The translations under genes were made by a program, and so were the position numbers. The notes under the pieces were generated by a model. The model saw nothing but the letters and a program-made list of their open reading frames with translations. It had not been told where the DNA came from and made no database searches. Positions 1-64,000 of a stretch of DNA of 64,000 nt are shown one piece after another. Numbering within the stretch: position 1 is the stretch's first letter; each line of letters begins with the position of its first letter. Source of the stretch: Caenimonas koreensis DSM 17982 (lineage in GTDB: Bacteria > Pseudomonadota > Gammaproteobacteria > Burkholderiales > Burkholderiaceae_C). Location: positions 62,001-126,000 of the forward strand of contig NZ_WJBU01000005.1 in NCBI RefSeq assembly GCF_009646335.1, read 5' to 3'.

Positions 1-2
1 GT

Positions 3-914
3 TGCGATGTGAGTGTGGTGGCACGCGGTGCCACGCTTGCGGCGGTGAAGGCGAACGGCCTCTCACTCACACAGGCCGCGAGCAGCAAAACGCAGAACGT
101 GCGGGTGCGCGCCAGCGATACGCCCGCCGACTTAGGCGTGCAGGATGTCGTCGTCGTCGCGGTGAAGGCGCCTTCGATGGGCGAGGTCGCGAAGTCCATA
201 GCGCCGTTGATTGGCGCCGACACCATCGTGCTCACTGCCATGAACGGCGTGCCGTGGTGGTTTTTCGAAGGCTTTGGCGGCAAGTTCGAAGGGCATGCGC
301 TGCAGGCGGTTGACCCGGGCGGAAGCATCGCGAAGCAAGTGCCGGGCAAGCACATCATCGGCTGCGTGGTGCACGCGAGCTGCTCGCTCGACGCGCCTGG
401 GCATGTGCGGCAGCACTTCGGCAACAAGGTGATCATCGGCGAGCCGTCGGGCCAGAAGACGCAGCGTGCGCGCGCGTTGCAAGCGCTGCTTGAACGCTCG
501 GGGCTGGAGTCCGTGCTGTCGGATCAAATCCAGCGTGATGCGTGGTTCAAGCTGTGGGGCAACATGACGATGAACCCCATCAGCGCCATGACCGGAGCCA
601 CGACTGACCGCGTGCTCGACGATGAACTTGTTCGCGCCTTCATCGGCAAAGTCATGCTCGAAGCCAAAGAGATCGGCGCGCGCATCGGCATACCGATCGA
701 CCAGCAGCCTGAAGACCGGCACCAGGTCACGCGCAAGCTCGGCGCGTTCAAGACGTCGATGCTGCAAGACGTGGAAGCGGGTCGCGCTGTAGAGCTTGAT
801 GCGCTGGTGACGGTGGTGAAAGAACTGGGCGCACTGACGGATGTGCCGACGCCCTGGACAGACGCGCTGCTGGGCCTGGCGCGGCTGCATGCGCGGGTGC
901 GCGGGTTGTATTGA
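3..914 (+). CDS. 2-dehydropantoate 2-reductase, 5'-truncated by window edge
   Basis: Ketopantoate reductase family (PanE/ApbA), which reduces 2-dehydropantoate to pantoate with NADPH in the cytoplasm. The reading frame is open to the first base, so the N-terminal Rossmann GxGxxG turn lies outside the window; the visible part begins at the second beta strand (CDVSVVARG). Family features present are VKAPSMGEV and a conserved NG in TAMNGVPWWF after the cofactor domain, and a C-terminal helical domain with KLWGNMTMNPISAMTG, which holds the catalytic Lys and substrate Asn. Its TGA overlaps the ATG of the next gene (TGATG), so the two are probably translated together. Many Burkholderiales carry several ApbA-like paralogues of uncertain substrate, so the specific reaction is inferred from the family. 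Confidence 0.9.
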   Translation, partial: CDVSVVARGATLAAVKANGLSLTQAASSKTQNVRVRASDTPADLGVQDVVVVAVKAPSMGEVAKSIAPLIGADTIVLTAMNGVPWWFFEGFGGKFEGHALQAVDPGGSIAKQVPGKHIIGCVVHASCSLDAPGHVRQHFGNKVIIGEPSGQKTQRARALQALLERSGLESVLSDQIQRDAWFKLWGNMTMNPISAMTGATTDRVLDDELVRAFIGKVMLEAKEIGARIGIPIDQQPEDRHQVTRKLGAFKTSMLQDVEAGRAVELDALVTVVKELGALTDVPTPWTDALLGLARLHARVRGLY

Positions 915-1816
915 TGCCCGCCGGCAAAGCCATCAGCGGCGCAGCCTTCGCCACGCTCTTGCTCATCGCATTGATGATGGGGGCGAATCACGTCGCGGCG
1001 CGCGTCGCGTTCAACAACGGCGTCGATGTGGCCACGGCGGTGGTGTTCCGCAGCGCCGTCACGGCGACGGTGCTCGGTGTGCTGCTTGCATCGCAACGGG
1101 TGCGCGTCGCGTTCACCGCACGCCACAAGCGGATGCTGCCCGTGATCGGCTTGCTGATCGGTTTGCAGAGCTTGTGTCTCTACTCGGCGGTGGCGCGCTT
1201 GCCTGTGGCGCTTGCGCTGCTGGCGTTCAACACCTACCCGATCTGGACGGCTATCTGGTCGTTCGTGGTCTACCGGCGGCCACCCGAGCGCGCGCTGGTG
1301 ATCGCGATGCCGGTGATCCTTGCAGGGCTCGCACTCGCACTCGATGTATTCGGCGCGGCGTCGGGCCTCGGCGCAGCGGGTCAGTGGGCGCGCATCGGCG
1401 CGGGTGTCGGCTTTGCGCTGGCGGCGGCGGCAACGTTCGGTCTGGCGCTGGTGCTCACGCAACATGAGGCCGGCGATGTCGATGGGCGTGTTCGCACGGC
1501 CACCACGATGACGATGGCAGGCCTGGTGGCACTGCTCACTGTCGCGCTGCAAGGCGGCTTTCATTTGCCGGCTGCGCCTGCTGGATGGGGCGGGCTCGCA
1601 GCGCTCACGTTCCTCTATGGCACTGCCTTCACCATCATGTTCACCGTGCTGCCGCGGCTGGGAGTCGTGGGCAATTCAGCGATCATGAATGTGGAGCCCG
1701 TGTTCGCGCTGGCGCTGGGCTGGCTGGTGCTGGGGCAGACCATTGCGCCGATCCAGGTCGGCGGCGCATTGATTGTTGTGGGCGCTGTGATGGCGCTGGG
1801 GTTGCGCCGGCGGTGA
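914..1816 (+). CDS. EamA/DMT-family transporter
   Basis: About 300 residues with ten hydrophobic segments arranged as two five-helix EamA repeats, the standard drug/metabolite exporter fold of the inner membrane. The second repeat ends in NSAIMNVEPVFALALGWLVLGQ, a hallmark of the family. Substrate is unknown. The ATG overlaps the stop of the reductase gene upstream. An in-frame TTG three bases earlier is ignored in favour of the overlapping ATG. It is one of three EamA transporters in this window (also 5090 and 55841), which are not close copies of each other. Confidence 0.88.
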   Translation: MPAGKAISGAAFATLLLIALMMGANHVAARVAFNNGVDVATAVVFRSAVTATVLGVLLASQRVRVAFTARHKRMLPVIGLLIGLQSLCLYSAVARLPVALALLAFNTYPIWTAIWSFVVYRRPPERALVIAMPVILAGLALALDVFGAASGLGAAGQWARIGAGVGFALAAAATFGLALVLTQHEAGDVDGRVRTATTMTMAGLVALLTVALQGGFHLPAAPAGWGGLAALTFLYGTAFTIMFTVLPRLGVVGNSAIMNVEPVFALALGWLVLGQTIAPIQVGGALIVVGAVMALGLRRR

Positions 1817-1818
1817 CG

Positions 1819-2616
1819 CTATCGTGACGCGCGAATCATGTGGATGGCTTGCGGCAGTGAGTTCGCGGCAGGGATGAAGTAGTCAATTGCGCCGCCAAGT
1901 AGCACCGCGCACGCTACCGCGCCCAGCAGCGGTTTCCACGTCAGCCGCACCACCGCCGACAACCAACCCTCACGAACCACTCGCATGGCAGTCCGCGCAG
2001 ACACGTAGCTGAACGCGATTTCGACCGCCGCCGTCAGAAGCGCCTCCCAGCCGAAGTAGAGCATCAACAATGAGCCTGCTCCAAAGATGAGGGCCAAGCC
2101 AATGAGGAAGACCGCGACGACCGGAACCACCACAACGGCGCCCTCCTCTGACCCGGCTGCGATTTCCACGGCGCCCTGAGCCACGCCGCCCACAAAATCA
2201 CCGCCGCCCGCCGAGAAATCTCCCGTGGCGCCACCCCCGGCGAAGTCACCTCCTCCACCCGCGTGCATGCCGGGCAGGTCGACCGCACTGAGATCAGGGC
2301 CGGACGGCGAGTGGCTGATCCCTGGTCCATCGAGTCCTGAGATGTCGAGGCTGCTTCGATCCACCAGTGCTCCAGCCCACCACCGAAGTACCAGCAAATA
2401 GAACAAATATCCAATGCCAAGCGTCAAGAGATAGCGCAGCGCGAGCGAATGCAGGCCCGCCATCATCTGCAGATGCGCCGCACCCCACATCAGCCCCAAC
2501 ACGGCAAGGCCAATGAGCCAGCCATACATCCACAGAGGGTGTCTTGCGCGAAGGTGTTGCTCGATGCCGCGCTCCCACAATCGGACCGAGCGCCAGTCCG
2601 ACACTTGGGATTTCAT
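1819..2616 (-). CDS. Hypothetical membrane protein with Gly-rich middle, coupled to alr
   Basis: I do not recognise this 265-residue protein. The N-terminal third has two hydrophobic segments (about residues 30-50 and 60-80). It is followed by an acidic and Gly-rich linker (about 95-155, with [10 protein letters not shown]-type runs), then two or three more hydrophobic segments and a basic tail. The ATG at 2616 overlaps the alr stop in an ATGA arrangement, which favours this start over an upstream in-frame ATG at 2655 that would lie inside alr. Translational coupling suggests co-expression with alanine racemase, but no enzymatic motif is visible. The Gly-rich linker could be flexible or extracytoplasmic. 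Confidence 0.7.
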
Positions 2617-3710
2617 GCCATTGCAGCAAACGGCACCCGTGGTGCCACGGCACACATCAACTCATAACCCACGGTGCCGGCTGCGCGCGCGACTTCGTCA
2701 ATGGCCAGCAGTGCGCCGTTCGACGCGCGCCCCCACAGCGTGACTTCAGAGCCGATGTGCGCATGCGGCATGTCCGTGATGTCCACCGTGAGCATGTCCA
2801 TGCTCACACGGCCGACGAGCCGCGTGCGAACGCCATCCACAAGAATCGGCGTGCCCGTCGAGCAGTGACGCGGATACCCATCCGCGTAGCCGCACGCCAC
2901 GATGCCGATGCGCAGCGGCACATCGGCCTTGAAGCTGGAGCCATAGCCCACCGTGTCGCCGGGTTGCAATTGCTGCACGCCAATGATGCGTGACGCGAGC
3001 GTCATCACCGGCTGCAGGCCCCAGTGCGCGATGTCGTGATCCGGAAAGTCCGGCGCGCTGCCGTACACGGCGATGCCAGGGCGGATCCAGTCGCCGCGCA
3101 CCACGGCGTCCTGGCCAAAGCGCAAGCTCGCGGCGCTGTTGGCCAGCGAGCGCTCGCCCGGCAGGTCATGGGTGATGTCCTCAAACACCTTCACCTGGTG
3201 CGCAATGCCACGCGCGCCGTCGGCATCGCTGAAGTGCGTCATCAATGAAATCTCATCGACTTGCGGCAACGCATCGAGCCGCGTCCATGCGGCGCGATAG
3301 CGTTGCGGCGCGAAGCCCAGGCGGTTCATGCCTGAGTTCATTTTCAGGAACACGCGATGTGGCTGCTGCGTCTTGTGCGTAGCGAGCATGTCGATCTGCT
3401 CATTGCAATGCACCGCGTGCCACAGGTTCAGGCGCGAGCACAGCTCCAGGTCGCGCGCTTCGAACACGCCTTCGAGCAGCAGGATGGGCCCGCGCCAGCC
3501 GAGTGCGCGCACGCGTTGCGCTTCAGCCAGGTCGAGCAGTGCGAACCCATCAGCTGCGCGCAATGATTCATACACGCGCTCGATGCCATGCCCGTAGGCG
3601 TTCGCCTTGACCACGCCCCAGACCTTCGCGTCAGGCGCTGCAAGCCGCACGCGCGCAAGGTTATTGGTGATGGCTTGTGGATCAATCGTGGCCAGGATAG
3701 GACGGGGCAT
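2613..3710 (-). CDS. alr: Alanine racemase
   Basis: PLP enzyme that interconverts L- and D-alanine for peptidoglycan synthesis. The 365-residue length is normal. The PLP-binding lysine is K35 in [10 protein letters not shown]. The catalytic tyrosine lies in CGYADGYPR in the C-terminal beta domain, and [12 protein letters not shown] is also conserved. The gene diverges from lplT, with about 100 bp between them holding both promoters, and its stop overlaps the start of a membrane-protein gene. The catabolic dadA gene is far away (47.7 kb), so this is more likely the biosynthetic racemase than the dadAX-linked one, although that is not proven. Confidence 0.96.
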
Positions 3711-3813
3711 TGCGGGATTCTGTCATTACCCCGCGTGATATAAACCTTTGATCCGTTGGAGACAGCCTCAAAAACACCGCCCATCAGTGCTACTGATGCG
3801 GCCACGCATGCAC

Positions 3814-5097
3814 ATGAAGCGCGGTTTCTACACCCTGATGTCGGCCCAGTTCTTTTCGTCGCTGGCCGACCAGGCGCTTTTCGTTGCCGCGGTCGAATTG
3901 ATCAAGGGCAATGGCGGCGCCGAATGGCAGCGCGCCGCGTTGGTGCCGATCTTCGCGTTGTTTTACGTGGTGCTCGCGCCATGGCTGGGTGCGTTCGCCG
4001 ATGCCTACCCCAAGCGCGTGGTCATGTTTGCCAGCAACGCGATCAAGGTGGCGGGCTGCCTGCTCATGCTGTTCGGCCTGCACCCGCTCGCCGCCTATGC
4101 CGTGGTCGGCTTGGGCGCTGCTGCGTACTCGCCCGCCAAGTACGGCATCCTCACTGAAATGCTGCCGTCGTCGCAGCTCGTGAAGGCCAATGGCTGGATC
4201 GAAGGCCTGACGATCGCGTCGATCATCCTGGGCATTTTGTTGGGCGGGCAACTGGTGGGACACATGTTGTCGAGCCGCATGCTGGCGTTCGACTTCCCCT
4301 TCATCGAGACCAGCGTCGACACAGCGCCTGAAGCGGCGATCTCGGTGCTGATCTTCATTTATGCACTGGCCGCGTGGTTCAACACGCGCATCCCGTTGAC
4401 GGGCGTCGAGATGCGGCCCATCCCGAAGAACCCGCTGGAGCTCGTGCCCGATTTCTGGATGTGCAACTCACGCCTGTGGCGCGACAAGCTCGGCCAGATC
4501 TCGCTGGCCACCACCACGCTCTTCTGGGGCGTGAGCGGCAACCTGCGCTACATCATCCTGGCATGGAGCGCGGCAGCGCTGGGCTACAGCACCACGCAGG
4601 CGTCGTCGCTTGGCGGCGTGGTGGCCATCGGCACTGCTGTCGGCGCGGTGATTGCGTCGATGCGGATGCGGCTGGATTCAGCCACCAAAGTGATTCCGAT
4701 GGGCATCCTGATGGGCGTGCTGATCATCGTGATGGTCTTCATCAACAACGTATGGGTGGCGGTGCCCTTCCTGATCCTGATGGGCGGCCTGGGCGGCTTC
4801 CTGGTCGTGCCGATGAACGCATTGCTGCAGCACCGCGGCCACAACCTGATGGGCGCCGGCCGCTCAATCGCCGTGCAGAACTTCAACGAGCAAGCGTGCA
4901 TCCTGGGCCTGGGCGCTTTCTACAGCCTCTCCACGGGCTTTGGCCTGTCGGCGTTCGGCGCGATCTTCGCGTTCGGCGCGCTGGTGGCCGGCGTGATGGC
5001 GCTCATCAGGCACTGGCACCTGTACAACCTGAAAAACCACCCCGAAGAAGTCGAGCACCTGATGAAGGTGGCGCGCCACGACACCCCGCATGGTTGA
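3814..5097 (+). CDS. lplT: Lysophospholipid transporter LplT (MFS)
   Basis: MFS protein of about 427 residues that flips lysophospholipids across the inner membrane for re-acylation. The opening FYTLMSAQFFSSLADQALF is characteristic of LplT, as is the long row of about twelve membrane segments with LGAFADAYPKRVVMF after helix 2. I place the start at ATG 3814 because family members begin with MKRGFYTL; in-frame ATGs at 3796 and 3808 and a longer extension to 3748 are possible. The usual acyltransferase partner (Aas) is not adjacent. The last eight bases overlap the start of the following EamA gene. Confidence 0.9.
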   Translation: MKRGFYTLMSAQFFSSLADQALFVAAVELIKGNGGAEWQRAALVPIFALFYVVLAPWLGAFADAYPKRVVMFASNAIKVAGCLLMLFGLHPLAAYAVVGLGAAAYSPAKYGILTEMLPSSQLVKANGWIEGLTIASIILGILLGGQLVGHMLSSRMLAFDFPFIETSVDTAPEAAISVLIFIYALAAWFNTRIPLTGVEMRPIPKNPLELVPDFWMCNSRLWRDKLGQISLATTTLFWGVSGNLRYIILAWSAAALGYSTTQASSLGGVVAIGTAVGAVIASMRMRLDSATKVIPMGILMGVLIIVMVFINNVWVAVPFLILMGGLGGFLVVPMNALLQHRGHNLMGAGRSIAVQNFNEQACILGLGAFYSLSTGFGLSAFGAIFAFGALVAGVMALIRHWHLYNLKNHPEEVEHLMKVARHDTPHG

Positions 5098-5998
5098 CGC
5101 ATCGAGCGGCCGCGCGCCGCCGGCTGCCGTGTTCGCCCTGATGCTCAATGCATTCGTGTGGGGCGTGTCATGGTGGCCTTTCCGTGTGCTGCACGAGCGC
5201 GGCCTGCATCCGCTGTGGGCCACTGCACTCATCTACGTCGTGTCGCTGGTCTTGCTGCTGGCCGTGCGCCCGCGGGCCTGGCGCAGCTTTGCGAACGAGC
5301 CGTTGCTGTGGGTGCTGGCGCTTGCCGCGGGCCTGACGAACGTCGGCTTCAACTGGGCCGTGACAGTGGGCGACGTGGTGCGCGTGGTGCTGCTGTTCTA
5401 CCTGATGCCGGCGTGGAGCGTGATCCTCGCGTGGCCCTTGCTCGGCGAGCGGCCCACATCCATGTCACTCGTGCGGCTGGTGCTGGCGATGGCAGGCGTC
5501 ATCGTCGTGCTGAAGCGGCCCGATGTGCAATGGCCGGTGCCGGAAAGCATTGCCGACTGGCTCGCGATTGCGGGCGGCTTCAGCTTCGCGCTCACCAATA
5601 TCCTGCTGCGCAAGATGAAGGGCGTTGACGCGCCTTCGCGCATCCTGGCGATGTTCGGCGGTGGTGCGGTGAGCGCGGCAGTCGCAGGGCTGGTCGCCCT
5701 CGCGCTCGGCCTGATCGCAGCGCCGCCCGCGCCAAGCTTCGGCTGGGTGGGCGTGGGCATTGCGCTGAGCCTGGGCTTCCTGGCGAGCAACATTGCGCTG
5801 CAGTACGGCGCGTCCCGCGTCAACGCACACACGGGCGCGCTCATCATGCTGAGCGAAGTGGTGTTCGCGAGCGTGTCGTCCGTGGCGCTCGGCGCCGCAG
5901 AGATGGCAACACGCACCTGGATTGGCGGCGCGATGATTCTGTCGGCAGCCCTGTGGTCGGCGTGGTCTCCCGCGCCAGCGAAGGCTGCCGCACAATAG
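5090..5998 (+). CDS. EamA/DMT-family transporter
   Basis: 302 residues with ten predicted membrane segments in two EamA repeats (first around residues 15-145, second around 155-290). FALMLNAFVWGVSWWPFR near the N terminus and NAHTGALIMLSEVVFASVSS in the second repeat fit the family. The ATG lies inside the last codons of lplT (8-bp overlap), so the two membrane proteins are probably one transcription unit. Substrate cannot be told from sequence. Confidence 0.88.
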   Translation: MVDASSGRAPPAAVFALMLNAFVWGVSWWPFRVLHERGLHPLWATALIYVVSLVLLLAVRPRAWRSFANEPLLWVLALAAGLTNVGFNWAVTVGDVVRVVLLFYLMPAWSVILAWPLLGERPTSMSLVRLVLAMAGVIVVLKRPDVQWPVPESIADWLAIAGGFSFALTNILLRKMKGVDAPSRILAMFGGGAVSAAVAGLVALALGLIAAPPAPSFGWVGVGIALSLGFLASNIALQYGASRVNAHTGALIMLSEVVFASVSSVALGAAEMATRTWIGGAMILSAALWSAWSPAPAKAAAQ

Positions 5999-6024
5999 CC
6001 AGCTTCATTGTTCGCGAGCTCTCC

Positions 6025-6507
6025 ATGACCACCATCTACGACTTTGAAGCGACTGGCATCGACGGCAAACCCGTATCGCTGGCGAAATTCAAGGGCAAGC
6101 CGCTGCTCATCGTCAACACGGCCAGCGCATGCGGCTACACGCCGCAGTTCGCCGGGCTGGAAGAGCTGCACAAGACGTATGGCAGCAAAGGGCTCGTGGT
6201 GCTGGGGTTTCCGTGCAACCAGTTCGGCTCGCAAGACCCCGGCTCCAACGATGAGATCTCGTCGTTCTGCCAGGTCAATTACGGCGTGACGTTCCCCATG
6301 ATGTCGAAGATCGACGTGAACGGCGACACGGCAGCGCCGCTTTACAAGTGGCTCTGCGCGCAAGCGCCAGGCTTGCTCGGCAGCAAGTCGATCAAGTGGA
6401 ACTTCACGAAGTTTCTCGTCGGCAAGGATGGCCAGGTGATCAAGCGCTATGCACCGGCGGATGCACCTGCCTCGCTGGCGAAGGATATCGAGGCGGCACT
6501 GGCTTGA
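6025..6507 (+). CDS. Glutathione peroxidase family protein
   Basis: 160-residue thiol peroxidase of the GPx/BtuE family, which reduces peroxides in the cytoplasm or periplasm with glutathione or thioredoxin. The peroxidatic cysteine is C36 in NTASACGYTPQ, so this is a Cys form rather than a selenocysteine form. The conserved Gln motif is in GFPCNQFGSQDPG and the conserved Trp-Asn in IKWNFTKFLV. The start at 6025 (MTTIYDFEA) matches the normal family N terminus. The last 68 bp overlap tail-to-tail with the acyltransferase gene on the other strand. Confidence 0.93.
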   Translation: MTTIYDFEATGIDGKPVSLAKFKGKPLLIVNTASACGYTPQFAGLEELHKTYGSKGLVVLGFPCNQFGSQDPGSNDEISSFCQVNYGVTFPMMSKIDVNGDTAAPLYKWLCAQAPGLLGSKSIKWNFTKFLVGKDGQVIKRYAPADAPASLAKDIEAALA

Positions 6508-7636
6508 GGCCGAACAGCGGGCGCAGCCATCGCGCCCGCTGCACCAGCGCCGTGGTGGCCCAGCAGCCGCACACCGTGCCTGCCACCAGCAACACTGGCT
6601 CCACGACAGGCCCGAGCGCCAGCGGCGCGAGCCACACCACCAGCACGATGATCACCGTCTGGTGCAGCACGTACCACGGATAGACGCTCTCGTTGGCCCA
6701 CGCGAGCCAGGGCCACGGTCGGTTGAGGCTCGCGTGCGCCCAGCCCAGCACGGCAACCACCGTGATCCACAGATACGCCTGGGCAACGACGCGAACGAAT
6801 GCGCGCGCTGGGCCGCTCGGCACCGTGGCCACGAGCGCGAGCACAGCCACCATGAGTGCGAGTGACGCCGCCAGCGTGCGATAGCGCAGCCGCTTCATTT
6901 CATTCCAGAGGCCCGCGTCCACGCCCATCCACCAGCCGTAGAGAAACAGCGTGAAGTACGCCGCGTGCAGCCACCAGTCATGAATCAGGTCGCGCGTGGG
7001 CGGAAAGCCTGGCGCGAGCGTCAGCGCGTAGACGGCAAGGGGCAACATCGGCAGCAGCACCAGTCGGGCACCGCGCAGGCCAACGAATGCTTGCCGCAAG
7101 CCTTGGCCCCACTTCGAATCGAGCAGCGGCAGTGCCAGCACGAGCACCGCCGTGTAGAGCCACAGGTAGGCCAGGTACCAGAGATGGTTCCAGGTGATGC
7201 GTGCTTCCCAGCCGTCGAACGCGCCGGCGGGCCATGCAGAGAACGCGTAGTAGCGCAGCAGGAAGTCGCCCAAGCCGGGCGCGACCAGGCCGTTGGCCAC
7301 ACCTTGCGCATACGGCTGGAAGGGCACGACCACCGCCATGCCAAAGGCCAGCGGCAGCAGCAGGCGCTTGCTGCGTTCACGCAGCATCCGGCCGCGTTCA
7401 CGCAGCACCGCACTGCGCCCTCCCCGCATGAAGCCCAGTGCCAGCCCGGAAATCAGGAACACCAGGTCCATGCGCCACAGGTTGAGCGCGCGCATCGGCC
7501 ACTGCAACCACTGCGCGTCGTGCGGGCTTTTCAGGTGCCAGTGCCAGCCGGCCACGTAGTACATGCCCACGTGGTAGATGATGACGAGTGCAAATGCCAG
7601 TGCGCGCAGCGCGTCGATGTCGTGTCGGCGGTTCAT
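6440..7636 (-). CDS. Acyltransferase family membrane protein (acyltransferase 3 / OpgC-like)
   Basis: 398-residue protein with about ten membrane segments. DIDALRALAFALVIIYHVGMYY at the N terminus carries the acyltransferase-3 signature in which the His is the proposed catalytic residue; RMDLVFLISGLALGF follows. These integral inner-membrane enzymes move acyl groups onto glycans or other surface molecules; the acceptor here is unknown. The C-terminal tail after GLKPVPP is encoded antisense to the end of the glutathione peroxidase gene. The gene is divergent from a membrane-bound LytTR regulator with a 143-bp intergenic region containing a LytTR-like direct repeat, so the regulator probably controls it. 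Confidence 0.88.
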   Translation of the reverse strand: MNRRHDIDALRALAFALVIIYHVGMYYVAGWHWHLKSPHDAQWLQWPMRALNLWRMDLVFLISGLALGFMRGGRSAVLRERGRMLRERSKRLLLPLAFGMAVVVPFQPYAQGVANGLVAPGLGDFLLRYYAFSAWPAGAFDGWEARITWNHLWYLAYLWLYTAVLVLALPLLDSKWGQGLRQAFVGLRGARLVLLPMLPLAVYALTLAPGFPPTRDLIHDWWLHAAYFTLFLYGWWMGVDAGLWNEMKRLRYRTLAASLALMVAVLALVATVPSGPARAFVRVVAQAYLWITVVAVLGWAHASLNRPWPWLAWANESVYPWYVLHQTVIIVLVVWLAPLALGPVVEPVLLVAGTVCGCWATTALVQRARWLRPLFGLKPVPPRYPSPARQVHPPVHSA

Positions 7637-7697
7637 CGGTGTTCTCTTGGGTCAGGACGGCGATGATCGATACGCGCAGGGCAGCGGCGGTCAACTA

Positions 7698-7727
7698 TGG
7701 GACGAGCCGACGGCAGTTTGGGACGAG
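7698..7727. promoter_or_regulatory. Direct repeat TGGGACGAG x2 spaced 21 bp, putative LytTR operator
   Basis: TGGGACGAG occurs at 7698-7706 and again at 7719-7727, exactly 21 bp apart start to start, which is two helical turns. LytTR-domain regulators characteristically bind two 9-bp direct repeats separated by about 12 bp. The site sits between the acyltransferase gene (minus, start 7636) and the LytTR gene (plus, start 7780), so it could serve both. The spacing and identity are seen; the assignment to LytTR is inference. Confidence 0.6.
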
Positions 7728-7779
7728 CGGTGGCCGTGCAGTGACGAAAAACCTGTTGCCGGCCCTAGACTTGTCGGCC

Positions 7780-8658
7780 ATGGACGACCCGACGATGGCC
7801 CTGTTGCGCCGCTACCAGCCCTGGCGGCGCTTTGCCGAAGTCGCCTTCTGGGCGGTGGTGCTCGGCGCGCAGGTCGTCTTCAACAGCACTGTGACCTGGA
7901 TCGACCTGGGCCGCGGCGTCAACGGACATGCCTTCTGGGAGCCGTGGGCGTGGGAGATCACGAGCAACCTCGCCGTCGGGCTGCTGATTCCGTGCATCGT
8001 CGCTTTCGAGCGCCGCTTCCCGCTGCGGCTGGCCACCGCGCCGCGCAACGTGGGCGCACACGTGCTGGGCAGCCTCCTGTTTTGCCTGGCGCATGTGGCG
8101 GTGACCCAGGCCTTGCGCTACGTCGCATACAGCTTGATGGGCGCACCTTTCCCCGTACCCGGCAGGCTGCTCACACTGGCCTACGAATATCTCAAGGACG
8201 TGCGCAGCTACGTGCTGATCCTGATCGCCCTGTTCAGCTATCGCTTCGTGCTGCTGCGGCTGCAGGGCGAAGCGCGCGTGCTGGACGCGCCGGAATCACC
8301 CCAGGGCGATCCGCCGCCGGCGCCCGCCTCGCGGCCCGAGCGGTTTCTGGTGCGCAAGCTGCGCCGCGAATTCCTCATTGCCGCCGCCGACATCGACTGG
8401 CTGCAGGCGCAGGGCAACTACATCGGCCTGCGCGTGAACGGGCACGACTACCTGCTTCGCTCGACGCTCTCGGATTTTCTGGGTCAGCTCGATCCGGCGA
8501 GGTTCGTGCGCGTGCACCGCAGCTACGCCGTCAACCTGGACCGCATCGCCGAAATCGAACCCGTCGATTCGGGCGATGCCAGGCTGCAGATGAAGGACGG
8601 CAGCGTGGTGCCGTGCAGCAGGCGGTATCGCGACGCGCTGGGCGCCGCGGCCGGCTAG
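7780..8658 (+). CDS. Membrane-anchored LytTR-family transcriptional regulator
   Basis: 292 residues. Four hydrophobic segments occupy about residues 15-155 (for example NLAVGLLIPCIVAF and SYVLILIALFSYRFVLL), followed by a Pro-rich linker and a C-terminal LytTR DNA-binding domain from about residue 190 (FLVRKLRREFLIAAADIDWL to VPCSRRYRDAL, including FVRVHRSYAVNLDRI, the hallmark of the domain). There is no receiver domain, so it is a one-component membrane-bound regulator. ATG 7780 is chosen because upstream in-frame starts would run through the direct-repeat operator. It is divergent from the acyltransferase gene and probably regulates that gene and itself. Confidence 0.85.
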   Translation: MDDPTMALLRRYQPWRRFAEVAFWAVVLGAQVVFNSTVTWIDLGRGVNGHAFWEPWAWEITSNLAVGLLIPCIVAFERRFPLRLATAPRNVGAHVLGSLLFCLAHVAVTQALRYVAYSLMGAPFPVPGRLLTLAYEYLKDVRSYVLILIALFSYRFVLLRLQGEARVLDAPESPQGDPPPAPASRPERFLVRKLRREFLIAAADIDWLQAQGNYIGLRVNGHDYLLRSTLSDFLGQLDPARFVRVHRSYAVNLDRIAEIEPVDSGDARLQMKDGSVVPCSRRYRDALGAAAG

Positions 8659-8681
8659 CGCGGCGCGAGGGCCTGTTAACA

Positions 8682-9392
8682 CTAGTGCGCCGTTGCCCAG
8701 CCCCGCTCGGCCGACTGCGAATCGGTCAGGCGCGTGTAGTCGGCGAAGGTGCGGCCGGGCTCATCGCGAAAGCGATCGTCAAGGCTGCGCACATACGTGA
8801 CGCGATCGACGCGAAACGTGCGGAAGTCATTGCGCTGTTCGCACCATGCGGCCAGCGTCCAGACCTTGCCCCAGTAGAAGCAGCCGAGTGGCCGCAGCGT
8901 TCGCTCGCTGGGCTTGTCGCTCAGGTCGCGGTAGTTGATGAAGACCTTGCGCCGCTCCTGCACGGCCTCGCGCAAGGTTTGCAGCGTGCGCTGTGTGGTG
9001 CTCGAAAAACCGCCGGACGGCGCGTACACGGCAAGCGCTTCGGCAGCGACACGCGCCTCAACGGGCAGCACCGACATGATTTTGCCCAGTGCGTCCTGCG
9101 CCGCTTCGGCCATGGCCGGGTCGAGCCAGACTTGTGCCATGCGCACCGATGCAACGAGCGCCTTCGCTTCGTCCTGCGTGAACATCATGGGCGGCAAATC
9201 GAACCCTGCGCCGAGGCGGTAGCCCACGCCCGCTTCACCTTCGAGCGGAACGCCTTGATGCTGCAAGTCGGCAATATCGCGATAGATGGTGCGCTCAGAG
9301 ACTTCGAGGCGCTGTGCGAGGTAGGCCGCGGTGGTCAGGCGCCTGCCGCGCACGAGCTGGATGATGTGAAAGAGACGGTCGGCACGGCGCAT
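8682..9392 (-). CDS. HTH/WYL-domain transcriptional regulator (YafY family)
   Basis: 236 residues. The N-terminal HTH_11/DeoR-like helix-turn-helix (MRRADRLFHIIQLVRGR ... VSERTIYRDIADL) is followed by a linker and a WYL domain (about 125-200, FINYRDLSDKPSERTLRPLG, with WTLAAWCEQRNDFRTFRVDRV). WYL regulators sense ligands and control diverse genes; no target is evident. ATG 9392 matches the family start; an in-frame extension to 9440 is less likely. It is tail-to-tail with the LytTR gene and shares a short 66-bp gap with glcF upstream. Confidence 0.9.
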   Translation of the reverse strand: MRRADRLFHIIQLVRGRRLTTAAYLAQRLEVSERTIYRDIADLQHQGVPLEGEAGVGYRLGAGFDLPPMMFTQDEAKALVASVRMAQVWLDPAMAEAAQDALGKIMSVLPVEARVAAEALAVYAPSGGFSSTTQRTLQTLREAVQERRKVFINYRDLSDKPSERTLRPLGCFYWGKVWTLAAWCEQRNDFRTFRVDRVTYVRSLDDRFRDEPGRTFADYTRLTDSQSAERGWATAH

Positions 9393-9458
9393 GGTCGGGG
9401 CCTGTTGGCGATTCCAGAGGGAAGGATACTCTGGACGCACCCTGCTGACACGGTGGTG

Positions 9459-10700
9459 TCAGGAGCCAGCGGAACTTGCCGCCAAAGCGTCGTCGAGCAC
9501 TTCGATCCAGTGGCGCACCGGCGTGGCCGTGCCGCTTTGCAGGTGCGTGATGCAGCCCACGTTCGCCGAGATGATCGCCGCCGGCTTGAGCTCGGACAAA
9601 TGGCTGAGCTTGCGGTCGCGCAGCTGGTGGGAGATCACCGGCTCCAGCACCGAGTAAGTTCCGGCCGAGCCGCAGCACAGATGCGACTCGTTCATCGCGA
9701 TGCGCACATCGAATCCGAGTTGCGACAGCCCGTGTTCAACGCCGCCGCGCAGCTTCTGGCCGTGCTGCAACGTGCATGGCGGGTGATAGGCCAGAGGCGC
9801 CTTCGGCACGTTGACCTTGCCCGCGAGCGACGCGACGAGGTCTGGCAGCAGCTCGCTCAAATCGCGCGTGAGTTCGCTGATGCGCGCAGCCTTGTCGGCA
9901 TACGCAGCGTCATGGCGAAGGTGATGCCCATATTCCTTCACCGTCACGCCGCAGCCGGACGCATTCATCACGATCGCCTCGACCTCGCCGCGTTCCACGT
10001 ACGGCCACCACGCATCGACATTCGCGCGCATGTGCGCAAGGCCGCCCGGCTGGTCATTGAGGTGGAACTTCACGCCGCCGCAGCAGCCCGCATTGCTTGC
10101 CACCAGTGTCTGGATGCCGCACGCGTCGAGCACGCGCGCAGTGGCCGTGTTGACGTTGGGCATCATCGACGGCTGCACGCAACCGGCCAGCATCAACACT
10201 TTGCGTGCGTGCGTGCGCGTGGGCCAGGCGCCAGATGGTTGTGACGCCGGCACTTTGTCCTTGAGCATCGATGGCAGCAGCGGCCGCATCAGTTTGCCGA
10301 GCGCCATCGCGGGTGCGAACGCGCTGGACGTCAGGCCTTCTTTCAGCGTCCAGCGCATGAGCTTTGATGAAGACGTGCGCGGCACTTTTTCCTCGACGAT
10401 GCGCCGGCCGATATCGACGAGGTGGCCATACTCGACGCCGCTCGGGCAGGTTGATTCGCAGTTGCGGCAGGTGAGGCACCGGTCCAGGTGCATCTGCGTC
10501 TTTTCTGTCGGCGCCTCACCTTCCAGCATCTGCTTGATCAGGTAGATGCGCCCGCGCGGTCCGTCGAGTTCATCGCCCAGCAACTGGTAGGTGGGGCATG
10601 TCGCCGTGCAGAAGCCGCAGTGCACGCACTTGCGCAGGATCGCTTCGGCCTCATCGCCGTCGGCAGTGCCTTTGAATTCGGGGCTGAGGTTTGTCTGCAT
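9459..10700 (-). CDS. glcF: Glycolate oxidase iron-sulfur subunit GlcF
   Basis: 413 residues, the electron-transfer subunit of the membrane-associated glycolate dehydrogenase that oxidises glycolate to glyoxylate. Two 4Fe-4S ferredoxin motifs are seen (CVHCGFCTATCP and CLTCRNCESTCP), followed by two cysteine-rich CCG domains (NAGCCGGVKF and LCCGSAGTYS). It lies 7 bp after glcE on the same strand. The FAD/substrate subunit glcD, normally first in the operon, is not in the window. Confidence 0.95.
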   Translation of the reverse strand: MQTNLSPEFKGTADGDEAEAILRKCVHCGFCTATCPTYQLLGDELDGPRGRIYLIKQMLEGEAPTEKTQMHLDRCLTCRNCESTCPSGVEYGHLVDIGRRIVEEKVPRTSSSKLMRWTLKEGLTSSAFAPAMALGKLMRPLLPSMLKDKVPASQPSGAWPTRTHARKVLMLAGCVQPSMMPNVNTATARVLDACGIQTLVASNAGCCGGVKFHLNDQPGGLAHMRANVDAWWPYVERGEVEAIVMNASGCGVTVKEYGHHLRHDAAYADKAARISELTRDLSELLPDLVASLAGKVNVPKAPLAYHPPCTLQHGQKLRGGVEHGLSQLGFDVRIAMNESHLCCGSAGTYSVLEPVISHQLRDRKLSHLSELKPAAIISANVGCITHLQSGTATPVRHWIEVLDDALAASSAGS

Positions 10701-10707
10701 CGCGCGC

Positions 10708-11793
10708 TCAGAAGTCGGCGTAGAGCCGGCCGGGGTTGAAGATGCCGGCGGGATCGAACTCCCGCTTGAGCTCGCGATGGATGCGCGCGACGGGCGGCGT
10801 CAGTGGCGCGATGCGTTGCGCCTCATCGCCCGCGCGGGCTGCGCGAAACAGCGTGGCATGACCGCCTGCATTGGCGGCCACCTCGCGCAGTCGCTCGCCC
10901 TCGCCCGGCGCGACGCGCACCCAGCGTTCCCCGCCGTGCCACTCGACAAGCGGCGGCTCGGGCAAGTCGAGCACGGGCGCAGATTGCGCGACCGACAGCC
11001 GCCACAAGTCACGCTCGCCGCGCTCGTTGAACCACGGCAGCGTCTGGTCACGGCAGGCGGCCCAGTCCGCTGCGACGGCGGCGTTGTCCTGCCGCTCGCC
11101 GCCCAGCGTTTTGCATGCAGCATCGACCGCCGCGACCGCGCCACGCAGCCGCAAGTACAGCGTGCCGCCGCCGTCTTCGACCCAGCAGCTGGCGTTCAAA
11201 GGCAGCGGGCGCCCTGCCCATTCATTCAACTGCTGCAGCGCCTGCGCCTGCGTCATCTGGAATTTCAGCGTGGCTTCGGCAGGCGCAACCGGAAGCACTT
11301 TCAGGCTCACCTCGGTGATCAGGCCCAGTGAGCCCATCGCGCCGGCCATGAGCCGCGACACGTCGTAGCCCGCCACGTTCTTCATCACCTGCCCGCCGAA
11401 CGTGAGCTGCTCGCCGCGGCCGTTGATCATCGTCAGCCCGAGCACGTAGTCGCGCACCGAGCCCACACTCGCGCGCGCCGGCCCGCTCAGGCCCGCTGCG
11501 ACCATGCCACCGACGGTGGCGTGCCCCGCGAAGTGGGGCGGCTCGAAGGGCAGGCACTGGCCGCTTTGCGCCAGCACGGCCTCCAGCTCGGCCAGCAGCG
11601 TGCCTGCGCGCACGGTGACGACCAGCTCGCTGGGCTCGTAGCTGGAGATGCCTGACAGCACACGTGTGTCAAGGAGTTCCCCCTGCGGCGGCTGGCCATA
11701 GAAGTCCTTGCTGCCGCCACCACGAATGCGCACAGGCGTGCGTTCCTGCGCCGCGAGGCGAATGCGTTCAATGATTTCGGGCAACGGGTCCAT
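10708..11793 (-). CDS. glcE: Glycolate oxidase FAD-binding subunit GlcE
   Basis: 361 residues with an FAD_binding_4 (PCMH) domain: RIRGGGSKDFYG near the N terminus, then ATVGGMVAAGLSGPARASVGSVRDYVLG, the pyrophosphate-binding stretch, and KNVAGYDVSRLMAGAMGSLG. It is clearly shorter than GlcD and matches GlcE. ATG 11793 gives the usual N terminus (MDPLPEIIERI); the frame is open further upstream but without family similarity. It forms an operon with glcF. The gene before it on this strand is a sugar-lactonase homologue rather than glcD. Confidence 0.93.
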   Translation of the reverse strand: MDPLPEIIERIRLAAQERTPVRIRGGGSKDFYGQPPQGELLDTRVLSGISSYEPSELVVTVRAGTLLAELEAVLAQSGQCLPFEPPHFAGHATVGGMVAAGLSGPARASVGSVRDYVLGLTMINGRGEQLTFGGQVMKNVAGYDVSRLMAGAMGSLGLITEVSLKVLPVAPAEATLKFQMTQAQALQQLNEWAGRPLPLNASCWVEDGGGTLYLRLRGAVAAVDAACKTLGGERQDNAAVAADWAACRDQTLPWFNERGERDLWRLSVAQSAPVLDLPEPPLVEWHGGERWVRVAPGEGERLREVAANAGGHATLFRAARAGDEAQRIAPLTPPVARIHRELKREFDPAGIFNPGRLYADF

Positions 11794-11854
11794 GCCGCGA
11801 TGGTAAGCGGGCCTGCACCGCACCAACACGGGCAGGCGCGTGATGTTTTTGAAA

Positions 11855-12802
11855 TCAGCCGCTGACGAAATTGACGGGCAGGCCCGGCACGTCCACCCGC
11901 ATCGACAACACACAGCCTGAGAGTGGCATCTCGTGCAGCTCTTGCGGAGAGCGGTTCTTGGATGCGCTCGTCACATACAGGGTGCGCAGGTCATCGCCGC
12001 CGAAGCACGGCATGGTCGGGCAACGCACGGGGATAGCGATGTCGCTGAGCACCTCGCCTGCGGGGGACAGTTTCAGCACGCGCCCACCCTCGAACATCGC
12101 GACCCAGTAATTGCCTTCGCTATCGACGCTCGCGCCATCAGGCCTGCCGCCATAGCCTGGCTCGCCGGGCTTCCAGCCCGCGGGCCTGCCGGGAAACTGC
12201 CTGAACACGCGATGGTTGGCCATGGCGTTGCTCTGCGCATCCCAGTCCCAGACGCTGATCACGTGATGCGTCGTATCTGTCCAGTACACCGTCGTGGCGT
12301 CGGGTGACCAGGCCAGGCCGTTCGCGATGATCGCGTTGCCCGCTTTCGTCTCGATGAGGGGCGCCGGCGGCGAGCCGTGCATGTGGCGCAGGTCGATGCT
12401 GTAGAGCTCGGCCTTGCGCGCATCGCGCGGCTCGTACATCGTGCCGGCCCAAAAGCGCCCTCGCGGGTCGGCCTTGCCATCGTTAAAGCGCGTTGTAGCG
12501 GTGTCATGCGCGAAGCGTGCGACGAGCGTCAGCGCGCCGCCCCAGCTCGCGGCCCGGTAGATGCCGTCGCGCAATGCCATGACGAGCCCGCCGCTTTGCG
12601 CCGGCGCCATGCAACCGGGCTCCTGCGGCATGGCCCAGCTTTCGATCTGCCCGCCGGCCGGATCCATGCGCCGCACTTGCCGCGCGTCGATATCGACCCA
12701 ATACAGCTTGCGCTCGACCGGATGCCAGAACGGGGACTCGCCGAGCAGGTCGGGCCGGGTGGTGACGGGCGACCACGTCACTGCTTCATGGGTGTTGGGC
12801 AT
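11855..12802 (-). CDS. SMP-30/gluconolactonase family protein
   Basis: 315-residue six-bladed beta-propeller lactonase. LLGESPFWHPVERKLYWVDI supplies the metal-ligand Glu near the N terminus. RFNDGKADPRGRFWAGTMY and NGLAWSPDATTVYWTDT carry the Asn and Asp ligands, and GRPDGASVDSEGNYW follows. These enzymes hydrolyse aldonolactones in sugar-acid catabolism; the specific sugar is unknown. The start at ATG 12802 (MPNTHEAVTWSP) avoids reading through the amtB terminator hairpin. It is separated by 61 bp from glcE downstream and may be co-transcribed with it. Confidence 0.9.
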   Translation of the reverse strand: MPNTHEAVTWSPVTTRPDLLGESPFWHPVERKLYWVDIDARQVRRMDPAGGQIESWAMPQEPGCMAPAQSGGLVMALRDGIYRAASWGGALTLVARFAHDTATTRFNDGKADPRGRFWAGTMYEPRDARKAELYSIDLRHMHGSPPAPLIETKAGNAIIANGLAWSPDATTVYWTDTTHHVISVWDWDAQSNAMANHRVFRQFPGRPAGWKPGEPGYGGRPDGASVDSEGNYWVAMFEGGRVLKLSPAGEVLSDIAIPVRCPTMPCFGGDDLRTLYVTSASKNRSPQELHEMPLSGCVLSMRVDVPGLPVNFVSG

Positions 12803-12828
12803 GAGGCATTGTGGGGCAGGCCGCGCAC

Positions 12829-12866
12829 AAAAAAAACGGCCCGCAAGCGCCAGGCGCTGCGGGCCG
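12829..12866 (-). terminator. Rho-independent terminator of the porin-glnK-amtB operon
   Basis: On the minus strand, 13-14 bp of near-perfect GC-rich stem (12866-12837, CGGCCCGCAG pairing with CTGCGGGCCG, one bulged base, 3-nt loop) is followed directly by eight U residues. It sits about 47 bp beyond the amtB stop. Confidence 0.9.
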
Positions 12867-12912
12867 AACATCCAAAGGAGACTTTCCCTCTGTTACCTAA
12901 CCTAACTCTTGA

Positions 12913-14466
12913 TCAACGGTTGTAAGCAGTCTCGCCGTGCGAGGAGATGTCGAGGCCTTCGCGCTCTTCTTCTTCCGTCACACGCAGGCCGATGGTCATG
13001 TCGACGATCTTGTACGCGATGAACGACACCACGGCAGACCAGACCACTGTGACCATCACGGCCTTGAACTGGATCCACACCTGGTCCATCACCGGCACCG
13101 AGCTCACGGTGGCCGTGACCCAGTCGCTGACCAGGCCCGGGCCGCCGAGTGCCTGGCTGTTGAACACGCCCGTGAGCAGCGCGCCGACGATACCGCCGAC
13201 ACCGTGGACGCCGAAGACGTCCAGCGAGTCGTCAGCACCCAGCATGCGCTTCAAGCCCGTGACGCCCCAGAGGCAGGCGAAGCCGGCAACGACACCGATC
13301 ACCAGTGCGCCCATCAGGCCCACGTTGCCGCAAGCCGGCGTGATGGCGACGAGGCCAGCGACGGCACCGGACGCAGCCCCCAGCATCGAGGCCTTGCCCT
13401 TCATCAGCGCTTCACCCATGCACCATGCGAGCACGGCAGCGGCGGTGGCCGAGAACGTGTTCATGAAGGCGAGCACAGCGGAGTTGCCTGCTTCCAGCGC
13501 AGAGCCTGCGTTGAAGCCGAACCAGCCCACCCACAGCAGCGAGGCACCGACCATCGTCAGCGTCAGGCTGTGAGGCGTGAGCGACTCCTTGCCGTAGCCG
13601 ATGCGCTTGCCGATCACGTAGGCACCCACGAGGCCTGCAACAGCTGCGTTGATGTGCACCACGGTGCCGCCTGCGAAGTCGAGCGCGCCCCACTGCCAGA
13701 TCAGGCCGGCCTTGGCATTCATCGCATCGACCACTTCCTTGGTGGCGTAAGCGTCCGGGCCCATCCAGAACCACACCATGTGTGCGATCGGGGTGTAGCT
13801 GAACGTGAACCACAGCGCCATGAACAGCAGCATGGCCGAGAACTTGATGCGCTCAGCGAACGCGCCAATGATCAGGCAGCAGGTGATGGCAGCAAACGTT
13901 GCCTGGAAGGCCATGAACAGCAGCTCAGGCAGCACAACGCCCTTGCTGAAGGTAGCGCCCATCGCGAACGTGCCGGTTGCCGGATCGAACAGGCCCTTCA
14001 TGAAGACCCGGTCAAAGCCGCCGATGTAGGCATTGCCCTCGGTGAACGCCAGGCTGTAGCCGTACAGGCACCACAGCACCACGATCATCGAGAAGGTCAC
14101 GAAGACCTGCATCAGCACCGACAGCATGTTCTTGCTGCGCACGAGGCCGCCGTAGAACAGGGCCAGGCCGGGGATCGACATCATGATCACCAGCAAGGTC
14201 GCCACGATCATCCACGACACGTCGCCCTTGTTGGGAACGGGTGCGGGCGGCGCGGAGGCTGCAGCAGCGGGTGCTGATGCAGCGGCTGCGGGAGCGGAGG
14301 CAGCGGCAGCAGGTGCCGACGCCATCGCAGCAGGAGCGGAAGCTGCGGGTGCAGCAGCCGATGCGGCAGCTTCAGGAGCGGAAGCTGCTGCCGCCGGTGC
14401 CTGCGCGAACGCAACACCGGTCATCAATCCCAGGCCCAGGGCGAGGGTAGCAAGGAGTTTTCTCAT
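12913..14466 (-). CDS. amtB: Ammonium transporter
   Basis: 517-residue Amt/MEP channel. A signal peptide (MRKLLATLALGLGLMTGVAFA) is followed by an unusual Ala/Pro/Ser-rich linker (residues 23-78) and eleven membrane segments. The twin pore histidines lie in GTVVHINAAVAG and FGVHGVGGIVG, and GALFAGG-type features such as ALFYGGLVRSKN are present. The cytoplasmic C-terminal tail (TEEEEREGLDISSHGE) is the usual GlnK contact. It follows glnK, its inhibitor, by 34 bp. Expression is expected from the sigma-54/NtrC promoter in front of the porin gene. ATG 14466 is chosen because it gives a proper signal peptide. Confidence 0.96.
   Translation of the reverse strand: MRKLLATLALGLGLMTGVAFAQAPAAAASAPEAAASAAAPAASAPAAMASAPAAAASAPAAAASAPAAAASAPPAPVPNKGDVSWMIVATLLVIMMSIPGLALFYGGLVRSKNMLSVLMQVFVTFSMIVVLWCLYGYSLAFTEGNAYIGGFDRVFMKGLFDPATGTFAMGATFSKGVVLPELLFMAFQATFAAITCCLIIGAFAERIKFSAMLLFMALWFTFSYTPIAHMVWFWMGPDAYATKEVVDAMNAKAGLIWQWGALDFAGGTVVHINAAVAGLVGAYVIGKRIGYGKESLTPHSLTLTMVGASLLWVGWFGFNAGSALEAGNSAVLAFMNTFSATAAAVLAWCMGEALMKGKASMLGAASGAVAGLVAITPACGNVGLMGALVIGVVAGFACLWGVTGLKRMLGADDSLDVFGVHGVGGIVGALLTGVFNSQALGGPGLVSDWVTATVSSVPVMDQVWIQFKAVMVTVVWSAVVSFIAYKIVDMTIGLRVTEEEEREGLDISSHGETAYNR
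14233..14400 (-). repeat. Low-complexity Ala/Pro/Ser coding repeat in amtB
   Basis: Residues 23-78 of AmtB consist almost only of A, S and P, with ASAPAAA repeated about six times in tandem and short variants. At the DNA level it is a run of imperfect 21-24-bp repeats rich in gcagcgg/ggtgcc. Such stretches are prone to length change by slippage. It falls between the signal peptide and the first pore helix, so it would be a periplasmic N-terminal extension. Confidence 0.85.
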
Positions 14467-14500
14467 GTTCGTTTCTTTCTTGTGAAGGACGGTCGCCGGG

Positions 14501-15605
<1,105 letters not shown>

Positions 15606-15647
15606 TGAGTTCTCCTGAGGATGAAAAGAGTTACCGACTCAGCCCTT

Positions 15648-15663
15648 AGCAGGACGCGTGCCA
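15648..15663 (-). promoter_or_regulatory. Sigma-54 promoter of porin-glnK-amtB
   Basis: On the minus strand TGGCACG-CGTC-CTGCT matches the -24/-12 consensus TGGCACG-N4-TTGCW, with the invariant GG and GC exactly 10 bp apart. The -12 element is about 43 bp before the GTG of the porin gene. Together with the NtrC-type sites upstream, this indicates induction under nitrogen limitation. Confidence 0.85.
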
Positions 15664-15715
15664 TAAGTCACACGTATGGCACATCAGTCCACGTATCCCC
15701 ACTGGCCGCCGTTGA

Positions 15716-15768
15716 GCACCATCGCGGCGCATACGGAAGATTGCACTCAAGACGCACCTTGACGGTGC
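15716..15768. promoter_or_regulatory. Two NtrC-type enhancer sites
   Basis: GCACC-TTGAC-GGTGC at 15754-15768 is a perfect match to the NtrC dyad GCACC-N5-GGTGC. GCACC-ATCGC-GGCGC at 15716-15730 matches 9 of 10 dyad positions. They lie roughly 55-105 bp upstream of the sigma-54 promoter, a normal enhancer distance. Confidence 0.75.
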
Positions 15769-15829
15769 ATCAAGGGCGTCTGGCCGTCGCGCCAACAATA
15801 ATTGCACTCGAATGGGGAGGAATGAATCG

Positions 15830-17374
15830 ATGAGCTTGTCTTTGGTGCAAAGCCGCGCCCTGGTGGCGCTGCAGGCGGCATCTGTCACGGTAGAGGTCCA
15901 TCTGGCCAATGGGCTGCCCAGCTTCACGCTGGTCGGGCTGGCCGACACGGAAGTGAAGGAGGCGCGGGAGCGGGTGCGCAGCGCCATCCAGAACAGCGGT
16001 CTGGAGTTTCCGCACAACAAACGCATCACGGTGAACCTGGCGCCGGCCGAGCTGCCCAAGGACTCGGGGCGGTTCGACTTGCCGATTGCCTTGGGCATCC
16101 TGGCGGCCAGCGGGCAAGTGGATGGATCGAAATTCGCCGGCCATGAATTCGCGGGCGAGCTCTCGCTGTCTGGTGAATTGCGTGCCGTACGTGGCGCGCT
16201 GGCCATGAGCCTGGCAGTGCATGGGGGCGGCGGGGCCGCAAAGATGGTGCTGCCGCCCGGCAGCGCTGAAGAGGCGGCGCTGGTGCCGCAGGCGCACGTG
16301 TACCGCGCCAATCACCTGCTCGACGTGGTGCAGCAGTTCCTGCCGGAAGGCGCAGCCGGCGCGACGGCCGAGCCATCCACTGGCTGGTCGCGTGTGGTGG
16401 CCGCGCCCGTTGCGATCCCGGCGAGTTACCCCGACCTTTCTGACGTGAAGGGCCAAGCGTCGGCCAAGCGGGCGCTGGAGATTGCGGCTGCGGGCGGTCA
16501 TAGCGTGTTGATGCTGGGCCCGCCCGGCTCAGGCAAGTCGATGCTTGCGCAGCGCTTTGCCGGGCTGCTGCCTGCAATGACGGTCGATGAGTCACTGCAA
16601 AGCGCGGCAATCGCGAGCCTGGCGGGGCAGTTCAGGCAAGAACGCTGGTCGCTGCGGCCAACGTGCAGCCCGCATCACACGGCAAGTGCGGTGGCACTGG
16701 TGGGCGGCGGCTCGCCGCCACGCCCCGGCGAGATCTCGCTCGCGCACAACGGGGTGCTCTTTCTGGACGAATTTCCGGAGTTCTCGCGAGCCGCGCTGGA
16801 GGCGCTGCGCGAACCGCTGGAGACCGGGACCATCACCATCTCGCGCGCTGCTCGGCGTGCCGAATTTCCAGCGCGCTTTCAATTGATCGCCGCGATGAAC
16901 CCGTGCCCGTGTGGCTGGCGCGGCTCGCAGACCAAGGCCTGCCGCTGCACGCCCGACCAGGTGCTGCGCTACCAAGGCAAATTGAGCGGGCCTTTGCTGG
17001 ACCGCATCGACTTGCATGTGGAAGTGCCGACGATTGCATCGGCTGAACTGCTCGACGCGCCGCCGGGTGAAGAAACGGCTGCGATCCGCGAGCGCTGCGA
17101 AGGCGCTCGGGAGCGGGCCATGAAGCGCCAGGGCAGACCCAACATGGCGCTGCAGGGCAAGGAGATCGACGCACATATCGAACTCGATGCTGCTGCCGCC
17201 AGATTCCTGAACGTGGCTGCGGCCAAGCTGGGGTGGAGTGCGCGATCCACTCACCGCGCGATGAAAGTAGCGCGCACGATTGCCGATCTGGCCGCATCCG
17301 CCACGACGCAGACTGCGCACGTGGCAGAGGCCGTGCAGTACCGGCGCGCACTCGCGGCGACAATCACCGGATGA
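15830..17374 (+). CDS. comM: YifB/ComM family Mg-chelatase-like AAA+ ATPase
   Basis: 514 residues. An N-terminal ChlI-like domain (SLSLVQSRALVALQA, about 1-165) leads to a Mg-chelatase AAA+ domain with Walker A GPPGSGKS at about residue 230, Walker B LFLDEFPEF, and the zinc-like CPCGWRGSQTKACRC insertion. A C-terminal Mg-chelatase subunit domain (STRSTHRAMKVARTIADLA) follows. ComM is a hexameric branch-migration helicase that helps integrate DNA during natural transformation. ATG 15830 is preceded by GGGGAGG at a good distance; a closer ATG at 15822 is out of frame. The TGA overlaps the following MFS gene. Confidence 0.93.
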   Translation: MSLSLVQSRALVALQAASVTVEVHLANGLPSFTLVGLADTEVKEARERVRSAIQNSGLEFPHNKRITVNLAPAELPKDSGRFDLPIALGILAASGQVDGSKFAGHEFAGELSLSGELRAVRGALAMSLAVHGGGGAAKMVLPPGSAEEAALVPQAHVYRANHLLDVVQQFLPEGAAGATAEPSTGWSRVVAAPVAIPASYPDLSDVKGQASAKRALEIAAAGGHSVLMLGPPGSGKSMLAQRFAGLLPAMTVDESLQSAAIASLAGQFRQERWSLRPTCSPHHTASAVALVGGGSPPRPGEISLAHNGVLFLDEFPEFSRAALEALREPLETGTITISRAARRAEFPARFQLIAAMNPCPCGWRGSQTKACRCTPDQVLRYQGKLSGPLLDRIDLHVEVPTIASAELLDAPPGEETAAIRERCEGARERAMKRQGRPNMALQGKEIDAHIELDAAAARFLNVAAAKLGWSARSTHRAMKVARTIADLAASATTQTAHVAEAVQYRRALAATITG

Positions 17375-18573
17375 CGCAAGCCGCCATCCCATCGCCGACG
17401 CACAACCGGCGGCTCGTGGGCTGGTTGTCCGTCGCGCAGCTCATCACCTGGGGCAGCGTGTTCTACACGTTCTCCCTGCTGCTCGAGCCCGTCGAGCGCG
17501 AGCTGGGCCTGACGCGCGCGCAGTCGTCTCTTGCCTTCAGCCTCGCGCTGCTGGCCGAAGGCATTTGCGCTTACCCGGTCGGCCGGTGGATTGATCGCGG
17601 CCATGAGCGCGCCGTGATGACGGGTGGCTCGCTGCTCGTGGCTGCATGCCTGTTGGCGCACAGCTTCATCTCGACGCTCACAGGTTTTTACGCCGTCTGG
17701 ATCGTGATGGGTGCCGGGTTGGCCGCCACGCTGTACAGCCCTGTGTTCGCGGTGACCACACGCCGGTTTCCCAGTGACTTTCGCCGAGCGATCATCACGA
17801 TCACGTTTCTGGGCGGGCTGGCCAGTACGGTGTTCATTCCGTTGTCGTCGCTGCTGATTTCGCAGCTCGGGTGGCGGCATGCGCTGTGGGTACTGGCGGC
17901 GATGCAGGTTCTGGTCTGTGCGCCGCTGCATGCGGTGCAGTTGCGCAATGCGCCAGGCCCTGTCGATCACTCGCATGATCACAAAGTTGCGTCGCCGGGT
18001 GTGTACTTGCGCAGTGCGCCGTTCCTGCTGATCGGCGTGTTCGTGATTTGCATGATGGCGGTGACGTCCGCTTTGCCGCCGCACATGATCAGCCTCTTGC
18101 GCAGCTCAGGGCTGTCGGAGGCATGGGTCATCGCGATCCCAGCGAGCATCGGTGTGTTGCAGGTATTCGGGCGGCTGCTGCTGTATTTCTTCGAGCATCG
18201 CTTCGACCTGCATCTGGCTAACCGGTTGATTCCGGTGCTGATTCCGCTCGGGCTCGGCGCGTTGATTGCGGGCGGTGGTCACGGCTGGACAGCGCTGGTG
18301 TTCGTGGTGCTCTACGGCATGGGCAACGGCATGATGACGATCGTGAAGGGTACAGCGATTGCGCAGTACGTGAACCGCGAGCATGTCGCATCTCTCAACG
18401 GCGCGCTGGGCATCCCGACTGCGATCGCTCGCGCCGCCGCGCCGTTGTTGCTGGGCGTGCTCTGGACTGCGCAAGACGGGTATCGCTGGGGCTTGTGGGT
18501 GATGCTGGGTGCGGGGGTGGTTGCTGTCATTGCGCTGGCGATGGCGCAGCGCAAGTCGCTGTTGCCGGCTTGA
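17371..18573 (+). CDS. MFS transporter
   Basis: 400 residues with twelve membrane segments. The motif after helix 2 is CAYPVGRWIDRGHERAVM, the MFS loop 2-3 signature, and helix 4/5 carries GLAATLYSPVFAVTTRRFP. It resembles monocarboxylate/oxalate-formate type MFS permeases, but the substrate cannot be deduced. The ATG overlaps the comM stop (ATGA), so translation is coupled although functions look unrelated. Confidence 0.88.
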   Translation: MTQAAIPSPTHNRRLVGWLSVAQLITWGSVFYTFSLLLEPVERELGLTRAQSSLAFSLALLAEGICAYPVGRWIDRGHERAVMTGGSLLVAACLLAHSFISTLTGFYAVWIVMGAGLAATLYSPVFAVTTRRFPSDFRRAIITITFLGGLASTVFIPLSSLLISQLGWRHALWVLAAMQVLVCAPLHAVQLRNAPGPVDHSHDHKVASPGVYLRSAPFLLIGVFVICMMAVTSALPPHMISLLRSSGLSEAWVIAIPASIGVLQVFGRLLLYFFEHRFDLHLANRLIPVLIPLGLGALIAGGGHGWTALVFVVLYGMGNGMMTIVKGTAIAQYVNREHVASLNGALGIPTAIARAAAPLLLGVLWTAQDGYRWGLWVMLGAGVVAVIALAMAQRKSLLPA

Positions 18574-18585
18574 GGTTGGCTGCTC

Positions 18586-19458
18586 TCAGCGCTCTTCTTC
18601 CAGCGCCCGTGCGAAACCGGCCGAGAACAGCAGCACGGCCGACGAAAAATAAATCCACATCAGCAAGACGATGAGCGAGCCCGCCGTGCCATAAGCCGAC
18701 ACGACTGCCGCCGTGGACAGGTACAGCGTCATGAGCTGACGGCCGATGGTGAACAGGATGGCGCCCGCTACGGCACCAACGATCAACAGCTTCATTGGTG
18801 GTTTGGGCCCTGAGCTGATTCGCATCAATGCAAGAAATAGCGCAGCGCTGACGATGAAGGAAACCAGTTCATTGACGACCCGAAGCACCGCTTCGAACCC
18901 CATCCAGGCGCCGGCCCAACCTGAGAACAGGGCCAGCATCGTGGAGAACACCAGCGACACGAGCAGCATGAAGCCAAACGCGAGGATGTAACCAACGCCG
19001 CGCAGACGCAGCGACGCGCCGTGCCACCACTTCTGCCGGGCCGGCTCAGTGCGCCCGTGACGCCACAGGCGCTCGAATGCTTCCTGCAGTTCCGTGAAGA
19101 CGCCGGTTGCACCAAATAGCAGCACACCGAATCCGAGGATGGACGCCAGGATTCCGTCGGAAGGTTTCTTCGCGCTGGCCAGCGCCTGCTTCACGAGCGC
19201 CCCGCCCTGATCGCCCACGACCGCACCGATCTGCGAGACGATTCCGTTTTCCAGAACATCGCGGTCAAGCCACCAGCCAAGCACCGCGACCATCACGATC
19301 AGCAGGGGAGCGAGACTGAGAATGCCGTAGAACGACATGGCGGCGCTCATGCGCAAGCCGTCTGCGTCGCTCCACAGCCTCGCGGCGCGCAGGACCGGCC
19401 GCAAGGGCGCCGCCGCTGTGCGCAGCCATTGAGGGATGTGACCGGCCAAAGACTCCAT
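18586..19458 (-). CDS. YihY/BrkB-family inner-membrane protein
   Basis: 290 residues with six membrane segments. The N-terminal LRMSAAMSFYGILSLAPLLIVMV and the central GVFTELQEAFERLW are diagnostic of the YihY/virulence-factor BrkB family. Despite older labels it is not a ribonuclease; the function of these proteins is unsettled, with transport proposed. The gene is convergent with the MFS gene and followed after 90 bp by the end of metH on the same strand. Confidence 0.92.
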   Translation of the reverse strand: MESLAGHIPQWLRTAAAPLRPVLRAARLWSDADGLRMSAAMSFYGILSLAPLLIVMVAVLGWWLDRDVLENGIVSQIGAVVGDQGGALVKQALASAKKPSDGILASILGFGVLLFGATGVFTELQEAFERLWRHGRTEPARQKWWHGASLRLRGVGYILAFGFMLLVSLVFSTMLALFSGWAGAWMGFEAVLRVVNELVSFIVSAALFLALMRISSGPKPPMKLLIVGAVAGAILFTIGRQLMTLYLSTAAVVSAYGTAGSLIVLLMWIYFSSAVLLFSAGFARALEEER

Positions 19459-19548
19459 TCGGCTAGCTTGGGGCCGAGCCCTGCCGCACGGGATCGGCAG
19501 CGCCCGACAAAACGGGTAGGAGCAGGCGCCGCAACGCCCGGGCGCGGG

Positions 19549-22269
<2,721 letters not shown>

Positions 22270-22413
22270 TTCTCACCTGGTCGACAAGCCGGCGCGGGGC
22301 CGGCGGGTTGAAGGTGAGCGCGGTTGAAAGTCAATCGTCAGTAAACATTCAAGCCTGGCGATTAACCAAATGGCTTAATCGCTGCAGCGCTCCTTGAACT
22401 ATCGCAATTCTAA

Positions 22414-23076
22414 ATGCAGACAGCGTTTTCATTTCCCCAGGACGACTCCGACGGGTCTACTATGCTTGACGAGCCTGCTGCGCTTGGCGAGACGCGTCTT
22501 GACCCGGCGAGCGCAGGCACTGCGCGCATTTGCGCTGACCGCCTTCGCGATGTCGTGCAGTCGGCCAGTGCCGAGCTTGCGGCCGACTTGCTCCGGGCGC
22601 CGAGCGCGCTGATGCAGTTGTCGCACGAAGAAGCGCTGGCAGTCGTCGCCTGCATGGAGCCCCGCCTCATCGCCGAAGGCGAAACCTTCATTCACGAAGG
22701 CGACAAAGACAACACCGGCTTCATGCTGCTCATCCTGGACGGCGAAGTGACCGTTGAGAGCTCTGTCGTGCATCGCGACGATCCGATCACCTGCCGCATC
22801 CTCGGTGCGGGCAGCCTGATCGGTGAGATTGGGCTGATCGATGGCTCAGCACGTTCGGCGTCTTGCACCGCAATGACAGACCTTCGCTGCGCCATGCTCA
22901 GCCGTGACGCATTGAATGGTCTGCTCGACGCGGACCCGCGCACAGCCGCCAAGCTGATGATGGCCATCTCTCACCGCATCGCCCAGCGTATCCGCGCCAA
23001 TCACGACCGGCTGAAGCTCTACTCCCAGCTCACGCTGGCGATGAACGAAGAGATCCACTTCCTGATGCCGTTCTAA
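22414..23076 (+). CDS. Cyclic-nucleotide-binding domain protein without DNA-binding domain
   Basis: 220 residues. A single cNMP-binding beta-barrel occupies about residues 75-175 (IAEGETFIHEGDKDNTGFMLLILDGEVTV, then GSLIGEIGLIDGSARSASCTA), followed by a C-helix. No Crp-type helix-turn-helix follows; the chain ends after another 35 residues (EEIHFLMPF). It therefore is not a Crp/Fnr transcription factor but a stand-alone sensor. It is divergent from metH and lies between the two metH halves. ATG 22414 is used; ATG 22462 is also possible, neither has a strong ribosome-binding site. Confidence 0.8.
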   Translation: MQTAFSFPQDDSDGSTMLDEPAALGETRLDPASAGTARICADRLRDVVQSASAELAADLLRAPSALMQLSHEEALAVVACMEPRLIAEGETFIHEGDKDNTGFMLLILDGEVTVESSVVHRDDPITCRILGAGSLIGEIGLIDGSARSASCTAMTDLRCAMLSRDALNGLLDADPRTAAKLMMAISHRIAQRIRANHDRLKLYSQLTLAMNEEIHFLMPF

Positions 23077-23110
23077 AAAAAATCCCCCGGAACCTTCCCG
23101 TTCCGGGGGA
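23075..23110 (-). terminator. Rho-independent terminator of the lrp-like gene
   Basis: A perfect 10-bp stem (TCCCCCGGAA with TTCCGGGGGA, 8-nt loop, 23083-23110) is followed on the minus strand by eight U residues (23082-23075). It ends transcription of the Lrp-family gene 104 bp upstream. Its A tract overlaps the TAA stop of the cNMP-domain gene on the other strand, and there is no U run for the plus strand. Confidence 0.9.
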
Positions 23111-23213
23111 TGTGAGTGGGTCGGGCTGAAGAAACTTGCAAAAGCGCCCAACCGAAGAGACGAAATCACTTAAGCACATGCCGTGCCTGCTCGTCGAATC
23201 CGTTCGCAATTGC

Positions 23214-23666
23214 TTACACAAGCGGCAGGTCCGCCTTCTTCAGCGTGCGCAGCACAAAGCTCGATTTGCTGTGCCGCACGCCCTTGATCTTGTAGAGCCG
23301 CTCACGCAGCAGCCGCTCGTAGTCGCGCGTGTCCTTCACGGCTACGCGCAGCAGGTAGTCGTACTCGCCCGAGACCAGGTAGGCCTCGATCACCTCCGGA
23401 ATCGCGGCCAGCGTTTCGCCAAATTTTTCGAGCGTGTTGTCCGAGTGACTGTCGAGCGTGACCTGCACCATCACCGTGTCCGCAAAGCCCAGGGCCTGAG
23501 CGTTCAGGCGAACCGTGTACCCCTCGATCACGCCGCCGAGCTCCAGCTTCTTGATGCGTTCCCAGCACGGCGATGTCGACAGGCCGACGGCCTGGCCAAT
23601 CTCCTGCAGGCTGGCGCGGGCGTTCGACTGGAGAACGGCGAGTATTTTTCGGTCGAGATTGTCCAT
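23214..23666 (-). CDS. Lrp/AsnC family transcriptional regulator
   Basis: 150 residues: N-terminal AsnC helix-turn-helix (LDRKILAVLQSNARASLQEIG, then LSTSPCWERIKKLE) and a C-terminal RAM/AsnC effector domain (about 65-140, with VSGEYDYLLRVAVKD). These regulators respond to amino acids. It lies between the two metH halves on the same strand, so control of methionine or leucine metabolism is plausible but unproven. It is distinct in sequence from the second Lrp-type gene at 26897. Confidence 0.92.
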   Translation of the reverse strand: MDNLDRKILAVLQSNARASLQEIGQAVGLSTSPCWERIKKLELGGVIEGYTVRLNAQALGFADTVMVQVTLDSHSDNTLEKFGETLAAIPEVIEAYLVSGEYDYLLRVAVKDTRDYERLLRERLYKIKGVRHSKSSFVLRTLKKADLPLV

Positions 23667-23817
23667 GACCGTTAAATTATCGGCTCGAATCGGAAACTAC
23701 AGGTAATTTTCCTGAACTTCTCGGCCAAGCCAGAAACTTCAGCAAGAATTTCCGCCCCCAGGCCGCGATACTTTCTGCCAGGCCAGCGGACTTACCAGTC
23801 CCGATGCCAGACAAGGG

Positions 23818-23912
23818 CCCGGCGGGTTACCGCTCGCCGGGCAGCTTGGACGAAGACAGCGCAGCAAAGCCCGGCCACAAGCCGCGCACTGCACTCCTCA
23901 ACCGTGCAGTGC
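23818..23912. other. 250-bp intergenic region with two strong hairpins
   Basis: The gap 23667-23916 between the Lrp-family gene and the first metH half holds no convincing gene. Two perfect inverted repeats stand out. CCCGGCG/CGCCGGG (23818-23841, 10-nt loop) is one. GCACTGCAC/GTGCAGTGC (23886-23912, 9-bp stem, 9-nt loop) is the other, starting five bases after the metH stop on the minus strand. Neither is followed by a U run, so they may be RNA-stabilising or attenuating hairpins or factor-dependent terminators. I could not match them to a known riboswitch. Confidence 0.5.
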
Positions 23913-23916
23913 CCGA

Positions 23917-24963
23917 TCAGGCCGCTTCTTTATAGAAAAATTCTTTCTGCCGCGAGCGCGCGGCCAGCGGCTCGACAGCGCTACGAATTGCGCCGATGTG
24001 GTCAGGCGTCGTGCCGCAGCAGCCGCCGACGATATTGACCAGGCCATCCGCCGCAAACTCACGCAGCAGGCGCGACGTCACGTCGGGCGTCTCGTCAAAG
24101 CCGGTCTCGGCCATGGGGTTGGGCAGGCCTGCGTTCGGGTAGCAGCTGATGAACGTGTCCTGCGCGACGCGCGCCAGTTCCTGGATGTACGGCCGCATCA
24201 GTGCCGCACCCAATGCGCAGTTCAAGCCGACGGCCAGCGGCCTGGCGTGGCGCACGCTGTGCCAGAACGCAGTGACTGTCTGGCCGCTGAGGATGCGCCC
24301 GGATGCATCAGTGACGGTGCCGCTGATGATGAGCGGCAAGCGCTCGCCCGTATTGGTGAAGTACTCATCAATGGCAAACAACGCCGCCTTGGCGTTGAGT
24401 GTGTCGAAGATCGTCTCGACGAGCAGCAGATCAGCGCCGCCATCAACGAGCCCCTCGACCTGCTCGTAATAGGCCGAGCGCAGCGATTCGAAATCGACGT
24501 TGCGCGCGCCCGGGTCGTTCACGTCGGGGCTGATGCTTGCGGTCTTCGGCGTCGGGCCCAGGGCGCCTGCCACGAAGCGTGGTTTGTCGGGTGTTGAAAA
24601 CTTGTCGGCGGCGGCGCGCGCAATCTTGGCGGATGTGAGGTTCATCTCGCGGGCGAGGTGGCCGAGGTCGTAGTCATCCTGCGCGATGCGCGTGGCGCCG
24701 AATGTGTTGGTCTCGATGATGTCGGCGCCAGCGGCAAGGTAGCTCTCGTGCACATCGCCGATCACGTCGGGCCGCGTGAGGGAGAGCAAGTCGCCGTTGT
24801 TGCGCACGTCCTTGGGGTGATCCTTGAAGCGCTCACCACGATAGTCAGCCTCTGTCAGCTTGAACCGCTGCGTCATCGTGCCCATCGCGCCGTCAAGGAT
24901 GGCGATTCGCTTGTCGAGGATGCTGGGCAGCTGCTGGCCGCGGGTGTAAACAAGGGGCTTCAT
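23917..24963 (-). CDS. metH: Methionine synthase, homocysteine-binding half
   Basis: 348 residues, equal to the N-terminal Hcy-methyltransferase module of full-length Met[26 protein letters not shown] is the usual opening, and the zinc-binding cysteines lie in GLNCALG and [11 protein letters not shown]. It transfers the methyl group from methylcobalamin, held by the partner polypeptide at 19549-22269, to homocysteine. ATG 24963 fits the family; the frame extends upstream to 25044 but would run into the recQ promoter region. It is divergent from recQ with 68 bp between. Confidence 0.94.
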
Positions 24964-25001
24964 GGTGGCTCGATTGTAGAAACAACGAAGCAGGCCCGCG
25001 G

Positions 25002-25023
25002 ACTTCGGGACAACTTCGGGACA
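25002..25023. repeat. Tandem 11-bp repeat upstream of recQ
   Basis: ACTTCGGGACA occurs twice head to tail at 25002-25012 and 25013-25023, ending 8 bp before the recQ ATG in the metH-recQ divergent promoter. An 11-bp period puts both copies on one face of the helix. It may be an operator or a chance slippage duplication. Confidence 0.6.
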
Positions 25024-25031
25024 ATAGCGCC

Positions 25032-26900
25032 ATGTCCCCCGCACCCAACGCTATCCTGCACGAGATTTTTGGCTACGAACAGTTTCGCGGCCCACAAGCC
25101 GCCATCGTCGATCACGTCATTGCCGGCGGTGACGCGCTCGTGCTCATGCCCACGGGCGGCGGCAAGTCGCTGTGCTACCAGATCCCGGCCATTGCCCGTC
25201 AACGCGCTGGGCATGGCGTGACGATCGTTGTCTCGCCGCTGATTGCGCTCATGCATGACCAGGTCGGCGCTTTGCATGAGGCCGGTGTCGAAGCAGCTTT
25301 TCTGAACTCCACCTTGTCAATGGAGGACGCAAGCTCCGTCGAAAAGCGAATGTTGCGCGGTGAGGTGACGCTCGTCTACGCGGCGCCCGAGCGAGTGACA
25401 ACGCCGCGCTTCCTGTCGCAGTTGCAGGCGATGCACGACAACGGGCGGCTGTCGCTCTTTGCGATTGACGAGGCGCACTGCGTGAGCCAGTGGGGCCACG
25501 ACTTCCGCCCTGAGTACCGGGCGCTCACTGCCCTTCACGAGCGCTTTCCGGGTGTGCCGCGCATGGCACTCACTGCCACTGCCGACGACATCACACGCGC
25601 CGACATCCTGGAGCGGCTGCAACTCGGCGATGCGCGGCAGTTCATCAGCAGCTTTGACCGGCCCAACATCCGCTACACCATCGTCGAGAAGAAAGACGCC
25701 ACGGCACAGCTGCTTCGCTTCATCGAACGCGAACACGAAGGCGAGGCTGGCATCGTCTATTGCCAGACGCGAAAGCGGGTCGAGGAAATCGCCGCGACGC
25801 TCAGCCAGCAGGGCATTCGCGCACTGCCGTATCACGCCGGGCTTGATCAGGACGTGCGGCAGGCCAACCAGGACCGCTTCCTGCGCGAAGAAGGCATCGT
25901 GATGGCAGCGACCATCGCTTTCGGCATGGGCATCGACAAGCCTGATGTGCGCTTTGTTGCCCACGTTGACATGCCCAAGAACATCGAGGGCTATTACCAG
26001 GAAACAGGCCGTGGTGGCCGCGACGGCCTGCCTGCCGATGCGTGGATGGCTTATGGGCTGCAGGACGTCGTGAACCAGCGCCGCATGATCGACGAAAGCC
26101 CCGCCGGCGACGAGTTCAAGCAGGTGATGAGGGGCAAGCTCGATGCGCTGCTCGCCCTTGCTGAAGCGACTGACTGCCGCCGCGTGCGCCTGCTGGCCTA
26201 CTTCGGCGAAGCGAGCAAGCCTTGCGGCAACTGCGACAACTGCCTGAATCCGCCCGCCGTGTGGGACGGCACGGATGCTGCGCGCAAACTGCTCTCGACC
26301 ATCTACCGCGTGCAGCAGCAAAGCGGCATCAGCTTTGGCGCGGGTCACATCATGGACATCCTGCGCGGCAAACCAACGGAGAAGGTCAAGCAGTTCGACC
26401 ACGAGCGCTTGTCCACATTCGGCATTGGCGCGGGGTTCAGCGAAGCGCAATTGCGCGGCGTATTGCGCCAGCTCATCGCCATTGGCGCGTTGTCGGTTGA
26501 CAGCGAGGCGTTCAACACGCTGCGCCTGACGGAGGGATCGCGTGCCGTGCTCAAGGGCGAGTTGTCGGTTCGCCTGCGCGAATCGGTGTCATTGCCGCCC
26601 GAGCGCAGCCGCCGGCGCGCGGACGAGAAGGTGCGCGAGAAGACGCGAGCGCCGGCCGCTTCAGCAGGGTTGACAGGCCAGGCCGAGGCACTGTTCACTG
26701 CGCTCAAAGCATGGCGCGCCGACGTTGCTCGCGCGCACAACCTGCCAGCCTATGTGATCTTTCATGATGCGACGCTCGCAGCGATCGCCGCCATGTCGCC
26801 GAGTTCACTCGATGACTTGCAAGGCATCAGCGGGATCGGCGAGACGAAGCTTGCGAAGTACGGCAGCGACGTGCTGCGGGTGGTGGCCGAAGCCAGCTAG
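25032..26900 (+). CDS. recQ: ATP-dependent DNA helicase RecQ
   Basis: 622 residues with all RecQ modules. The DEAH helicase core has Walker A PTGGGKS with K45 and [18 protein letters not shown], and helicase C contains [10 protein letters not shown]. The zinc-binding cysteines lie in C-x16-CGNCDNC, followed by the winged helix (about 410-510) and a C-terminal HRDC domain (about 550-620). A 3'-5' helicase in recombination and replication-fork repair. Its TAG stop shares the palindromic CTAG with the stop of the convergent Lrp-family gene. Confidence 0.97.
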
Positions 26901-27367
26901 GACGAGTACTGCGCGTAGTCGAGAGGCAGCGCCGTCGTGGACTTGAGCACTTCCATCGCGAAGCTGGAACTCACGTCCTGCAGGTCAACCGCCTTGATCA
27001 GGCGCTTGTAAACAGAGTCGTAGCCGGGAATGTCAGGCACGACGATCTTCAGAAGGTAGTCCACATCGCCGCTCATGCGGTAGATCTCCACGATCTCCGG
27101 AATGTCGCGGGCAGCAGCCACGAACTTCCTGACCCACGCTTCGCTGTGCTGGTTCGTGCGCAGCGAAACAAACACGGTGACGGGCACATTCAGCTTGACG
27201 GGGTCGCACAGCGCGACTTGCCCGCGAATCACGCCCGATTCATTGAGTTTCTGGATACGGCGCCAGCACGGCGTCGATGAAAGACTCACTGCCTCAGCCA
27301 GTTCCGCCAGCGGCGTGGCGCCATTCTTTTGGAGAATGGAAAGTATTTGCAGATCTTTCTTGTCCAT
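26897..27367 (-). CDS. Lrp/AsnC family transcriptional regulator
   Basis: 156 residues: HTH ([33 protein letters not shown]) and AsnC effector domain with [27 protein letters not shown]. The length, the [12 protein letters not shown] wing and the effector motif fit a typical amino-acid-responsive Lrp. It is convergent with recQ, sharing the CTAG stop sequence. Target genes unknown. Confidence 0.92.
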
Positions 27368-27450
27368 AAGGATTATTTTCTAATAGACACCACTTGGCAG
27401 CCATCAGTTTGCAACCTGATTCTCCAGCGGCATACCTAGACTTGGTCTCC

Positions 27451-27816
27451 ATGAACATCTTCACTCAACACCCCCGCAGCGTCGGCGAGAGCTATTGGGA
27501 GCACATGGGCGTTGCCCTGTCATTTGCGGGCTCGCTGTTTCTAGGCAGTGCAGCGGCGCTGGTCCACGCCGTCTTTCCGTTCCTGTTTACCGACACGAGC
27601 AGCTCACTCATTGCACGGCTTTCCAAGCGCATGATGAATCGAAAAAGATCGGAAGTGCTGCGCGCGCTGCGCGAGACGCATGCAGAGCGCTTCGCGCATC
27701 TTGGCTCTGACGCCATGCGCCGGTTCAAGCTGCTCGAAGAGTTCGTCGATGCGGAATTGCAACGCGACGACGGCGACCTGCCTGCCTATAGCCGCGCGGC
27801 GACGCCTCAGCTGTAG
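27451..27816 (+). CDS. Small membrane protein, DUF6356-like
   Basis: 121 residues. HPRSVGESYWEHMGVALSFAGSLFLGSAAALVHAVFP near the N terminus with one or two membrane segments, then a basic region and an acidic helical tail, fit the small Burkholderiales/alphaproteobacterial DUF6356 family from memory; no function is known. ATG 27451 is used; the ten last bases overlap the stop of the convergent small gene on the minus strand. Confidence 0.65.
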   Translation: MNIFTQHPRSVGESYWEHMGVALSFAGSLFLGSAAALVHAVFPFLFTDTSSSLIARLSKRMMNRKRSEVLRALRETHAERFAHLGSDAMRRFKLLEEFVDAELQRDDGDLPAYSRAATPQL

Positions 27817-28055
27817 TTCAAAGCGAGCTCCTGCGCCAAGGCGCTCATGCCCTGCTCGGTCAGCCCCATCGAGCGCGCCAACTCGTTGACAAACGCTGCC
27901 GACCGCTGCCCCCCGGCAAACGGAACATTGAACGCATCCGGGCCCGGCAACTCGCTGGCCGGCGAACGGGCGGGCTTGGCGATTTGGGTGCCCCGGATGG
28001 CATGGGCGCTTTGCATAGCAAGGAGCGCGGGGGTCGTGAACAAAGCAACTGACAT
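27807..28055 (-). CDS. Hypothetical small protein following the TPR gene
   Basis: 82 residues. I do not recognise it. It begins with a short hydrophobic stretch (MSVALFTTPALLAMQSAHA), possibly a signal or an amphipathic helix, and continues into a region with FAGGQRSAAFVNELARSMGLTEQ. ATG 28055 has GGAG eight bases upstream; an in-frame ATG at 28088 would overlap the preceding gene. It follows the TPR-chaperone-like gene by 23 bp, so it could be that protein's client. Confidence 0.6.
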   Translation of the reverse strand: MSVALFTTPALLAMQSAHAIRGTQIAKPARSPASELPGPDAFNVPFAGGQRSAAFVNELARSMGLTEQGMSALAQELALNYS

Positions 28056-28078
28056 GGCAAATTCTCCAAACGCGGTTA

Positions 28079-28615
28079 TCAAAGGCAAGGATGCGGGCCG
28101 GACTTGATGGTGTCCATCAGGCGCTGCGCTGCGTACTGCAGGTCCTCGGCACCTTCGACATCACGTGCCACATCCAGGGCTGCATCAAAGGCACGGTCGG
28201 CATTGGCGTTGTCGCCGAGCGCAAGAAGGCACTCGCCAAGGCGAAACAGTGCTGCGGGATGGTCGCCCCCGTTCACGAGCGCAAAGCAGAAAAAACGGAT
28301 GGCGGTTGCTGGCGCGCCGAGCTGCTGCATGCAGGTGCCGGCCAGGAAGCTGAAGCGCGGCTCAGCGGGTTTGTGGGTTGCCAGGTGGAGCGCAAGCGCC
28401 GAAGCAAAGCGGTAGTTGCCTTCGTTGCACAGCGCACGCGCCGTGCTGTACACCGCTTCGAGCTGGCTGGGCGTAGGGTCATCCGCATGTGACGGCCGGC
28501 CCGTCGGCGTGAATGCCATTTCGAGCTCGCCCGCCGTGGGGCGGGTGATGTGCGCATTGCAGGCCTGAACGATCGAGAGAATCTCTGTTTCAGGATTGGG
28601 GTCTGACGGCGTCAT
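28079..28615 (-). CDS. Tetratricopeptide protein resembling SycD/LcrH type III chaperones
   Basis: 178 residues, the middle of which (about 60-155) reads as three TPR units: YSTARALCNEGNYRFASALA, then FSFLAGTCMQQLGAPATAIRFF, then ALFRLGECLLALGDNANADRAF. This layout, one compact triple TPR with a short N-terminal arm, is that of class II type III secretion chaperones that escort translocators. No other type III genes are in the window, so secretion is only a possibility; a generic TPR adaptor is the alternative. ATG 28615 is supported by AGGA nine bases upstream. Confidence 0.6.
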   Translation of the reverse strand: MTPSDPNPETEILSIVQACNAHITRPTAGELEMAFTPTGRPSHADDPTPSQLEAVYSTARALCNEGNYRFASALALHLATHKPAEPRFSFLAGTCMQQLGAPATAIRFFCFALVNGGDHPAALFRLGECLLALGDNANADRAFDAALDVARDVEGAEDLQYAAQRLMDTIKSGPHPCL

Positions 28616-28707
28616 GGCTGTTCCTGTGGTTAGCATCGACTTCGACGCTACCGATAGGGCTGCCTTCACGCCACTATGCTTTGGTCTCTTGGCTCTGCTC
28701 GCCCGCG

Positions 28708-31062
28708 TTACTGCACGAAGCCCATGCCCCGCGACTCACGCACCTCGGGCTTGATGCGATGCTCCGCTTCAAGCTGCTCGATGAATTCTTCCGCCGTGAA
28801 TGTCGCGCTGAGGATGTCGACCTGCCGCTTCACGGCGGCGAAGTCGCCGGGACAGAGCTGGTCGAGTCGCGCCAGCCGCGCGATGACCGCTGGCGTCAAC
28901 GACGCCTGGTCACCGTCTAACGCCTCGGTCACGAACATCCGTTCGCGCTGCTGCTGCGTAAGCGGCTTGAACCGGATCTTGAACGTGAAACGGCGCAGCG
29001 CCGCCTGGTCGATGCGGTCCAGCAAGTTGGTGGTGCAGACAAAGATGCCGTTGAAGCGCTCCATGCCCTGCAGCATCTCGTTGACCTCAGTGACCTCATA
29101 AGTGCGTTGCGCCCCGCGACGGTCCTGCAAGAAGCTGTCTGCCTCATCGAGCAGCAACACGGCCTTTTCGTTTTCGGCCTCACGAAACATCGCAGCCATG
29201 TTCTGCTCGGTCTCGCCGACGAACTTGCTCATCAGGTCGCTGGCCTGCTTGATCAGCAGCGGCTTGTCGAGCGCTTTGGCAATGTGTTCGGCCAGCGCCG
29301 TCTTGCCCGTGCCCGGTGCGCCGTAAAAGCACAGCGTGCCGTGCCCGCCCGCGCGCAAGGCCTGCACGATGCGCGGGATTTCGAAACGCGTCTCCACGTT
29401 CAGCATGTCCAGGTCGTAGTGCGTCACGCTGCGCCGCGCGCCCGCCTCGTTCGCGCGATTGCCAAGCGCCTGGTCCGAGTTGCGAAGCTGGCGGTCAATC
29501 AGGGTTTCGATGGCGGCGGGCTCGTCGCTGGCGAGCGCGGCGAAGCGCACCGCCGTGCGGATCTGCGCGGGCGTCAGGCCCTTGCGGCTCGTCAGTTTGC
29601 CGACGAACTCGTCGGACACGGGTACGCCTTCGAGCGTCTTGCGAACAATGCCTTCTCGCGCGCCCGGCGGCGGCGATTTCAGCTCAAGGTGATAAGCGAA
29701 GCGGCGGCGAAACGCCGGGTCGATCTGCTCAATTCGGTTCGTGACCCAGATGGTGGGCACTGCGTTGGTTTCGAGAATCTGGTTCACCCACGCCTTGCCG
29801 CTGACGCTGCCCGTCGGCGGCGCCACCACCTGGTCGGCGCGCGCCATCAGCTGCGCGGCTTCGCTGGAGATGGGCGGGAATACGTCTTCCACTTCGTCGA
29901 ACAGCAGCGCCGCCTGCGCGCTGCCTTTGAGGAACACCTGCGCGATCTGCAAAGACCGGTAGCGGTCCCTGCCGGAGAGCGAATTGCCATCGCGATCGGC
30001 ATATTCGACCTCGAACAACTCGAGGTTCGCCGCCTGCGCCACCACCTTGGCCAGCTCGGTCTTGCCGGTGCCGGGCGGGCCGTACAGCAGCACGTTCACA
30101 CCGGGTTCCTTGCGACTCACGGCATTGCGCAGCAGCGAACACAGCACCGCTGCGTCTTCCTGCACAAAGCTGAAGTCGCCCAGGTCGAGCGAGCTTTTGG
30201 CGCTTGGCCGTGTGAACACGGCCATCAGCTCGTTCTGGTCGCGGTACTCGCGCATTAACACAGGCGGCAGCTTTTCGCTGACCTTCATCAGGTCAGCCAG
30301 GTCGGTGATGTTGTGTTCAGAGATCAGGTTTTCGACCAGGCCGATCCGCTCCAGGCGCGAGCCGGCGCGAAGGGCTTCGCCCACTTCGGTGGCGCTCACT
30401 CCGGCGAGTTCGGCAATCGCGGCATACGCTTCGGGTGCGTTGTTGACCTTGAATTCGACGAGGATGGAGCGCAGGTCGCGTTGATAGCGTGCCAGGGTGC
30501 CGTAGAGCAGCAGTGCCCGTTCGGCCTTGTTCAACTGCAACAGGCCCGACAGCGCGTCGATGTTCTTTTCAACCAGCGTCGATTGCTTCTTCAGGGCGTT
30601 AGTCAGCCAGTCGCCGGTGACGGCCAGCACAGACAGCAGGTCCTTCGGCTGGTCCTTCGCGTATTCGTCCAGATAGAAGAACAGCGTGCCCTCTTCATAG
30701 GGGCCGCGCCACACGCCGTGGCGATCGAGAAATTCCTGTGTGCTGAGCGCTTCATGGTTGCGCCAGAACTCGTTGTCTTTGCAACGGCGGCCAAGAAATT
30801 CGCGAAGGCGTGCGAGTGCGGGTGCGGGCCAGACGAGGTGGCGGCCGGCCAGTGACAGCAGGCCATTGAGGTCGCGCCGCACGTTGAACTTGCCGCCCTG
30901 TTTGGCCGCAAGCGTCAGCACAAAGTGCGAGCACATGAGGTCGAGCACCGGCGCATTTTTCAGCCCCGGTGAGGGTAGGACCTGCACATCCGCCGAACGC
31001 TTGACCACTTTGGAAAGCCTCCAGCACCGCATGGCGCCAAATTGAAGATAACGCGACTTCAT
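28708..31062 (-). CDS. Large tandem AAA ATPase
   Basis: About 784 residues. A helical N-terminal region of roughly 310 residues has no recognisable motif. Two AAA modules follow: the first with Walker A YGPPGTGKTELAKVVAQ and Walker B LLFDEVEDVFPP, the second with Walker A YGAPGTGKTALAEHIAK, Walker B VLLLDEADSFLQDR and an arginine-containing ALRRFTFKIRF. Two stacked AAA rings suggest a CDC48-like remodelling ATPase, but the N domain differs and the client is unknown. ATG 31062 is chosen, ATG 31032 is also possible; neither has a strong ribosome-binding site. It is divergent from ilvA. Confidence 0.8.
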   Translation of the reverse strand: MKSRYLQFGAMRCWRLSKVVKRSADVQVLPSPGLKNAPVLDLMCSHFVLTLAAKQGGKFNVRRDLNGLLSLAGRHLVWPAPALARLREFLGRRCKDNEFWRNHEALSTQEFLDRHGVWRGPYEEGTLFFYLDEYAKDQPKDLLSVLAVTGDWLTNALKKQSTLVEKNIDALSGLLQLNKAERALLLYGTLARYQRDLRSILVEFKVNNAPEAYAAIAELAGVSATEVGEALRAGSRLERIGLVENLISEHNITDLADLMKVSEKLPPVLMREYRDQNELMAVFTRPSAKSSLDLGDFSFVQEDAAVLCSLLRNAVSRKEPGVNVLLYGPPGTGKTELAKVVAQAANLELFEVEYADRDGNSLSGRDRYRSLQIAQVFLKGSAQAALLFDEVEDVFPPISSEAAQLMARADQVVAPPTGSVSGKAWVNQILETNAVPTIWVTNRIEQIDPAFRRRFAYHLELKSPPPGAREGIVRKTLEGVPVSDEFVGKLTSRKGLTPAQIRTAVRFAALASDEPAAIETLIDRQLRNSDQALGNRANEAGARRSVTHYDLDMLNVETRFEIPRIVQALRAGGHGTLCFYGAPGTGKTALAEHIAKALDKPLLIKQASDLMSKFVGETEQNMAAMFREAENEKAVLLLDEADSFLQDRRGAQRTYEVTEVNEMLQGMERFNGIFVCTTNLLDRIDQAALRRFTFKIRFKPLTQQQRERMFVTEALDGDQASLTPAVIARLARLDQLCPGDFAAVKRQVDILSATFTAEEFIEQLEAEHRIKPEVRESRGMGFVQ

Positions 31063-31134
31063 GCTACATGGAAGACACTCATTGTGGGAATACCCACACA
31101 CCATTGGCTTTTTAGCCCTGACAATCCCGAGCAC

Positions 31135-32334
31135 ATGATCGACCTTGCCGACGTCCGCGCTGCAGCACACCGCCTTGAAGGCCAGCTGACCGACACGCCT
31201 TGCGTGGAGTCGCGCACGCTGTCGGGTATCACGGGCGCGCAGGTCTTCCTGAAGTTCGAGAACCTGCAGTTCACCGCATCATTCAAGGAACGGGGCGCGT
31301 ACAACAAGCTGTCGCAACTCTCCAATGAAGAGAAGGCGCGCGGCGTTGTCGCGATGAGTGCGGGCAATCATGCCCAGGGTGTGGCCTACCACGCGCAGCG
31401 GCTGGGCATGCGCGCAGTGATCGTGATGCCTCGCTTCACGCCAGGCGTGAAAGTGGAGCGCACACGCAGCTTCGCGGCGGAAGTCGTGCTGCACGGCAAC
31501 ACACTTGAAGAAGCGCGCACCCATGCTTATGAGCTGGCTGCGCAGCAGCACCTCACGTTTGTGCATCCGTATGACGACGAGCAGATCGTTGCGGGCCAGG
31601 GTACGGTGGGCATCGAAATGCTGCGCGCCGCGCCCGAACTGGACACGCTCGTCATCGCCGTGGGGGGTGGCGGCCTGATCGCGGGCATCGCTGTCGCGGC
31701 GAAGGCGCTCAAGCCCGGAATTGAAATCGTGGGCGTGCAGACGCTGCGCTTTCCGAACATGTTCAACGCCGTGAAGCACGAGTCGCTCCCACAGGGCACC
31801 AGCACGATTGCCGAGGGCATCGCGGTCGGCACGCCAGGCCGCATCACGCAGGAAATCATCGAGAAACTCGTTGATGATCTGGTGCTGGTGGACGAAGGCG
31901 ACATCGAGCAGTCGATCGTGATGCTGCTGGAAATCGAGAAGACGCTGGTCGAAGGCGCCGGCGCAGCCGGGCTGGCGGCCCTGCTCAAATACCCCGAGCG
32001 CTTCAAGGGCCGCAAGGTCGGCCTGGTGCTGGGCGGCGGCAACATCGACCCGTTGCTGCTTGCTGCGATCCTGGAGCGCGGCATGGTTCGCGCCGGCCGG
32101 CTGGCACGCGTTCGGGTCAGCGCGCGCGATGTGCCGGGGTCGCTTGCGCGCATCACCGCCATCGTGAGCGAGGCAGGCGCGAATATCGACGAAGTGCATC
32201 ACCAGCGCGCATTCACCATGCTTGCTGCGCAGAACGTTGAAATTGAACTCGTGGTGCAGACACGCGGGCGCGACCACATCAGGGCCGTGATCGACGCGCT
32301 GCACGAAGGCGGCTTCCAGGCGGAGGAACAATGA
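31135..32334 (+). CDS. ilvA: Threonine ammonia-lyase (medium form, one ACT domain)
   Basis: 399 residues. The fold-type II PLP domain has the PLP lysine in FTASFKERGAYNKL, the Gly loop VGGGGLIAGIA, and SAGNHAQGVAYHA. It is followed by a single C-terminal ACT domain (about 325-399, VSARDVPGSLARITAIV). It deaminates threonine (or serine) to 2-oxobutyrate. It is the shorter form with one ACT domain rather than the 510-residue biosynthetic IlvA, so a catabolic role is possible. ATG 31135 lies 37 bp after an inverted repeat TGTGGG-N4-CCCACA (31083-31098) that may be an operator. Its stop overlaps the following thioesterase gene. Confidence 0.92.
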   Translation: MIDLADVRAAAHRLEGQLTDTPCVESRTLSGITGAQVFLKFENLQFTASFKERGAYNKLSQLSNEEKARGVVAMSAGNHAQGVAYHAQRLGMRAVIVMPRFTPGVKVERTRSFAAEVVLHGNTLEEARTHAYELAAQQHLTFVHPYDDEQIVAGQGTVGIEMLRAAPELDTLVIAVGGGGLIAGIAVAAKALKPGIEIVGVQTLRFPNMFNAVKHESLPQGTSTIAEGIAVGTPGRITQEIIEKLVDDLVLVDEGDIEQSIVMLLEIEKTLVEGAGAAGLAALLKYPERFKGRKVGLVLGGGNIDPLLLAAILERGMVRAGRLARVRVSARDVPGSLARITAIVSEAGANIDEVHHQRAFTMLAAQNVEIELVVQTRGRDHIRAVIDALHEGGFQAEEQ

Positions 32335-32738
32335 TGGACAAGGCAGTTTTGCAGTCAGCGCTCGGCGAATACTTTGCGCCGTGGGTTCAGGCGCTCGCGC
32401 TGCAGGTCGAATCGTTCGATGCCGACAGCGTGACACTGCGGCTGCCGCAAAGCGACTCGCTCTCGCGCGTGGGCGGCATGCTGTGCGGGCAAGCCATGAT
32501 GGCTGCGGCAGACACAGCGATGGTCCTGGCGCTCATCAACCAGTTCGGCGAGTTTCGCCCCTGCACCACCGTGCAGATGAGCACCTCGTTCCTCAAGCCG
32601 CTGTCCAAGCAGGATGCGCTGATTCAGGCGCGTGTGGTGCGCGCCGGCAAGACGCTGGCCTTTGGCGAGATCGATTTGCGAGGCGCCGATGACGGCAAAA
32701 GCGCCAGCCGCGCCAGCGTGACGTACGCCCTGCTCTGA
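32331..32738 (+). CDS. PaaI-like hotdog thioesterase
   Basis: 135 residues forming a single hotdog domain. RVGGMLCGQAMMAAADTAMVLALINQFG is the central helix with the usual catalytic-region Gly, followed by TVQMSTSFLKPL. Such enzymes hydrolyse acyl-CoA thioesters; substrate unknown. GGAGG just before the ATG pair at 32331/32334 supports the start, which overlaps the ilvA TGA, indicating translational coupling. Confidence 0.88.
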   Translation: MMDKAVLQSALGEYFAPWVQALALQVESFDADSVTLRLPQSDSLSRVGGMLCGQAMMAAADTAMVLALINQFGEFRPCTTVQMSTSFLKPLSKQDALIQARVVRAGKTLAFGEIDLRGADDGKSASRASVTYALL

Positions 32739-32784
32739 CGACCCGCTAAAATCACGCGTAGTCCCCCGATTTCAGGAAACCACC

Positions 32785-32934
32785 ATGTCCACGCCGCAAA
32801 CCCAGACCGATGCCAGCCAGAAGCACACCCAGGATCCCCTGGAGGCCATCATGCCGATGGTGCCGATCGTGCTGCCGGTTGTTGGCGGCGTGCTGATTTT
32901 CCTGCTGGCATTCATCGCCATTTCCATGGCCTGA
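32785..32934 (+). CDS. Small single-pass membrane protein
   Basis: A 49-residue frame with AGGAA seven bases before its ATG. A polar N-terminal half (MSTPQTQTDASQKHTQDPLE) leads into one hydrophobic helix (VGGVLIFLLAFIAISMA) at the C terminus. Codon use is like the host genes, and a good terminator follows, so it looks like a genuine gene. Function unknown. It marks the left flank of the IS1595 insertion. Confidence 0.65.
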   Translation: MSTPQTQTDASQKHTQDPLEAIMPMVPIVLPVVGGVLIFLLAFIAISMA

Positions 32935-32957
32935 AGCAGCCCTGCGCTGATCTAGCC

Positions 32958-32985
32958 AAAGGCCCCTGTTGGGGCCTTTTGTTTG
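32958..32985 (+). terminator. Rho-independent terminator after the small membrane-protein gene
   Basis: AAAGGCCCC-TGTT-GGGGCCTTT, a 9-bp stem with 4-nt loop, followed by TTGTTTG. It lies 24 bp downstream of the 49-residue gene and separates it from the insertion element. Confidence 0.85.
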
Positions 32986-33014
32986 TCTGCGCCGGCTTGT
33001 CGCAGCGGGGGAAC

Positions 33015-33040
33015 TTCACCCGCCAAAGTATGTACTTGAC
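33015..33040 (+). repeat. Target duplication copy and left inverted repeat of the IS1595 element
   Basis: TTCACCCG at 33015-33022 is the left copy of the target duplication, and the inverted end spans 33023-33040. A second AGTATGTAC (33053-33061) repeats part of the end 26 bp further in and overlaps the -10 region, which could let a transposase bound at the end influence its own promoter. Confidence 0.85.
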
Positions 33041-33064
33041 ATCCCCGACTTTAGTATGTACCAT
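33036..33064 (+). promoter_or_regulatory. Promoter inside the left end of the IS
   Basis: TTGACA (33036-33041), a 17-bp spacer and TACCAT (33059-33064) form a plausible sigma-70 promoter reading inward to the transposase. The -35 hexamer is part of the inverted end, so the mirror-image right end carries TTGACG facing inward on the minus strand as well. Confidence 0.65.
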
Positions 33065-33089
33065 GCAGTCATTCTCGGAGATTTCCCCA

Positions 33090-34046
33090 ATGACAGCCAT
33101 CTTCAACCAGCCGCAATTTCAAGACGCAGACAAGGCCCGCGAGTACCTGGAGGCTCAGGTCTGGCCGAATGGTCGTATTTGCCCTCATTGCGGCGTTGTG
33201 GGTGAGCATTACGTCTTGAAGGGCAAGTCCAACCGTCCCGGCCTGTACAAGTGCGCTGACTGCCGCGAACCCTTCACCGTGACCGTGGGCACTGTGTTCG
33301 AGCGCTCCAAGATCGGCCTGCATGTCTGGCTGCAAGCCGTCCACCTGATGTCCGCTTCCAAGAAAGGCGTTTCAGCAAAGCAGCTTGAACGCATGCTTGG
33401 CGTGACCTACAAGACCGCGTGGTTCATGTGCCATCGCATCCGCGAAGCCATGACCGCTGCACCGTCCAAGATGCTCGGCGGTCCCGGCTCATCCGGCATC
33501 GTTGAAGCCGACGAAACTTATTGGGGCCGTGCCGCTGACGAGGAAGGCATTCGCTACCCCAAGGGCATCAAGCGCGGCGCTGCAAACAAGATGAAGATCG
33601 TGACGCTGGTCGAGCGTGATGGTGACAAGCGCTCTTTCCACGTCGCCAACGTCAACGCTCAAACGCTTGCTCCAATCCTTAAGGCACAAGTCGCTAAGAC
33701 CGCTCGCCTGATGACCGATGAAGCCAGCTATTACAAGAAACCCGGCGCGCACTTCGCATCGCACCAATCAGTGAACCACTCGAAAGAGGAATACGCTCGC
33801 GGCGACGTGACCAGCAATACTGCTGAATCCTCTTTCGCCATCCTCAAGCGCGGTCTTGTCGGCACCTTCCACAGCGTTAGCGAGCAACACCTGCAACGCT
33901 ATTGCAATGAGTTCGACTTCCGCTGGAACTATCGCCAGTCGCAAGGTTTTAGCGATACGGCCCGCGCAAACATGGCGCTCATCGGCATCACTGGCAAGCG
34001 CCTGACCTATCGGCGGACTCACGCGCCAGTCTTCGCGTTTCAGTAA
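33090..34046 (+). CDS. IS1595-family transposase
   Basis: 318 residues. The N-terminal zinc ribbon has two cysteine pairs (CPHC about residues 32-35, CADC about 55-58), followed by a helical region and an ISXO2-like catalytic domain. Acidic residues are D141 in EADETYWG and D210 in LMTDEASYY, with the third-site motif SNTAESSFAILKRG (N243/E246). The length is normal and the frame is intact, so the enzyme may be active. ATG 33090 has CGGAGA nine bases before it; an ATG at 33063 would lie in the promoter. Confidence 0.93.
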   Translation: MTAIFNQPQFQDADKAREYLEAQVWPNGRICPHCGVVGEHYVLKGKSNRPGLYKCADCREPFTVTVGTVFERSKIGLHVWLQAVHLMSASKKGVSAKQLERMLGVTYKTAWFMCHRIREAMTAAPSKMLGGPGSSGIVEADETYWGRAADEEGIRYPKGIKRGAANKMKIVTLVERDGDKRSFHVANVNAQTLAPILKAQVAKTARLMTDEASYYKKPGAHFASHQSVNHSKEEYARGDVTSNTAESSFAILKRGLVGTFHSVSEQHLQRYCNEFDFRWNYRQSQGFSDTARANMALIGITGKRLTYRRTHAPVFAFQ

Positions 34047-34251
34047 TCAGCCTGTAACGCCGCGAGCCACGAAGCTCAAGGCCGTCGCGGACTCGATTCG
34101 CTTCCGATCTGGCTACACCGGCTCAGATCACTGCCCGCAGTGTTGGACTCTGCATGGCGCTTTGCGCCCGCTGCGCTTTGAGCCTCATCACAATGGGGTA
34201 GGCGCGTTCCTAGCAGCCTGTGTAAATTGCGGGTTCCACATCACTTTGTGA
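34006..34251 (+). pseudogene. Zinc-ribbon reading frame lacking a normal start codon
   Basis: After the transposase, in the +1 frame relative to it, an 81-codon frame with no ATG, GTG or TTG before its cysteine motifs ends with a two-knuckle zinc ribbon, SDHCPQCWTLHG and ACVNCGFHITL, at the TGA 34249-34251. That stop is 11 bp before the next passenger ATG, as in a normal operon. It may be a decayed gene, a frame reached by +1 shifting from the transposase, or one with a rare start such as ATT 34096. Confidence 0.4.
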
Positions 34252-34262
34252 AGGGGCTTGTG

Positions 34263-34568
34263 ATGGCAACGAATATTCCTCCCATGCCTTCGAACGTGCG
34301 CTCCATCGCGCTTGCGTGGCTGAGAAAGGACGAATGGCCGCGATGGTTGGAACTAGACCCGCAGTTCCAGCCCGACTACGAGCATTGGCTGCGCCGAATG
34401 AATGAAGCGGTGGCCGAGTTGCAGCGTCGCGGAAACAAGGTCAACAAGATCGATGTAGGCATTGACGAATTCCTCGAATGGAGCCGCGTCAACGGAGGAA
34501 AGGTCGATACCCACACACGGTCTGCATTCGTCGCCTACAAGGGGATGCGAAAGGAAACCGACCACTGA
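34263..34568 (+). CDS. IS passenger: hypothetical protein
   Basis: 101 residues, not recognised. It is helical and charged, with Trp-rich WLRKDEWPRWLELDPQFQPDYEHWLRRMNEAVAEL and a basic C terminus; no catalytic motif or membrane segment is visible. ATG 34263 follows AAGGGG at a good distance. It lies inside the IS1595 element on the transposase strand. Confidence 0.65.
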   Translation: MATNIPPMPSNVRSIALAWLRKDEWPRWLELDPQFQPDYEHWLRRMNEAVAELQRRGNKVNKIDVGIDEFLEWSRVNGGKVDTHTRSAFVAYKGMRKETDH

Positions 34569-34620
34569 TGCTGTACGCTGAACTGACATTGTGTGAGCGC
34601 TCGTGAAATTGGAGTTCTGC

Positions 34621-34998
34621 ATGGACGAACTAGCCATCACAGCGGCAGAAATTGACGGTGGCAAGATCACTGACGATGGCATGGCGCTGGTTCTGAAAGT
34701 AATTCAGGTCAGCGGCTTTGAAGTGAACTTGGCGTTCCCTCATCTTGCGCTGCCCGCCTTGATAGAAGCGGCAGCACACGGAATCACAGAAGGATTTGCT
34801 AAGCAAGGGAAGCCGGATCAGCGCTATCCAGTCCAATGGGTCAACTGGAATCTCGATCCAATTTCAACAGGCTCTTTGCTGACAATGACTCTTCAAAGTG
34901 GCGGGCAATTGGCCTTTGTGCTGCCGCCGCAGGTTCAAAGCGAATTGCTTCAGGCTATTGCCAATCAGATCGGAGCCACGGTTTTAATGAAGTCTTAG
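34621..34998 (+). CDS. IS passenger: hypothetical protein
   Basis: 125 residues, acidic and probably beta-rich (TGSLLTMTLQSGGQLAFVLPPQVQSELLQAI); not recognised. ATG 34621 has GGAG six bases before it, better than the in-frame GTG at 34603. Its TAG stop overlaps the stop of a small frame on the opposite strand. It is located inside the IS1595 element. Confidence 0.65.
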   Translation: MDELAITAAEIDGGKITDDGMALVLKVIQVSGFEVNLAFPHLALPALIEAAAHGITEGFAKQGKPDQRYPVQWVNWNLDPISTGSLLTMTLQSGGQLAFVLPPQVQSELLQAIANQIGATVLMKS

Positions 34999-35147
34999 CC
35001 GCCGCGTCCACGGCTGTTATTAGGCTCCGGCGGCTTCGCAGGCTTCGGCTTGACCTTCGGCATGGGAGGCGCGGACCATACACGCTTCAATGCCTCGTTG
35101 AAGGGCATTGCGGGGACTTCTTCGCTCTTCGCCTTATCGTGTTTCAT
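34995..35147 (-). CDS. IS passenger: possible 50-residue basic protein on minus strand
   Basis: A complete frame running against the other passengers: MKHDKAKSEEVPAMPFNEAL, then KRVWSAPPMPKVKPKPAKPP and a short Arg/Gly tail. The pattern FNEALKRVW followed by a Pro/Lys-rich tail looks like small conserved phage or mobile-element proteins. It fills the gap between two plus-strand passengers, its stop overlapping the stop at 34998. No strong ribosome-binding site is visible (GAGTG only). Confidence 0.45.
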   Translation of the reverse strand: MKHDKAKSEEVPAMPFNEALKRVWSAPPMPKVKPKPAKPPEPNNSRGRGG

Positions 35148-35167
35148 TTCATCACTCGCGAGGTCCT

Positions 35168-35836
35168 ATGAAGAACAAGAAGGATATCAACGACCGCACC
35201 TTTACGTTTGCTCATTCGGGGCTCAGAGACACACATCCTGAGGTGATTGAGCTAATGATTGCCTTCGCTGAAGCCAGTTGGACCTGGACGCACACCGAAA
35301 GCTGCTTGTTTCGACTCTTCGCTCATGTGGTTGAGCCCAAAACCAATTTACATACGAAGGCGCTTCGCGCTGCATTCTTCTCTGTGATCAGTCCGTTAGG
35401 CCGACTGGACATGATCAACGCTGTGATCGCCGCGAACTTCGACAAGGAGTTCATCAAGCACTGGAACAAAATCTATCTGGAATACCGCGCTCAGATTGCG
35501 ACAAGGGGCCGCTTGGCCCATCTTTGCGGCTTTTCATATTCGCCCAAGAACGGAAAACCGCGAGCCATCTTGATGGAGCCTCGCGTTCATCCAAGAGCGA
35601 AGCACACGCACGGAGAGGCAAACGCAGTCGAATACACCGCCAGCTATCTAAACCGCTTGACCCACAAATGGGGAAAGCTGGCCGCGAAAGTCAGCATCTT
35701 CATCCTGCTTGTCGATGAGACAGACATGCTTTCAGAATACGCTCAACAAGTAGCGAGTCTGCTGGTGATGGAGGACGATCCAAGTAGCCCGATTCCTCCA
35801 AAACCAACACACCAGCCGACAGCATCTCAGGCGTAA
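35168..35836 (+). CDS. IS passenger: possible HEPN-like protein
   Basis: 222 residues, largely alpha-helical. The first two thirds (TESCLFRLFAHVV ... AAFFSVISPLGRLDMINAVI ... NKIYLEYRAQIATRGRLAHLCGF) follow the layout of a loosely conserved family of helical proteins found near defence and mobile genes. RGRLAH at about residue 133-138 fits the R-x4-6-H motif of HEPN ribonucleases. The C-terminal 30 residues are Pro/Ser-rich. The assignment is tentative; no partner toxin or antitoxin is identified. ATG 35168 follows GAGG. The last 137 bp overlap a minus-strand frame. Confidence 0.55.
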   Translation: MKNKKDINDRTFTFAHSGLRDTHPEVIELMIAFAEASWTWTHTESCLFRLFAHVVEPKTNLHTKALRAAFFSVISPLGRLDMINAVIAANFDKEFIKHWNKIYLEYRAQIATRGRLAHLCGFSYSPKNGKPRAILMEPRVHPRAKHTHGEANAVEYTASYLNRLTHKWGKLAAKVSIFILLVDETDMLSEYAQQVASLLVMEDDPSSPIPPKPTHQPTASQA

Positions 35837-35906
35837 TCGCAAAATCTCCCGCTACATTTTCTGTAGCAGGAGATTCAACCGGCCTGTCGCTTTCGACTGT
35901 AGTCAT
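35700..35906 (-). CDS. IS passenger: possible 68-residue protein on minus strand
   Basis: An open frame entering from the right end of the element. FAITPEMLSAGVLVLEESG followed by a helical segment LLVERILKACLSHRQ resembles small conserved proteins of mobile DNA that carry ITPEM-AG motifs. ATG 35906 is taken; ATG 35930 lies inside the inverted repeat. The right end contains an inward TTGACG-N17-TACAGT that could drive it, although the -10 falls just after the ATG, which argues for a start further in. It overlaps the 222-residue gene antisense, so one of the two may be non-coding over 35700-35836. Confidence 0.4.
   Translation of the reverse strand: MTTVESDRPVESPATENVAGDFAITPEMLSAGVLVLEESGYLDRPPSPADSLLVERILKACLSHRQAG
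35843..35875. other. Inverted repeat near the right end of the IS
   Basis: AATCTCCCGCTACA and TGTAGCAGGAGATT form a 14-bp stem with one C-A mismatch and a 5-nt TTTTC loop. It lies just after the stop of the 222-residue passenger. There is no long U run on the plus strand, while the minus strand reads into UUUUGCG, so it might act as a weak terminator or stop read-through out of the element. Confidence 0.5.
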
Positions 35907-35919
35907 TTCGTTTGGTAAC

Positions 35920-35945
35920 GTCAAGTACATAATTCGCTTCACCCG
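35920..35945 (-). repeat. Right inverted repeat of the IS1595 element and target duplication copy
   Basis: 35920-35937 is the right inverted end and TTCACCCG at 35938-35945 is the right copy of the target duplication. Beyond it about 250 bp of host sequence leads to pckG without a recognisable gene. Confidence 0.85.
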
Positions 35946-36196
35946 GCGCATAACCCCATGCAAGTTTTGCATTGTTTTCACCCCGAGTTCCGCTTGTCCG
36001 GGGTAGCTCGTCCCTAAAATTGGTGACCCAGCCGACCCGCGGACAGTGAAACATCCTTCACGACCCCAGCGTTGCCAAAGCGCGCAACCCCCGCCCGCCG
36101 ACTGCGCCAAGCCTGATTTCAAAAAGGCCAGCGCTCGTGCCCCGTCGTGAGCTCCTGCCTTCCTGAAATACGGTTTTTTGACTTAGGAGCTTTTGG

Positions 36197-38071
36197 ATGA
36201 ACTCTCCCGCCATGAAGGGGCTGAACCTCAGCGCCCCCGCCTACGTAAAGAACGCGAAACTCATCGCGTGGGTCGCCGACATGGCCGCCCTGTGCAAGCC
36301 AGACGCCATCTATTGGTGCGACGGCAGCCAGGAAGAATACGACCGGCTTTGCCAGCGACTGGTCGATGGCGGGACCTTCAAGAAGCTCGACCCAGTCAAG
36401 CGCCCCAACTCATTCCTCGCCTGCTCGGACCCGACTGACGTGGCACGCGTCGAAGACCGCACTTTCATCTGCAGCGCCAAGCGTGAAGATGCCGGCCCCA
36501 CAAACAACTGGATGGAACCGGCCGAGATGCGCCAGACCCTTCAGCCCCTATTTGACGGCTGCATGAAGGGCCGCACGATGTATGTCGTGCCGTTCTCGAT
36601 GGGGCCGCTGGGCTCGCCGATTGCGCATGTCGGCATCGAACTCTCCGACAGCCCCTATGTGGCCGTGAACATGCGCATCATGACGCGCATGGGCAAAGCC
36701 GTTTACGACGTGCTCGGCGTCAACGGCGACTTCGTTCCCTGCGTGCACACCGTCGGCGCGCCGCTGGCCGCCGGCCAGCAGGACGTGAGCTGGCCCTGCA
36801 ACAAGACGAAGTACATCGTCCACTACCCCGAGACGCGCGAGATCTGGTCTTATGGCTCCGGCTACGGCGGCAATGCGCTGCTGGGCAAGAAATGCTTTGC
36901 GCTGCGCATCGCCTCCACGATGGGCCGCGCTGCGGCAGGCGGCCCCGCCGGCAGCCCGGGCTGGCTGGCTGAGCACATGCTGATCCTCGGCGTGACCAAT
37001 CCGCAGGGCAAGAAGTACCACGTCGCTGCTGCGTTCCCCTCAGCCTGCGGCAAGACCAATTTCGCGATGCTGATTCCGCCGGCTGGCTTCGACGGCTGGA
37101 AGGTCACCACGATCGGCGATGACATCGCCTGGATCAAGCCCGCTGCCGATGGCCGCCTGTACGCCATCAACCCGGAAGCCGGCTACTTCGGCGTCGCGCC
37201 CGGCACGAACACGCTCACAAACCCGAACTGCATGGCCAGCCTCACGAGCGACGTGATCTTCACCAACGTCGCGCTGACGGACGATGGCGATGTCTGGTGG
37301 GAAGGCATGGGCCCTGCGCCCGCGCACGCCATCGACTGGCAAGGCAAGGACTGGACGCCCGAGATCGCCAAGGAAACCGGCGCAAAGGCCGCGCATCCGA
37401 ACGCGCGCTTCACCGTCGCTGCCATCAACAACCCGGCACTCGACTCCGCCTGGGACGACCCGGCCGGCGTGCCGATCGACGCATTCATCTTCGGCGGCCG
37501 CCGCTCGACGACCGTGCCGCTCGTGACCGAAGCACGCAACTGGGTCGAGGGCGTTTACATGGCCGCGACGATGGGCTCCGAAACCACCGCCGCGATGGCT
37601 GGCGGCAACGGTGCCGTGCGGCGCGACCCGTTCGCAATGCTGCCTTTCACGGGCTACAACATGTCCGACTACTTCCAGCACTGGCTGGACCTGGGCCGCA
37701 AGCTGGCTGCCACCGGCGCCAAACTGCCGCGCATCTACACCACCAACTGGTTCCGCAAGGGTGAAGACGGCAAGTTTGTCTGGCCCGGTTATGGCGAGAA
37801 CATGCGTGTGCTCAAGTGGATGATCGACCGCATCGAAGGCACGGCCCAGGGCAAGGAGCACGTGTTCGGCGTGAGCCCGGCGTATGAAGAGCTGAACTGG
37901 ACGGGCCTGAATTTCAGCGCCGACCAGTTCAACACCGTGACCAGCATCGAGAAGGCAGCGTGGCAACAGGAACTGAAGTTGCACACCGAGCTGTTCCAGC
38001 AGCTGGAATATCACTTGCCCAAGGAACTCGGCGAGACAAAGGCGCAAATCGAAAAGCGGTTGGCTGCCTGA
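36197..38071 (+). CDS. pckG: Phosphoenolpyruvate carboxykinase (GTP)
   Basis: 624 residues, the GTP-dependent form that converts oxaloacetate to PEP for gluconeogenesis. [12 protein letters not shown] is the kinase P-loop with the reactive Cys, [22 protein letters not shown] the substrate/metal region, and [25 protein letters not shown] the guanine site. TAGGAG lies eight bases before the ATG. The 250-bp leader between the IS right end (35945) and the gene contains no gene I can identify; insertion of the IS there may have altered its promoter. Confidence 0.97.
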
Positions 38072-38093
38072 TCGCGCTAGCCGGCTCCCCATG

Positions 38094-38122
38094 AAAAAAA
38101 GCCACCGCGAGGTGGCTTTTTT
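38094..38122. terminator. Bidirectional terminator between pckG and the convergent small gene
   Basis: AAAAAAGCCACC-GCGA-GGTGGCTTTTTT: a 6-bp GC stem flanked by A and T tracts, so it can stop transcripts from both directions. Confidence 0.92.
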
Positions 38123-38142
38123 CTCTTTGCATTGCTCTCTGT

Positions 38143-38298
38143 CTATTTCTGGACAGCGCGGCGCATGGCCTTCTGGCGCCGCCGCTCGGCGCTCTTCTTG
38201 GCCAATCCGCGCGACCACGTGTCGAGCGGTTGCAGCAAGGTGGCCGGCAGGCGCCTGAGCACAGCGTGCACCCAGCCTGCATGCGGGATGGCAGTCAT
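38143..38298 (-). CDS. Small basic hypothetical protein
   Basis: 51 residues from ATG 38298: an amphipathic N-terminal half (MTAIPHAGWVHAVLRRLPAT) and an Arg/Lys-rich C terminus (KKSAERRRQKAMRRAVQK). No function recognised. It follows the next upstream gene by 13 bp on the same strand, and the bidirectional terminator ends both. The start has no clear ribosome-binding site. Confidence 0.5.
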   Translation of the reverse strand: MTAIPHAGWVHAVLRRLPATLLQPLDTWSRGLAKKSAERRRQKAMRRAVQK

Positions 38299-38311
38299 GG
38301 CAAGCCGATGC

Positions 38312-38752
38312 CTAGAAGTACGACCTGAGGTCGCGCGAAGCACCGGCGCTCATGGCGCGGCTGATGTCAGCCATCACACGTACATCCGTCAGCGCGACTT
38401 GCCAGAGGCGCTCATCGTCAGCGGCCATCTTGCGGGCCTTGTTCCACCGGGCAAGCCCCTCGCGAACACGCACGGACATGCTCCTGGCGGGCGTCGCCAT
38501 CAGGGCCAGCGCGCCGAACGCGACAACCCACATCACGATCCACGCTGCAAGCAGGTGGCCTTCAGTCCAGGTGTCGATCACCTGGTTGGCAGCAACCAGC
38601 AGCGCGGCAACGATCGCGGCGAGCAGCAGGCTGGCATTGGCGCGGGCGCCATCGATACGACGGGTCAACTCCCTGGCGTTGTGCGCCAGTCGTTCGGCAC
38701 GGACCACGCCCGGGTGTTGGGTGGGGTGGTCAACATGTGCGAAAGCGGTCAT
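38312..38752 (-). CDS. Hypothetical membrane protein with two TM helices
   Basis: 146 residues. Two hydrophobic helices in the middle (ASLLLAAIVAALLVAANQVI and HLLAAWIVMWVVAFGALALM), a basic N-terminal region and an acidic/basic helical tail ending in RSYF. The shape is that of small inner-membrane proteins common in Burkholderiales; no function is known. It is divergent from the LysR gene at 38870. Confidence 0.7.
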   Translation of the reverse strand: MTAFAHVDHPTQHPGVVRAERLAHNARELTRRIDGARANASLLLAAIVAALLVAANQVIDTWTEGHLLAAWIVMWVVAFGALALMATPARSMSVRVREGLARWNKARKMAADDERLWQVALTDVRVMADISRAMSAGASRDLRSYF

Positions 38753-38869
38753 GGTTTGTTCCCTTTCTTCGGATTCACAGCGGGAGGCGGAATTGCACCC
38801 CGTGAGTCCATAGATTAGGGTTAACGCTGATATTTTTCCAATTTAGATTGGTGATGAGTATCATTCACC

Positions 38870-39841
38870 ATGGTGATGACTGGGCCCAATTTCCGGACAC
38901 TAGACCTGAACCTCTTGCGGGTGTTCGACCAGGTCATGTCCGAACGCAACCTGACGCGCGCCGCGCGCAACCTGGCGATGACCCAGCCCGCGGTGAGCAA
39001 TGCGCTCAACCGTCTGCGCGAGGCCGTCGGCGACAAGCTCGTTGTTCGCAGCGGCTACGGCATACAGCCCACGCCTCGCGCGTTGTCGTTGTGGCCCGCC
39101 ATCGCGGACGCCCTGCGCCAGATGGAAGCCTCCCTGTCACCCGGCGACTTCACTGCTTCAGAGGCTGGCAACACCTTCATGCTGTCGATGGCTGATTCCA
39201 CTGCGGCAGAACTGGTGCCGGGGCTGATTGAAATCATCGAGCGCGACGCGCCGGGCGTCTCGATCCGCATCGTGCCACTCACGACGCGCGATCCGCGCCC
39301 GCTGCTCGATGAAGGCGAAATCGACCTGGCCGTGGGCTACTTCCCCGCCGTGCTCGCGGACCTGACGGCGCAGGCCCAGCAAGGCGGGCTGGCGCCGTTC
39401 GATCACCAGCGCCTGTACGAGGGCGAATATGTCTGTGTGATGCGGCAAGGCCACCCGCTCGCGCGCGGGCCGCTGACACTCAAACGGTACTGCGAGGCGC
39501 ACCACCTGCTCGTGAGCTTTTCGGGGCGTCCGTTCGGCTTTGTCGATGAGGCGCTGGCGTCATTGGGCCGGCAGCGCCGCATCTTGCTAACGGTGAACCA
39601 GTTCTTCACGGCGGGCCGCGTCGTGGCGACATCAGACCTGCTGACCGTCATGCCCCGCCACTTCGTTCACGTCACCGGCATGGCGGGCGAACTGGTCCTG
39701 CGCGATCTACCGTTGAAGGTACCCGCGGTGCATGTCGACTCCTTGTGGCACCGCCGGCAAGCGCTGCGAAGCGACCACGCCTGGCTGCGGCTGGCCCTGG
39801 CAGCGGCCGCGAAGATGGCTTTCGAAACAGATATGTCTTAG
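38870..39841 (+). CDS. LysR family transcriptional regulator
   Basis: 323 residues. LysR HTH at the N terminus (LDLNLLRVFDQVMSERNLTRAARNLAMTQPAVSNALNRL) and a type 2 periplasmic-binding-like effector domain. The opening pattern and length fit the NodD/NahR/LinR branch, which often regulates aromatic catabolism. The start is ATG 38870 or ATG 38876. A partial dyad GGTGATGA/TCATTCACC just before the start may be the autoregulatory site. It is followed after 38 bp by the Bug-type binding-protein gene, its likely target. Confidence 0.9.
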   Translation: MVMTGPNFRTLDLNLLRVFDQVMSERNLTRAARNLAMTQPAVSNALNRLREAVGDKLVVRSGYGIQPTPRALSLWPAIADALRQMEASLSPGDFTASEAGNTFMLSMADSTAAELVPGLIEIIERDAPGVSIRIVPLTTRDPRPLLDEGEIDLAVGYFPAVLADLTAQAQQGGLAPFDHQRLYEGEYVCVMRQGHPLARGPLTLKRYCEAHHLLVSFSGRPFGFVDEALASLGRQRRILLTVNQFFTAGRVVATSDLLTVMPRHFVHVTGMAGELVLRDLPLKVPAVHVDSLWHRRQALRSDHAWLRLALAAAAKMAFETDMS

Positions 39842-39879
39842 GCTCTTCGCTGGCATGTGCCTTGCATTCGATGCTCGTC

Positions 39880-40851
39880 ATGAAAAACCTTCCCCGTCGC
39901 CACGTCCTGAAACTCGCCGCTGCAGGCGCGGCCTCCCTTGCCCTGCCCGCGTTTGCGGCATGGCCGGACAAACCGATCAAGATCATCGTCACGTTCCCTG
40001 CAGGCGGCGCCAGTGACATCGTGGCGCGCGTCATGGCCGAACAACTCGCGCAGAAGCTGGGGCAAGCGGTGGTGGTGGACAACCGGCCGGGCGCCGGTGG
40101 CAGCGTGGGCGGCACGGCGGTGACGCAGTCGCCAGCCGATGGCTACACGCTGATGCTGTCGAATTCGACGCCGATCTCGATCGGCCCCTTTGCCCTGGAA
40201 AAGCAGCCCTACGACCCGGTCGAAGGCTTCACGCATATCGAACTGATCGGCAGCGCCCCTTGCGTGGTCATGGCCAACCCGAAAGCCGGACTCAAGACGC
40301 TCGCCGACCTCGAAGCCTTCGCGAAGAAGTCGGGCCGGCTGGACTTTGGATCGGGCGGCCCGGCGTCGATCGGCCACATCTACGGTGAACTGATGAAGCA
40401 CACGCTGGGCCTGAACATGGTTCATGTGCCCTATCGCGGTGGTGCGCCCATGACGACCGACCTGATCGCCGGCATCATTCCCGTGGGGATCGACGTGCTC
40501 ACAGCCTATGTGCCGTATTTCAAGAGCGGCCAGCTGGTGCCGCTGGCGGTAACCTCGGCCGCCCGTTCTGCGCTCGTGCCGGACGTGCCCAGCGTGGTGG
40601 AAGCGGGGCAGAAAAAACTGGTACTTGATAACTTCTTCGGCTTGTCCGGTCCGCCGAAAATGCCGGCCGATGTGGTCTCACGGCTGAACGCCGCCTGTAC
40701 CGATATCCTGCGTCAGGCTGACATCAAGAAAAAAATGGAAGAGCTGGGCATCACGCTGTCACCCGCCCCATCGGCGGCCTTCACGACTTACGTGAAGGAA
40801 CAGGTTGCGCAGCTGTCGCCAGTGGTCAAGTCCGCCGGCGTGAAGCTCTGA
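39880..40851 (+). CDS. Bug-family tripartite tricarboxylate transporter substrate-binding protein
   Basis: 323 residues. The N terminus NLPRRHVLKLAAAGAASLALP has a twin-arginine-like signal peptide ending AFA. The mature part carries the Bug signatures WPDKPIKIIVTFPAGGASDIVAR, VVDNRPGAGGSVG and FGSGGPASIGHIYGELMK. Such periplasmic proteins deliver carboxylates to TctAB transporters, but many Burkholderiales members are orphans, as here. ATG 39880 is preferred to ATG 39871 because it gives the typical leader. Confidence 0.93.
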   Translation: MKNLPRRHVLKLAAAGAASLALPAFAAWPDKPIKIIVTFPAGGASDIVARVMAEQLAQKLGQAVVVDNRPGAGGSVGGTAVTQSPADGYTLMLSNSTPISIGPFALEKQPYDPVEGFTHIELIGSAPCVVMANPKAGLKTLADLEAFAKKSGRLDFGSGGPASIGHIYGELMKHTLGLNMVHVPYRGGAPMTTDLIAGIIPVGIDVLTAYVPYFKSGQLVPLAVTSAARSALVPDVPSVVEAGQKKLVLDNFFGLSGPPKMPADVVSRLNAACTDILRQADIKKKMEELGITLSPAPSAAFTTYVKEQVAQLSPVVKSAGVKL

Positions 40852-40860
40852 TTTGCCGAA

Positions 40861-41025
40861 TCAGCGAACCACACTGAGGTAGGCGACGGCAGCACGGCGC
40901 AGCTGGCGTGCGTCGCTACCGGTGTGGAATTCGGCCTTCTCCATCAGCGATTGGGCGACGCCGTCTTCTGTGTCTTGGGCAGGGGTTTGGGGAAAGCCAA
41001 AAAGGCGGGCAAGCAAGGCAAACAT
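40861..41025 (-). CDS. Small conserved-looking protein
   Basis: 54 residues: hydrophobic MFALLARLFGFPQTPAQ followed by a helical DTEDGVAQSLMEKAEFH and an Arg/Leu-rich tail RRAAVAYLSVVR. It lies convergent with the Bug gene, 9 bp apart. The composition is protein-like with host codon use, and I recall similar short proteins in Comamonadaceae genomes, but no function. The ribosome-binding site is weak. Confidence 0.55.
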   Translation of the reverse strand: MFALLARLFGFPQTPAQDTEDGVAQSLMEKAEFHTGSDARQLRRAAVAYLSVVR

Positions 41026-41106
41026 GATTTCAGGGCAGCCGTTTTGGGGCTGCGGTTGGTTGATGTATGAAGAATAAGGGTTATCCCTAGGTTATCAAGC
41101 CCAACC

Positions 41107-43125
41107 ATGCGCGGAACCCATGCCGGTCCCGCATGGGCCGATGCCGACGCTATGCTTGACCGGATGAGCGCCCCGCCCCCCGTTGCTGCCCCTGCGCAGG
41201 CACACGCCGCTGCGCAGCCGTCGCCTGGCGCGTGGCTCGTGCAGATCGCCGGCGCCATCGAAGAAATGCTGTGGGTGACGCACGAACACACGGGCGAGAT
41301 CATCTTCAGCAACAGCACGTTTGCAAGCTATTGGTCACTCGACACATCCACGCCGGGGCACCGCGCCGCGGCGCTGGCCGAACTGGTCCACCACGACGAC
41401 CGCGAGCGCCTGCGCCACGCTCGTGAGCAATTGCCAGCCAAGCCTTTCCAGGAGGAATACCGCGTCACGCTGCCCGCGCGCGGCGACAAGGCAAGCCGCA
41501 CGGCACGCGTGCGTGAACATGCATTTCGCTCACCGGGCCCCGCCGGTGAGCCCTGGGTCACGCACATTGCACGCGACGTGTCCTGGCAGTTCGACACCAC
41601 AGCGCAGCTGCGCGCCGAAATCAGCCGCCGCACCGACGCCGAGCGCAGCCGTGACGATGCGACGCAGCGGCTCGAAGCGATGATCGCGAGCGCCAACGAT
41701 GCCGTCATCACCATCAACGAGCACAGCGCCATCATCGACTGGAACGCGGCCGCCGAACGCATCTTCGGCTGGAAGCGCGCAGAAGCCCTGGGCCGCACAC
41801 TCACCGAACTGATCGTGCCGCGCACGTTCCGCTCGCACCACCACGCGGGCATGGAAAACTACATGCGCCACGGCACGGGCGACATCCTCAACCGCCGCGT
41901 GGAGACCACCGCGCTGCGCCGCAGCGGCGAAGAATTCCAGATCGAGCTGTCGATCTGGCCGGTGACCTCCGGCGAAGGCGTGACATTCAGCTCGTTCATC
42001 CGCGACATCTCGCGACGCAAGTCGAATGAGCGGGCGCTGGCTGAGTCAGAGGCCAAGTACCGCAAGGTCGTGGAGAACGTGAACGAGGGCATTCTCGTGA
42101 CGGCAGCGGGCCGCATCCTCTATGCCAACCCGCGCGCGCTTGAACTCACTGGCCTGGACGACGCTACAGCCAAGTCACGCCCCTTTGTCGAATTCATCCA
42201 CGCCGACGACCGCGAGCGCGTGATCAGCAATCACATGCGCCGCCTCAAGGGCGAGCAGGTCGAAAACCACTACCAGTTCCGCGTGATCCATCGCGACGGC
42301 AATGTGCGCTGGCTGGAGATCTCTGCCGTGGTCTTCGAGTGGCAGAACACGCCTGCCACGCTGAACTTCCTGACCGACGTGACCGAGCGGCGCAGGGTCG
42401 ATGAGGAAATGCGCGCCTCGCTCGCTCGCGAGCGCGAACTGTCAGAGTTGAAGTCGCGCTTCGTTGCTGTTGCTTCGCACGAGTTCCGCACGCCGCTGGC
42501 GGCGATCCTATCGTCGGTCGAGCTGCTGGACGACTACGGGCTGCGCCTGCCCGACGACGAGCGCAAGGAAATCGTCGGCCTGGTGAAGAACGCCGTCGCT
42601 CGCATGAACAAGATGGTCGAGCAGGTGCTGCTCACCAGCCGGCTTGAATCTGGCAAGTTTGCGTTTGAGCCGCGCCCGCGCCACCTGTCCGACCTGCTGG
42701 TGCAAGTCGCATCCGAGATGGACCAGGCACACCCACAGGCGTCGCGCATTTCCATGCAATGCGAAGGCGCAGAGCAAGCGCGCATGATCGACGCCAAACT
42801 CCTGAGTCACATCCTGGTGAACCTGCTCACGAACGCCTTGAAATATTCGCCGCCGGACAGCGAGGTGACCTGCATCGCAAGCGCCGATGGCGAGCACCTG
42901 CACTTCAGCGTGCAGGACCGCGGCATCGGCATACCGAGTGCCGACCTCCCGCGCCTGTTCGAGAGCTTTCATCGCGGCACCAACGTCGGCAACATCCAGG
43001 GCACGGGCATCGGCCTGCACATCGTGAAGGAATGCGTGGACCTGCATCGCGGCACGATCGACGTGCAAAGCGTCGCCGGCGAAGGCGCCACATTCAATGT
43101 GCGGCTGCACGCCCCGCAGGCCTGA
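41107..43125 (+). CDS. PAS-domain sensor histidine kinase
   Basis: About 672 residues without membrane segments, so probably cytoplasmic. Three PAS modules: about 45-165 (FSNSTFASYWSLD), 195-310 (ITINEHSAIIDWNAAAERIFGW) and 320-440 (LVTAAGRILYANPRALELTG). HisKA follows with the phosphoacceptor H458 in VASHEFRTPLAAI, and HATPase_c with NLLTNALKYS, DRGIGIP and GTGIGLHIVKE. The gene ends 4 bp before the response-regulator gene, forming an operon. PAS modules suggest an intracellular redox, gas or ligand signal. The start may be ATG 41107, 41152 or 41164. Confidence 0.92.
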   Translation: MRGTHAGPAWADADAMLDRMSAPPPVAAPAQAHAAAQPSPGAWLVQIAGAIEEMLWVTHEHTGEIIFSNSTFASYWSLDTSTPGHRAAALAELVHHDDRERLRHAREQLPAKPFQEEYRVTLPARGDKASRTARVREHAFRSPGPAGEPWVTHIARDVSWQFDTTAQLRAEISRRTDAERSRDDATQRLEAMIASANDAVITINEHSAIIDWNAAAERIFGWKRAEALGRTLTELIVPRTFRSHHHAGMENYMRHGTGDILNRRVETTALRRSGEEFQIELSIWPVTSGEGVTFSSFIRDISRRKSNERALAESEAKYRKVVENVNEGILVTAAGRILYANPRALELTGLDDATAKSRPFVEFIHADDRERVISNHMRRLKGEQVENHYQFRVIHRDGNVRWLEISAVVFEWQNTPATLNFLTDVTERRRVDEEMRASLARERELSELKSRFVAVASHEFRTPLAAILSSVELLDDYGLRLPDDERKEIVGLVKNAVARMNKMVEQVLLTSRLESGKFAFEPRPRHLSDLLVQVASEMDQAHPQASRISMQCEGAEQARMIDAKLLSHILVNLLTNALKYSPPDSEVTCIASADGEHLHFSVQDRGIGIPSADLPRLFESFHRGTNVGNIQGTGIGLHIVKECVDLHRGTIDVQSVAGEGATFNVRLHAPQA

Positions 43126-43129
43126 TGCA

Positions 43130-44497
<1,368 letters not shown>

Positions 44498-44514
44498 CCG
44501 CGACGCTGCAAATT

Positions 44515-44598
44515 TGTCGGGATTCACCGACATCGCAGCGCGTTGATCCATCACGGTTTTCTCGCGACCGACCAGAACGCTGTCGGCCAAACCCGACA
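44515..44598 (+). promoter_or_regulatory. Two TGTC-N10-GACA sites (GlrR-type) before the globin gene
   Basis: TGTCGG-GATTCA-CCGACA at 44515-44532 and TGTCGG-CCAAAC-CCGACA at 44581-44598 are both perfect dyads with a 6-bp centre, 66 bp apart. They match the TGTC-N10-GACA sites known for GlrR/QseF, and the regulator gene with a GlrR-like HTH ends 17 bp upstream. The second site is about 52 bp before the candidate -24 element, a usual enhancer distance. Confidence 0.75.
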
Positions 44599-44649
44599 AG
44601 CCCGGCACCGGCACGCGCGTAAGTTGTTGATTCATAACGGCCTGCCTGC

Positions 44650-44665
44650 TGGCACGGAACGTGGA
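44650..44665 (+). promoter_or_regulatory. Candidate sigma-54 promoter of the globin gene
   Basis: TGGCACG-GAAC-GTGGA matches the -24 element perfectly but the -12 element weakly (GTGGA for TTGCW; the invariant GC becomes GG). Spacing is right, and the expected transcription start would fall just before the CAGGAGA ribosome-binding site. Treated as plausible rather than certain. Confidence 0.45.
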
Positions 44666-44695
44666 ATGGAAGAGGACCTATTCAGGAGACCTTCC

Positions 44696-45121
44696 ATGAC
44701 CCCGCAACAGATCACCCTCGTCCAGAAATCCTTCGCCGACGTCAAGCCGATCGCCGGCCCGGCGGCGAATCTCTTCTACAACCGCCTGTTCACGCTCGAC
44801 CCGTCGCTGCGCAAGATGTTCAAGGGCGACCTCACCGCGCAAGGCCAGATGCTGATGAGCATGATCGGCGCCGCCGTGATGGGCCTGAGCAACCTCGAAG
44901 TGCTCGCGCCTGCCGTTCGCAAACTCGGTGCGCGCCACGCCGGCTACGGCGTACGCACCGAACACTACGCGGTGGTCGGCAGCGCTTTGCTGTGGACGCT
45001 GGAGCAAGGCCTGGGTTCGAAGTTCACGCCGCAAGTGCGCGAAGCATGGACGGGCGCCTACGAACTGCTTTCCGAAGTGATGCAGCTCGGCGCCATGGAA
45101 GAGCAGCCGATGCTGTCGTGA
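44696..45121 (+). CDS. Single-domain bacterial globin
   Basis: 141 residues, the length of Vitreoscilla-type haemoglobin with no reductase domain. It begins with MTPQQITLVQKSF, and ANLFYNRLFTLDPSLRKMFKGD spans helices B-E. The proximal haem histidine is in LGARHAGYGV. VVGSALLWTLEQGLGSKFTPQVREAW forms helices G/H. Roles known for such proteins are O2/NO binding and NO detoxification. ATG 44696 has CAGGAGA seven bases before it. It probably responds to the upstream kinase/GlrR-like pair. Confidence 0.93.
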   Translation: MTPQQITLVQKSFADVKPIAGPAANLFYNRLFTLDPSLRKMFKGDLTAQGQMLMSMIGAAVMGLSNLEVLAPAVRKLGARHAGYGVRTEHYAVVGSALLWTLEQGLGSKFTPQVREAWTGAYELLSEVMQLGAMEEQPMLS

Positions 45122-45171
45122 TGCGAAGCTGATTGCTCGTGGGGGCGCCAGCGCGTCGGCACAATAGGCCG

Positions 45172-45999
45172 GTGAAGATCCAGCTGCTGTCCGACCTGCA
45201 CCTCGAGGTGCATCCCCACTTCTTTCCGCGCCCTGCACCGGGCGCGGAACTGCTTGTCCTGGCCGGCGACGTCGGCTCTTACCAGCGTGGCGGCCAGCTC
45301 GATGACGACGACTTCGGCCTCGCGCGCTTTTCACCACGCAACGGCTGGCCCGTGCCGGTCCTCTACGTGCCCGGCAATCACGAGTACGACTCTCTCGACT
45401 TCGACGAAGCGCACACGCGGCTGCGAGAGACGTGTGAGCGGCTCGGCATCACGTGGCTGGAGCGAGAAACGCTGGAAGTCGCCGGCATCCGCTTCATCGG
45501 AACGACGCTCTGGGCGGACTTCGATGCGCTGGTCACCGACGAAGACCGCGCGCAGGCCAGCCCCGCCGCCATCCTGAAAAAGCGCGAGAAGGCCTTCCGC
45601 GCGGCCAACTTCTATTTGCAGAAAACCGGCACCATGCGCCACGGCGAGCCGATGTTGGCCGAACAATGGCGCGAGCATGCCCTGGTGTGCCAGCAATGGC
45701 TGCGCGATGCACTGGCAAAGCCATTCGATGGCACCACCGTGGTGATCACGCACTTTGCACCGACGTTGCTCAGTGCCGATCCGCGCTATGGCCTGCGCCC
45801 GGGCACCGCTGGTTTTTGCAATTCGCTGGACGAGCTGCTGCCGCTTGCGCAGTACTGGCTGCATGGGCACCTGCACTGCCAGTTCGACTATGTCTCGCAG
45901 GGCTGCCGGGTGGTGGCCAACACGCTCGGGTATGCAGCCAAGGGCGAACAGGAAGGCTTTCGCGAGCAGTTTCTGCTTGATCTCCGGGCGCGCGATTAG
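45172..45999 (+). CDS. Calcineurin-like metallophosphoesterase
   Basis: 275 residues from GTG 45172. The five metal-binding motifs are in order: SDLHLEVHP, AGDVGS, VPGNHEYDS, ITHFAPT and LHGHLHCQFDY. The protein is cytoplasmic without a signal peptide. Substrate is unknown; the family includes phosphodiesterases and phosphatases. It lies 50 bp downstream of the globin gene on the same strand and may share its transcript. The 175 bp that follow contain nothing I can support. Confidence 0.9.
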   Translation: MKIQLLSDLHLEVHPHFFPRPAPGAELLVLAGDVGSYQRGGQLDDDDFGLARFSPRNGWPVPVLYVPGNHEYDSLDFDEAHTRLRETCERLGITWLERETLEVAGIRFIGTTLWADFDALVTDEDRAQASPAAILKKREKAFRAANFYLQKTGTMRHGEPMLAEQWREHALVCQQWLRDALAKPFDGTTVVITHFAPTLLSADPRYGLRPGTAGFCNSLDELLPLAQYWLHGHLHCQFDYVSQGCRVVANTLGYAAKGEQEGFREQFLLDLRARD

Positions 46000-46174
46000 C
46001 AGCGCCACGCCGCGCCCCTTGCATTCGCGAACCAAGGCCCGCATCTTGCATGCGCTGACAGGCAGCGCGTTGTGCTCAGCAGTTACCGGCAAGCACATCT
46101 GAGGCGACGTCTTTACAACCTGGACGTCACACGCGCGCGGTGGCTGTGAAACACTTGAGGTGACGGAGGTCACG

Positions 46175-46729
46175 ATGAATCGAGCGCAATGGGCACCCAC
46201 GATGGCATGGCTGGCCGCCGTGACGGCCGCACTCGCACTCGCCTTTGTCGGCCCCAGCGAAACCGTGGTGATGGGCCAGGTGCCCGTGATCACCACCAAG
46301 CGCCTGGACCAGCAACACATCGTAGTGCCGCAAGGCCTGACTGCCGAGCGCACCCTCGCCCTTGTGGCTTACACACGCCTGCAGCGCCCCGAGATCGACA
46401 GCTGGATCGAAGGCTTGCGCCTGAATACGGATCCGACCATTCCCTGGGTGCGCATGCCCGTGATCAATGACCCGGGCGATGACGACAAGCGGCTCGCAAT
46501 TGAAACCTCGCTGCTCGAGCGCCACAAGACGCAGCCCGAGCGTGCGCGGCTCGTGCCCGTCTTCACCAATCGGGAAGCATTCATTCGCGCTGCAGGCATC
46601 TCCGGCTCCGAACACGCCTCGGTGCTCGTGCTCAATCGCGAAGGCAAGGTGCTGGCGCGGGCCGAAGGCCACTTCGACGAAGACAAGGCGCAGGCGCTGC
46701 GCGAGACGCTGCTGGCCCGCGGGGATTGA
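46175..46729 (+). CDS. Hypothetical exported protein
   Basis: 184 residues starting at ATG 46175, which has GGAGG five bases before it. The N terminus (MAWLAAVTAALALAFVGP) is a signal peptide or anchor. The rest resembles the periplasmic thioredoxin-like layout loosely (VPVFTNREAFIRAAGISG ... ASVLVLNREGKVLARAEGHFDEDKAQAL), with no CxxC active site. No function is assigned. It is convergent with argP. Confidence 0.6.
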   Translation: MNRAQWAPTMAWLAAVTAALALAFVGPSETVVMGQVPVITTKRLDQQHIVVPQGLTAERTLALVAYTRLQRPEIDSWIEGLRLNTDPTIPWVRMPVINDPGDDDKRLAIETSLLERHKTQPERARLVPVFTNREAFIRAAGISGSEHASVLVLNREGKVLARAEGHFDEDKAQALRETLLARGD

Positions 46730-46742
46730 GGCCGCAGGCGGG

Positions 46743-47651
46743 TTACGTCAAGGCCGCTGCTGCGGCCGCCGTCAGCGCCTTCGTCAGCGCATCCAGCACT
46801 TCCGATTCCAGGTTCCAGCAATGCCAGTAAAGCTGGATCGGCAGCGAATGGTCCGGCGCCAGGTTCACCAGGCGCTTGTCGCCAAGCAGGTCACGCACGA
46901 GCAGCTGCGGCAACACGCTCACCCCCCAGCCCGCCAGCACCGCACGCACCTGCCCTTCCGAGCTGGGCACGAACATCTGGTTGAGCGAGACGTGCTTGAG
47001 GCCGAAGGCCTTGCTGATGAACTCGCACTGCATGTCGTCCTTGCGGTTGAACGCAACGAAGGGTGACTCGCGGAAGTTGTGCGCGTCCAGCCCCTTCGGG
47101 AAGTGCGCCTTCGCGAAGTCGGCCTGCGCGACTGCAACGTACTGCATGGCACCAAGCGGCACGACCTTGCAACCCCGCAGCGCCTGCTTGAGCGTGGTGA
47201 CGCAGCCAAGAACCTGGCCCTCGCGCAGCCAGTCCTGCGTGAAGTCCTGGTCGTCGGTAATGACTTCCATGGGCAGGCGCTGCGCCGCGAGCTCATCAAG
47301 TGCCGGAAGCGCCCACGTCGCGATGCTGTCGGCATTGATCGCAATCGAAATACGCTCCTCTTCGCGCGCGCCGCCGGTTGAGCTCGGCGCCAGCTCTTTC
47401 AGGTCGCGCTCGAGGTCGGCGCGCAAGAGGCGCATCTGTTTGGTGTGCTTCAAAAGCAGATGGCCCGCCGAGGTCGGCTTGAGCGGCCTGCTGCGAACAA
47501 TCAGCACGGTGCCGATCTGCGACTCCAACGCGCGCAGCCGCTGCGACACGGCTGACTGGGTGATCGACAGTCGCTGCGCGGCCCGCTCGAACCCGCCCTC
47601 CTCCACGATCGCGGCAAGGCATTCCAGTGCGTCGGGATCGAATGTGCTCAT
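46743..47651 (-). CDS. argP: LysR-family regulator ArgP
   Basis: 302 residues of the ArgP (IciA) type. The HTH FDPDALECLAAIVEEGGFERAAQRLSITQSAVSQRLRALE and the effector domain with INADSIATWALPAL, DDQDFTQDWLREGQVLGCVTT and FVAFNRKDDMQ are those of ArgP, which senses lysine and arginine and usually controls an amino-acid exporter. Here it is divergent from dadA with 89 bp between, and no LysE/ArgO gene is adjacent, so it may regulate D-amino-acid catabolism. Confidence 0.9.
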   Translation of the reverse strand: MSTFDPDALECLAAIVEEGGFERAAQRLSITQSAVSQRLRALESQIGTVLIVRSRPLKPTSAGHLLLKHTKQMRLLRADLERDLKELAPSSTGGAREEERISIAINADSIATWALPALDELAAQRLPMEVITDDQDFTQDWLREGQVLGCVTTLKQALRGCKVVPLGAMQYVAVAQADFAKAHFPKGLDAHNFRESPFVAFNRKDDMQCEFISKAFGLKHVSLNQMFVPSSEGQVRAVLAGWGVSVLPQLLVRDLLGDKRLVNLAPDHSLPIQLYWHCWNLESEVLDALTKALTAAAAAALT

Positions 47652-47740
47652 GACCTGGCCTCAATTAGGGGTGCTGATGTTTTCACTGAGAGTTTAATTT
47701 TCCTTTTGCCGCCAGACAACATTACGCATACTCTGCCCCC

Positions 47741-49066
47741 ATGAAAATTCTGGTTCTGGGCGCCGGCATCATCGGCACAAGTACGGCATGGCACCTGCGC
47801 CAGCACGGCCACGAAGTGACCGTTGTCGAGCGGCAAGCCGGCGCTGCGCAGGAAACCAGTTTCGCGAACGCGGCACAGATTTCAGTGAGCTACTGCGAGC
47901 CGTGGGCCAACAAGCACGCGCCCGCCAAGCTCGTGAAGTGGATGTTCCGCAACGATGCACCGCTGCTGTTTCGCCCGCAGCTTGACTGGCAGCAATGGCG
48001 CTGGGGCGTGCAGTTTCTCGCGCAGTGCAACGACGAAGCGTTCGAGCGCAACGTCAAGCAACTCGTCGCACTCGGCGCCTACAGCCACACGGCATTGAAA
48101 GACATCGTGCGCGCCACCGCCATCGAATACCAGCGGCTGGAGCGCGGCATCGCACACTACTTCACCGACGAAGCCTCATTCGCCGATGCCGCGCAGGCCG
48201 CTGCACTGATGCAGAAGTTTGGCGTGCAGCGGCGCGTCGTCACGCGTGACGAGCTGCTGAAGATCGAGCCCGCCTTCAAGAATTTTGCGCACCGCATCGT
48301 GGGCGGCACCTACACGGCCAGCGACGAAAGCGGCGATGCGCGCGTGTTCACCGAACAGCTTGCGCAGCGCGCCGCGCAAGCCGGCGTTGAATTCATGTAC
48401 AGCCATGACGTCGAGAAGCTCGAGAGATCGCGCGGCGCCATCCGCTGCGTCGTCGTGCGCGAGCGCGCGACACGCCTGTCGCGCTGCATGAAGGCCGATG
48501 CCGTCGTGGTGGCCTGCGGCTCATACAGCGCACCGCTGCTGCGGCAGGTCGGCGTCTATTTGCCGATCTATCCTGGCAAGGGCTACAGCGCGACGTTCAA
48601 GCTGAAGCAGCCCGCGCTGGCGCCCTTCGTGAGCACCATCGACGACGAGGTGAAGTGCGCCATGACGCGCCTGGGCAACGAGCTGCGCGTTGCCGGCACG
48701 ATCGAGCTGGCCGGCTTCGATCTGTCGCTGGACACGCCCGCCGCACGCGCACGTTGCCGCATGCTGACAGAACGCGTCGAGCAGGTATTGCCCGGCGTGT
48801 GCGACACACGCACCGACGACGAAGGCGGCGAGCCGCGCTTCTGGTGCGGACTGCGGCCCGCGACGCCGACGAACATTCCGTATATCGGCCGCACGCGCAT
48901 CGACAAGCTCTGGGTGAACGCCGGCCACGGCACGCTGGGCTGGACACACGGCGCGGGCTCGGGCAAGGCGATCGCCGAGCTGATCTCAGGCCAGAAGCCC
49001 GAGATGGATTTCAATTTCCACGGCTTTGCCAACGAGCGCCAGGAACTGGCAGCTCGCACGGCCTGA
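47741..49066 (+). CDS. dadA: D-amino acid dehydrogenase
   Basis: 441 residues. FAD-binding VLGAGIIGTSTAWHLRQHG opens the DAO fold; SFANAAQISVSYCEPWANKHAP and RFWCGLRPATPTNIPYIGRT with the C-terminal NAGHGTLGWTHGAGSGKA are DadA-specific. It is a membrane-associated flavoenzyme oxidising D-alanine and other D-amino acids to 2-oxo acids, feeding electrons to the respiratory chain. ATG 47741 begins the glycine-rich strand. It is divergent from argP; no dadX racemase adjoins it. Confidence 0.95.
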   Translation: MKILVLGAGIIGTSTAWHLRQHGHEVTVVERQAGAAQETSFANAAQISVSYCEPWANKHAPAKLVKWMFRNDAPLLFRPQLDWQQWRWGVQFLAQCNDEAFERNVKQLVALGAYSHTALKDIVRATAIEYQRLERGIAHYFTDEASFADAAQAAALMQKFGVQRRVVTRDELLKIEPAFKNFAHRIVGGTYTASDESGDARVFTEQLAQRAAQAGVEFMYSHDVEKLERSRGAIRCVVVRERATRLSRCMKADAVVVACGSYSAPLLRQVGVYLPIYPGKGYSATFKLKQPALAPFVSTIDDEVKCAMTRLGNELRVAGTIELAGFDLSLDTPAARARCRMLTERVEQVLPGVCDTRTDDEGGEPRFWCGLRPATPTNIPYIGRTRIDKLWVNAGHGTLGWTHGAGSGKAIAELISGQKPEMDFNFHGFANERQELAARTA

Positions 49067-49104
49067 AGCGACGGCAGCATCGCCCGCGCCTGACGCTGCG
49101 GTGC

Positions 49105-49977
49105 CTATCGGCCGACCGCAGCCCCGTCACGCGCCATGCGCTCGCCCATCCAGCGCTGCAGGTCGATCCACATTTGCCGCATTTCCGCATCGAGCGGAGT
49201 GCGCATGGCATTGGGCAGCTCGATGGTCACGACCGGAACGCCTTTGTGCACGCCACCGTAGTTGCCCAAAGAGCCAGGGAAGATGCCGACCTGGTCCAGG
49301 TACAGCCGCCCGAGTCGCGACGGCGGCACCGACGGCCCGTCGAAGTCAAGCACACCGTACGGTGCATGAATCGACACGATCAGGTTCGGCTTGAACGACT
49401 GCATCTGCTCGTGCAGGAAGCGGCTCTCCGGCTCTGACAGCGGCTTGGGGCCAGGCCACCGGCGCGGATCTTTTCTGGTGCGCTTTTCCCAGTAACTGGA
49501 CGCATCGCTTTCCCAGTTCGGCGTGGGGAAGTTGCGGTTCAAATCGACGCCGCTCGCATTCACGCGGCGCGGCGGCCGTGCGAGCGCGCCATCGGGGTTC
49601 AACACCGGAAGGAAGCGCCAGTGCACAGGCTGCGGCTGCTGCAGGTTCTCTGTCGAGGCCAGATGAATCCACTGGAAGGCGAGCGCCGCGGACGACAGCT
49701 CGTCGCCATGGATCGCACCGACCACCAGCACGCGCAGTTTCGCGCCAGGCGCCGCGACATCGCGCACGTACAGCGGCATCCCCTTGACCGATCGCGCGCC
49801 ACTGGCACGCAGGCCAGCTTCCTTGCACAGCGCCTTGCTCACATTGGGCAGCTTGCGCACGAACGTATCGCAGGGGTCTGCTGCATGCGCCCCGTGGCGC
49901 GGCTCAGCCCACAACGCCCCGGGCAGCAGCGCTGCAGCGGCTACGAGAAGGTGACAGGAAACAAGCCGTGCACGCAC
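49105..49977 (-). CDS. M14-family zinc peptidase (murein peptide amidase A-like)
   Basis: 290 residues from GTG 49977. A signal peptide (RLVSCHLLVAAAALLPGALWA) indicates periplasmic location. Metal ligands are in VVGAIHGDELSS (H and E) and the distal SIHAPYG; PRRVNASGVDLNRNFPTPNW supplies the conserved Arg and Asn-Arg of the carboxypeptidase fold, and the catalytic Glu is in VVTIELPNAM. MpaA-type enzymes cleave the gamma-D-Glu-diaminopimelate bond of murein peptides. It follows the molybdenum enzyme gene by five bases and probably shares its operon. Confidence 0.88.
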   Translation of the reverse strand: MRARLVSCHLLVAAAALLPGALWAEPRHGAHAADPCDTFVRKLPNVSKALCKEAGLRASGARSVKGMPLYVRDVAAPGAKLRVLVVGAIHGDELSSAALAFQWIHLASTENLQQPQPVHWRFLPVLNPDGALARPPRRVNASGVDLNRNFPTPNWESDASSYWEKRTRKDPRRWPGPKPLSEPESRFLHEQMQSFKPNLIVSIHAPYGVLDFDGPSVPPSRLGRLYLDQVGIFPGSLGNYGGVHKGVPVVTIELPNAMRTPLDAEMRQMWIDLQRWMGERMARDGAAVGR

Positions 49978-49982
49978 CAAAG

Positions 49983-50774
49983 TCAGATTCCGCCGTACCA
50001 GTTGTAGCCGTGATCTTCCCAGAAGCCGCCCTTGCCGCCAGCGATGTCGGAGAAATCGCTCACGACCTCGATGTGGTGCAAGTACTTGGGCTGTTTGTAG
50101 CCCAGCTGGCGCTCGATGCGCGCCCGCAGTGGTGCGCCATTTGCCACGGGCAACGGCTTGCCGTTGAGCTCCCACGCGAGGATGGTCTGTTCATGAAAGG
50201 CGTCGTCAAGATCCACGCTTTCATAGTACATCGTGTCCTCGTTCTTTTCGTCCATCTGGTCGAGGCAACGGAACACGACGAACTTCGCCTCAGGCTTGAG
50301 TGTGGCCATGTTGAGCAGGTGCGACAGGCGCACGCCCTTCCACTGGCCGATGCAGCTCCAGCCCTCAACGCAATCGTGCCGCGTGATCTGCGTGCGCGTC
50401 GGCATCGCCTGCAGTTCGGCCATCGTGAGTTCAAGCGGCTTGTCCACCAGGCCATCTACGGTGAGCGTCCAGTCCTTGAAGCCGTCCGCCACCATGGCCG
50501 CGTAGCTCTGGCCGATGGGCGATGTCGTGCCGTTGGCGCGGAACACCGGCGCGATTTGCGACGGCGAAAACTCCTGCGCCATGGCGCGGCGGCCGAGCAC
50601 GCGATGCACGGACTCGGTCAATGCTTCGGCGCTGCGCAGCACGTTCACAGCCGTCTCGTTGTGGCTGAGCGAATCGCAACCGGCCAGCGTGCCGGTTGCG
50701 GCAACGGCCACGCCTGCGCGCAGGAAGGAGCGGCGCTCGCGGCGTTGCTCGAAATAGGGTTTGGCTTTTTTCAT
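49983..50774 (-). CDS. Sulfite-oxidase-family molybdopterin oxidoreductase, possible Tat lipoprotein
   Basis: 263 residues. The N terminus RRERRSFLRAGVAVAATGTLAGCDS combines a twin-arginine motif with a lipobox (LAGC), suggesting folded export and lipid anchoring. The molybdopterin domain contains the Mo-ligand Cys in TRHDCVEGWSCIGQWKG and YYESVDLDDAFH later. It belongs to the YedY/MsrP superfamily but is paired with a cytochrome b (50771-51589, ATGA overlap) rather than YedZ/MsrQ, so its electron partner and substrate are likely different. ATG 50774 is the start. Confidence 0.88.
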   Translation of the reverse strand: MKKAKPYFEQRRERRSFLRAGVAVAATGTLAGCDSLSHNETAVNVLRSAEALTESVHRVLGRRAMAQEFSPSQIAPVFRANGTTSPIGQSYAAMVADGFKDWTLTVDGLVDKPLELTMAELQAMPTRTQITRHDCVEGWSCIGQWKGVRLSHLLNMATLKPEAKFVVFRCLDQMDEKNEDTMYYESVDLDDAFHEQTILAWELNGKPLPVANGAPLRARIERQLGYKQPKYLHHIEVVSDFSDIAGGKGGFWEDHGYNWYGGI

Positions 50775-51589
50775 TTCGGCACCTTCCAGTAGCCCGTGAC
50801 CATCGAGCGCAGGTTGTTGAACAGCCCCGTGACGATCACCTCGAACACATGTACCAGCACAAAGGCCACGAGCAGCACGGCGGCGATGAAGTGCAGCGTG
50901 CGCGCTGCCTGGCGCCCGCCGAGCAGCTCGACCCAGCCCGGCGCGAACGAATCCATCATGGGAGACATCGCCCAGCCGCCCAGCACGATCAGCGGCAGCA
51001 CGCCGAAGACGATCGTGAGGTAGGCCAGGTTCTGCAGCACGTTGTAGCGCTTGGCCTCTTCACCATGCGCGTGCCGAAACAGCAGGTGGTCGCGTACCGA
51101 CCGCAGGATGCCCTTGAACTCCGTGCGCGTCGGGATCAGGTCGCGGCGCAAATGCCCGCTGAACACCGTCCACAGGATGTACGCAGCGCCATTGATGACG
51201 AACACCCATGCAAAGAAGAAGTGCCACACACGCGCCATCGACAACCACTGCGGGCCCGGAATCGTTGACCACGCCGGGAAAGCGCGGGCCGCGTATTCGG
51301 TTGCGTCACCCGAGCGGGACGTGCCCAGCACGCCATGCGTGTTGAACTCCACGCCGCCGATGCGCGTGACACCCTGCCATTGACCATTGACCTGCTTTTG
51401 CGTGATCTGCAGCACGCGCGTGGCGTCGCGCGAGTCTTCGCTCCAGTAGAGCGAAGGGTGTGCGTTGAAGATCTGCAGCCCGCTCATGAGCAGCACGAAG
51501 AGGCACACCACATTGATCCAATGCATGATGCGCACCGGCACGCGGTGGCGGTAGATCACAGGCGCAGAGCCTGTGGAGACAGCTTCCAT
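50771..51589 (-). CDS. Cytochrome b/b6-domain membrane protein
   Basis: 272 residues with four membrane helices. Haem-ligand histidines appear in RIMHWINVVCLF, ARVWHFFFAWVF, and the C-terminal ARTLHFIAAVLLVAFVLVHVFEV, the pattern of the Ni/Fe-hydrogenase/formate dehydrogenase type cytochrome b. ATG 51589 has AGGAG before it. It overlaps the molybdenum enzyme gene by 4 bp and probably carries electrons between it and the quinone pool. Confidence 0.88.
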   Translation of the reverse strand: MEAVSTGSAPVIYRHRVPVRIMHWINVVCLFVLLMSGLQIFNAHPSLYWSEDSRDATRVLQITQKQVNGQWQGVTRIGGVEFNTHGVLGTSRSGDATEYAARAFPAWSTIPGPQWLSMARVWHFFFAWVFVINGAAYILWTVFSGHLRRDLIPTRTEFKGILRSVRDHLLFRHAHGEEAKRYNVLQNLAYLTIVFGVLPLIVLGGWAMSPMMDSFAPGWVELLGGRQAARTLHFIAAVLLVAFVLVHVFEVIVTGLFNNLRSMVTGYWKVPK

Positions 51590-51694
51590 GAGAGAACTCC
51601 TGCAGCGAAACAATCAGATTGCGTACCCGGGCACTCGGGCAATGGCAGGCCCATCAGTCGCGCGGCCAGCGCACTTCTTACAGTTTCGCAGCAC

Positions 51695-52960
51695 TCAGGC
51701 GGGCGCGTCGTCCCGCTCGCCTGCTTCGTACAGCGTCTCGCGCCCCATTCGATCGAGCACCAGTTCCGCCGTCCAGGGCAGCATGAGCGAGCCGCAGCGG
51801 CTGTCGCGGTAGATGCGCTCGAGCGGCAGGTGCCTCATCATCCCCTGGCCGCCGCAGGTGCGAATGGCCAGGCGCGCGATGTCGTTGGCGCCTTCCATCA
51901 CGCTGTACTGCGCCGCATACAGGCGCATGCGCGCGTCCTTGGTCGGGTTCGGCCCGGCCTCCTGGATGGCACGCGCAAACAGGCTCTTCATCGACTCCAG
52001 CTGGATGCGCATTTGCGCCATGGCGATCTGCTTGGTGGCGTACATGCGGCGCTTGATGGGCGGCTCGCCGGGCACTTCGCCGCGCAGGTACTGCACCGTG
52101 AAGTCATACGCTGCTGTCGCCTGGCCGAGGTACGTGGGCGCGAGCGTGAAAAACATCGCAGGCCAGGTTTGCGCGCCCTTGTAGTAAATGCCGCGCGGCA
52201 TGAGCTGCTCGTCGTCGCTGACGAAGACATCCTTGAACGTGAGATTGCGGCTCACGGTGCCACGCATGCCCAGCGGATTCCACTCTCCGCTGATCGCGAA
52301 GCCCTCGCTGGTGGCGGGCACCGCGAGATAAAGCGTGTCGCGCGCGTCGGGCTTGTCGTCGCCCTTGTCTTCGGTGCAGAGCACGCCGTAGTAGTTGGCA
52401 GCGCCTGAGAGCGACGCGAAGATCTTGCGGCCGTTCACGAGCCAGCCACCCTCCACCTTGCGCGCTGTCGTTCCGAATGGCGCACGGCCCGCGGCAGCGG
52501 CACTGCCTTCGGAGAACGGCTGCGCGTAAATCGCGCCGTCTTTCACCACACGCTGGAAGTGCAAGGCGCGGCGGCGCACGTGCTCGCTGCGCTGCTCTTC
52601 GGTCATGGCGATGCCGTCAGCCAGCACGCCCGTCCACATCGTCGAGCAGATGTGCATGTTGTACGTGAGCGCTGTCGCGCCGCAGAAGCGGCCGATCTCC
52701 GCGCCGATCATCATGTACGTTGCGTAGTCGGCACCAAGGCCACCGTGGGCTTCGGGCACGCACAGCGCGAGCAAGCCGGCGTCGCGCAGGTCACGATAGT
52801 TCTCGAACGGGAAGCTCGCTGTTTCGTCCCATTGCGCGGCGCGCCCGGCAAACTTGGTTTTGCCCAGCTCGTGCACGAGCGAGAGCAGCGAGCGCTGTTT
52901 GGCGGTGAAGGGCAGGTCGCCCACCGCAGGTGTGAAGTTCAACTGGGGCAAGGCGTCCAT
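51695..52960 (-). CDS. Acyl-CoA-dehydrogenase-fold flavoprotein
   Basis: 421 residues with the three-part ACAD fold. The helical N domain (about 1-140) has LCVPEAHGGLGADY and FCGATALTYNMHICS. The FAD-binding beta domain (about 150-260) has GGWLVNGRKIFASLSGAANYYGV, and a C-terminal helical domain follows. The usual catalytic-Glu region near the end (IYEGT in standard enzymes) is replaced by SLMLPWTAELVLDRMG. The gene sits last in the operon with a ring-cleavage dioxygenase and a hydrolase and opposite a flavin reductase, so it may be a reduced-flavin monooxygenase rather than a true acyl-CoA dehydrogenase. Both possibilities remain open. Confidence 0.8.
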   Translation of the reverse strand: MDALPQLNFTPAVGDLPFTAKQRSLLSLVHELGKTKFAGRAAQWDETASFPFENYRDLRDAGLLALCVPEAHGGLGADYATYMMIGAEIGRFCGATALTYNMHICSTMWTGVLADGIAMTEEQRSEHVRRRALHFQRVVKDGAIYAQPFSEGSAAAAGRAPFGTTARKVEGGWLVNGRKIFASLSGAANYYGVLCTEDKGDDKPDARDTLYLAVPATSEGFAISGEWNPLGMRGTVSRNLTFKDVFVSDDEQLMPRGIYYKGAQTWPAMFFTLAPTYLGQATAAYDFTVQYLRGEVPGEPPIKRRMYATKQIAMAQMRIQLESMKSLFARAIQEAGPNPTKDARMRLYAAQYSVMEGANDIARLAIRTCGGQGMMRHLPLERIYRDSRCGSLMLPWTAELVLDRMGRETLYEAGERDDAPA

Positions 52961-52994
52961 CGTTCGTCTTTCGGCAGTGTGACGGGAGTGCAGT

Positions 52995-53780
52995 TCAGTG
53001 ATGCAGCGCGCGCGGCAGCGCCAGGAAGTTCAGCACCATGCCGTCGAAGTCATCGGGCACTTCGAGGTTGGCCAGGTGTCCCGCGCCTTTGAGCTCGATG
53101 TACGTGCTGCCGGGAATGGCGTCGGCCATCTTCTTCATCACCGCGGGCGGGGCTACCTTGTCGAACTCGCCCGCGAGCACGAGCGTGGGCACGCTGATGC
53201 GGGCGAGCTCAGCGCGCCGGTCGAAGGTGACCAGCGCTTCAAGCGCACGCCGGTACGTGGCTGGCGGAACCATGCTCATGCAATGCGTTGCGAGGTGAAC
53301 GCCTTCAGGCAAAGCGCCGGGGCCGATCATTTGCGGAATCAGTGTTTCGGCCAGCTGCGCCATGCTCTTGCCCGCGTCGAGGGGCGCTGTGCGCTGCGCG
53401 ATGAATTCGCGTTGCCAGTTGCCGTCGCTCTTGCCGAATGCGGGCGAGGTGCCAGAGAGCACGAGCTTGTTCACCAGCTCAGGCCGCCGCGCCATCACCT
53501 CCTGCGCCACCATGCCGCCCATGCTGTGGCCGATGAGCGTGACGTCACCGCATTGCAGCGCCTCGATCAGCGTGATGCAGCTTTGCGCCAGCCCCTTGAA
53601 GGTGTACGGCTCGATGGGCGCGCTGTGGCCATAGCCCGGCATGTCCCACGCCACAGCGCGGTAGCCCGACGACGCGAGTGTTTCGACCTGCGGCGCGAAC
53701 GCCAGGTGCCCGCCGCCAATGCCGTGCAGCATCAACACGCAGGGCCCGCTGCCCAGCGCCGTAAAAGTTGGAGCGTTCAC
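52995..53780 (-). CDS. Alpha/beta hydrolase, NicD-like candidate
   Basis: 261 residues from GTG 53780, overlapping the stop of the dioxygenase gene. The oxyanion motif LHGIGGGHLAF, nucleophile elbow LIGHSMGGMV, acid region LVLAGEFDKVAP and catalytic His in KGAGHLANLE are all present. In nicotinate and picolinate pathways an alpha/beta hydrolase (NicD) deformylates N-formylmaleamate, the product of the NicX dioxygenase. The operon position supports that role here; sequence alone does not prove it. Confidence 0.82.
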   Translation of the reverse strand: MNAPTFTALGSGPCVLMLHGIGGGHLAFAPQVETLASSGYRAVAWDMPGYGHSAPIEPYTFKGLAQSCITLIEALQCGDVTLIGHSMGGMVAQEVMARRPELVNKLVLSGTSPAFGKSDGNWQREFIAQRTAPLDAGKSMAQLAETLIPQMIGPGALPEGVHLATHCMSMVPPATYRRALEALVTFDRRAELARISVPTLVLAGEFDKVAPPAVMKKMADAIPGSTYIELKGAGHLANLEVPDDFDGMVLNFLALPRALHH

Positions 53781-54814
53781 GCGATGACCTCGCCCGCTTG
53801 CACGACGGCGACGCCATCGAGTTCCACGGTGCAGTTGCGAACGGGCAAATCGAAGTGGCCACGCGTGTGCCGCCCTGCCACTTCATTCGCGCCGGTGCTG
53901 TAGAGAAAGTTGCCGGCGAAAGCGCGCAGCTCGGTGCCGTTGAAATCGCGCTTGTCGTACAGCGCCATGCTGTCCCAGCGCGCGGCTGCGTTCAAGCCGT
54001 ATCCCACGTGGCTGACGGCATACGCGTCCCTGTCGCCCCAGGCTGAGATGTAGCTGCGCATCAGCTCTGCATCCACACCCGCACCTTCGATCTTCACCAC
54101 GTAGTCGTCTTCGATGCGCAGTGTGATGGGCCGCTCGATATAGCGTTTGAAGGTGAGGTTGACATCGCCCTCGGCCAGCACAAGCGTGCCGTTCACGCTC
54201 CTGGCAGCGGGGAACGCGAGCGCAAGGCCACCAGGCCAGTGCGTCATGGTGCCCGGCCGTGTGGTGTAGCCCCAGTTGCCGCCGCAGACAGCGGCAGCAA
54301 GCGAGATGACGAGGTCTGTGCCTGCGGGCGACGACACACGCATGGACTTCGCGGCGCGCAGGCGCTTCACGTGGGCCTTGACGAGGGGCTCGACCGCATC
54401 GTTGGGCACGAGCCGCGCCAGCGCCTCGGGATGCTCATTGCTCACGTAGATGACGCGCGCGCCACCGGCAAGGATCGCGGGCAGCTCCGGCGCGTGCATC
54501 AGGCCTTCGACAGTGCAATCGACCACGAGTGTGCTGGCCGCCAGCGCGCCAACCACCGGGCCGAGTTGCTGCAATGCGGCAGATGCGCCTGTGGAACGCA
54601 CGACAGGACCTGCGTTGTCGAACGGTGTGGGAACGCAGAGGGTGAAGACACGGCAACCCAGGCGGGCGGCGGCGAGTTGCGCCAGCTGCGGCAGCACAGG
54701 CCGCGTCTGGCTTTCGCACAGCACGGCCACCACTTCACCGGGCTGCAGGGCGCAGCGCGCGAGCACGGCTTCAAAGGCGGCGAGCCACGAGGGCTCCAGG
54801 GTTTCGGGCAGCAT
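53777..54814 (-). CDS. NicX-like 2,5-dihydroxypyridine 5,6-dioxygenase (M29-like fold)
   Basis: 345 residues of the M29-peptidase-like family that includes NicX. The stretches MRVSSPAGTDL, MTHWPGGLALAFP, NGTLVLAEGDV and FAGNFLYSTGANEVAGRHTR align with my recollection of NicX. The iron ligands map to SHVGYGL (His) and GHFDLPVRNC (His and Asp), i.e. the His-His-Asp site is kept. NicX opens 2,5-dihydroxypyridine to N-formylmaleamate. ATG 54814 is used; an in-frame TTG at 54829 lies in the palindrome. The start is divergent from the flavin reductase gene. Confidence 0.82.
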   Translation of the reverse strand: MLPETLEPSWLAAFEAVLARCALQPGEVVAVLCESQTRPVLPQLAQLAAARLGCRVFTLCVPTPFDNAGPVVRSTGASAALQQLGPVVGALAASTLVVDCTVEGLMHAPELPAILAGGARVIYVSNEHPEALARLVPNDAVEPLVKAHVKRLRAAKSMRVSSPAGTDLVISLAAAVCGGNWGYTTRPGTMTHWPGGLALAFPAARSVNGTLVLAEGDVNLTFKRYIERPITLRIEDDYVVKIEGAGVDAELMRSYISAWGDRDAYAVSHVGYGLNAAARWDSMALYDKRDFNGTELRAFAGNFLYSTGANEVAGRHTRGHFDLPVRNCTVELDGVAVVQAGEVIA

Positions 54815-54816
54815 GG

Positions 54817-54852
54817 CTTGAAGTTTCAAGTCATACTACATGAAATTTCATG
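54817..54852. promoter_or_regulatory. Two palindromes between nicX-like and flavin reductase genes
   Basis: CTTGAAGTTTCAAG (54817-54830, 6+2+6 dyad) and CATGAAATTTCATG (54839-54852, perfect 14-bp palindrome) have centres 22 bp apart, two helical turns. The first abuts the nicX-like ATG and the second covers the ATG of the flavin reductase gene. They are likely operators for the MarR regulator encoded at 55375. Confidence 0.65.
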
Positions 54853-55373
54853 CAAAAAGCCGTTTGAACCCGCCCCGCAAAGCCCAGCCGCCCAGCTTCT
54901 CGTCGAAGGAGTTTCGCAGCGCCTTGGGCATGTTCGCCACTGGCGTGACGATCGTCACCGCGCGCACTGCCGACGGCGGCGTGCTCGGCCTCACGGCCAA
55001 CTCGTTCAACTCGGTCTCGCTACAGCCGCCATTGGTGCTGTGGAGCCTGGCGACTGCCGCGGCATCACTGCCGGCCTTGCGCGGCGGCTCGCACTACGCC
55101 ATCAACGTGCTCGCCGCTGACCAGAAGCTGCTGGCCGAGCGCTTCGCAGCCAAGGGCACCGACCGCTGGGCCGATGTGCCCTTCACCGAAGGCATCGGGG
55201 GCGCGCCGCTGATCACCGGCGCCTGCGCTTCCTTCGAGTGCTTCAACCGCAGCCGCTATGAGGAAGGCGACCACGTGATCTTCGTGGGTGAGGTCGAGCG
55301 CTGCACCTGGCGTCCGGGCGCATCGCCGTTGCTGTTCCACGGCGGGCGCTTCTACACGGAGCATCCGCTCTGA
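54840..55373 (+). CDS. Flavin reductase (HpaC/DIM6-like)
   Basis: 177 residues. SKEFRSALGMFATGVTIVTAR, GLTANSFNSVSLQPPLVLWSL and HYAINVLAADQKLLAERFA are signatures of the two-component monooxygenase reductase family that supplies FMNH2 or FADH2. A partner monooxygenase is expected; the only flavoprotein close by is the ACAD-fold protein at 51695. The ATG lies within a perfect palindrome. The TGA is followed one base later by the MarR start. A shorter start is possible but none with a better ribosome-binding site is seen. Confidence 0.9.
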   Translation: MKFHAKSRLNPPRKAQPPSFSSKEFRSALGMFATGVTIVTARTADGGVLGLTANSFNSVSLQPPLVLWSLATAAASLPALRGGSHYAINVLAADQKLLAERFAAKGTDRWADVPFTEGIGGAPLITGACASFECFNRSRYEEGDHVIFVGEVERCTWRPGASPLLFHGGRFYTEHPL

Positions 55374-55374
55374 C

Positions 55375-55803
55375 ATGGCCACCGGGCGCTTTGTCGATGA
55401 CTACCTCGGCTACCTGCTCGGCCAGGCGAACCACGCACTCTACAAAGATTTCGACGCGCACGTTCGCGCCGCCGGCTTAAGTTCGATCGAGTGGCGCGTG
55501 CTCGCCACGCTGCACGACGCGCAGCCGCTCACCGTGAGCCAGCTCGCGCACGAGGTGCTGGCCAAGCAACCCACGGTGACCAAGCTCGTGCAGCGCATGT
55601 GCGATCAAGGCTGGCTGGCGTTGCACTCGGACGCACGCGACCAGCGCTGCACGCTCGTGGCCGCCACGGCAGCGGGCAAGCGGCTGGTCAAACCGCTTGT
55701 GGAAGAGGCCAAGCGGCATGAGTCGCGCATGCTGCGCTCGCTCGGCGCGACAGAGAAGGTCGCGCTTCGCAAATTGCTGCAAAAGCTCGCACCGCAATCC
55801 TGA
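55375..55803 (+). CDS. MarR family transcriptional regulator
   Basis: 142 residues with the winged helix in WRVLATLHDAQPLTVSQLAHEVLAKQPTVTKLVQRM and DARDQRCTLVAATAAGKRLV. NicR and PicR, which control nicotinate and picolinate catabolism, are also MarR proteins, and this gene sits in the matching place. ATG 55375 begins one base after the reductase stop. It probably represses its own operon and the divergent nicX-like operon. Confidence 0.9.
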   Translation: MATGRFVDDYLGYLLGQANHALYKDFDAHVRAAGLSSIEWRVLATLHDAQPLTVSQLAHEVLAKQPTVTKLVQRMCDQGWLALHSDARDQRCTLVAATAAGKRLVKPLVEEAKRHESRMLRSLGATEKVALRKLLQKLAPQS

Positions 55804-55840
55804 GTGCCTGACTGGCGCAGCACACCGCTACCATCAGGCG

Positions 55841-56746
55841 ATGGTCGAACGTAAAAACCACCTCGATGCGCTCGCGGTGTCGCTGCTCGTGGCGTGTTGC
55901 CTGTTCTGGGGCTTCCAGCAAATCCTGATCAAGTCCACTGTCGGCGAAGTGCCGCCGCTGTGGCAGGCGTCGCTGCGATTTGCGGGCGCCACTGTGCTGC
56001 TGTGGCTGTGGTGCGTGGTGCGCGGCGTCAAGCTGTTCGCGCACGACGGCACACTCAAGGCAGGCCTGCTCGCAGGCGCGCTCTTTGCGGGCGAGTTCAG
56101 CTGCATCTACCTGGGCCTGCGCGACACGACGGCATCGCGGCTCACGGTGTTTCTCTATACCTCCCCTTTCGTGGTCGCCGTCTTGCTGCCGCGGCTTGTG
56201 CCGACCGAGAAATTGCGCGCGCTGCAATGGATCGGTTTGTTCATCGCGTTTGCGGCGGTGGCCTTTGCATTCAGCGAAGGCTTCACCGGCGGCCACAGCA
56301 CGGCGCTGCAATTGCGGGGTGATGCGTTCGCGCTGGCAGCGGGCACGCTATGGGGTTTGACCACGCTGGTCATCCGTGCCAGCAAGCTCTCGACGGCCAG
56401 CGCGGAGAAGACGCTGTTCTACCAAGTGGCCGTCACGTCGTTGATCGCACCGCTTTTATCGCTGATGCTGGGTGAGAGCTGGTCGTTCAGCTATTCAGCG
56501 CATGCGTGGGGCTCGCTCGCGCTGCAGACAGCGATTGGCGCTTTCGCCAGCTATCTCACCTGGATGTGGCTCTTGCGGCACTACCCGGCCACGCAGATGT
56601 CGTCGTTCACGTTCCTCACGCCTGTGTTCGCCCTGGTGTTCGGCGTGCTGCTGCTCGACGAGCCGCTCACGGCGCAGCTGATGCTGGCGCTGTGCGGCGT
56701 GGCGATTGGCATCGTCCTCGTCAATCGCAAGCCTGCCGCGCGTTGA
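55841..56746 (+). CDS. EamA/DMT-family transporter
   Basis: 301 residues, ten membrane segments in two EamA repeats (VSLLVACCLFWGFQQILIK, then SFTFLTPVFALVFGVLLLDEPL in the second). It follows the MarR gene by 37 bp on the same strand and may belong to the same unit, exporting or importing a compound related to the ring-catabolic genes. Its stop abuts the stop of the acetoacetyl-CoA synthetase gene on the other strand. Confidence 0.88.
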   Translation: MVERKNHLDALAVSLLVACCLFWGFQQILIKSTVGEVPPLWQASLRFAGATVLLWLWCVVRGVKLFAHDGTLKAGLLAGALFAGEFSCIYLGLRDTTASRLTVFLYTSPFVVAVLLPRLVPTEKLRALQWIGLFIAFAAVAFAFSEGFTGGHSTALQLRGDAFALAAGTLWGLTTLVIRASKLSTASAEKTLFYQVAVTSLIAPLLSLMLGESWSFSYSAHAWGSLALQTAIGAFASYLTWMWLLRHYPATQMSSFTFLTPVFALVFGVLLLDEPLTAQLMLALCGVAIGIVLVNRKPAAR

Positions 56747-58759
56747 CTAGGCCTGGGCAAGCCGCTGCTTCGCCAGCGCGATGTACCAGTCGAGGCAGGC
56801 CGGGTTCGCCATCGCATCGCGATTGACCACTTTCTCGATCGGCTGGCCGAGCAGCAGCTTCTTGATCGGCAGCTCCTGCTTCTTGCCCGAGATCGTGCGC
56901 GGGATTTCTTGCACCTGGAAGATCTCGTTCGGAATGAAGCGCGGCGACAGCGCAGTCTTGATGGCGTTGTTGATGCGCGTCTTCATCGCGTCGTCCAGCT
57001 CCACGTGCGGCCGCAGCACCACGAACAACGGCATATAGCTTTCGCGGCCCAGGAACTCGAGGTCGACCACCATCGAGTCGAGCACTTCGGGCAGAGCTTC
57101 GACGGCGCTGTACAGCTCGCTCGTGCCCATGCGCAAACCATGGCGGTTGATGGTCGCGTCACTGCGGCCGTAGATGATGCAGCCGCCCGAGGGCGTCACC
57201 TTGAGCCAGTCGCCATGGCGCCACACGCCGGCGTACGTGTCGAAGTACGACGACAGGTAGCGCTTGTTGCCTTCGTCGTTCAGGAAATACAGCGGCATGG
57301 AGGGCAGCGGCTTGGTGCAAACCAGCTCGCCCACTTCATCGATCACCGGTTCGCCCTGCTCGTTCCAGGCTTCGACCGAACAGCCAAGCAGGCGGCACTG
57401 CATCTCGCCCGGCATCTGCGGCAGTTCGCGATTGCCGCCGATGAACGCGCCCGCAAAGTCAGTGCCGCCCGACATGTTGAGCCACCAGATGTCTGGCGTG
57501 CCGATGGCTGCGAACTGCTGCGTGCCCCACGCCTGCACGTCGATGCTGAGCGGCGAACCCGTGGTGCCCAAAGCGCGCACGGCGCTCAGGTCACCACATG
57601 CGGCGAGATCGACATGCGCCTTCATGCAGTTCGCGAAGAACGCCGCACCAGCGCCAAAGAACGTGACGCGATGCTGACCCGCGAATCGCCACAGCGTCGT
57701 CCAGTCAGGCTGGTCTTTGGTGCCGCCGGGGTTGCCGTCGTAAATGCAGATCGTCGTGCCATTGAGCAGGCCGGCCACTTGGCAGTTCCACATGACCCAG
57801 CCCGTCGAGCTGTACCAGTGGTAGCGCTCGCCCCAGCTGTTGGCGTCGTAGCTGCAGCCGATATCGTTGTGCAGCACCTGCAACGCGAGTGCGACGATCA
57901 CCGTGCCGCCATGCCCATGCACGATCGGCTTGGGCAAGCCGGTGGTGCCGCTTGAATAGACGATCCACAACGGGTGTTCGAAGGGCAACGACAGCGGCTC
58001 GAAGTGCGCGACGGCGTCGTCATCGCGCTGAATCACATCGGAGAAATCAGTGAACGGCTGCAACGCGCGCAGCGCTTCGTCACTTGCGCCGAGGTTGCGA
58101 TGCACGATCACCCGCTGCACCGTGGGCAGCGCCGCGCGCAGTTGCGCGACCACATCGACACGATCGAACTCGCGGCCCGCGTACGTCACGCCGTCCACCG
58201 CGAACAGCACCTTGGGCTCGATCTGCTTGAACCGGTCGAGCACGGCGTTGGTGCCCATGTCGGGCGCGCACAAGCTCCACACGCCGCCGATGCTCACCAC
58301 GGCCAGGAAAGCAACGATCGTCTCCGCAATGTTGGGCATGTAGGCAGCCACCCGGTCACCGGGCTGCACGCCCTGCGCCTGCAGATGCAGCGCGAGCGAC
58401 GCAACTTGCCTGCGCAGCTCGGGCCAGCTCATCTCGCGGACCACACCCTGCTCGTTCTGGCTGACCACAGCGGCAAAGCCTGCGTCGTGCGCCGGCTCGA
58501 CATGGCGGAACAACTGCTGCACGTAATTGAACTGCGCGCCTTCAAACCACTTGGCGCCCGGCATCTTCTCTTCGACCAGCACCGCTGTGTGCGGCGTTGG
58601 CGAGTGCAGCTCGAAGAAGTCCCACACGCTTTGCCAGAACGCCGGCAAGTCGGTGACGGACCAACGCCACAGCGCGTCGTAGCTGTCGAACTTCAGGCCG
58701 CGTGTTTCATGCAGCCAGTCTTGGTACAGGCGAATCCAGGGGGTGTGAGGCGCGCGCAT
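56747..58759 (-). CDS. Acetoacetyl-CoA synthetase
   Basis: About 670 residues of the adenylate-forming family, in the acetoacetate-CoA ligase branch (long N terminus with RLYQDWLHETRGLKFDSYDALWRW). AMP-binding motif YSSGTTGLPKPIVHG, the A5 region WWLNMSGGTDF, and the C-terminal SGKKQELPIKKLL with the catalytic Lys. It activates acetoacetate with CoA and ATP, for polyhydroxybutyrate or ketone-body use. ATG 58759 is chosen; in-frame ATGs at 58792 and 58804 lie in the operator region. It is divergent from the TetR gene. Confidence 0.92.
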   Translation of the reverse strand: MRAPHTPWIRLYQDWLHETRGLKFDSYDALWRWSVTDLPAFWQSVWDFFELHSPTPHTAVLVEEKMPGAKWFEGAQFNYVQQLFRHVEPAHDAGFAAVVSQNEQGVVREMSWPELRRQVASLALHLQAQGVQPGDRVAAYMPNIAETIVAFLAVVSIGGVWSLCAPDMGTNAVLDRFKQIEPKVLFAVDGVTYAGREFDRVDVVAQLRAALPTVQRVIVHRNLGASDEALRALQPFTDFSDVIQRDDDAVAHFEPLSLPFEHPLWIVYSSGTTGLPKPIVHGHGGTVIVALALQVLHNDIGCSYDANSWGERYHWYSSTGWVMWNCQVAGLLNGTTICIYDGNPGGTKDQPDWTTLWRFAGQHRVTFFGAGAAFFANCMKAHVDLAACGDLSAVRALGTTGSPLSIDVQAWGTQQFAAIGTPDIWWLNMSGGTDFAGAFIGGNRELPQMPGEMQCRLLGCSVEAWNEQGEPVIDEVGELVCTKPLPSMPLYFLNDEGNKRYLSSYFDTYAGVWRHGDWLKVTPSGGCIIYGRSDATINRHGLRMGTSELYSAVEALPEVLDSMVVDLEFLGRESYMPLFVVLRPHVELDDAMKTRINNAIKTALSPRFIPNEIFQVQEIPRTISGKKQELPIKKLLLGQPIEKVVNRDAMANPACLDWYIALAKQRLAQA

Positions 58760-58796
58760 GGCGTGCAGCGTAGCAGCGACGGGGCCCGGCATACTA

Positions 58797-58812
58797 TTTC
58801 GCACAACCGTGC
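58797..58812. promoter_or_regulatory. TetR-type operator copy 1
   Basis: TTTCGCACAACCGTGC at 58797-58812 contains the dyad GCAC-AACC-GTGC and shares all sixteen bases with the palindrome at 59471. A TATATT (58813-58818) follows directly, just before the TetR ATG, so binding here would block that promoter and possibly the acetoacetyl-CoA synthetase promoter on the other strand. Confidence 0.75.
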
Positions 58813-58824
58813 TATATTTGCGCC

Positions 58825-59427
58825 ATGGACGCCCTGACCCAGAAAAGCGAACTCACCCGCACCGCCATCGTCGGCGCGGCAATTGATGTTGCCGCTGGCG
58901 AGGGCCTGGAGGCGATCACGTTGCAGGCTGTGGCCGACCGCATCGGGCTTTCCAAGAGCGGCGTGTTCTCAAGAGTCGGCTCGCGCGAAGCGCTGCAGAT
59001 GGCCGTGATCGAGGAATTTGGCCGCCGCTTCCTGGCCGACGTGTTCGTGCCGTCCATGCAATTGCCCAAAGGCCTGCCCCGGCTGGACGAGATTGTCCGG
59101 CGCTGGGTGCTGCGCACGCGCGACGTCGAGGCGCAAACCGGCTGCATCTTCTCTGCGGGCGCCTTCGAGCTCGATGACCGCGAAGGCCCGCTGCGCGACT
59201 TCCTGCTTGCAGAAGTGACGCGCTGGCGCGCGGCGTTGCGCCGCACGGTGCAGCAGGCCGTCGAGGCCGGGCACTTCAGGCGCGACACGGATGCCGATCA
59301 ACTCGTCGGCGAAATCTATTGCCTGATGCTGGGAATGATTCACGACACGCGCTTCCTGCGCGAGCCCAAAGCAGCCGAGCGCACGCAGTCCAGCTGGCAG
59401 CGCCTGCGCCAGACTTACCTGTCCTAG
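58825..59427 (+). CDS. TetR/AcrR family transcriptional regulator
   Basis: 200 residues. N-terminal TetR HTH (TAIVGAAIDVAAGEGLEAITLQAVADRIGLSKSGVFSRVGSREAL) and a C-terminal domain of the TetR_C_33-like type. A TATATT box lies immediately before the ATG, so the transcript may have a very short or no leader. It is divergent from acetoacetyl-CoA synthetase and precedes the small-protein/hydrolase pair; identical palindromes stand before the TetR gene and before that pair. Confidence 0.92.
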   Translation: MDALTQKSELTRTAIVGAAIDVAAGEGLEAITLQAVADRIGLSKSGVFSRVGSREALQMAVIEEFGRRFLADVFVPSMQLPKGLPRLDEIVRRWVLRTRDVEAQTGCIFSAGAFELDDREGPLRDFLLAEVTRWRAALRRTVQQAVEAGHFRRDTDADQLVGEIYCLMLGMIHDTRFLREPKAAERTQSSWQRLRQTYLS

Positions 59428-59470
59428 AAACCAAACGGAGACAACCACCTCTTCCTGTCGTTCGTCAACA

Positions 59471-59489
59471 TTTCGCACAACCGTGCGAA
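59471..59489. promoter_or_regulatory. TetR-type operator copy 2
   Basis: TTTCGCACAACCGTGCGAA: a perfect dyad TTCGCAC-AACC-GTGCGAA at 59472-59489. It lies 15 bp before the small-protein ATG and shares sixteen bases with copy 1 at 58797. Confidence 0.8.
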
Positions 59490-59504
59490 GAAAGGAAAAC
59501 TGTC

Positions 59505-59630
59505 ATGGTCACGATTCTTCTTCTGGCTGGCACCTATGCCGGCGTTCACGCTAGCATTCGCCTCATCGGCAGCGCTGTGGCGTCGCTGGGCAACTTGCCC
59601 CGCACCAACGACGACATGGTGTTCTTCTGA
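59505..59630 (+). CDS. Small 41-residue membrane-type protein
   Basis: The ATG at 59505 has AGGA eight bases before it. It encodes a hydrophobic segment (MVTILLLAGTYAGVHASIRL) and a short tail NLPRTNDDMVFF. The TGA overlaps the ATG of the hydrolase gene (TGATG), so the two are translationally coupled. It lies directly behind a TetR operator. Function unknown; it may be a leader gene for the hydrolase. Confidence 0.65.
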   Translation: MVTILLLAGTYAGVHASIRLIGSAVASLGNLPRTNDDMVFF

Positions 59631-60517
59631 TGGCCGCCCGTACTGCCGTGCAGGCCACGTCGGCCTTCTACCAGGCCAGCCCTGGCATCCGCCTGTTCCG
59701 GCTTGCGCTCGGCGCGTTCGAGCGCGTGGCGCCGTCACTTGGCGTGCGGGCAGCACGCCGCCTGTTTTGCACGCCCCTGCCGCCCAAGCAAATGACGCGG
59801 CGCGCAAAGTGGGCGCAGCCGTGGCAAGCGGAGCACTGGCCGTTCGAGAACGCCAGCGTCACGCTCTATTCACCGGCCGTCGCCCCTCATGCACCGGTGG
59901 TGCTGCTCGTGCATGGCTGGGGTGGTCATGCGCGGCAGATGCTGCCCTTGGCCGAGTCGCTCGCGCAGCACGGCCTGCGGCCCGTGTTGCTTGAACTGCC
60001 GGCCCACGGCCACAGCGCAGGCTCAACGAGTTCGCTGCCCCAATTCGCGCGGGCCATCGAGTACGTCGCGGCCAGGCTGGTGCAGCAGGGCCACACGATT
60101 CGCGCTGTCGTCGCCCATTCGCTCGCAGCCAATGCAGCCGCTTATGCAGCCAGCCGTGGCATGCAGGCGCAACGGCTCGTGCTGCTCGCGCCGCCAGCTT
60201 CACCGCGCGAATACACGCGGTACTTTGCAAAGGTGTTCGGCTTGTCCGAGATGACTCGCATGGCGATGCAAAAGCGCATCGAGTCGGCCGAGGGCGCGTT
60301 GATGCAACTGTTCGAACCCGATGCGGTGGGCCCGCGCATTCGGGTGCCGACACTCATCGTCCACGACAGTGACGACAGCATCAATTCGTTCTCTGACGGC
60401 CAGGCGTATGCCCACGCGATCCACGGCTCACGCTTCGTGGCCACCGAGGGCCTCGGTCACCGCAAGATCCTGAAAGACGCGAAGGTGCTGGGAGAGGTCG
60501 CGATCTTCACAGCCTGA
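59630..60517 (+). CDS. Alpha/beta hydrolase with atypical nucleophile elbow
   Basis: 295 residues. VLLVHGWGGHARQMLPLAESLA is the oxyanion-hole strand; TLIVHDSDDSINSF carries the acid and EGLGHRKILKD the catalytic His. The nucleophile elbow reads VVAHSLAAN, so both glycines of GHSxG are alanine. Similar hydrolases in Burkholderiales are annotated only by fold. It is probably co-expressed with the small protein in front and controlled by TetR. Confidence 0.88.
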   Translation: MAARTAVQATSAFYQASPGIRLFRLALGAFERVAPSLGVRAARRLFCTPLPPKQMTRRAKWAQPWQAEHWPFENASVTLYSPAVAPHAPVVLLVHGWGGHARQMLPLAESLAQHGLRPVLLELPAHGHSAGSTSSLPQFARAIEYVAARLVQQGHTIRAVVAHSLAANAAAYAASRGMQAQRLVLLAPPASPREYTRYFAKVFGLSEMTRMAMQKRIESAEGALMQLFEPDAVGPRIRVPTLIVHDSDDSINSFSDGQAYAHAIHGSRFVATEGLGHRKILKDAKVLGEVAIFTA

Positions 60518-60594
60518 GCGCAACACACGCTGCGCCTTGTAGCCAGCGCGCATTCCACCTAGCATCGGCGCACTTTCACAAGAAGGAGCGAGCG

Positions 60595-61917
60595 ATGGGA
60601 ATGTTCAACTGGACGGAGAAGTCGGCCGATGTGCTGCGCCAGGGCGGCGTCATTGCACCCGATGAGCGCCTGCCCTGGCCGCAAACAGCGGTGATGGGCG
60701 TGCAGCACGTGATTGCGATGTTTGGCGCCACCGTGCTTGCGCCGATTCTCATGGGATTTGATCCCAACATCGCGATCCTGATGAGCGGCATCGGCACGCT
60801 GATCTTCTTCGTGGTCACGGGCGGCAAAGTGCCGAGCTACCTCGGGTCGAGCTTCGCTTTCATCGGTGTGGTGATCGCCGCGACCGCTTATGGCGGCAAA
60901 GCGCCCAACGCAAACATCGGCGTCGCGCTCGGCGGCATCATCGCGTGCGGCGTGGCGTACACCGTCATTGGCGCCATCGTGCAGGCTGTGGGTACGGCGT
61001 GGGTCGAGAAGCTGATGCCGCCTGTGGTCACCGGCGCAGTCGTCGCCGTGATCGGCCTGAACCTCGCGGGCATCCCGGTCAAGAACATGGCCGCGAGCAA
61101 CTTCGATTCGTGGATGCAGGCCGTGACATTCGTGAGCGTGGCCGTGGTCGCGGTATTCACGCGCGGCATGGTGCAGCGGCTCTTGATCCTGGTGGGCCTG
61201 GTCGTCGCGAGCGTCATTTACGCGGTGCTCACCAACGGCATGGGCCTGGGCAAGCCGATGGACTTGTCGGGCATCGCGAACGCCGCCTGGTTCGGCGCAC
61301 CGGCGTTTGCGAGCCCGGTGTTCGACGCCAACGCCATGCTGCTGATTGCGCCCGTCGCGATCATCCTCGTCGCGGAGAACCTCGGCCACATCAAGGCCGT
61401 GACAGCGATGACGGGCCGCAACCTCGACACGTACATCGGCCGCGCGTTCATCGGCGACGGCGTGGCCACCATCGTGAGCGGTGCGTCGGGCGGCACAGGT
61501 GTGACGACCTACGCCGAGAACATCGGTGTGATGGCTGCGACCAAGATTTATTCAACGGCGGTGTTCCTGTTCGCCGCAATGCTCGCCGTGCTGCTCGGCT
61601 TCTCGCCGAAGTTCGGCGCGGTGATCCAGGCGATTCCGCTGCCGGTGATGGGCGGCGTGTCGATCGTGGTGTTCGGCCTGATCGCAGTGGCCGGCGCAAA
61701 GATCTGGGTGGACAACCGTGTTGATTTTTCGCAGAACAAAAACCTGATCGTCGCGGCCATCACGCTGGTGCTGGGCACGGGTGACTTCACGCTGAAGTTC
61801 GGCTCGGGGCCACAAGCATTTGCGCTGGGCGGCATCGGCACTGCTACGTTTGGTGCGATCCTGCTGTACGCGCTGCTCAACCGCGGCGGTGAGGCGCCAG
61901 CCAGCCGCGCGAGTTGA
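60595..61917 (+). CDS. Nucleobase:cation symporter-2 family permease (uracil/xanthine type)
   Basis: 440 residues with about 14 membrane segments. GVQHVIAMFGATVLAPILMGFDPN is the NCS2 opening motif, VAENLGHIKAVTAMTGRNL contains the conserved substrate-contact Glu and QNLG-like motif, and SGASGGTGVTTYAENIGVMAATKIYS follows. It most resembles uracil permeases such as UraA and RutG. The TGA overlaps the ATG of the next gene. Confidence 0.92.
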   Translation: MGMFNWTEKSADVLRQGGVIAPDERLPWPQTAVMGVQHVIAMFGATVLAPILMGFDPNIAILMSGIGTLIFFVVTGGKVPSYLGSSFAFIGVVIAATAYGGKAPNANIGVALGGIIACGVAYTVIGAIVQAVGTAWVEKLMPPVVTGAVVAVIGLNLAGIPVKNMAASNFDSWMQAVTFVSVAVVAVFTRGMVQRLLILVGLVVASVIYAVLTNGMGLGKPMDLSGIANAAWFGAPAFASPVFDANAMLLIAPVAIILVAENLGHIKAVTAMTGRNLDTYIGRAFIGDGVATIVSGASGGTGVTTYAENIGVMAATKIYSTAVFLFAAMLAVLLGFSPKFGAVIQAIPLPVMGGVSIVVFGLIAVAGAKIWVDNRVDFSQNKNLIVAAITLVLGTGDFTLKFGSGPQAFALGGIGTATFGAILLYALLNRGGEAPASRAS

Positions 61918-63857
61918 TGCCACGACTCGTTGAGTCGATGACTGCTCCCGTCGGGCCGCACGCAACAAACGGCAGCTCGCCGGGCTATCGCGCCGACATC
62001 GACGGCCTGCGCGCCATCGCCGTGCTGGCCGTCGTGCTGTATCACGCTGGCGCCGACTGGCTACCCGGCGGCTTCCTCGGCGTGGACATCTTCTTCGTGA
62101 TCTCCGGCTTTGTGATCACGACGCTGCTGCGCGCTCAGCTCGCTGCGGGCGCCTTCACGCTGGCGGGGTTCTACGACCGGCGGATTCGCCGCATCCTTCC
62201 CGCGCTGCTCGTCGTGCTGGCGGTCACCGGCGCAGTGGCATGGGTTGTTTTGCCGCCGCCGGACATCGCGAAGCTGGGCCAGGGCACGGCGGCAGCAGCC
62301 TTGTTCGTTTTCAACCTGTACATGGTGACGGCGCGCGAGGGCTACTTCTCTGGCGCCGCGCAGGCAGACCCGGTGCAGCACACCTGGTCGCTCGCCGTCG
62401 AAGGGCAGTTCTATTTGCTGTTCCCGCTGCTGTTGCTGGCCTGCAGAAAGTGGACGCGCGCACAACAGGTATTGCTGCTCACCAGCCTGATGGCGCTGAG
62501 TGCGATGGGCGCCGTCGCGCTTGCAGGCTACAGCCCCAACACCGCGTTTTATTTCAGCGGCGCACGTGCGTGGGAGTTGCTGCTCGGATCGTTGCTCGCG
62601 TTCTACGAGGCTCCCGCCGCGCGCTGGCGCTGGCTGCAGGAGGCTGCGGGCCTCGCGGGCCTGGCGCTGATCGCGTTCGGCCTGGCGTCGGATACCGAAG
62701 TCGGCTCTGTACAAGGTGCGCTCATGCCCTGTGTGGGCGCCGCGCTCGTGATCTGGTGCGGGTCGCGCTCGCGCGCCGCCGCCACACGCTTGCTCGCCTT
62801 CAAGCCGCTCGTGGGCGTGGGCCTCGTGTCGTACTCGCTCTATCTCTGGCACTGGCCGCTGGTGGTGTTCTACGGCGCGATGTTTCCCTTCGAGCCGTTG
62901 CCTGCCGCGGCGATCATCGCTGCCTCTCTGCTGATGGCAGTGCTCTCATGGCGATTCATCGAGACGCCGCTGCGCCGCTCGACAGCCCGCAGCGCGCAGG
63001 CGTATCGCTGGGCTGCAGGCACGACGGCCGCAGTCCTCGCCTGCGCAGTGGTGCTCATCGGCACTGCAGGCGGCGACTGGCGCATTTCGCCCTATGCCCG
63101 ATGGCTCTACACACTTGGCGACTACCCCACGGCGCAGGTCTACCGGGACGACACGTGTTTTCTCGTGCCCCGGCGCCAGCAGCTGCAGCACCTCGATCGT
63201 GACAAGTGCCTCGCCCGCGCGCCAGGCAAACCCAACTACCTGTTGATCGGTGACAGCCATGCCGCGCACCTGTGGTCTGGCCTGTCACGGGCATTTCCAG
63301 ACGCCACGATCCAGCAGGTGACGGCGGCAGGGTGCAGGCCGTTCAAATCGGTCGATGCCAGCCCAGACTGCCGTGCGCTGGCAGACGAAGTGCTGGACCA
63401 CATCATCCCGGCGGGCAATTTCGATGCGGTTGTGCTGTCGGCCCGTTGGGCGGCTGATGACATCGAGCCGTTGCGCAAGACCGTCGCGGCACTGCTGCCG
63501 CACACCCGCGCTGTCATCGTGGTCGGCCCGATCGCGCAGTACCGCATGCCGTTGCCGCGCGTACTCGCGCTGGCCGAAAGCCGCAACGATGCTTCGCTGG
63601 TTGCGCGCGCTCGCCTCGACGGGCGCGAACAGCTCGACCGTGCGATCGCCTCTGCGCTGGGCGCGAGCGGCGCTGTGTACTTGTCTGCCTATCGCGCGTT
63701 GTGCGCAACGGCCTCGGGCGAGTGCATCACGACTGCGACGGCAAACCGCGTGCCCGTCCAGTTCGATGACGCGCACCTCACCGCAGAAGGCTCCGTGCTC
63801 CTGGCCAGCCGGCTGCGCGACGCCAACCCCGCCGCGTGGCCGCGCGTCAGGCAATGA
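61917..63857 (+). CDS. OafA/YrhL-type acyltransferase with SGNH domain
   Basis: 646 residues. The N-terminal acyltransferase-3 domain (about 25-365) has DIDGLRAIAVLAVVLYHAG with the catalytic His, GVDIFFVISGFVIT, and ten membrane helices. It is followed by a periplasmic SGNH-like domain (about 400-640) with the nucleophile in LLIGDSHAAHLW and a DAH near the end (QFDDAHLTAEG). Such fused enzymes O-acetylate surface polysaccharides. ATG 61917 overlaps the permease stop; ATG 61938 is an alternative. Confidence 0.92.
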   Translation: MPRLVESMTAPVGPHATNGSSPGYRADIDGLRAIAVLAVVLYHAGADWLPGGFLGVDIFFVISGFVITTLLRAQLAAGAFTLAGFYDRRIRRILPALLVVLAVTGAVAWVVLPPPDIAKLGQGTAAAALFVFNLYMVTAREGYFSGAAQADPVQHTWSLAVEGQFYLLFPLLLLACRKWTRAQQVLLLTSLMALSAMGAVALAGYSPNTAFYFSGARAWELLLGSLLAFYEAPAARWRWLQEAAGLAGLALIAFGLASDTEVGSVQGALMPCVGAALVIWCGSRSRAAATRLLAFKPLVGVGLVSYSLYLWHWPLVVFYGAMFPFEPLPAAAIIAASLLMAVLSWRFIETPLRRSTARSAQAYRWAAGTTAAVLACAVVLIGTAGGDWRISPYARWLYTLGDYPTAQVYRDDTCFLVPRRQQLQHLDRDKCLARAPGKPNYLLIGDSHAAHLWSGLSRAFPDATIQQVTAAGCRPFKSVDASPDCRALADEVLDHIIPAGNFDAVVLSARWAADDIEPLRKTVAALLPHTRAVIVVGPIAQYRMPLPRVLALAESRNDASLVARARLDGREQLDRAIASALGASGAVYLSAYRALCATASGECITTATANRVPVQFDDAHLTAEGSVLLASRLRDANPAAWPRVRQ

Positions 63858-63883
63858 CACCCGTCGCCTCCTAGAATGGCCCG

Positions 63884-64000
63884 ATGCGAATCTGGAAAAA
63901 ACCCGTCTCTGTTGAGCATCTGGCCGCGGCCCACAAGGGCACGGCCCCCGAGCATCTGGGCATGGAGTTCCTGGAAGTCGGCGACGACTTCATCCGCGCG
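63884..64000 (+). CDS. Hotdog-fold thioesterase (YdiI/MenI-like), 3'-truncated by window edge
   Basis: The last 39 codons of the window read MRIWKKPVSVEHLAAAHKGT and then PEHLGMEFLEVGDDFIRA, the N terminus of the EntH/YdiI-type thioesterase family. The His-Leu-Gly-Ile/Met segment is the start of the hotdog domain. The catalytic region lies beyond the window. Confidence 0.85.
   Translation, partial: MRIWKKPVSVEHLAAAHKGTAPEHLGMEFLEVGDDFIRA

Follow-up and report, generated by a model that had tools for sequence, protein, structure and literature searches.

An IS1595-family transposon lineage with a proposed two-gene core and exchangeable cargo that includes HEPN-type genes

We analyzed a 64,000-nt window from Caenimonas koreensis DSM 17982 (contig NZ_WJBU01000005.1; all coordinates below are positions in this window) and found that a complete IS1595-family element carrying 1.9 kb of passenger DNA spans positions 33023-35937 (2.9 kb). 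Judging from sequence comparison, this element is not a one-off but a member of a mainly proteobacterial lineage within the family. Our main reading, to which we assign a probability of roughly 0.6, is that the lineage consists of small transposons whose core comprises two genes, one for the transposase and a tiny conserved one denoted P4, around which cargo is exchanged.

The boundaries of the element are marked by a perfect 8-bp target-site duplication, with identical copies of TTCACCCG at 33015-33022 and 35938-35945, and by inverted repeats that agree at 15 of 18 positions, namely, CCAAAGTATGTACTTGAC at 33023-33040 on the plus strand and, at 35920-35937, a right repeat that reads GCGAATTATGTACTTGAC on the minus strand. 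Of all identical 8-mer pairs separated by more than 700 bp within 31001-38000, the TTCACCCG pair had the best inverted repeat (15, against 13 for the runner-up). The transposase gene (33090-34046, plus strand) was assigned its start by homology, alignment with relatives making ATG 33090 likelier than the ATG at 33063, which is also open. The protein matches DDE_Tnp_IS1595 (PF12762; E 8e-37, 127 bits versus a cut-off of 27), the N-terminal Zn-ribbon Zn_ribbon_IS1595 (PF12760; 50.1 bits versus 25.4), and the NCBIfam model transpos_IS1595 (NF033547; E 1e-60, 204.9 bits versus 75), and the 8-bp duplication of the target and the related inverted repeats at the ends likewise fit membership in the family. 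The G+C content is 0.538 in the cargo, 0.577 in the transposase gene, and 0.639 in the window. These results bear out the first-pass annotation, which had described an IS1595-family element with exact ends, an intact transposase, and passengers unlike the host in base composition. No Rfam family matched 32700-36300 at gathering thresholds. The host genome contains one full copy of the element; another contig of the same genome carries a 203-bp match at 67% identity that represents a diverged second IS1595.

The first-pass annotation had also suggested looking for strains with an empty site reading through one copy of TTCACCCG. Searching 59 genomes, we compared 29 other pckG loci of the same genus, 21 of which contained both flanks with nothing of note between them; one locus (L204) had about 1.0 kb extra between the flanks, and in the other 7 the left flank was unmatched within the stretch compared. 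Relatives lack the element, but none of the 7 loci compared by alignment, in one of which the left flank was unmatched, shows a single TTCACCCG; these loci are too diverged, none being close enough to reveal it.

To place the element among its relatives, we selected 160 loci by proximity to the window transposase, comprising the best 80 of at least 522 genome loci and the best 80 of 208 viral-contig loci. Under a rule that required identical flanking 8-mers and inverted repeats matching at 15 or more of 24 positions, 97 of the 160 were bounded by 8-bp duplications, and 63 had no ends. The bounded loci, the window element, and two others make up the set of 100 elements used below. Three pairs of loci represent one element each (L029 and L018, L039 and L022, L040 and L024) and were counted once. 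The lineage includes records from alpha-, beta-, and gammaproteobacteria. Every one of the 100 elements carries cargo, ranging from 1.0 to 4.9 kb with a minimum of 986 bp, although the search for ends allowed an end directly behind the transposase.

The gene that accompanies the transposase most consistently is P4 (34995-35147, minus strand), which encodes 50 amino acids, FNEALKRVWSAPPMPK followed by a Pro/Lys tail; across the lineage, the conserved core reads [FR]-D-E-V-L-[KR]-R-M-L-x-T-P-P-K-P-H, and the Pro/Lys-rich tail follows. Short and long forms of P4 were joined via an iterated profile whose matches jumped from 27 to 58 to 88, and the resulting profiles detected P4 in 96 of the 100 elements, a count that, like those given below for P6 (28) and the HEPN family (41), is not independent because the same elements went into building or iterating the profiles. 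Among held-out loci, P4 was detected in 41 of 49 unbounded ones and in 6 of 8 in another set; by these profiles, it was missing from 4 of the 100 elements in the bounded set and from 8 of the 49 unbounded loci. The flanks served as a control: P4 matched 2 of 6,295 flank ORFs (632 kb), one of which (L099) adjoins a second transposase, compared with matches among the cargo ORFs (2,063 ORFs, 175 kb) in 82-90 elements. Searching in the opposite direction, starting from P4, yielded 8 matches in 7 of 399 genomes, 7 of these within 1.5 kb of this transposase (5 of 6 once two profile rows were removed), and a long-form profile run on 274 genomes found 2 matches, both beside a transposase and one of them a profile row. 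The synonymous codons of P4 vary in the 56 of 80 sequences that could be read by the motif pattern, and we therefore discarded the notion of a conserved DNA site; comparative sequence evidence indicates that P4 is constrained as a protein. The P4 sequences tried against NCBIfam, Pfam, and PHROGs had no match.

These data also bear on another account of the element, an ordinary IS1595 that took up unrelated host genes once, with P4 and P6 (a small ORF near the right end) being chance ORFs. Short ORFs can indeed arise by chance, and both of these run on the strand opposite to their neighbors, P4 in the space between P3 and P5 and P6 across the end of P5. Nevertheless, recurrence across the lineage, the flank control, the synonymous variation, and the presence of cargo in all 100 elements largely contradict this account, and we consider it highly improbable.

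The two-gene reading further draws on the behavior of the cargo. Of 67 transposase pairs more than 72% identical (99 of the 100 transposases included), 61 share no cargo ORF of at least 90 aa, sharing being defined as E 1e-8 over 60% of the length, and 6 do. Both members of 22 of these 61 pairs have HEPN-family genes, which are too dissimilar to reach the threshold; L044 and L048, with 96% identical transposases, are such a pair, as are L072 and L089. On the transposase tree (FastTree, 99 rows; L085 was too short and was left out), the fewest changes were 19 for HEPN and 3 for P4. Among 13 near pairs, DNA similarity extended over the transposase in 13, P4 in 10, and the right end in 10. In this comparison, L023 and L039 have a further 125 bp in common outside both P4 and the transposase, and part of a Zn-ribbon frame is common to the window and L029. 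Compared at the sequence level, cargo is replaced between elements with near-identical transposases, P4 often being kept where the adjoining cargo differs.

A different emphasis would be that the cargo is mainly anti-phage defense, making the lineage a shuttle for defense genes in which addiction plays no part. Among 63 partner ORFs other than HEPN genes, Pfam identified N6 methylases, a type I specificity domain, HSDR_N, Mrr, PIN, and PemK, in most cases in a single ORF each; HEPN domains are common in Abi, restriction-modification, and CRISPR systems (PMC3710099). Against this, only a few of the 63 ORFs have any Pfam match, and PADLOC found nothing among the six proteins of the window, the one element on which it was run. 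We regard such a defensive specialization as rather unlikely, though it is the strongest of the competing accounts.

Within the window element, the passengers that the first-pass annotation had treated as one unnameable set separate into a lineage gene (P4), a HEPN-type gene (P5) with a frequent companion (P6), and rare genes. The rare ones are a Zn-ribbon frame (34006-34251, plus strand) that encodes a small protein (HCPQC ... ACVNC), has no ATG, GTG, or TTG start, and overlaps the end of the transposase gene; P2 (34263-34568, plus strand, 101 aa), which matches phrog_4753 of unknown function (E 1.4e-10); and P3 (34621-34998, plus strand, 125 aa from its ATG, with GTG 34603 also open). Among the 100 elements, P2 has no relative, and the Zn-ribbon frame and P3 each have one in a single same-genus element (L018/L029), at 56% and 45% identity, respectively. 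Neither P2 nor P3 was matched on plasmids, and no match to an MNT family was found among the window passengers other than P5. No other element among the sequences searched showed exactly this order of passengers. P3 may also be a partner of P5, lying 169 bp upstream on the same strand; its L018/L029 relative is likewise followed by a HEPN gene.

The main cargo of the window is P5 (35168-35836, plus strand), which starts 20 bp from P4 in divergent orientation and encodes a predicted 222-aa helical protein of HEPN type with the motif R113-x4-H118 (RGRLAH). Relatives of P5 occur in 41 of the 100 elements by a profile trained on them, and a held-out HEPN profile scored P5 at 41 bits, the highest score among 1,000 shuffles being 6.4. 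R[NDH]xxxH was present somewhere in 38 of the 41 profile matches versus 13 of 108 other ORFs of 150-300 aa, the profile rows having been picked for the motif. The HEPN R-x4-6-H motif of P5 falls in the same columns in 34 other aligned rows; these rows were selected by R[NDHG]xxxH, and the invariant R and H are therefore partly a matter of choice. The resemblance to the HEPN superfamily (Anantharaman et al. 2013, PMC3710099) thus comprises a predicted all-helical bundle and R-x4-H, with N, D, or H after the arginine in most relatives; P5 differs in having G at that position, and neither Pfam nor a curated HEPN profile matches it. Two of the 35 aligned proteins had weak Pfam matches, one to MtlR (4e-4), which PMC3710099 places in the HEPN superfamily, and one to RiboL-PSP HEPN (0.008).

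Structural comparison gave HEPN matches at scores that, up to Z 8, lie within chance for helical bundles: the P5 model aligned with sacsin HEPN at Z 7.1 (3.5 A, 108 residues) and with RnlA at Z 5.7 (3.5 A, 99). The model of a relative from L091 (pLDDT 90) retrieved seven HEPN-superfamily entries among 50 rows, again with Z no higher than 8.0 and within chance, including AF_0298 HEPN (Z 8.0; 3.8 A, 103), sacsin (7.9; 3.5 A, 101), HepT (6.5-6.8, four entries), and Csm6 (6.5); its top rows were not HEPN proteins, being a designed tetramer (Z 9.9) and She2p (9.4). With Foldseek, neither model had a PDB match below E 0.001, and viral models likewise stayed above that value (best viral match 1.8e-3); searching PDB sequences with the HEPN alignment returned design constructs and an ice-binding protein at E 0.08 and worse. 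P5 itself had no match on plasmids, in viral contigs, or in 250 family genomes besides its own, and its close relatives are therefore rare. Beyond the elements, HEPN relatives were found at 13 places in 12 other genomes of the 250; 12 of the 13 retain R[NDH]xxxH, and neither the transposase nor P4 occurred within about 1.5 kb on each side. We read P5 as a probable RNA-cutting protein of HEPN type.

The 3' end of P5 is overlapped by the convergent P6 (35700-35930, minus strand), an ORF of up to 76 aa with an AITPEMLSAG motif that reads inward from the right end and whose start is unsure. A profile derived from the same elements located P6 at the right in 28 of 100, 25 of which also carry HEPN, compared with 16 of the 72 without P6 (p 7e-10). 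In the codon analysis, 27 of the 28 sequences fitted the motif pattern, and 4 of the 28 ORFs start more than 60 bp from the right end. P4 shows no such association, being as frequent without HEPN (58/59) as with it (38/41; Fisher p 0.3), and this independence led us to reject P4 as a HEPN-specific antitoxin. P6 is the better candidate for a HEPN partner.

A broader proposal is that P4 acts as antitoxin to whichever RNase-like protein is encoded beside it, or forms with that protein a toxin-antitoxin or abortive-infection pair, the element being kept by addiction as proposed for the Tn3 family. In 34 of 80 strict-P4 elements, the largest neighboring ORF is divergent from P4, many of these ORFs being of HEPN type, and PIN, PemK/MazF-like, and other toxin-like genes also adjoin P4; in addition, Lima-Mendez et al. 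2020 (PMC7157771) report toxin-antitoxin pairs, HEPN included, in the transposition module of Tn3-family elements. However, a single antitoxin suited to HEPN, PIN, PemK, and restriction-modification cargo alike would be unusual, and the position of P4 varies (of 96 copies, 51 lie on the minus strand, 9 directly follow the transposase, 12 are close to the right end, and 24 are internal). In the window, P4 and P6 lack the type II layout of adjacent toxin and antitoxin genes on one strand in one operon, P4 being divergent from P5 and P6 convergent with it. We judge this proposal improbable. The Tn3 family resembles the lineage described here in having repeatedly taken up a variety of toxin genes, including PIN and HEPN (39 of 190 elements in that survey); it differs in its transposase and in type II gene pairs beside the resolution site, and the constant gene here is no known antitoxin.

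Returning to the two-gene core, P4 would serve the element itself rather than any one cargo, as a transposase partner, an adaptor to a target or host factor, or a regulator, a role suggested by its conservation and place. We tentatively propose, at somewhat less than even odds, that P4 is an unrecognized second core protein acting in transposition in a widespread IS1595 clade, which would be a platform for repeatedly spliced cargo (HEPN, PIN, MazF-like, restriction) while the transposase, P4, and the ends stay. The cargo would pay for upkeep of the element. In the window, the HEPN protein would likely cleave RNA once phage, or loss of the element, set it free; P6 is a candidate for keeping it under control, and P4 a less likely one.

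IS1595-family elements with passenger genes are already known, having reportedly been described by Siguier, Gagnevin and Chandler in 2009 (MTnSag1 and tISCpe8). One account describes two mobilizable elements of IS1595 type from Gram-positive bacteria, of which tISCpe8 carries lincomycin resistance (PMC5704250); they resemble the window element in transposase family and in bearing extra genes, and differ in their Gram-positive hosts. Neither an additional conserved small gene nor cargo of HEPN type is mentioned for them. Short IS1595 copies of about 0.7-1.3 kb have been reported in Ralstonia and Xanthomonas (PMC7371123, PMC11092175). Titles and abstracts yielded no report of IS1595 elements with a further conserved gene or with cargo of HEPN type, which, given thin subscription coverage, is weak evidence of absence. 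DDE insertion sequences of this type are generally considered to require nothing beyond a transposase. If the proposal is true, P4 would be new machinery for transposition or element control, embodied in a tiny, near-universal protein that the family libraries tried do not match. The lineage also exchanges cargo fast around a fixed core, which gives a clear guide to finding HEPN- and PIN-type proteins that have so far escaped examination.

Both ends of the window element contain promoter-like sites directed inward. On the left, a -35 TTGACA (33036-33041), the first five bases of which belong to the inverted repeat, is followed after 17 bp by TACCAT; on the right, TTGACG is followed after 17 bp by TACAGT (35924-35896). 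Two such sites were observed versus 1.5 expected. The left site could serve to express the transposase, and the right one P6. Across the lineage, TTGAC occurs in the left 30 bp of 85 of 100 elements and in the right 30 bp of 37, against a background of 2.5% of 30-bp stretches.

The exact-ended IS1595-family element with passenger genes proposed in the first-pass annotation is confirmed in the window: it spans 33023-35937 (2,915 bp) and has 18-bp inverted repeats matching at 15 of 18 positions and a perfect 8-bp duplication, TTCACCCG. Of all identical 8-mer pairs spaced more than 700 bp apart in the 7 kb around the element, the TTCACCCG pair has the best inverted repeat. The transposase, a DDE enzyme of the IS1595 type, has a Zn-ribbon and, judging from alignment with relatives, probably starts at 33090. 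The element occupies the gap upstream of pckG; at 21 of 29 other same-genus pckG loci fetched, the flanks lie together with nothing of note between them, and 7 were unjudgeable. One further locus with extra DNA in the gap (L204, genome G013; ~1.0 kb at ~170-1400) perhaps contains another insertion or an assembly gap. The host genome carries one full copy of the window element and, on another contig, a diverged second IS1595.

Relatives were sampled by transposase profile, taking the best 80 of at least 522 genome loci and the best 80 of 208 viral-contig loci. Both ends were found in 97 of these 160 loci which, with the window element and loci L023 and L025, gave 100 distinct elements. Their cargo, taken to begin where the transposase match ends, is 986-4,929 bp long (median 1,574), and no bare insertion sequence is present among the 100, despite an end-finding rule that permits a right end immediately behind the transposase. 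Target duplications of 97 elements are A+T-rich (70% vs 38% in far flanks), and G+C is below that of the surroundings in 93% of 97 elements.

As judged from sequence comparison, cargo other than one tiny gene, P4, is exchanged between elements. Counting as shared those ORFs of at least 90 aa that match at E 1e-8 over 60% of their length, 61 of 67 element pairs with transposases more than 72% identical have no cargo ORF in common; L044 and L048, with 96% identical transposases, share none under the same rule. HEPN-family genes occur in both elements of 22 of these 61 pairs, in one only of 21 and in neither of 18, those of the 22 being too dissimilar to count as shared. DNA alignment of 13 near pairs matched the transposase in all 13 and, in 10 each, the P4 stretch and the right end, leaving other cargo mostly unmatched; the exceptions are long cargo common to L064 and L069, 125 bp common to L023 and L039, and a stretch of the Zn-ribbon frame (34006-34251, plus strand, overlapping the transposase end) that the window element shares with L029. 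The window element and L030 share the transposase only. On the transposase tree (99 rows), minimum changes number 19 for HEPN, 21 for the second tiny ORF, P6, and 3 for P4. Pfam matches in the cargo include PIN, PemK, DUF433 with PIN, methylases, restriction domains, P63C and DUF5343, along with a sub-threshold CopG antitoxin match; most cargo ORFs scanned had no Pfam match.

P4, in the window a 50-aa ORF at 34995-35147 on the minus strand, is found almost solely with the element, whereas the HEPN family ranges wider. A first profile (DEVLKRMLxTPPKPH and a Pro/Lys tail) matches 80 of the 100 elements, and adding a longer form (QSKRFIETARELEADESGEAFERAFKKIVPPK) raises this to 96, both counts being non-independent because these same elements served to train the profiles. 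Independently, P4 is present in 41 of 49 unbounded loci that extend 1 kb or more to the right of the transposase, and also in 6 of 8 other loci, including four plasmid copies and the host's second IS1595. In the latter (L021:988-1107, contig C35 of G000), the long-form frame has two TAG codons within the matched stretch and is thus probably decayed. In flanking DNA, only 2 of 6,295 ORFs match P4, and one of them, at L099, adjoins a second same-clade transposase. P4-first searches gave 8 matches in 7 of 399 genomes (two of the eight being profile rows), 7 of them within 1.5 kb of this transposase and the eighth weak (E 9e-4) and without one, and 2 matches in 274 genomes, both with the transposase, one being a profile row. 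Core Leu, Arg, Pro and Thr codons vary synonymously, which argues that selection on P4 acts at the protein level. NCBIfam had no match for 45 P4 sequences, and Pfam and PHROGs nothing of note for the few tried. P4 occurrence is independent of HEPN (p 0.3, 100 elements) and its position varies among elements, which points to a gene belonging with the element rather than with one particular cargo; P4 would be of general interest if shown to act in transposition. Separately, L099 holds a transposase, P4, P6 and HEPN set of the same clade (~2600-4920) directly left of its bounded element, the two sets standing nearly in tandem, and L153 has a P4-like ORF (~510-719) outside its bounded element; the stretch examined there shows no further transposase, and the locus starts close by.

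The main cargo of the window element, P5 (35168-35836, plus strand, 222 aa), has by itself no match in Pfam, NCBIfam, PHROGs or PADLOC. Its family is the one most often divergent from P4, and a profile of 31 such family members, P5 left out, scores P5 at 41 bits, whereas 1,000 shuffles reach 6.4 at most. An alignment of 35 sequences shows no invariant positions beyond the first M and an R-x4-H pair, the latter partly circular since rows were chosen for R[NDHG]xxxH; a less circular sign is R[NDH]xxxH kept in 12 of 13 relatives outside elements. P5 is modelled as a helical bundle (pLDDT 80), and the ten best VIA rows for this model include RnlA (Z 5.7) and sacsin HEPN (Z 7.1). For a compact relative, L091 (pLDDT 90), AF_0298 HEPN, sacsin HEPN, HepT (four entries) and Csm6 are among 50 rows, ranking below non-HEPN rows at Z 9-10. 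Such Z values are reachable by chance for helical bundles, so motif, profile and fold must be weighed jointly, and together they class P5, by prediction, as HEPN-type. HEPN domains usually have N, D or H after the R, according to PMC3710099, but P5 has G, making its predicted activity less sure than that of its relatives. The 13 outside HEPN places (12 other genomes of 250) have neither such a transposase nor P4 within ~1.5 kb, and thus the family extends beyond the element.

P6 (35700-35930, minus strand) runs inward from the right end and encodes an ITPEMxxAG-type motif, which is present in 28 of the 100 elements, with 24 of the 28 ORFs starting at most 60 bp from the right end. HEPN accompanies P6 in 25 of the 28, vs 16 of the 72 elements lacking P6. 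The P6 motif also varies synonymously; because P6 overlaps the end of the HEPN gene, it appears less secure as a gene than P4.

IS1595 elements with passengers were reportedly described by Siguier in 2009. MTnSag1 and tISCpe8 are passenger-bearing IS1595 elements (PMC5704250), and Tn3-family transposons acquired TA pairs repeatedly (PMC7157771). The literature searched, with incomplete coverage, held no mention of a tiny gene or HEPN cargo in IS1595.

We infer a scheme in which a putative inward left-end promoter (TTGACA-17-TACCAT, 33036-33064) would drive the transposase and a right-end counterpart (TTGACG-17-TACAGT, 35924-35896) P6, while P4 would serve the element and HEPN would be a useful or addictive load, possibly restrained by P6. 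Promoter-like sites are not above chance (2 found vs 1.5 expected); TTGAC is present in the left-hand 30 bp in 85 of 100 elements and in the right-hand 30 bp in 37, vs a background of 2.5% of stretches.

Directly right of the element, 35948-35972 (GCATAACCCCATGCAAGTTTTGCAT), upstream of pckG, is mostly kept in 7 aligned same-genus loci; judging from its ATGCAA/TTGCAT halves, it may be an operator-like site, which the insertion would have spared by a few bases. Directly left lies a 49-aa ORF (32785-32934) with a likely membrane helix, whose end is conserved in most aligned same-genus loci.
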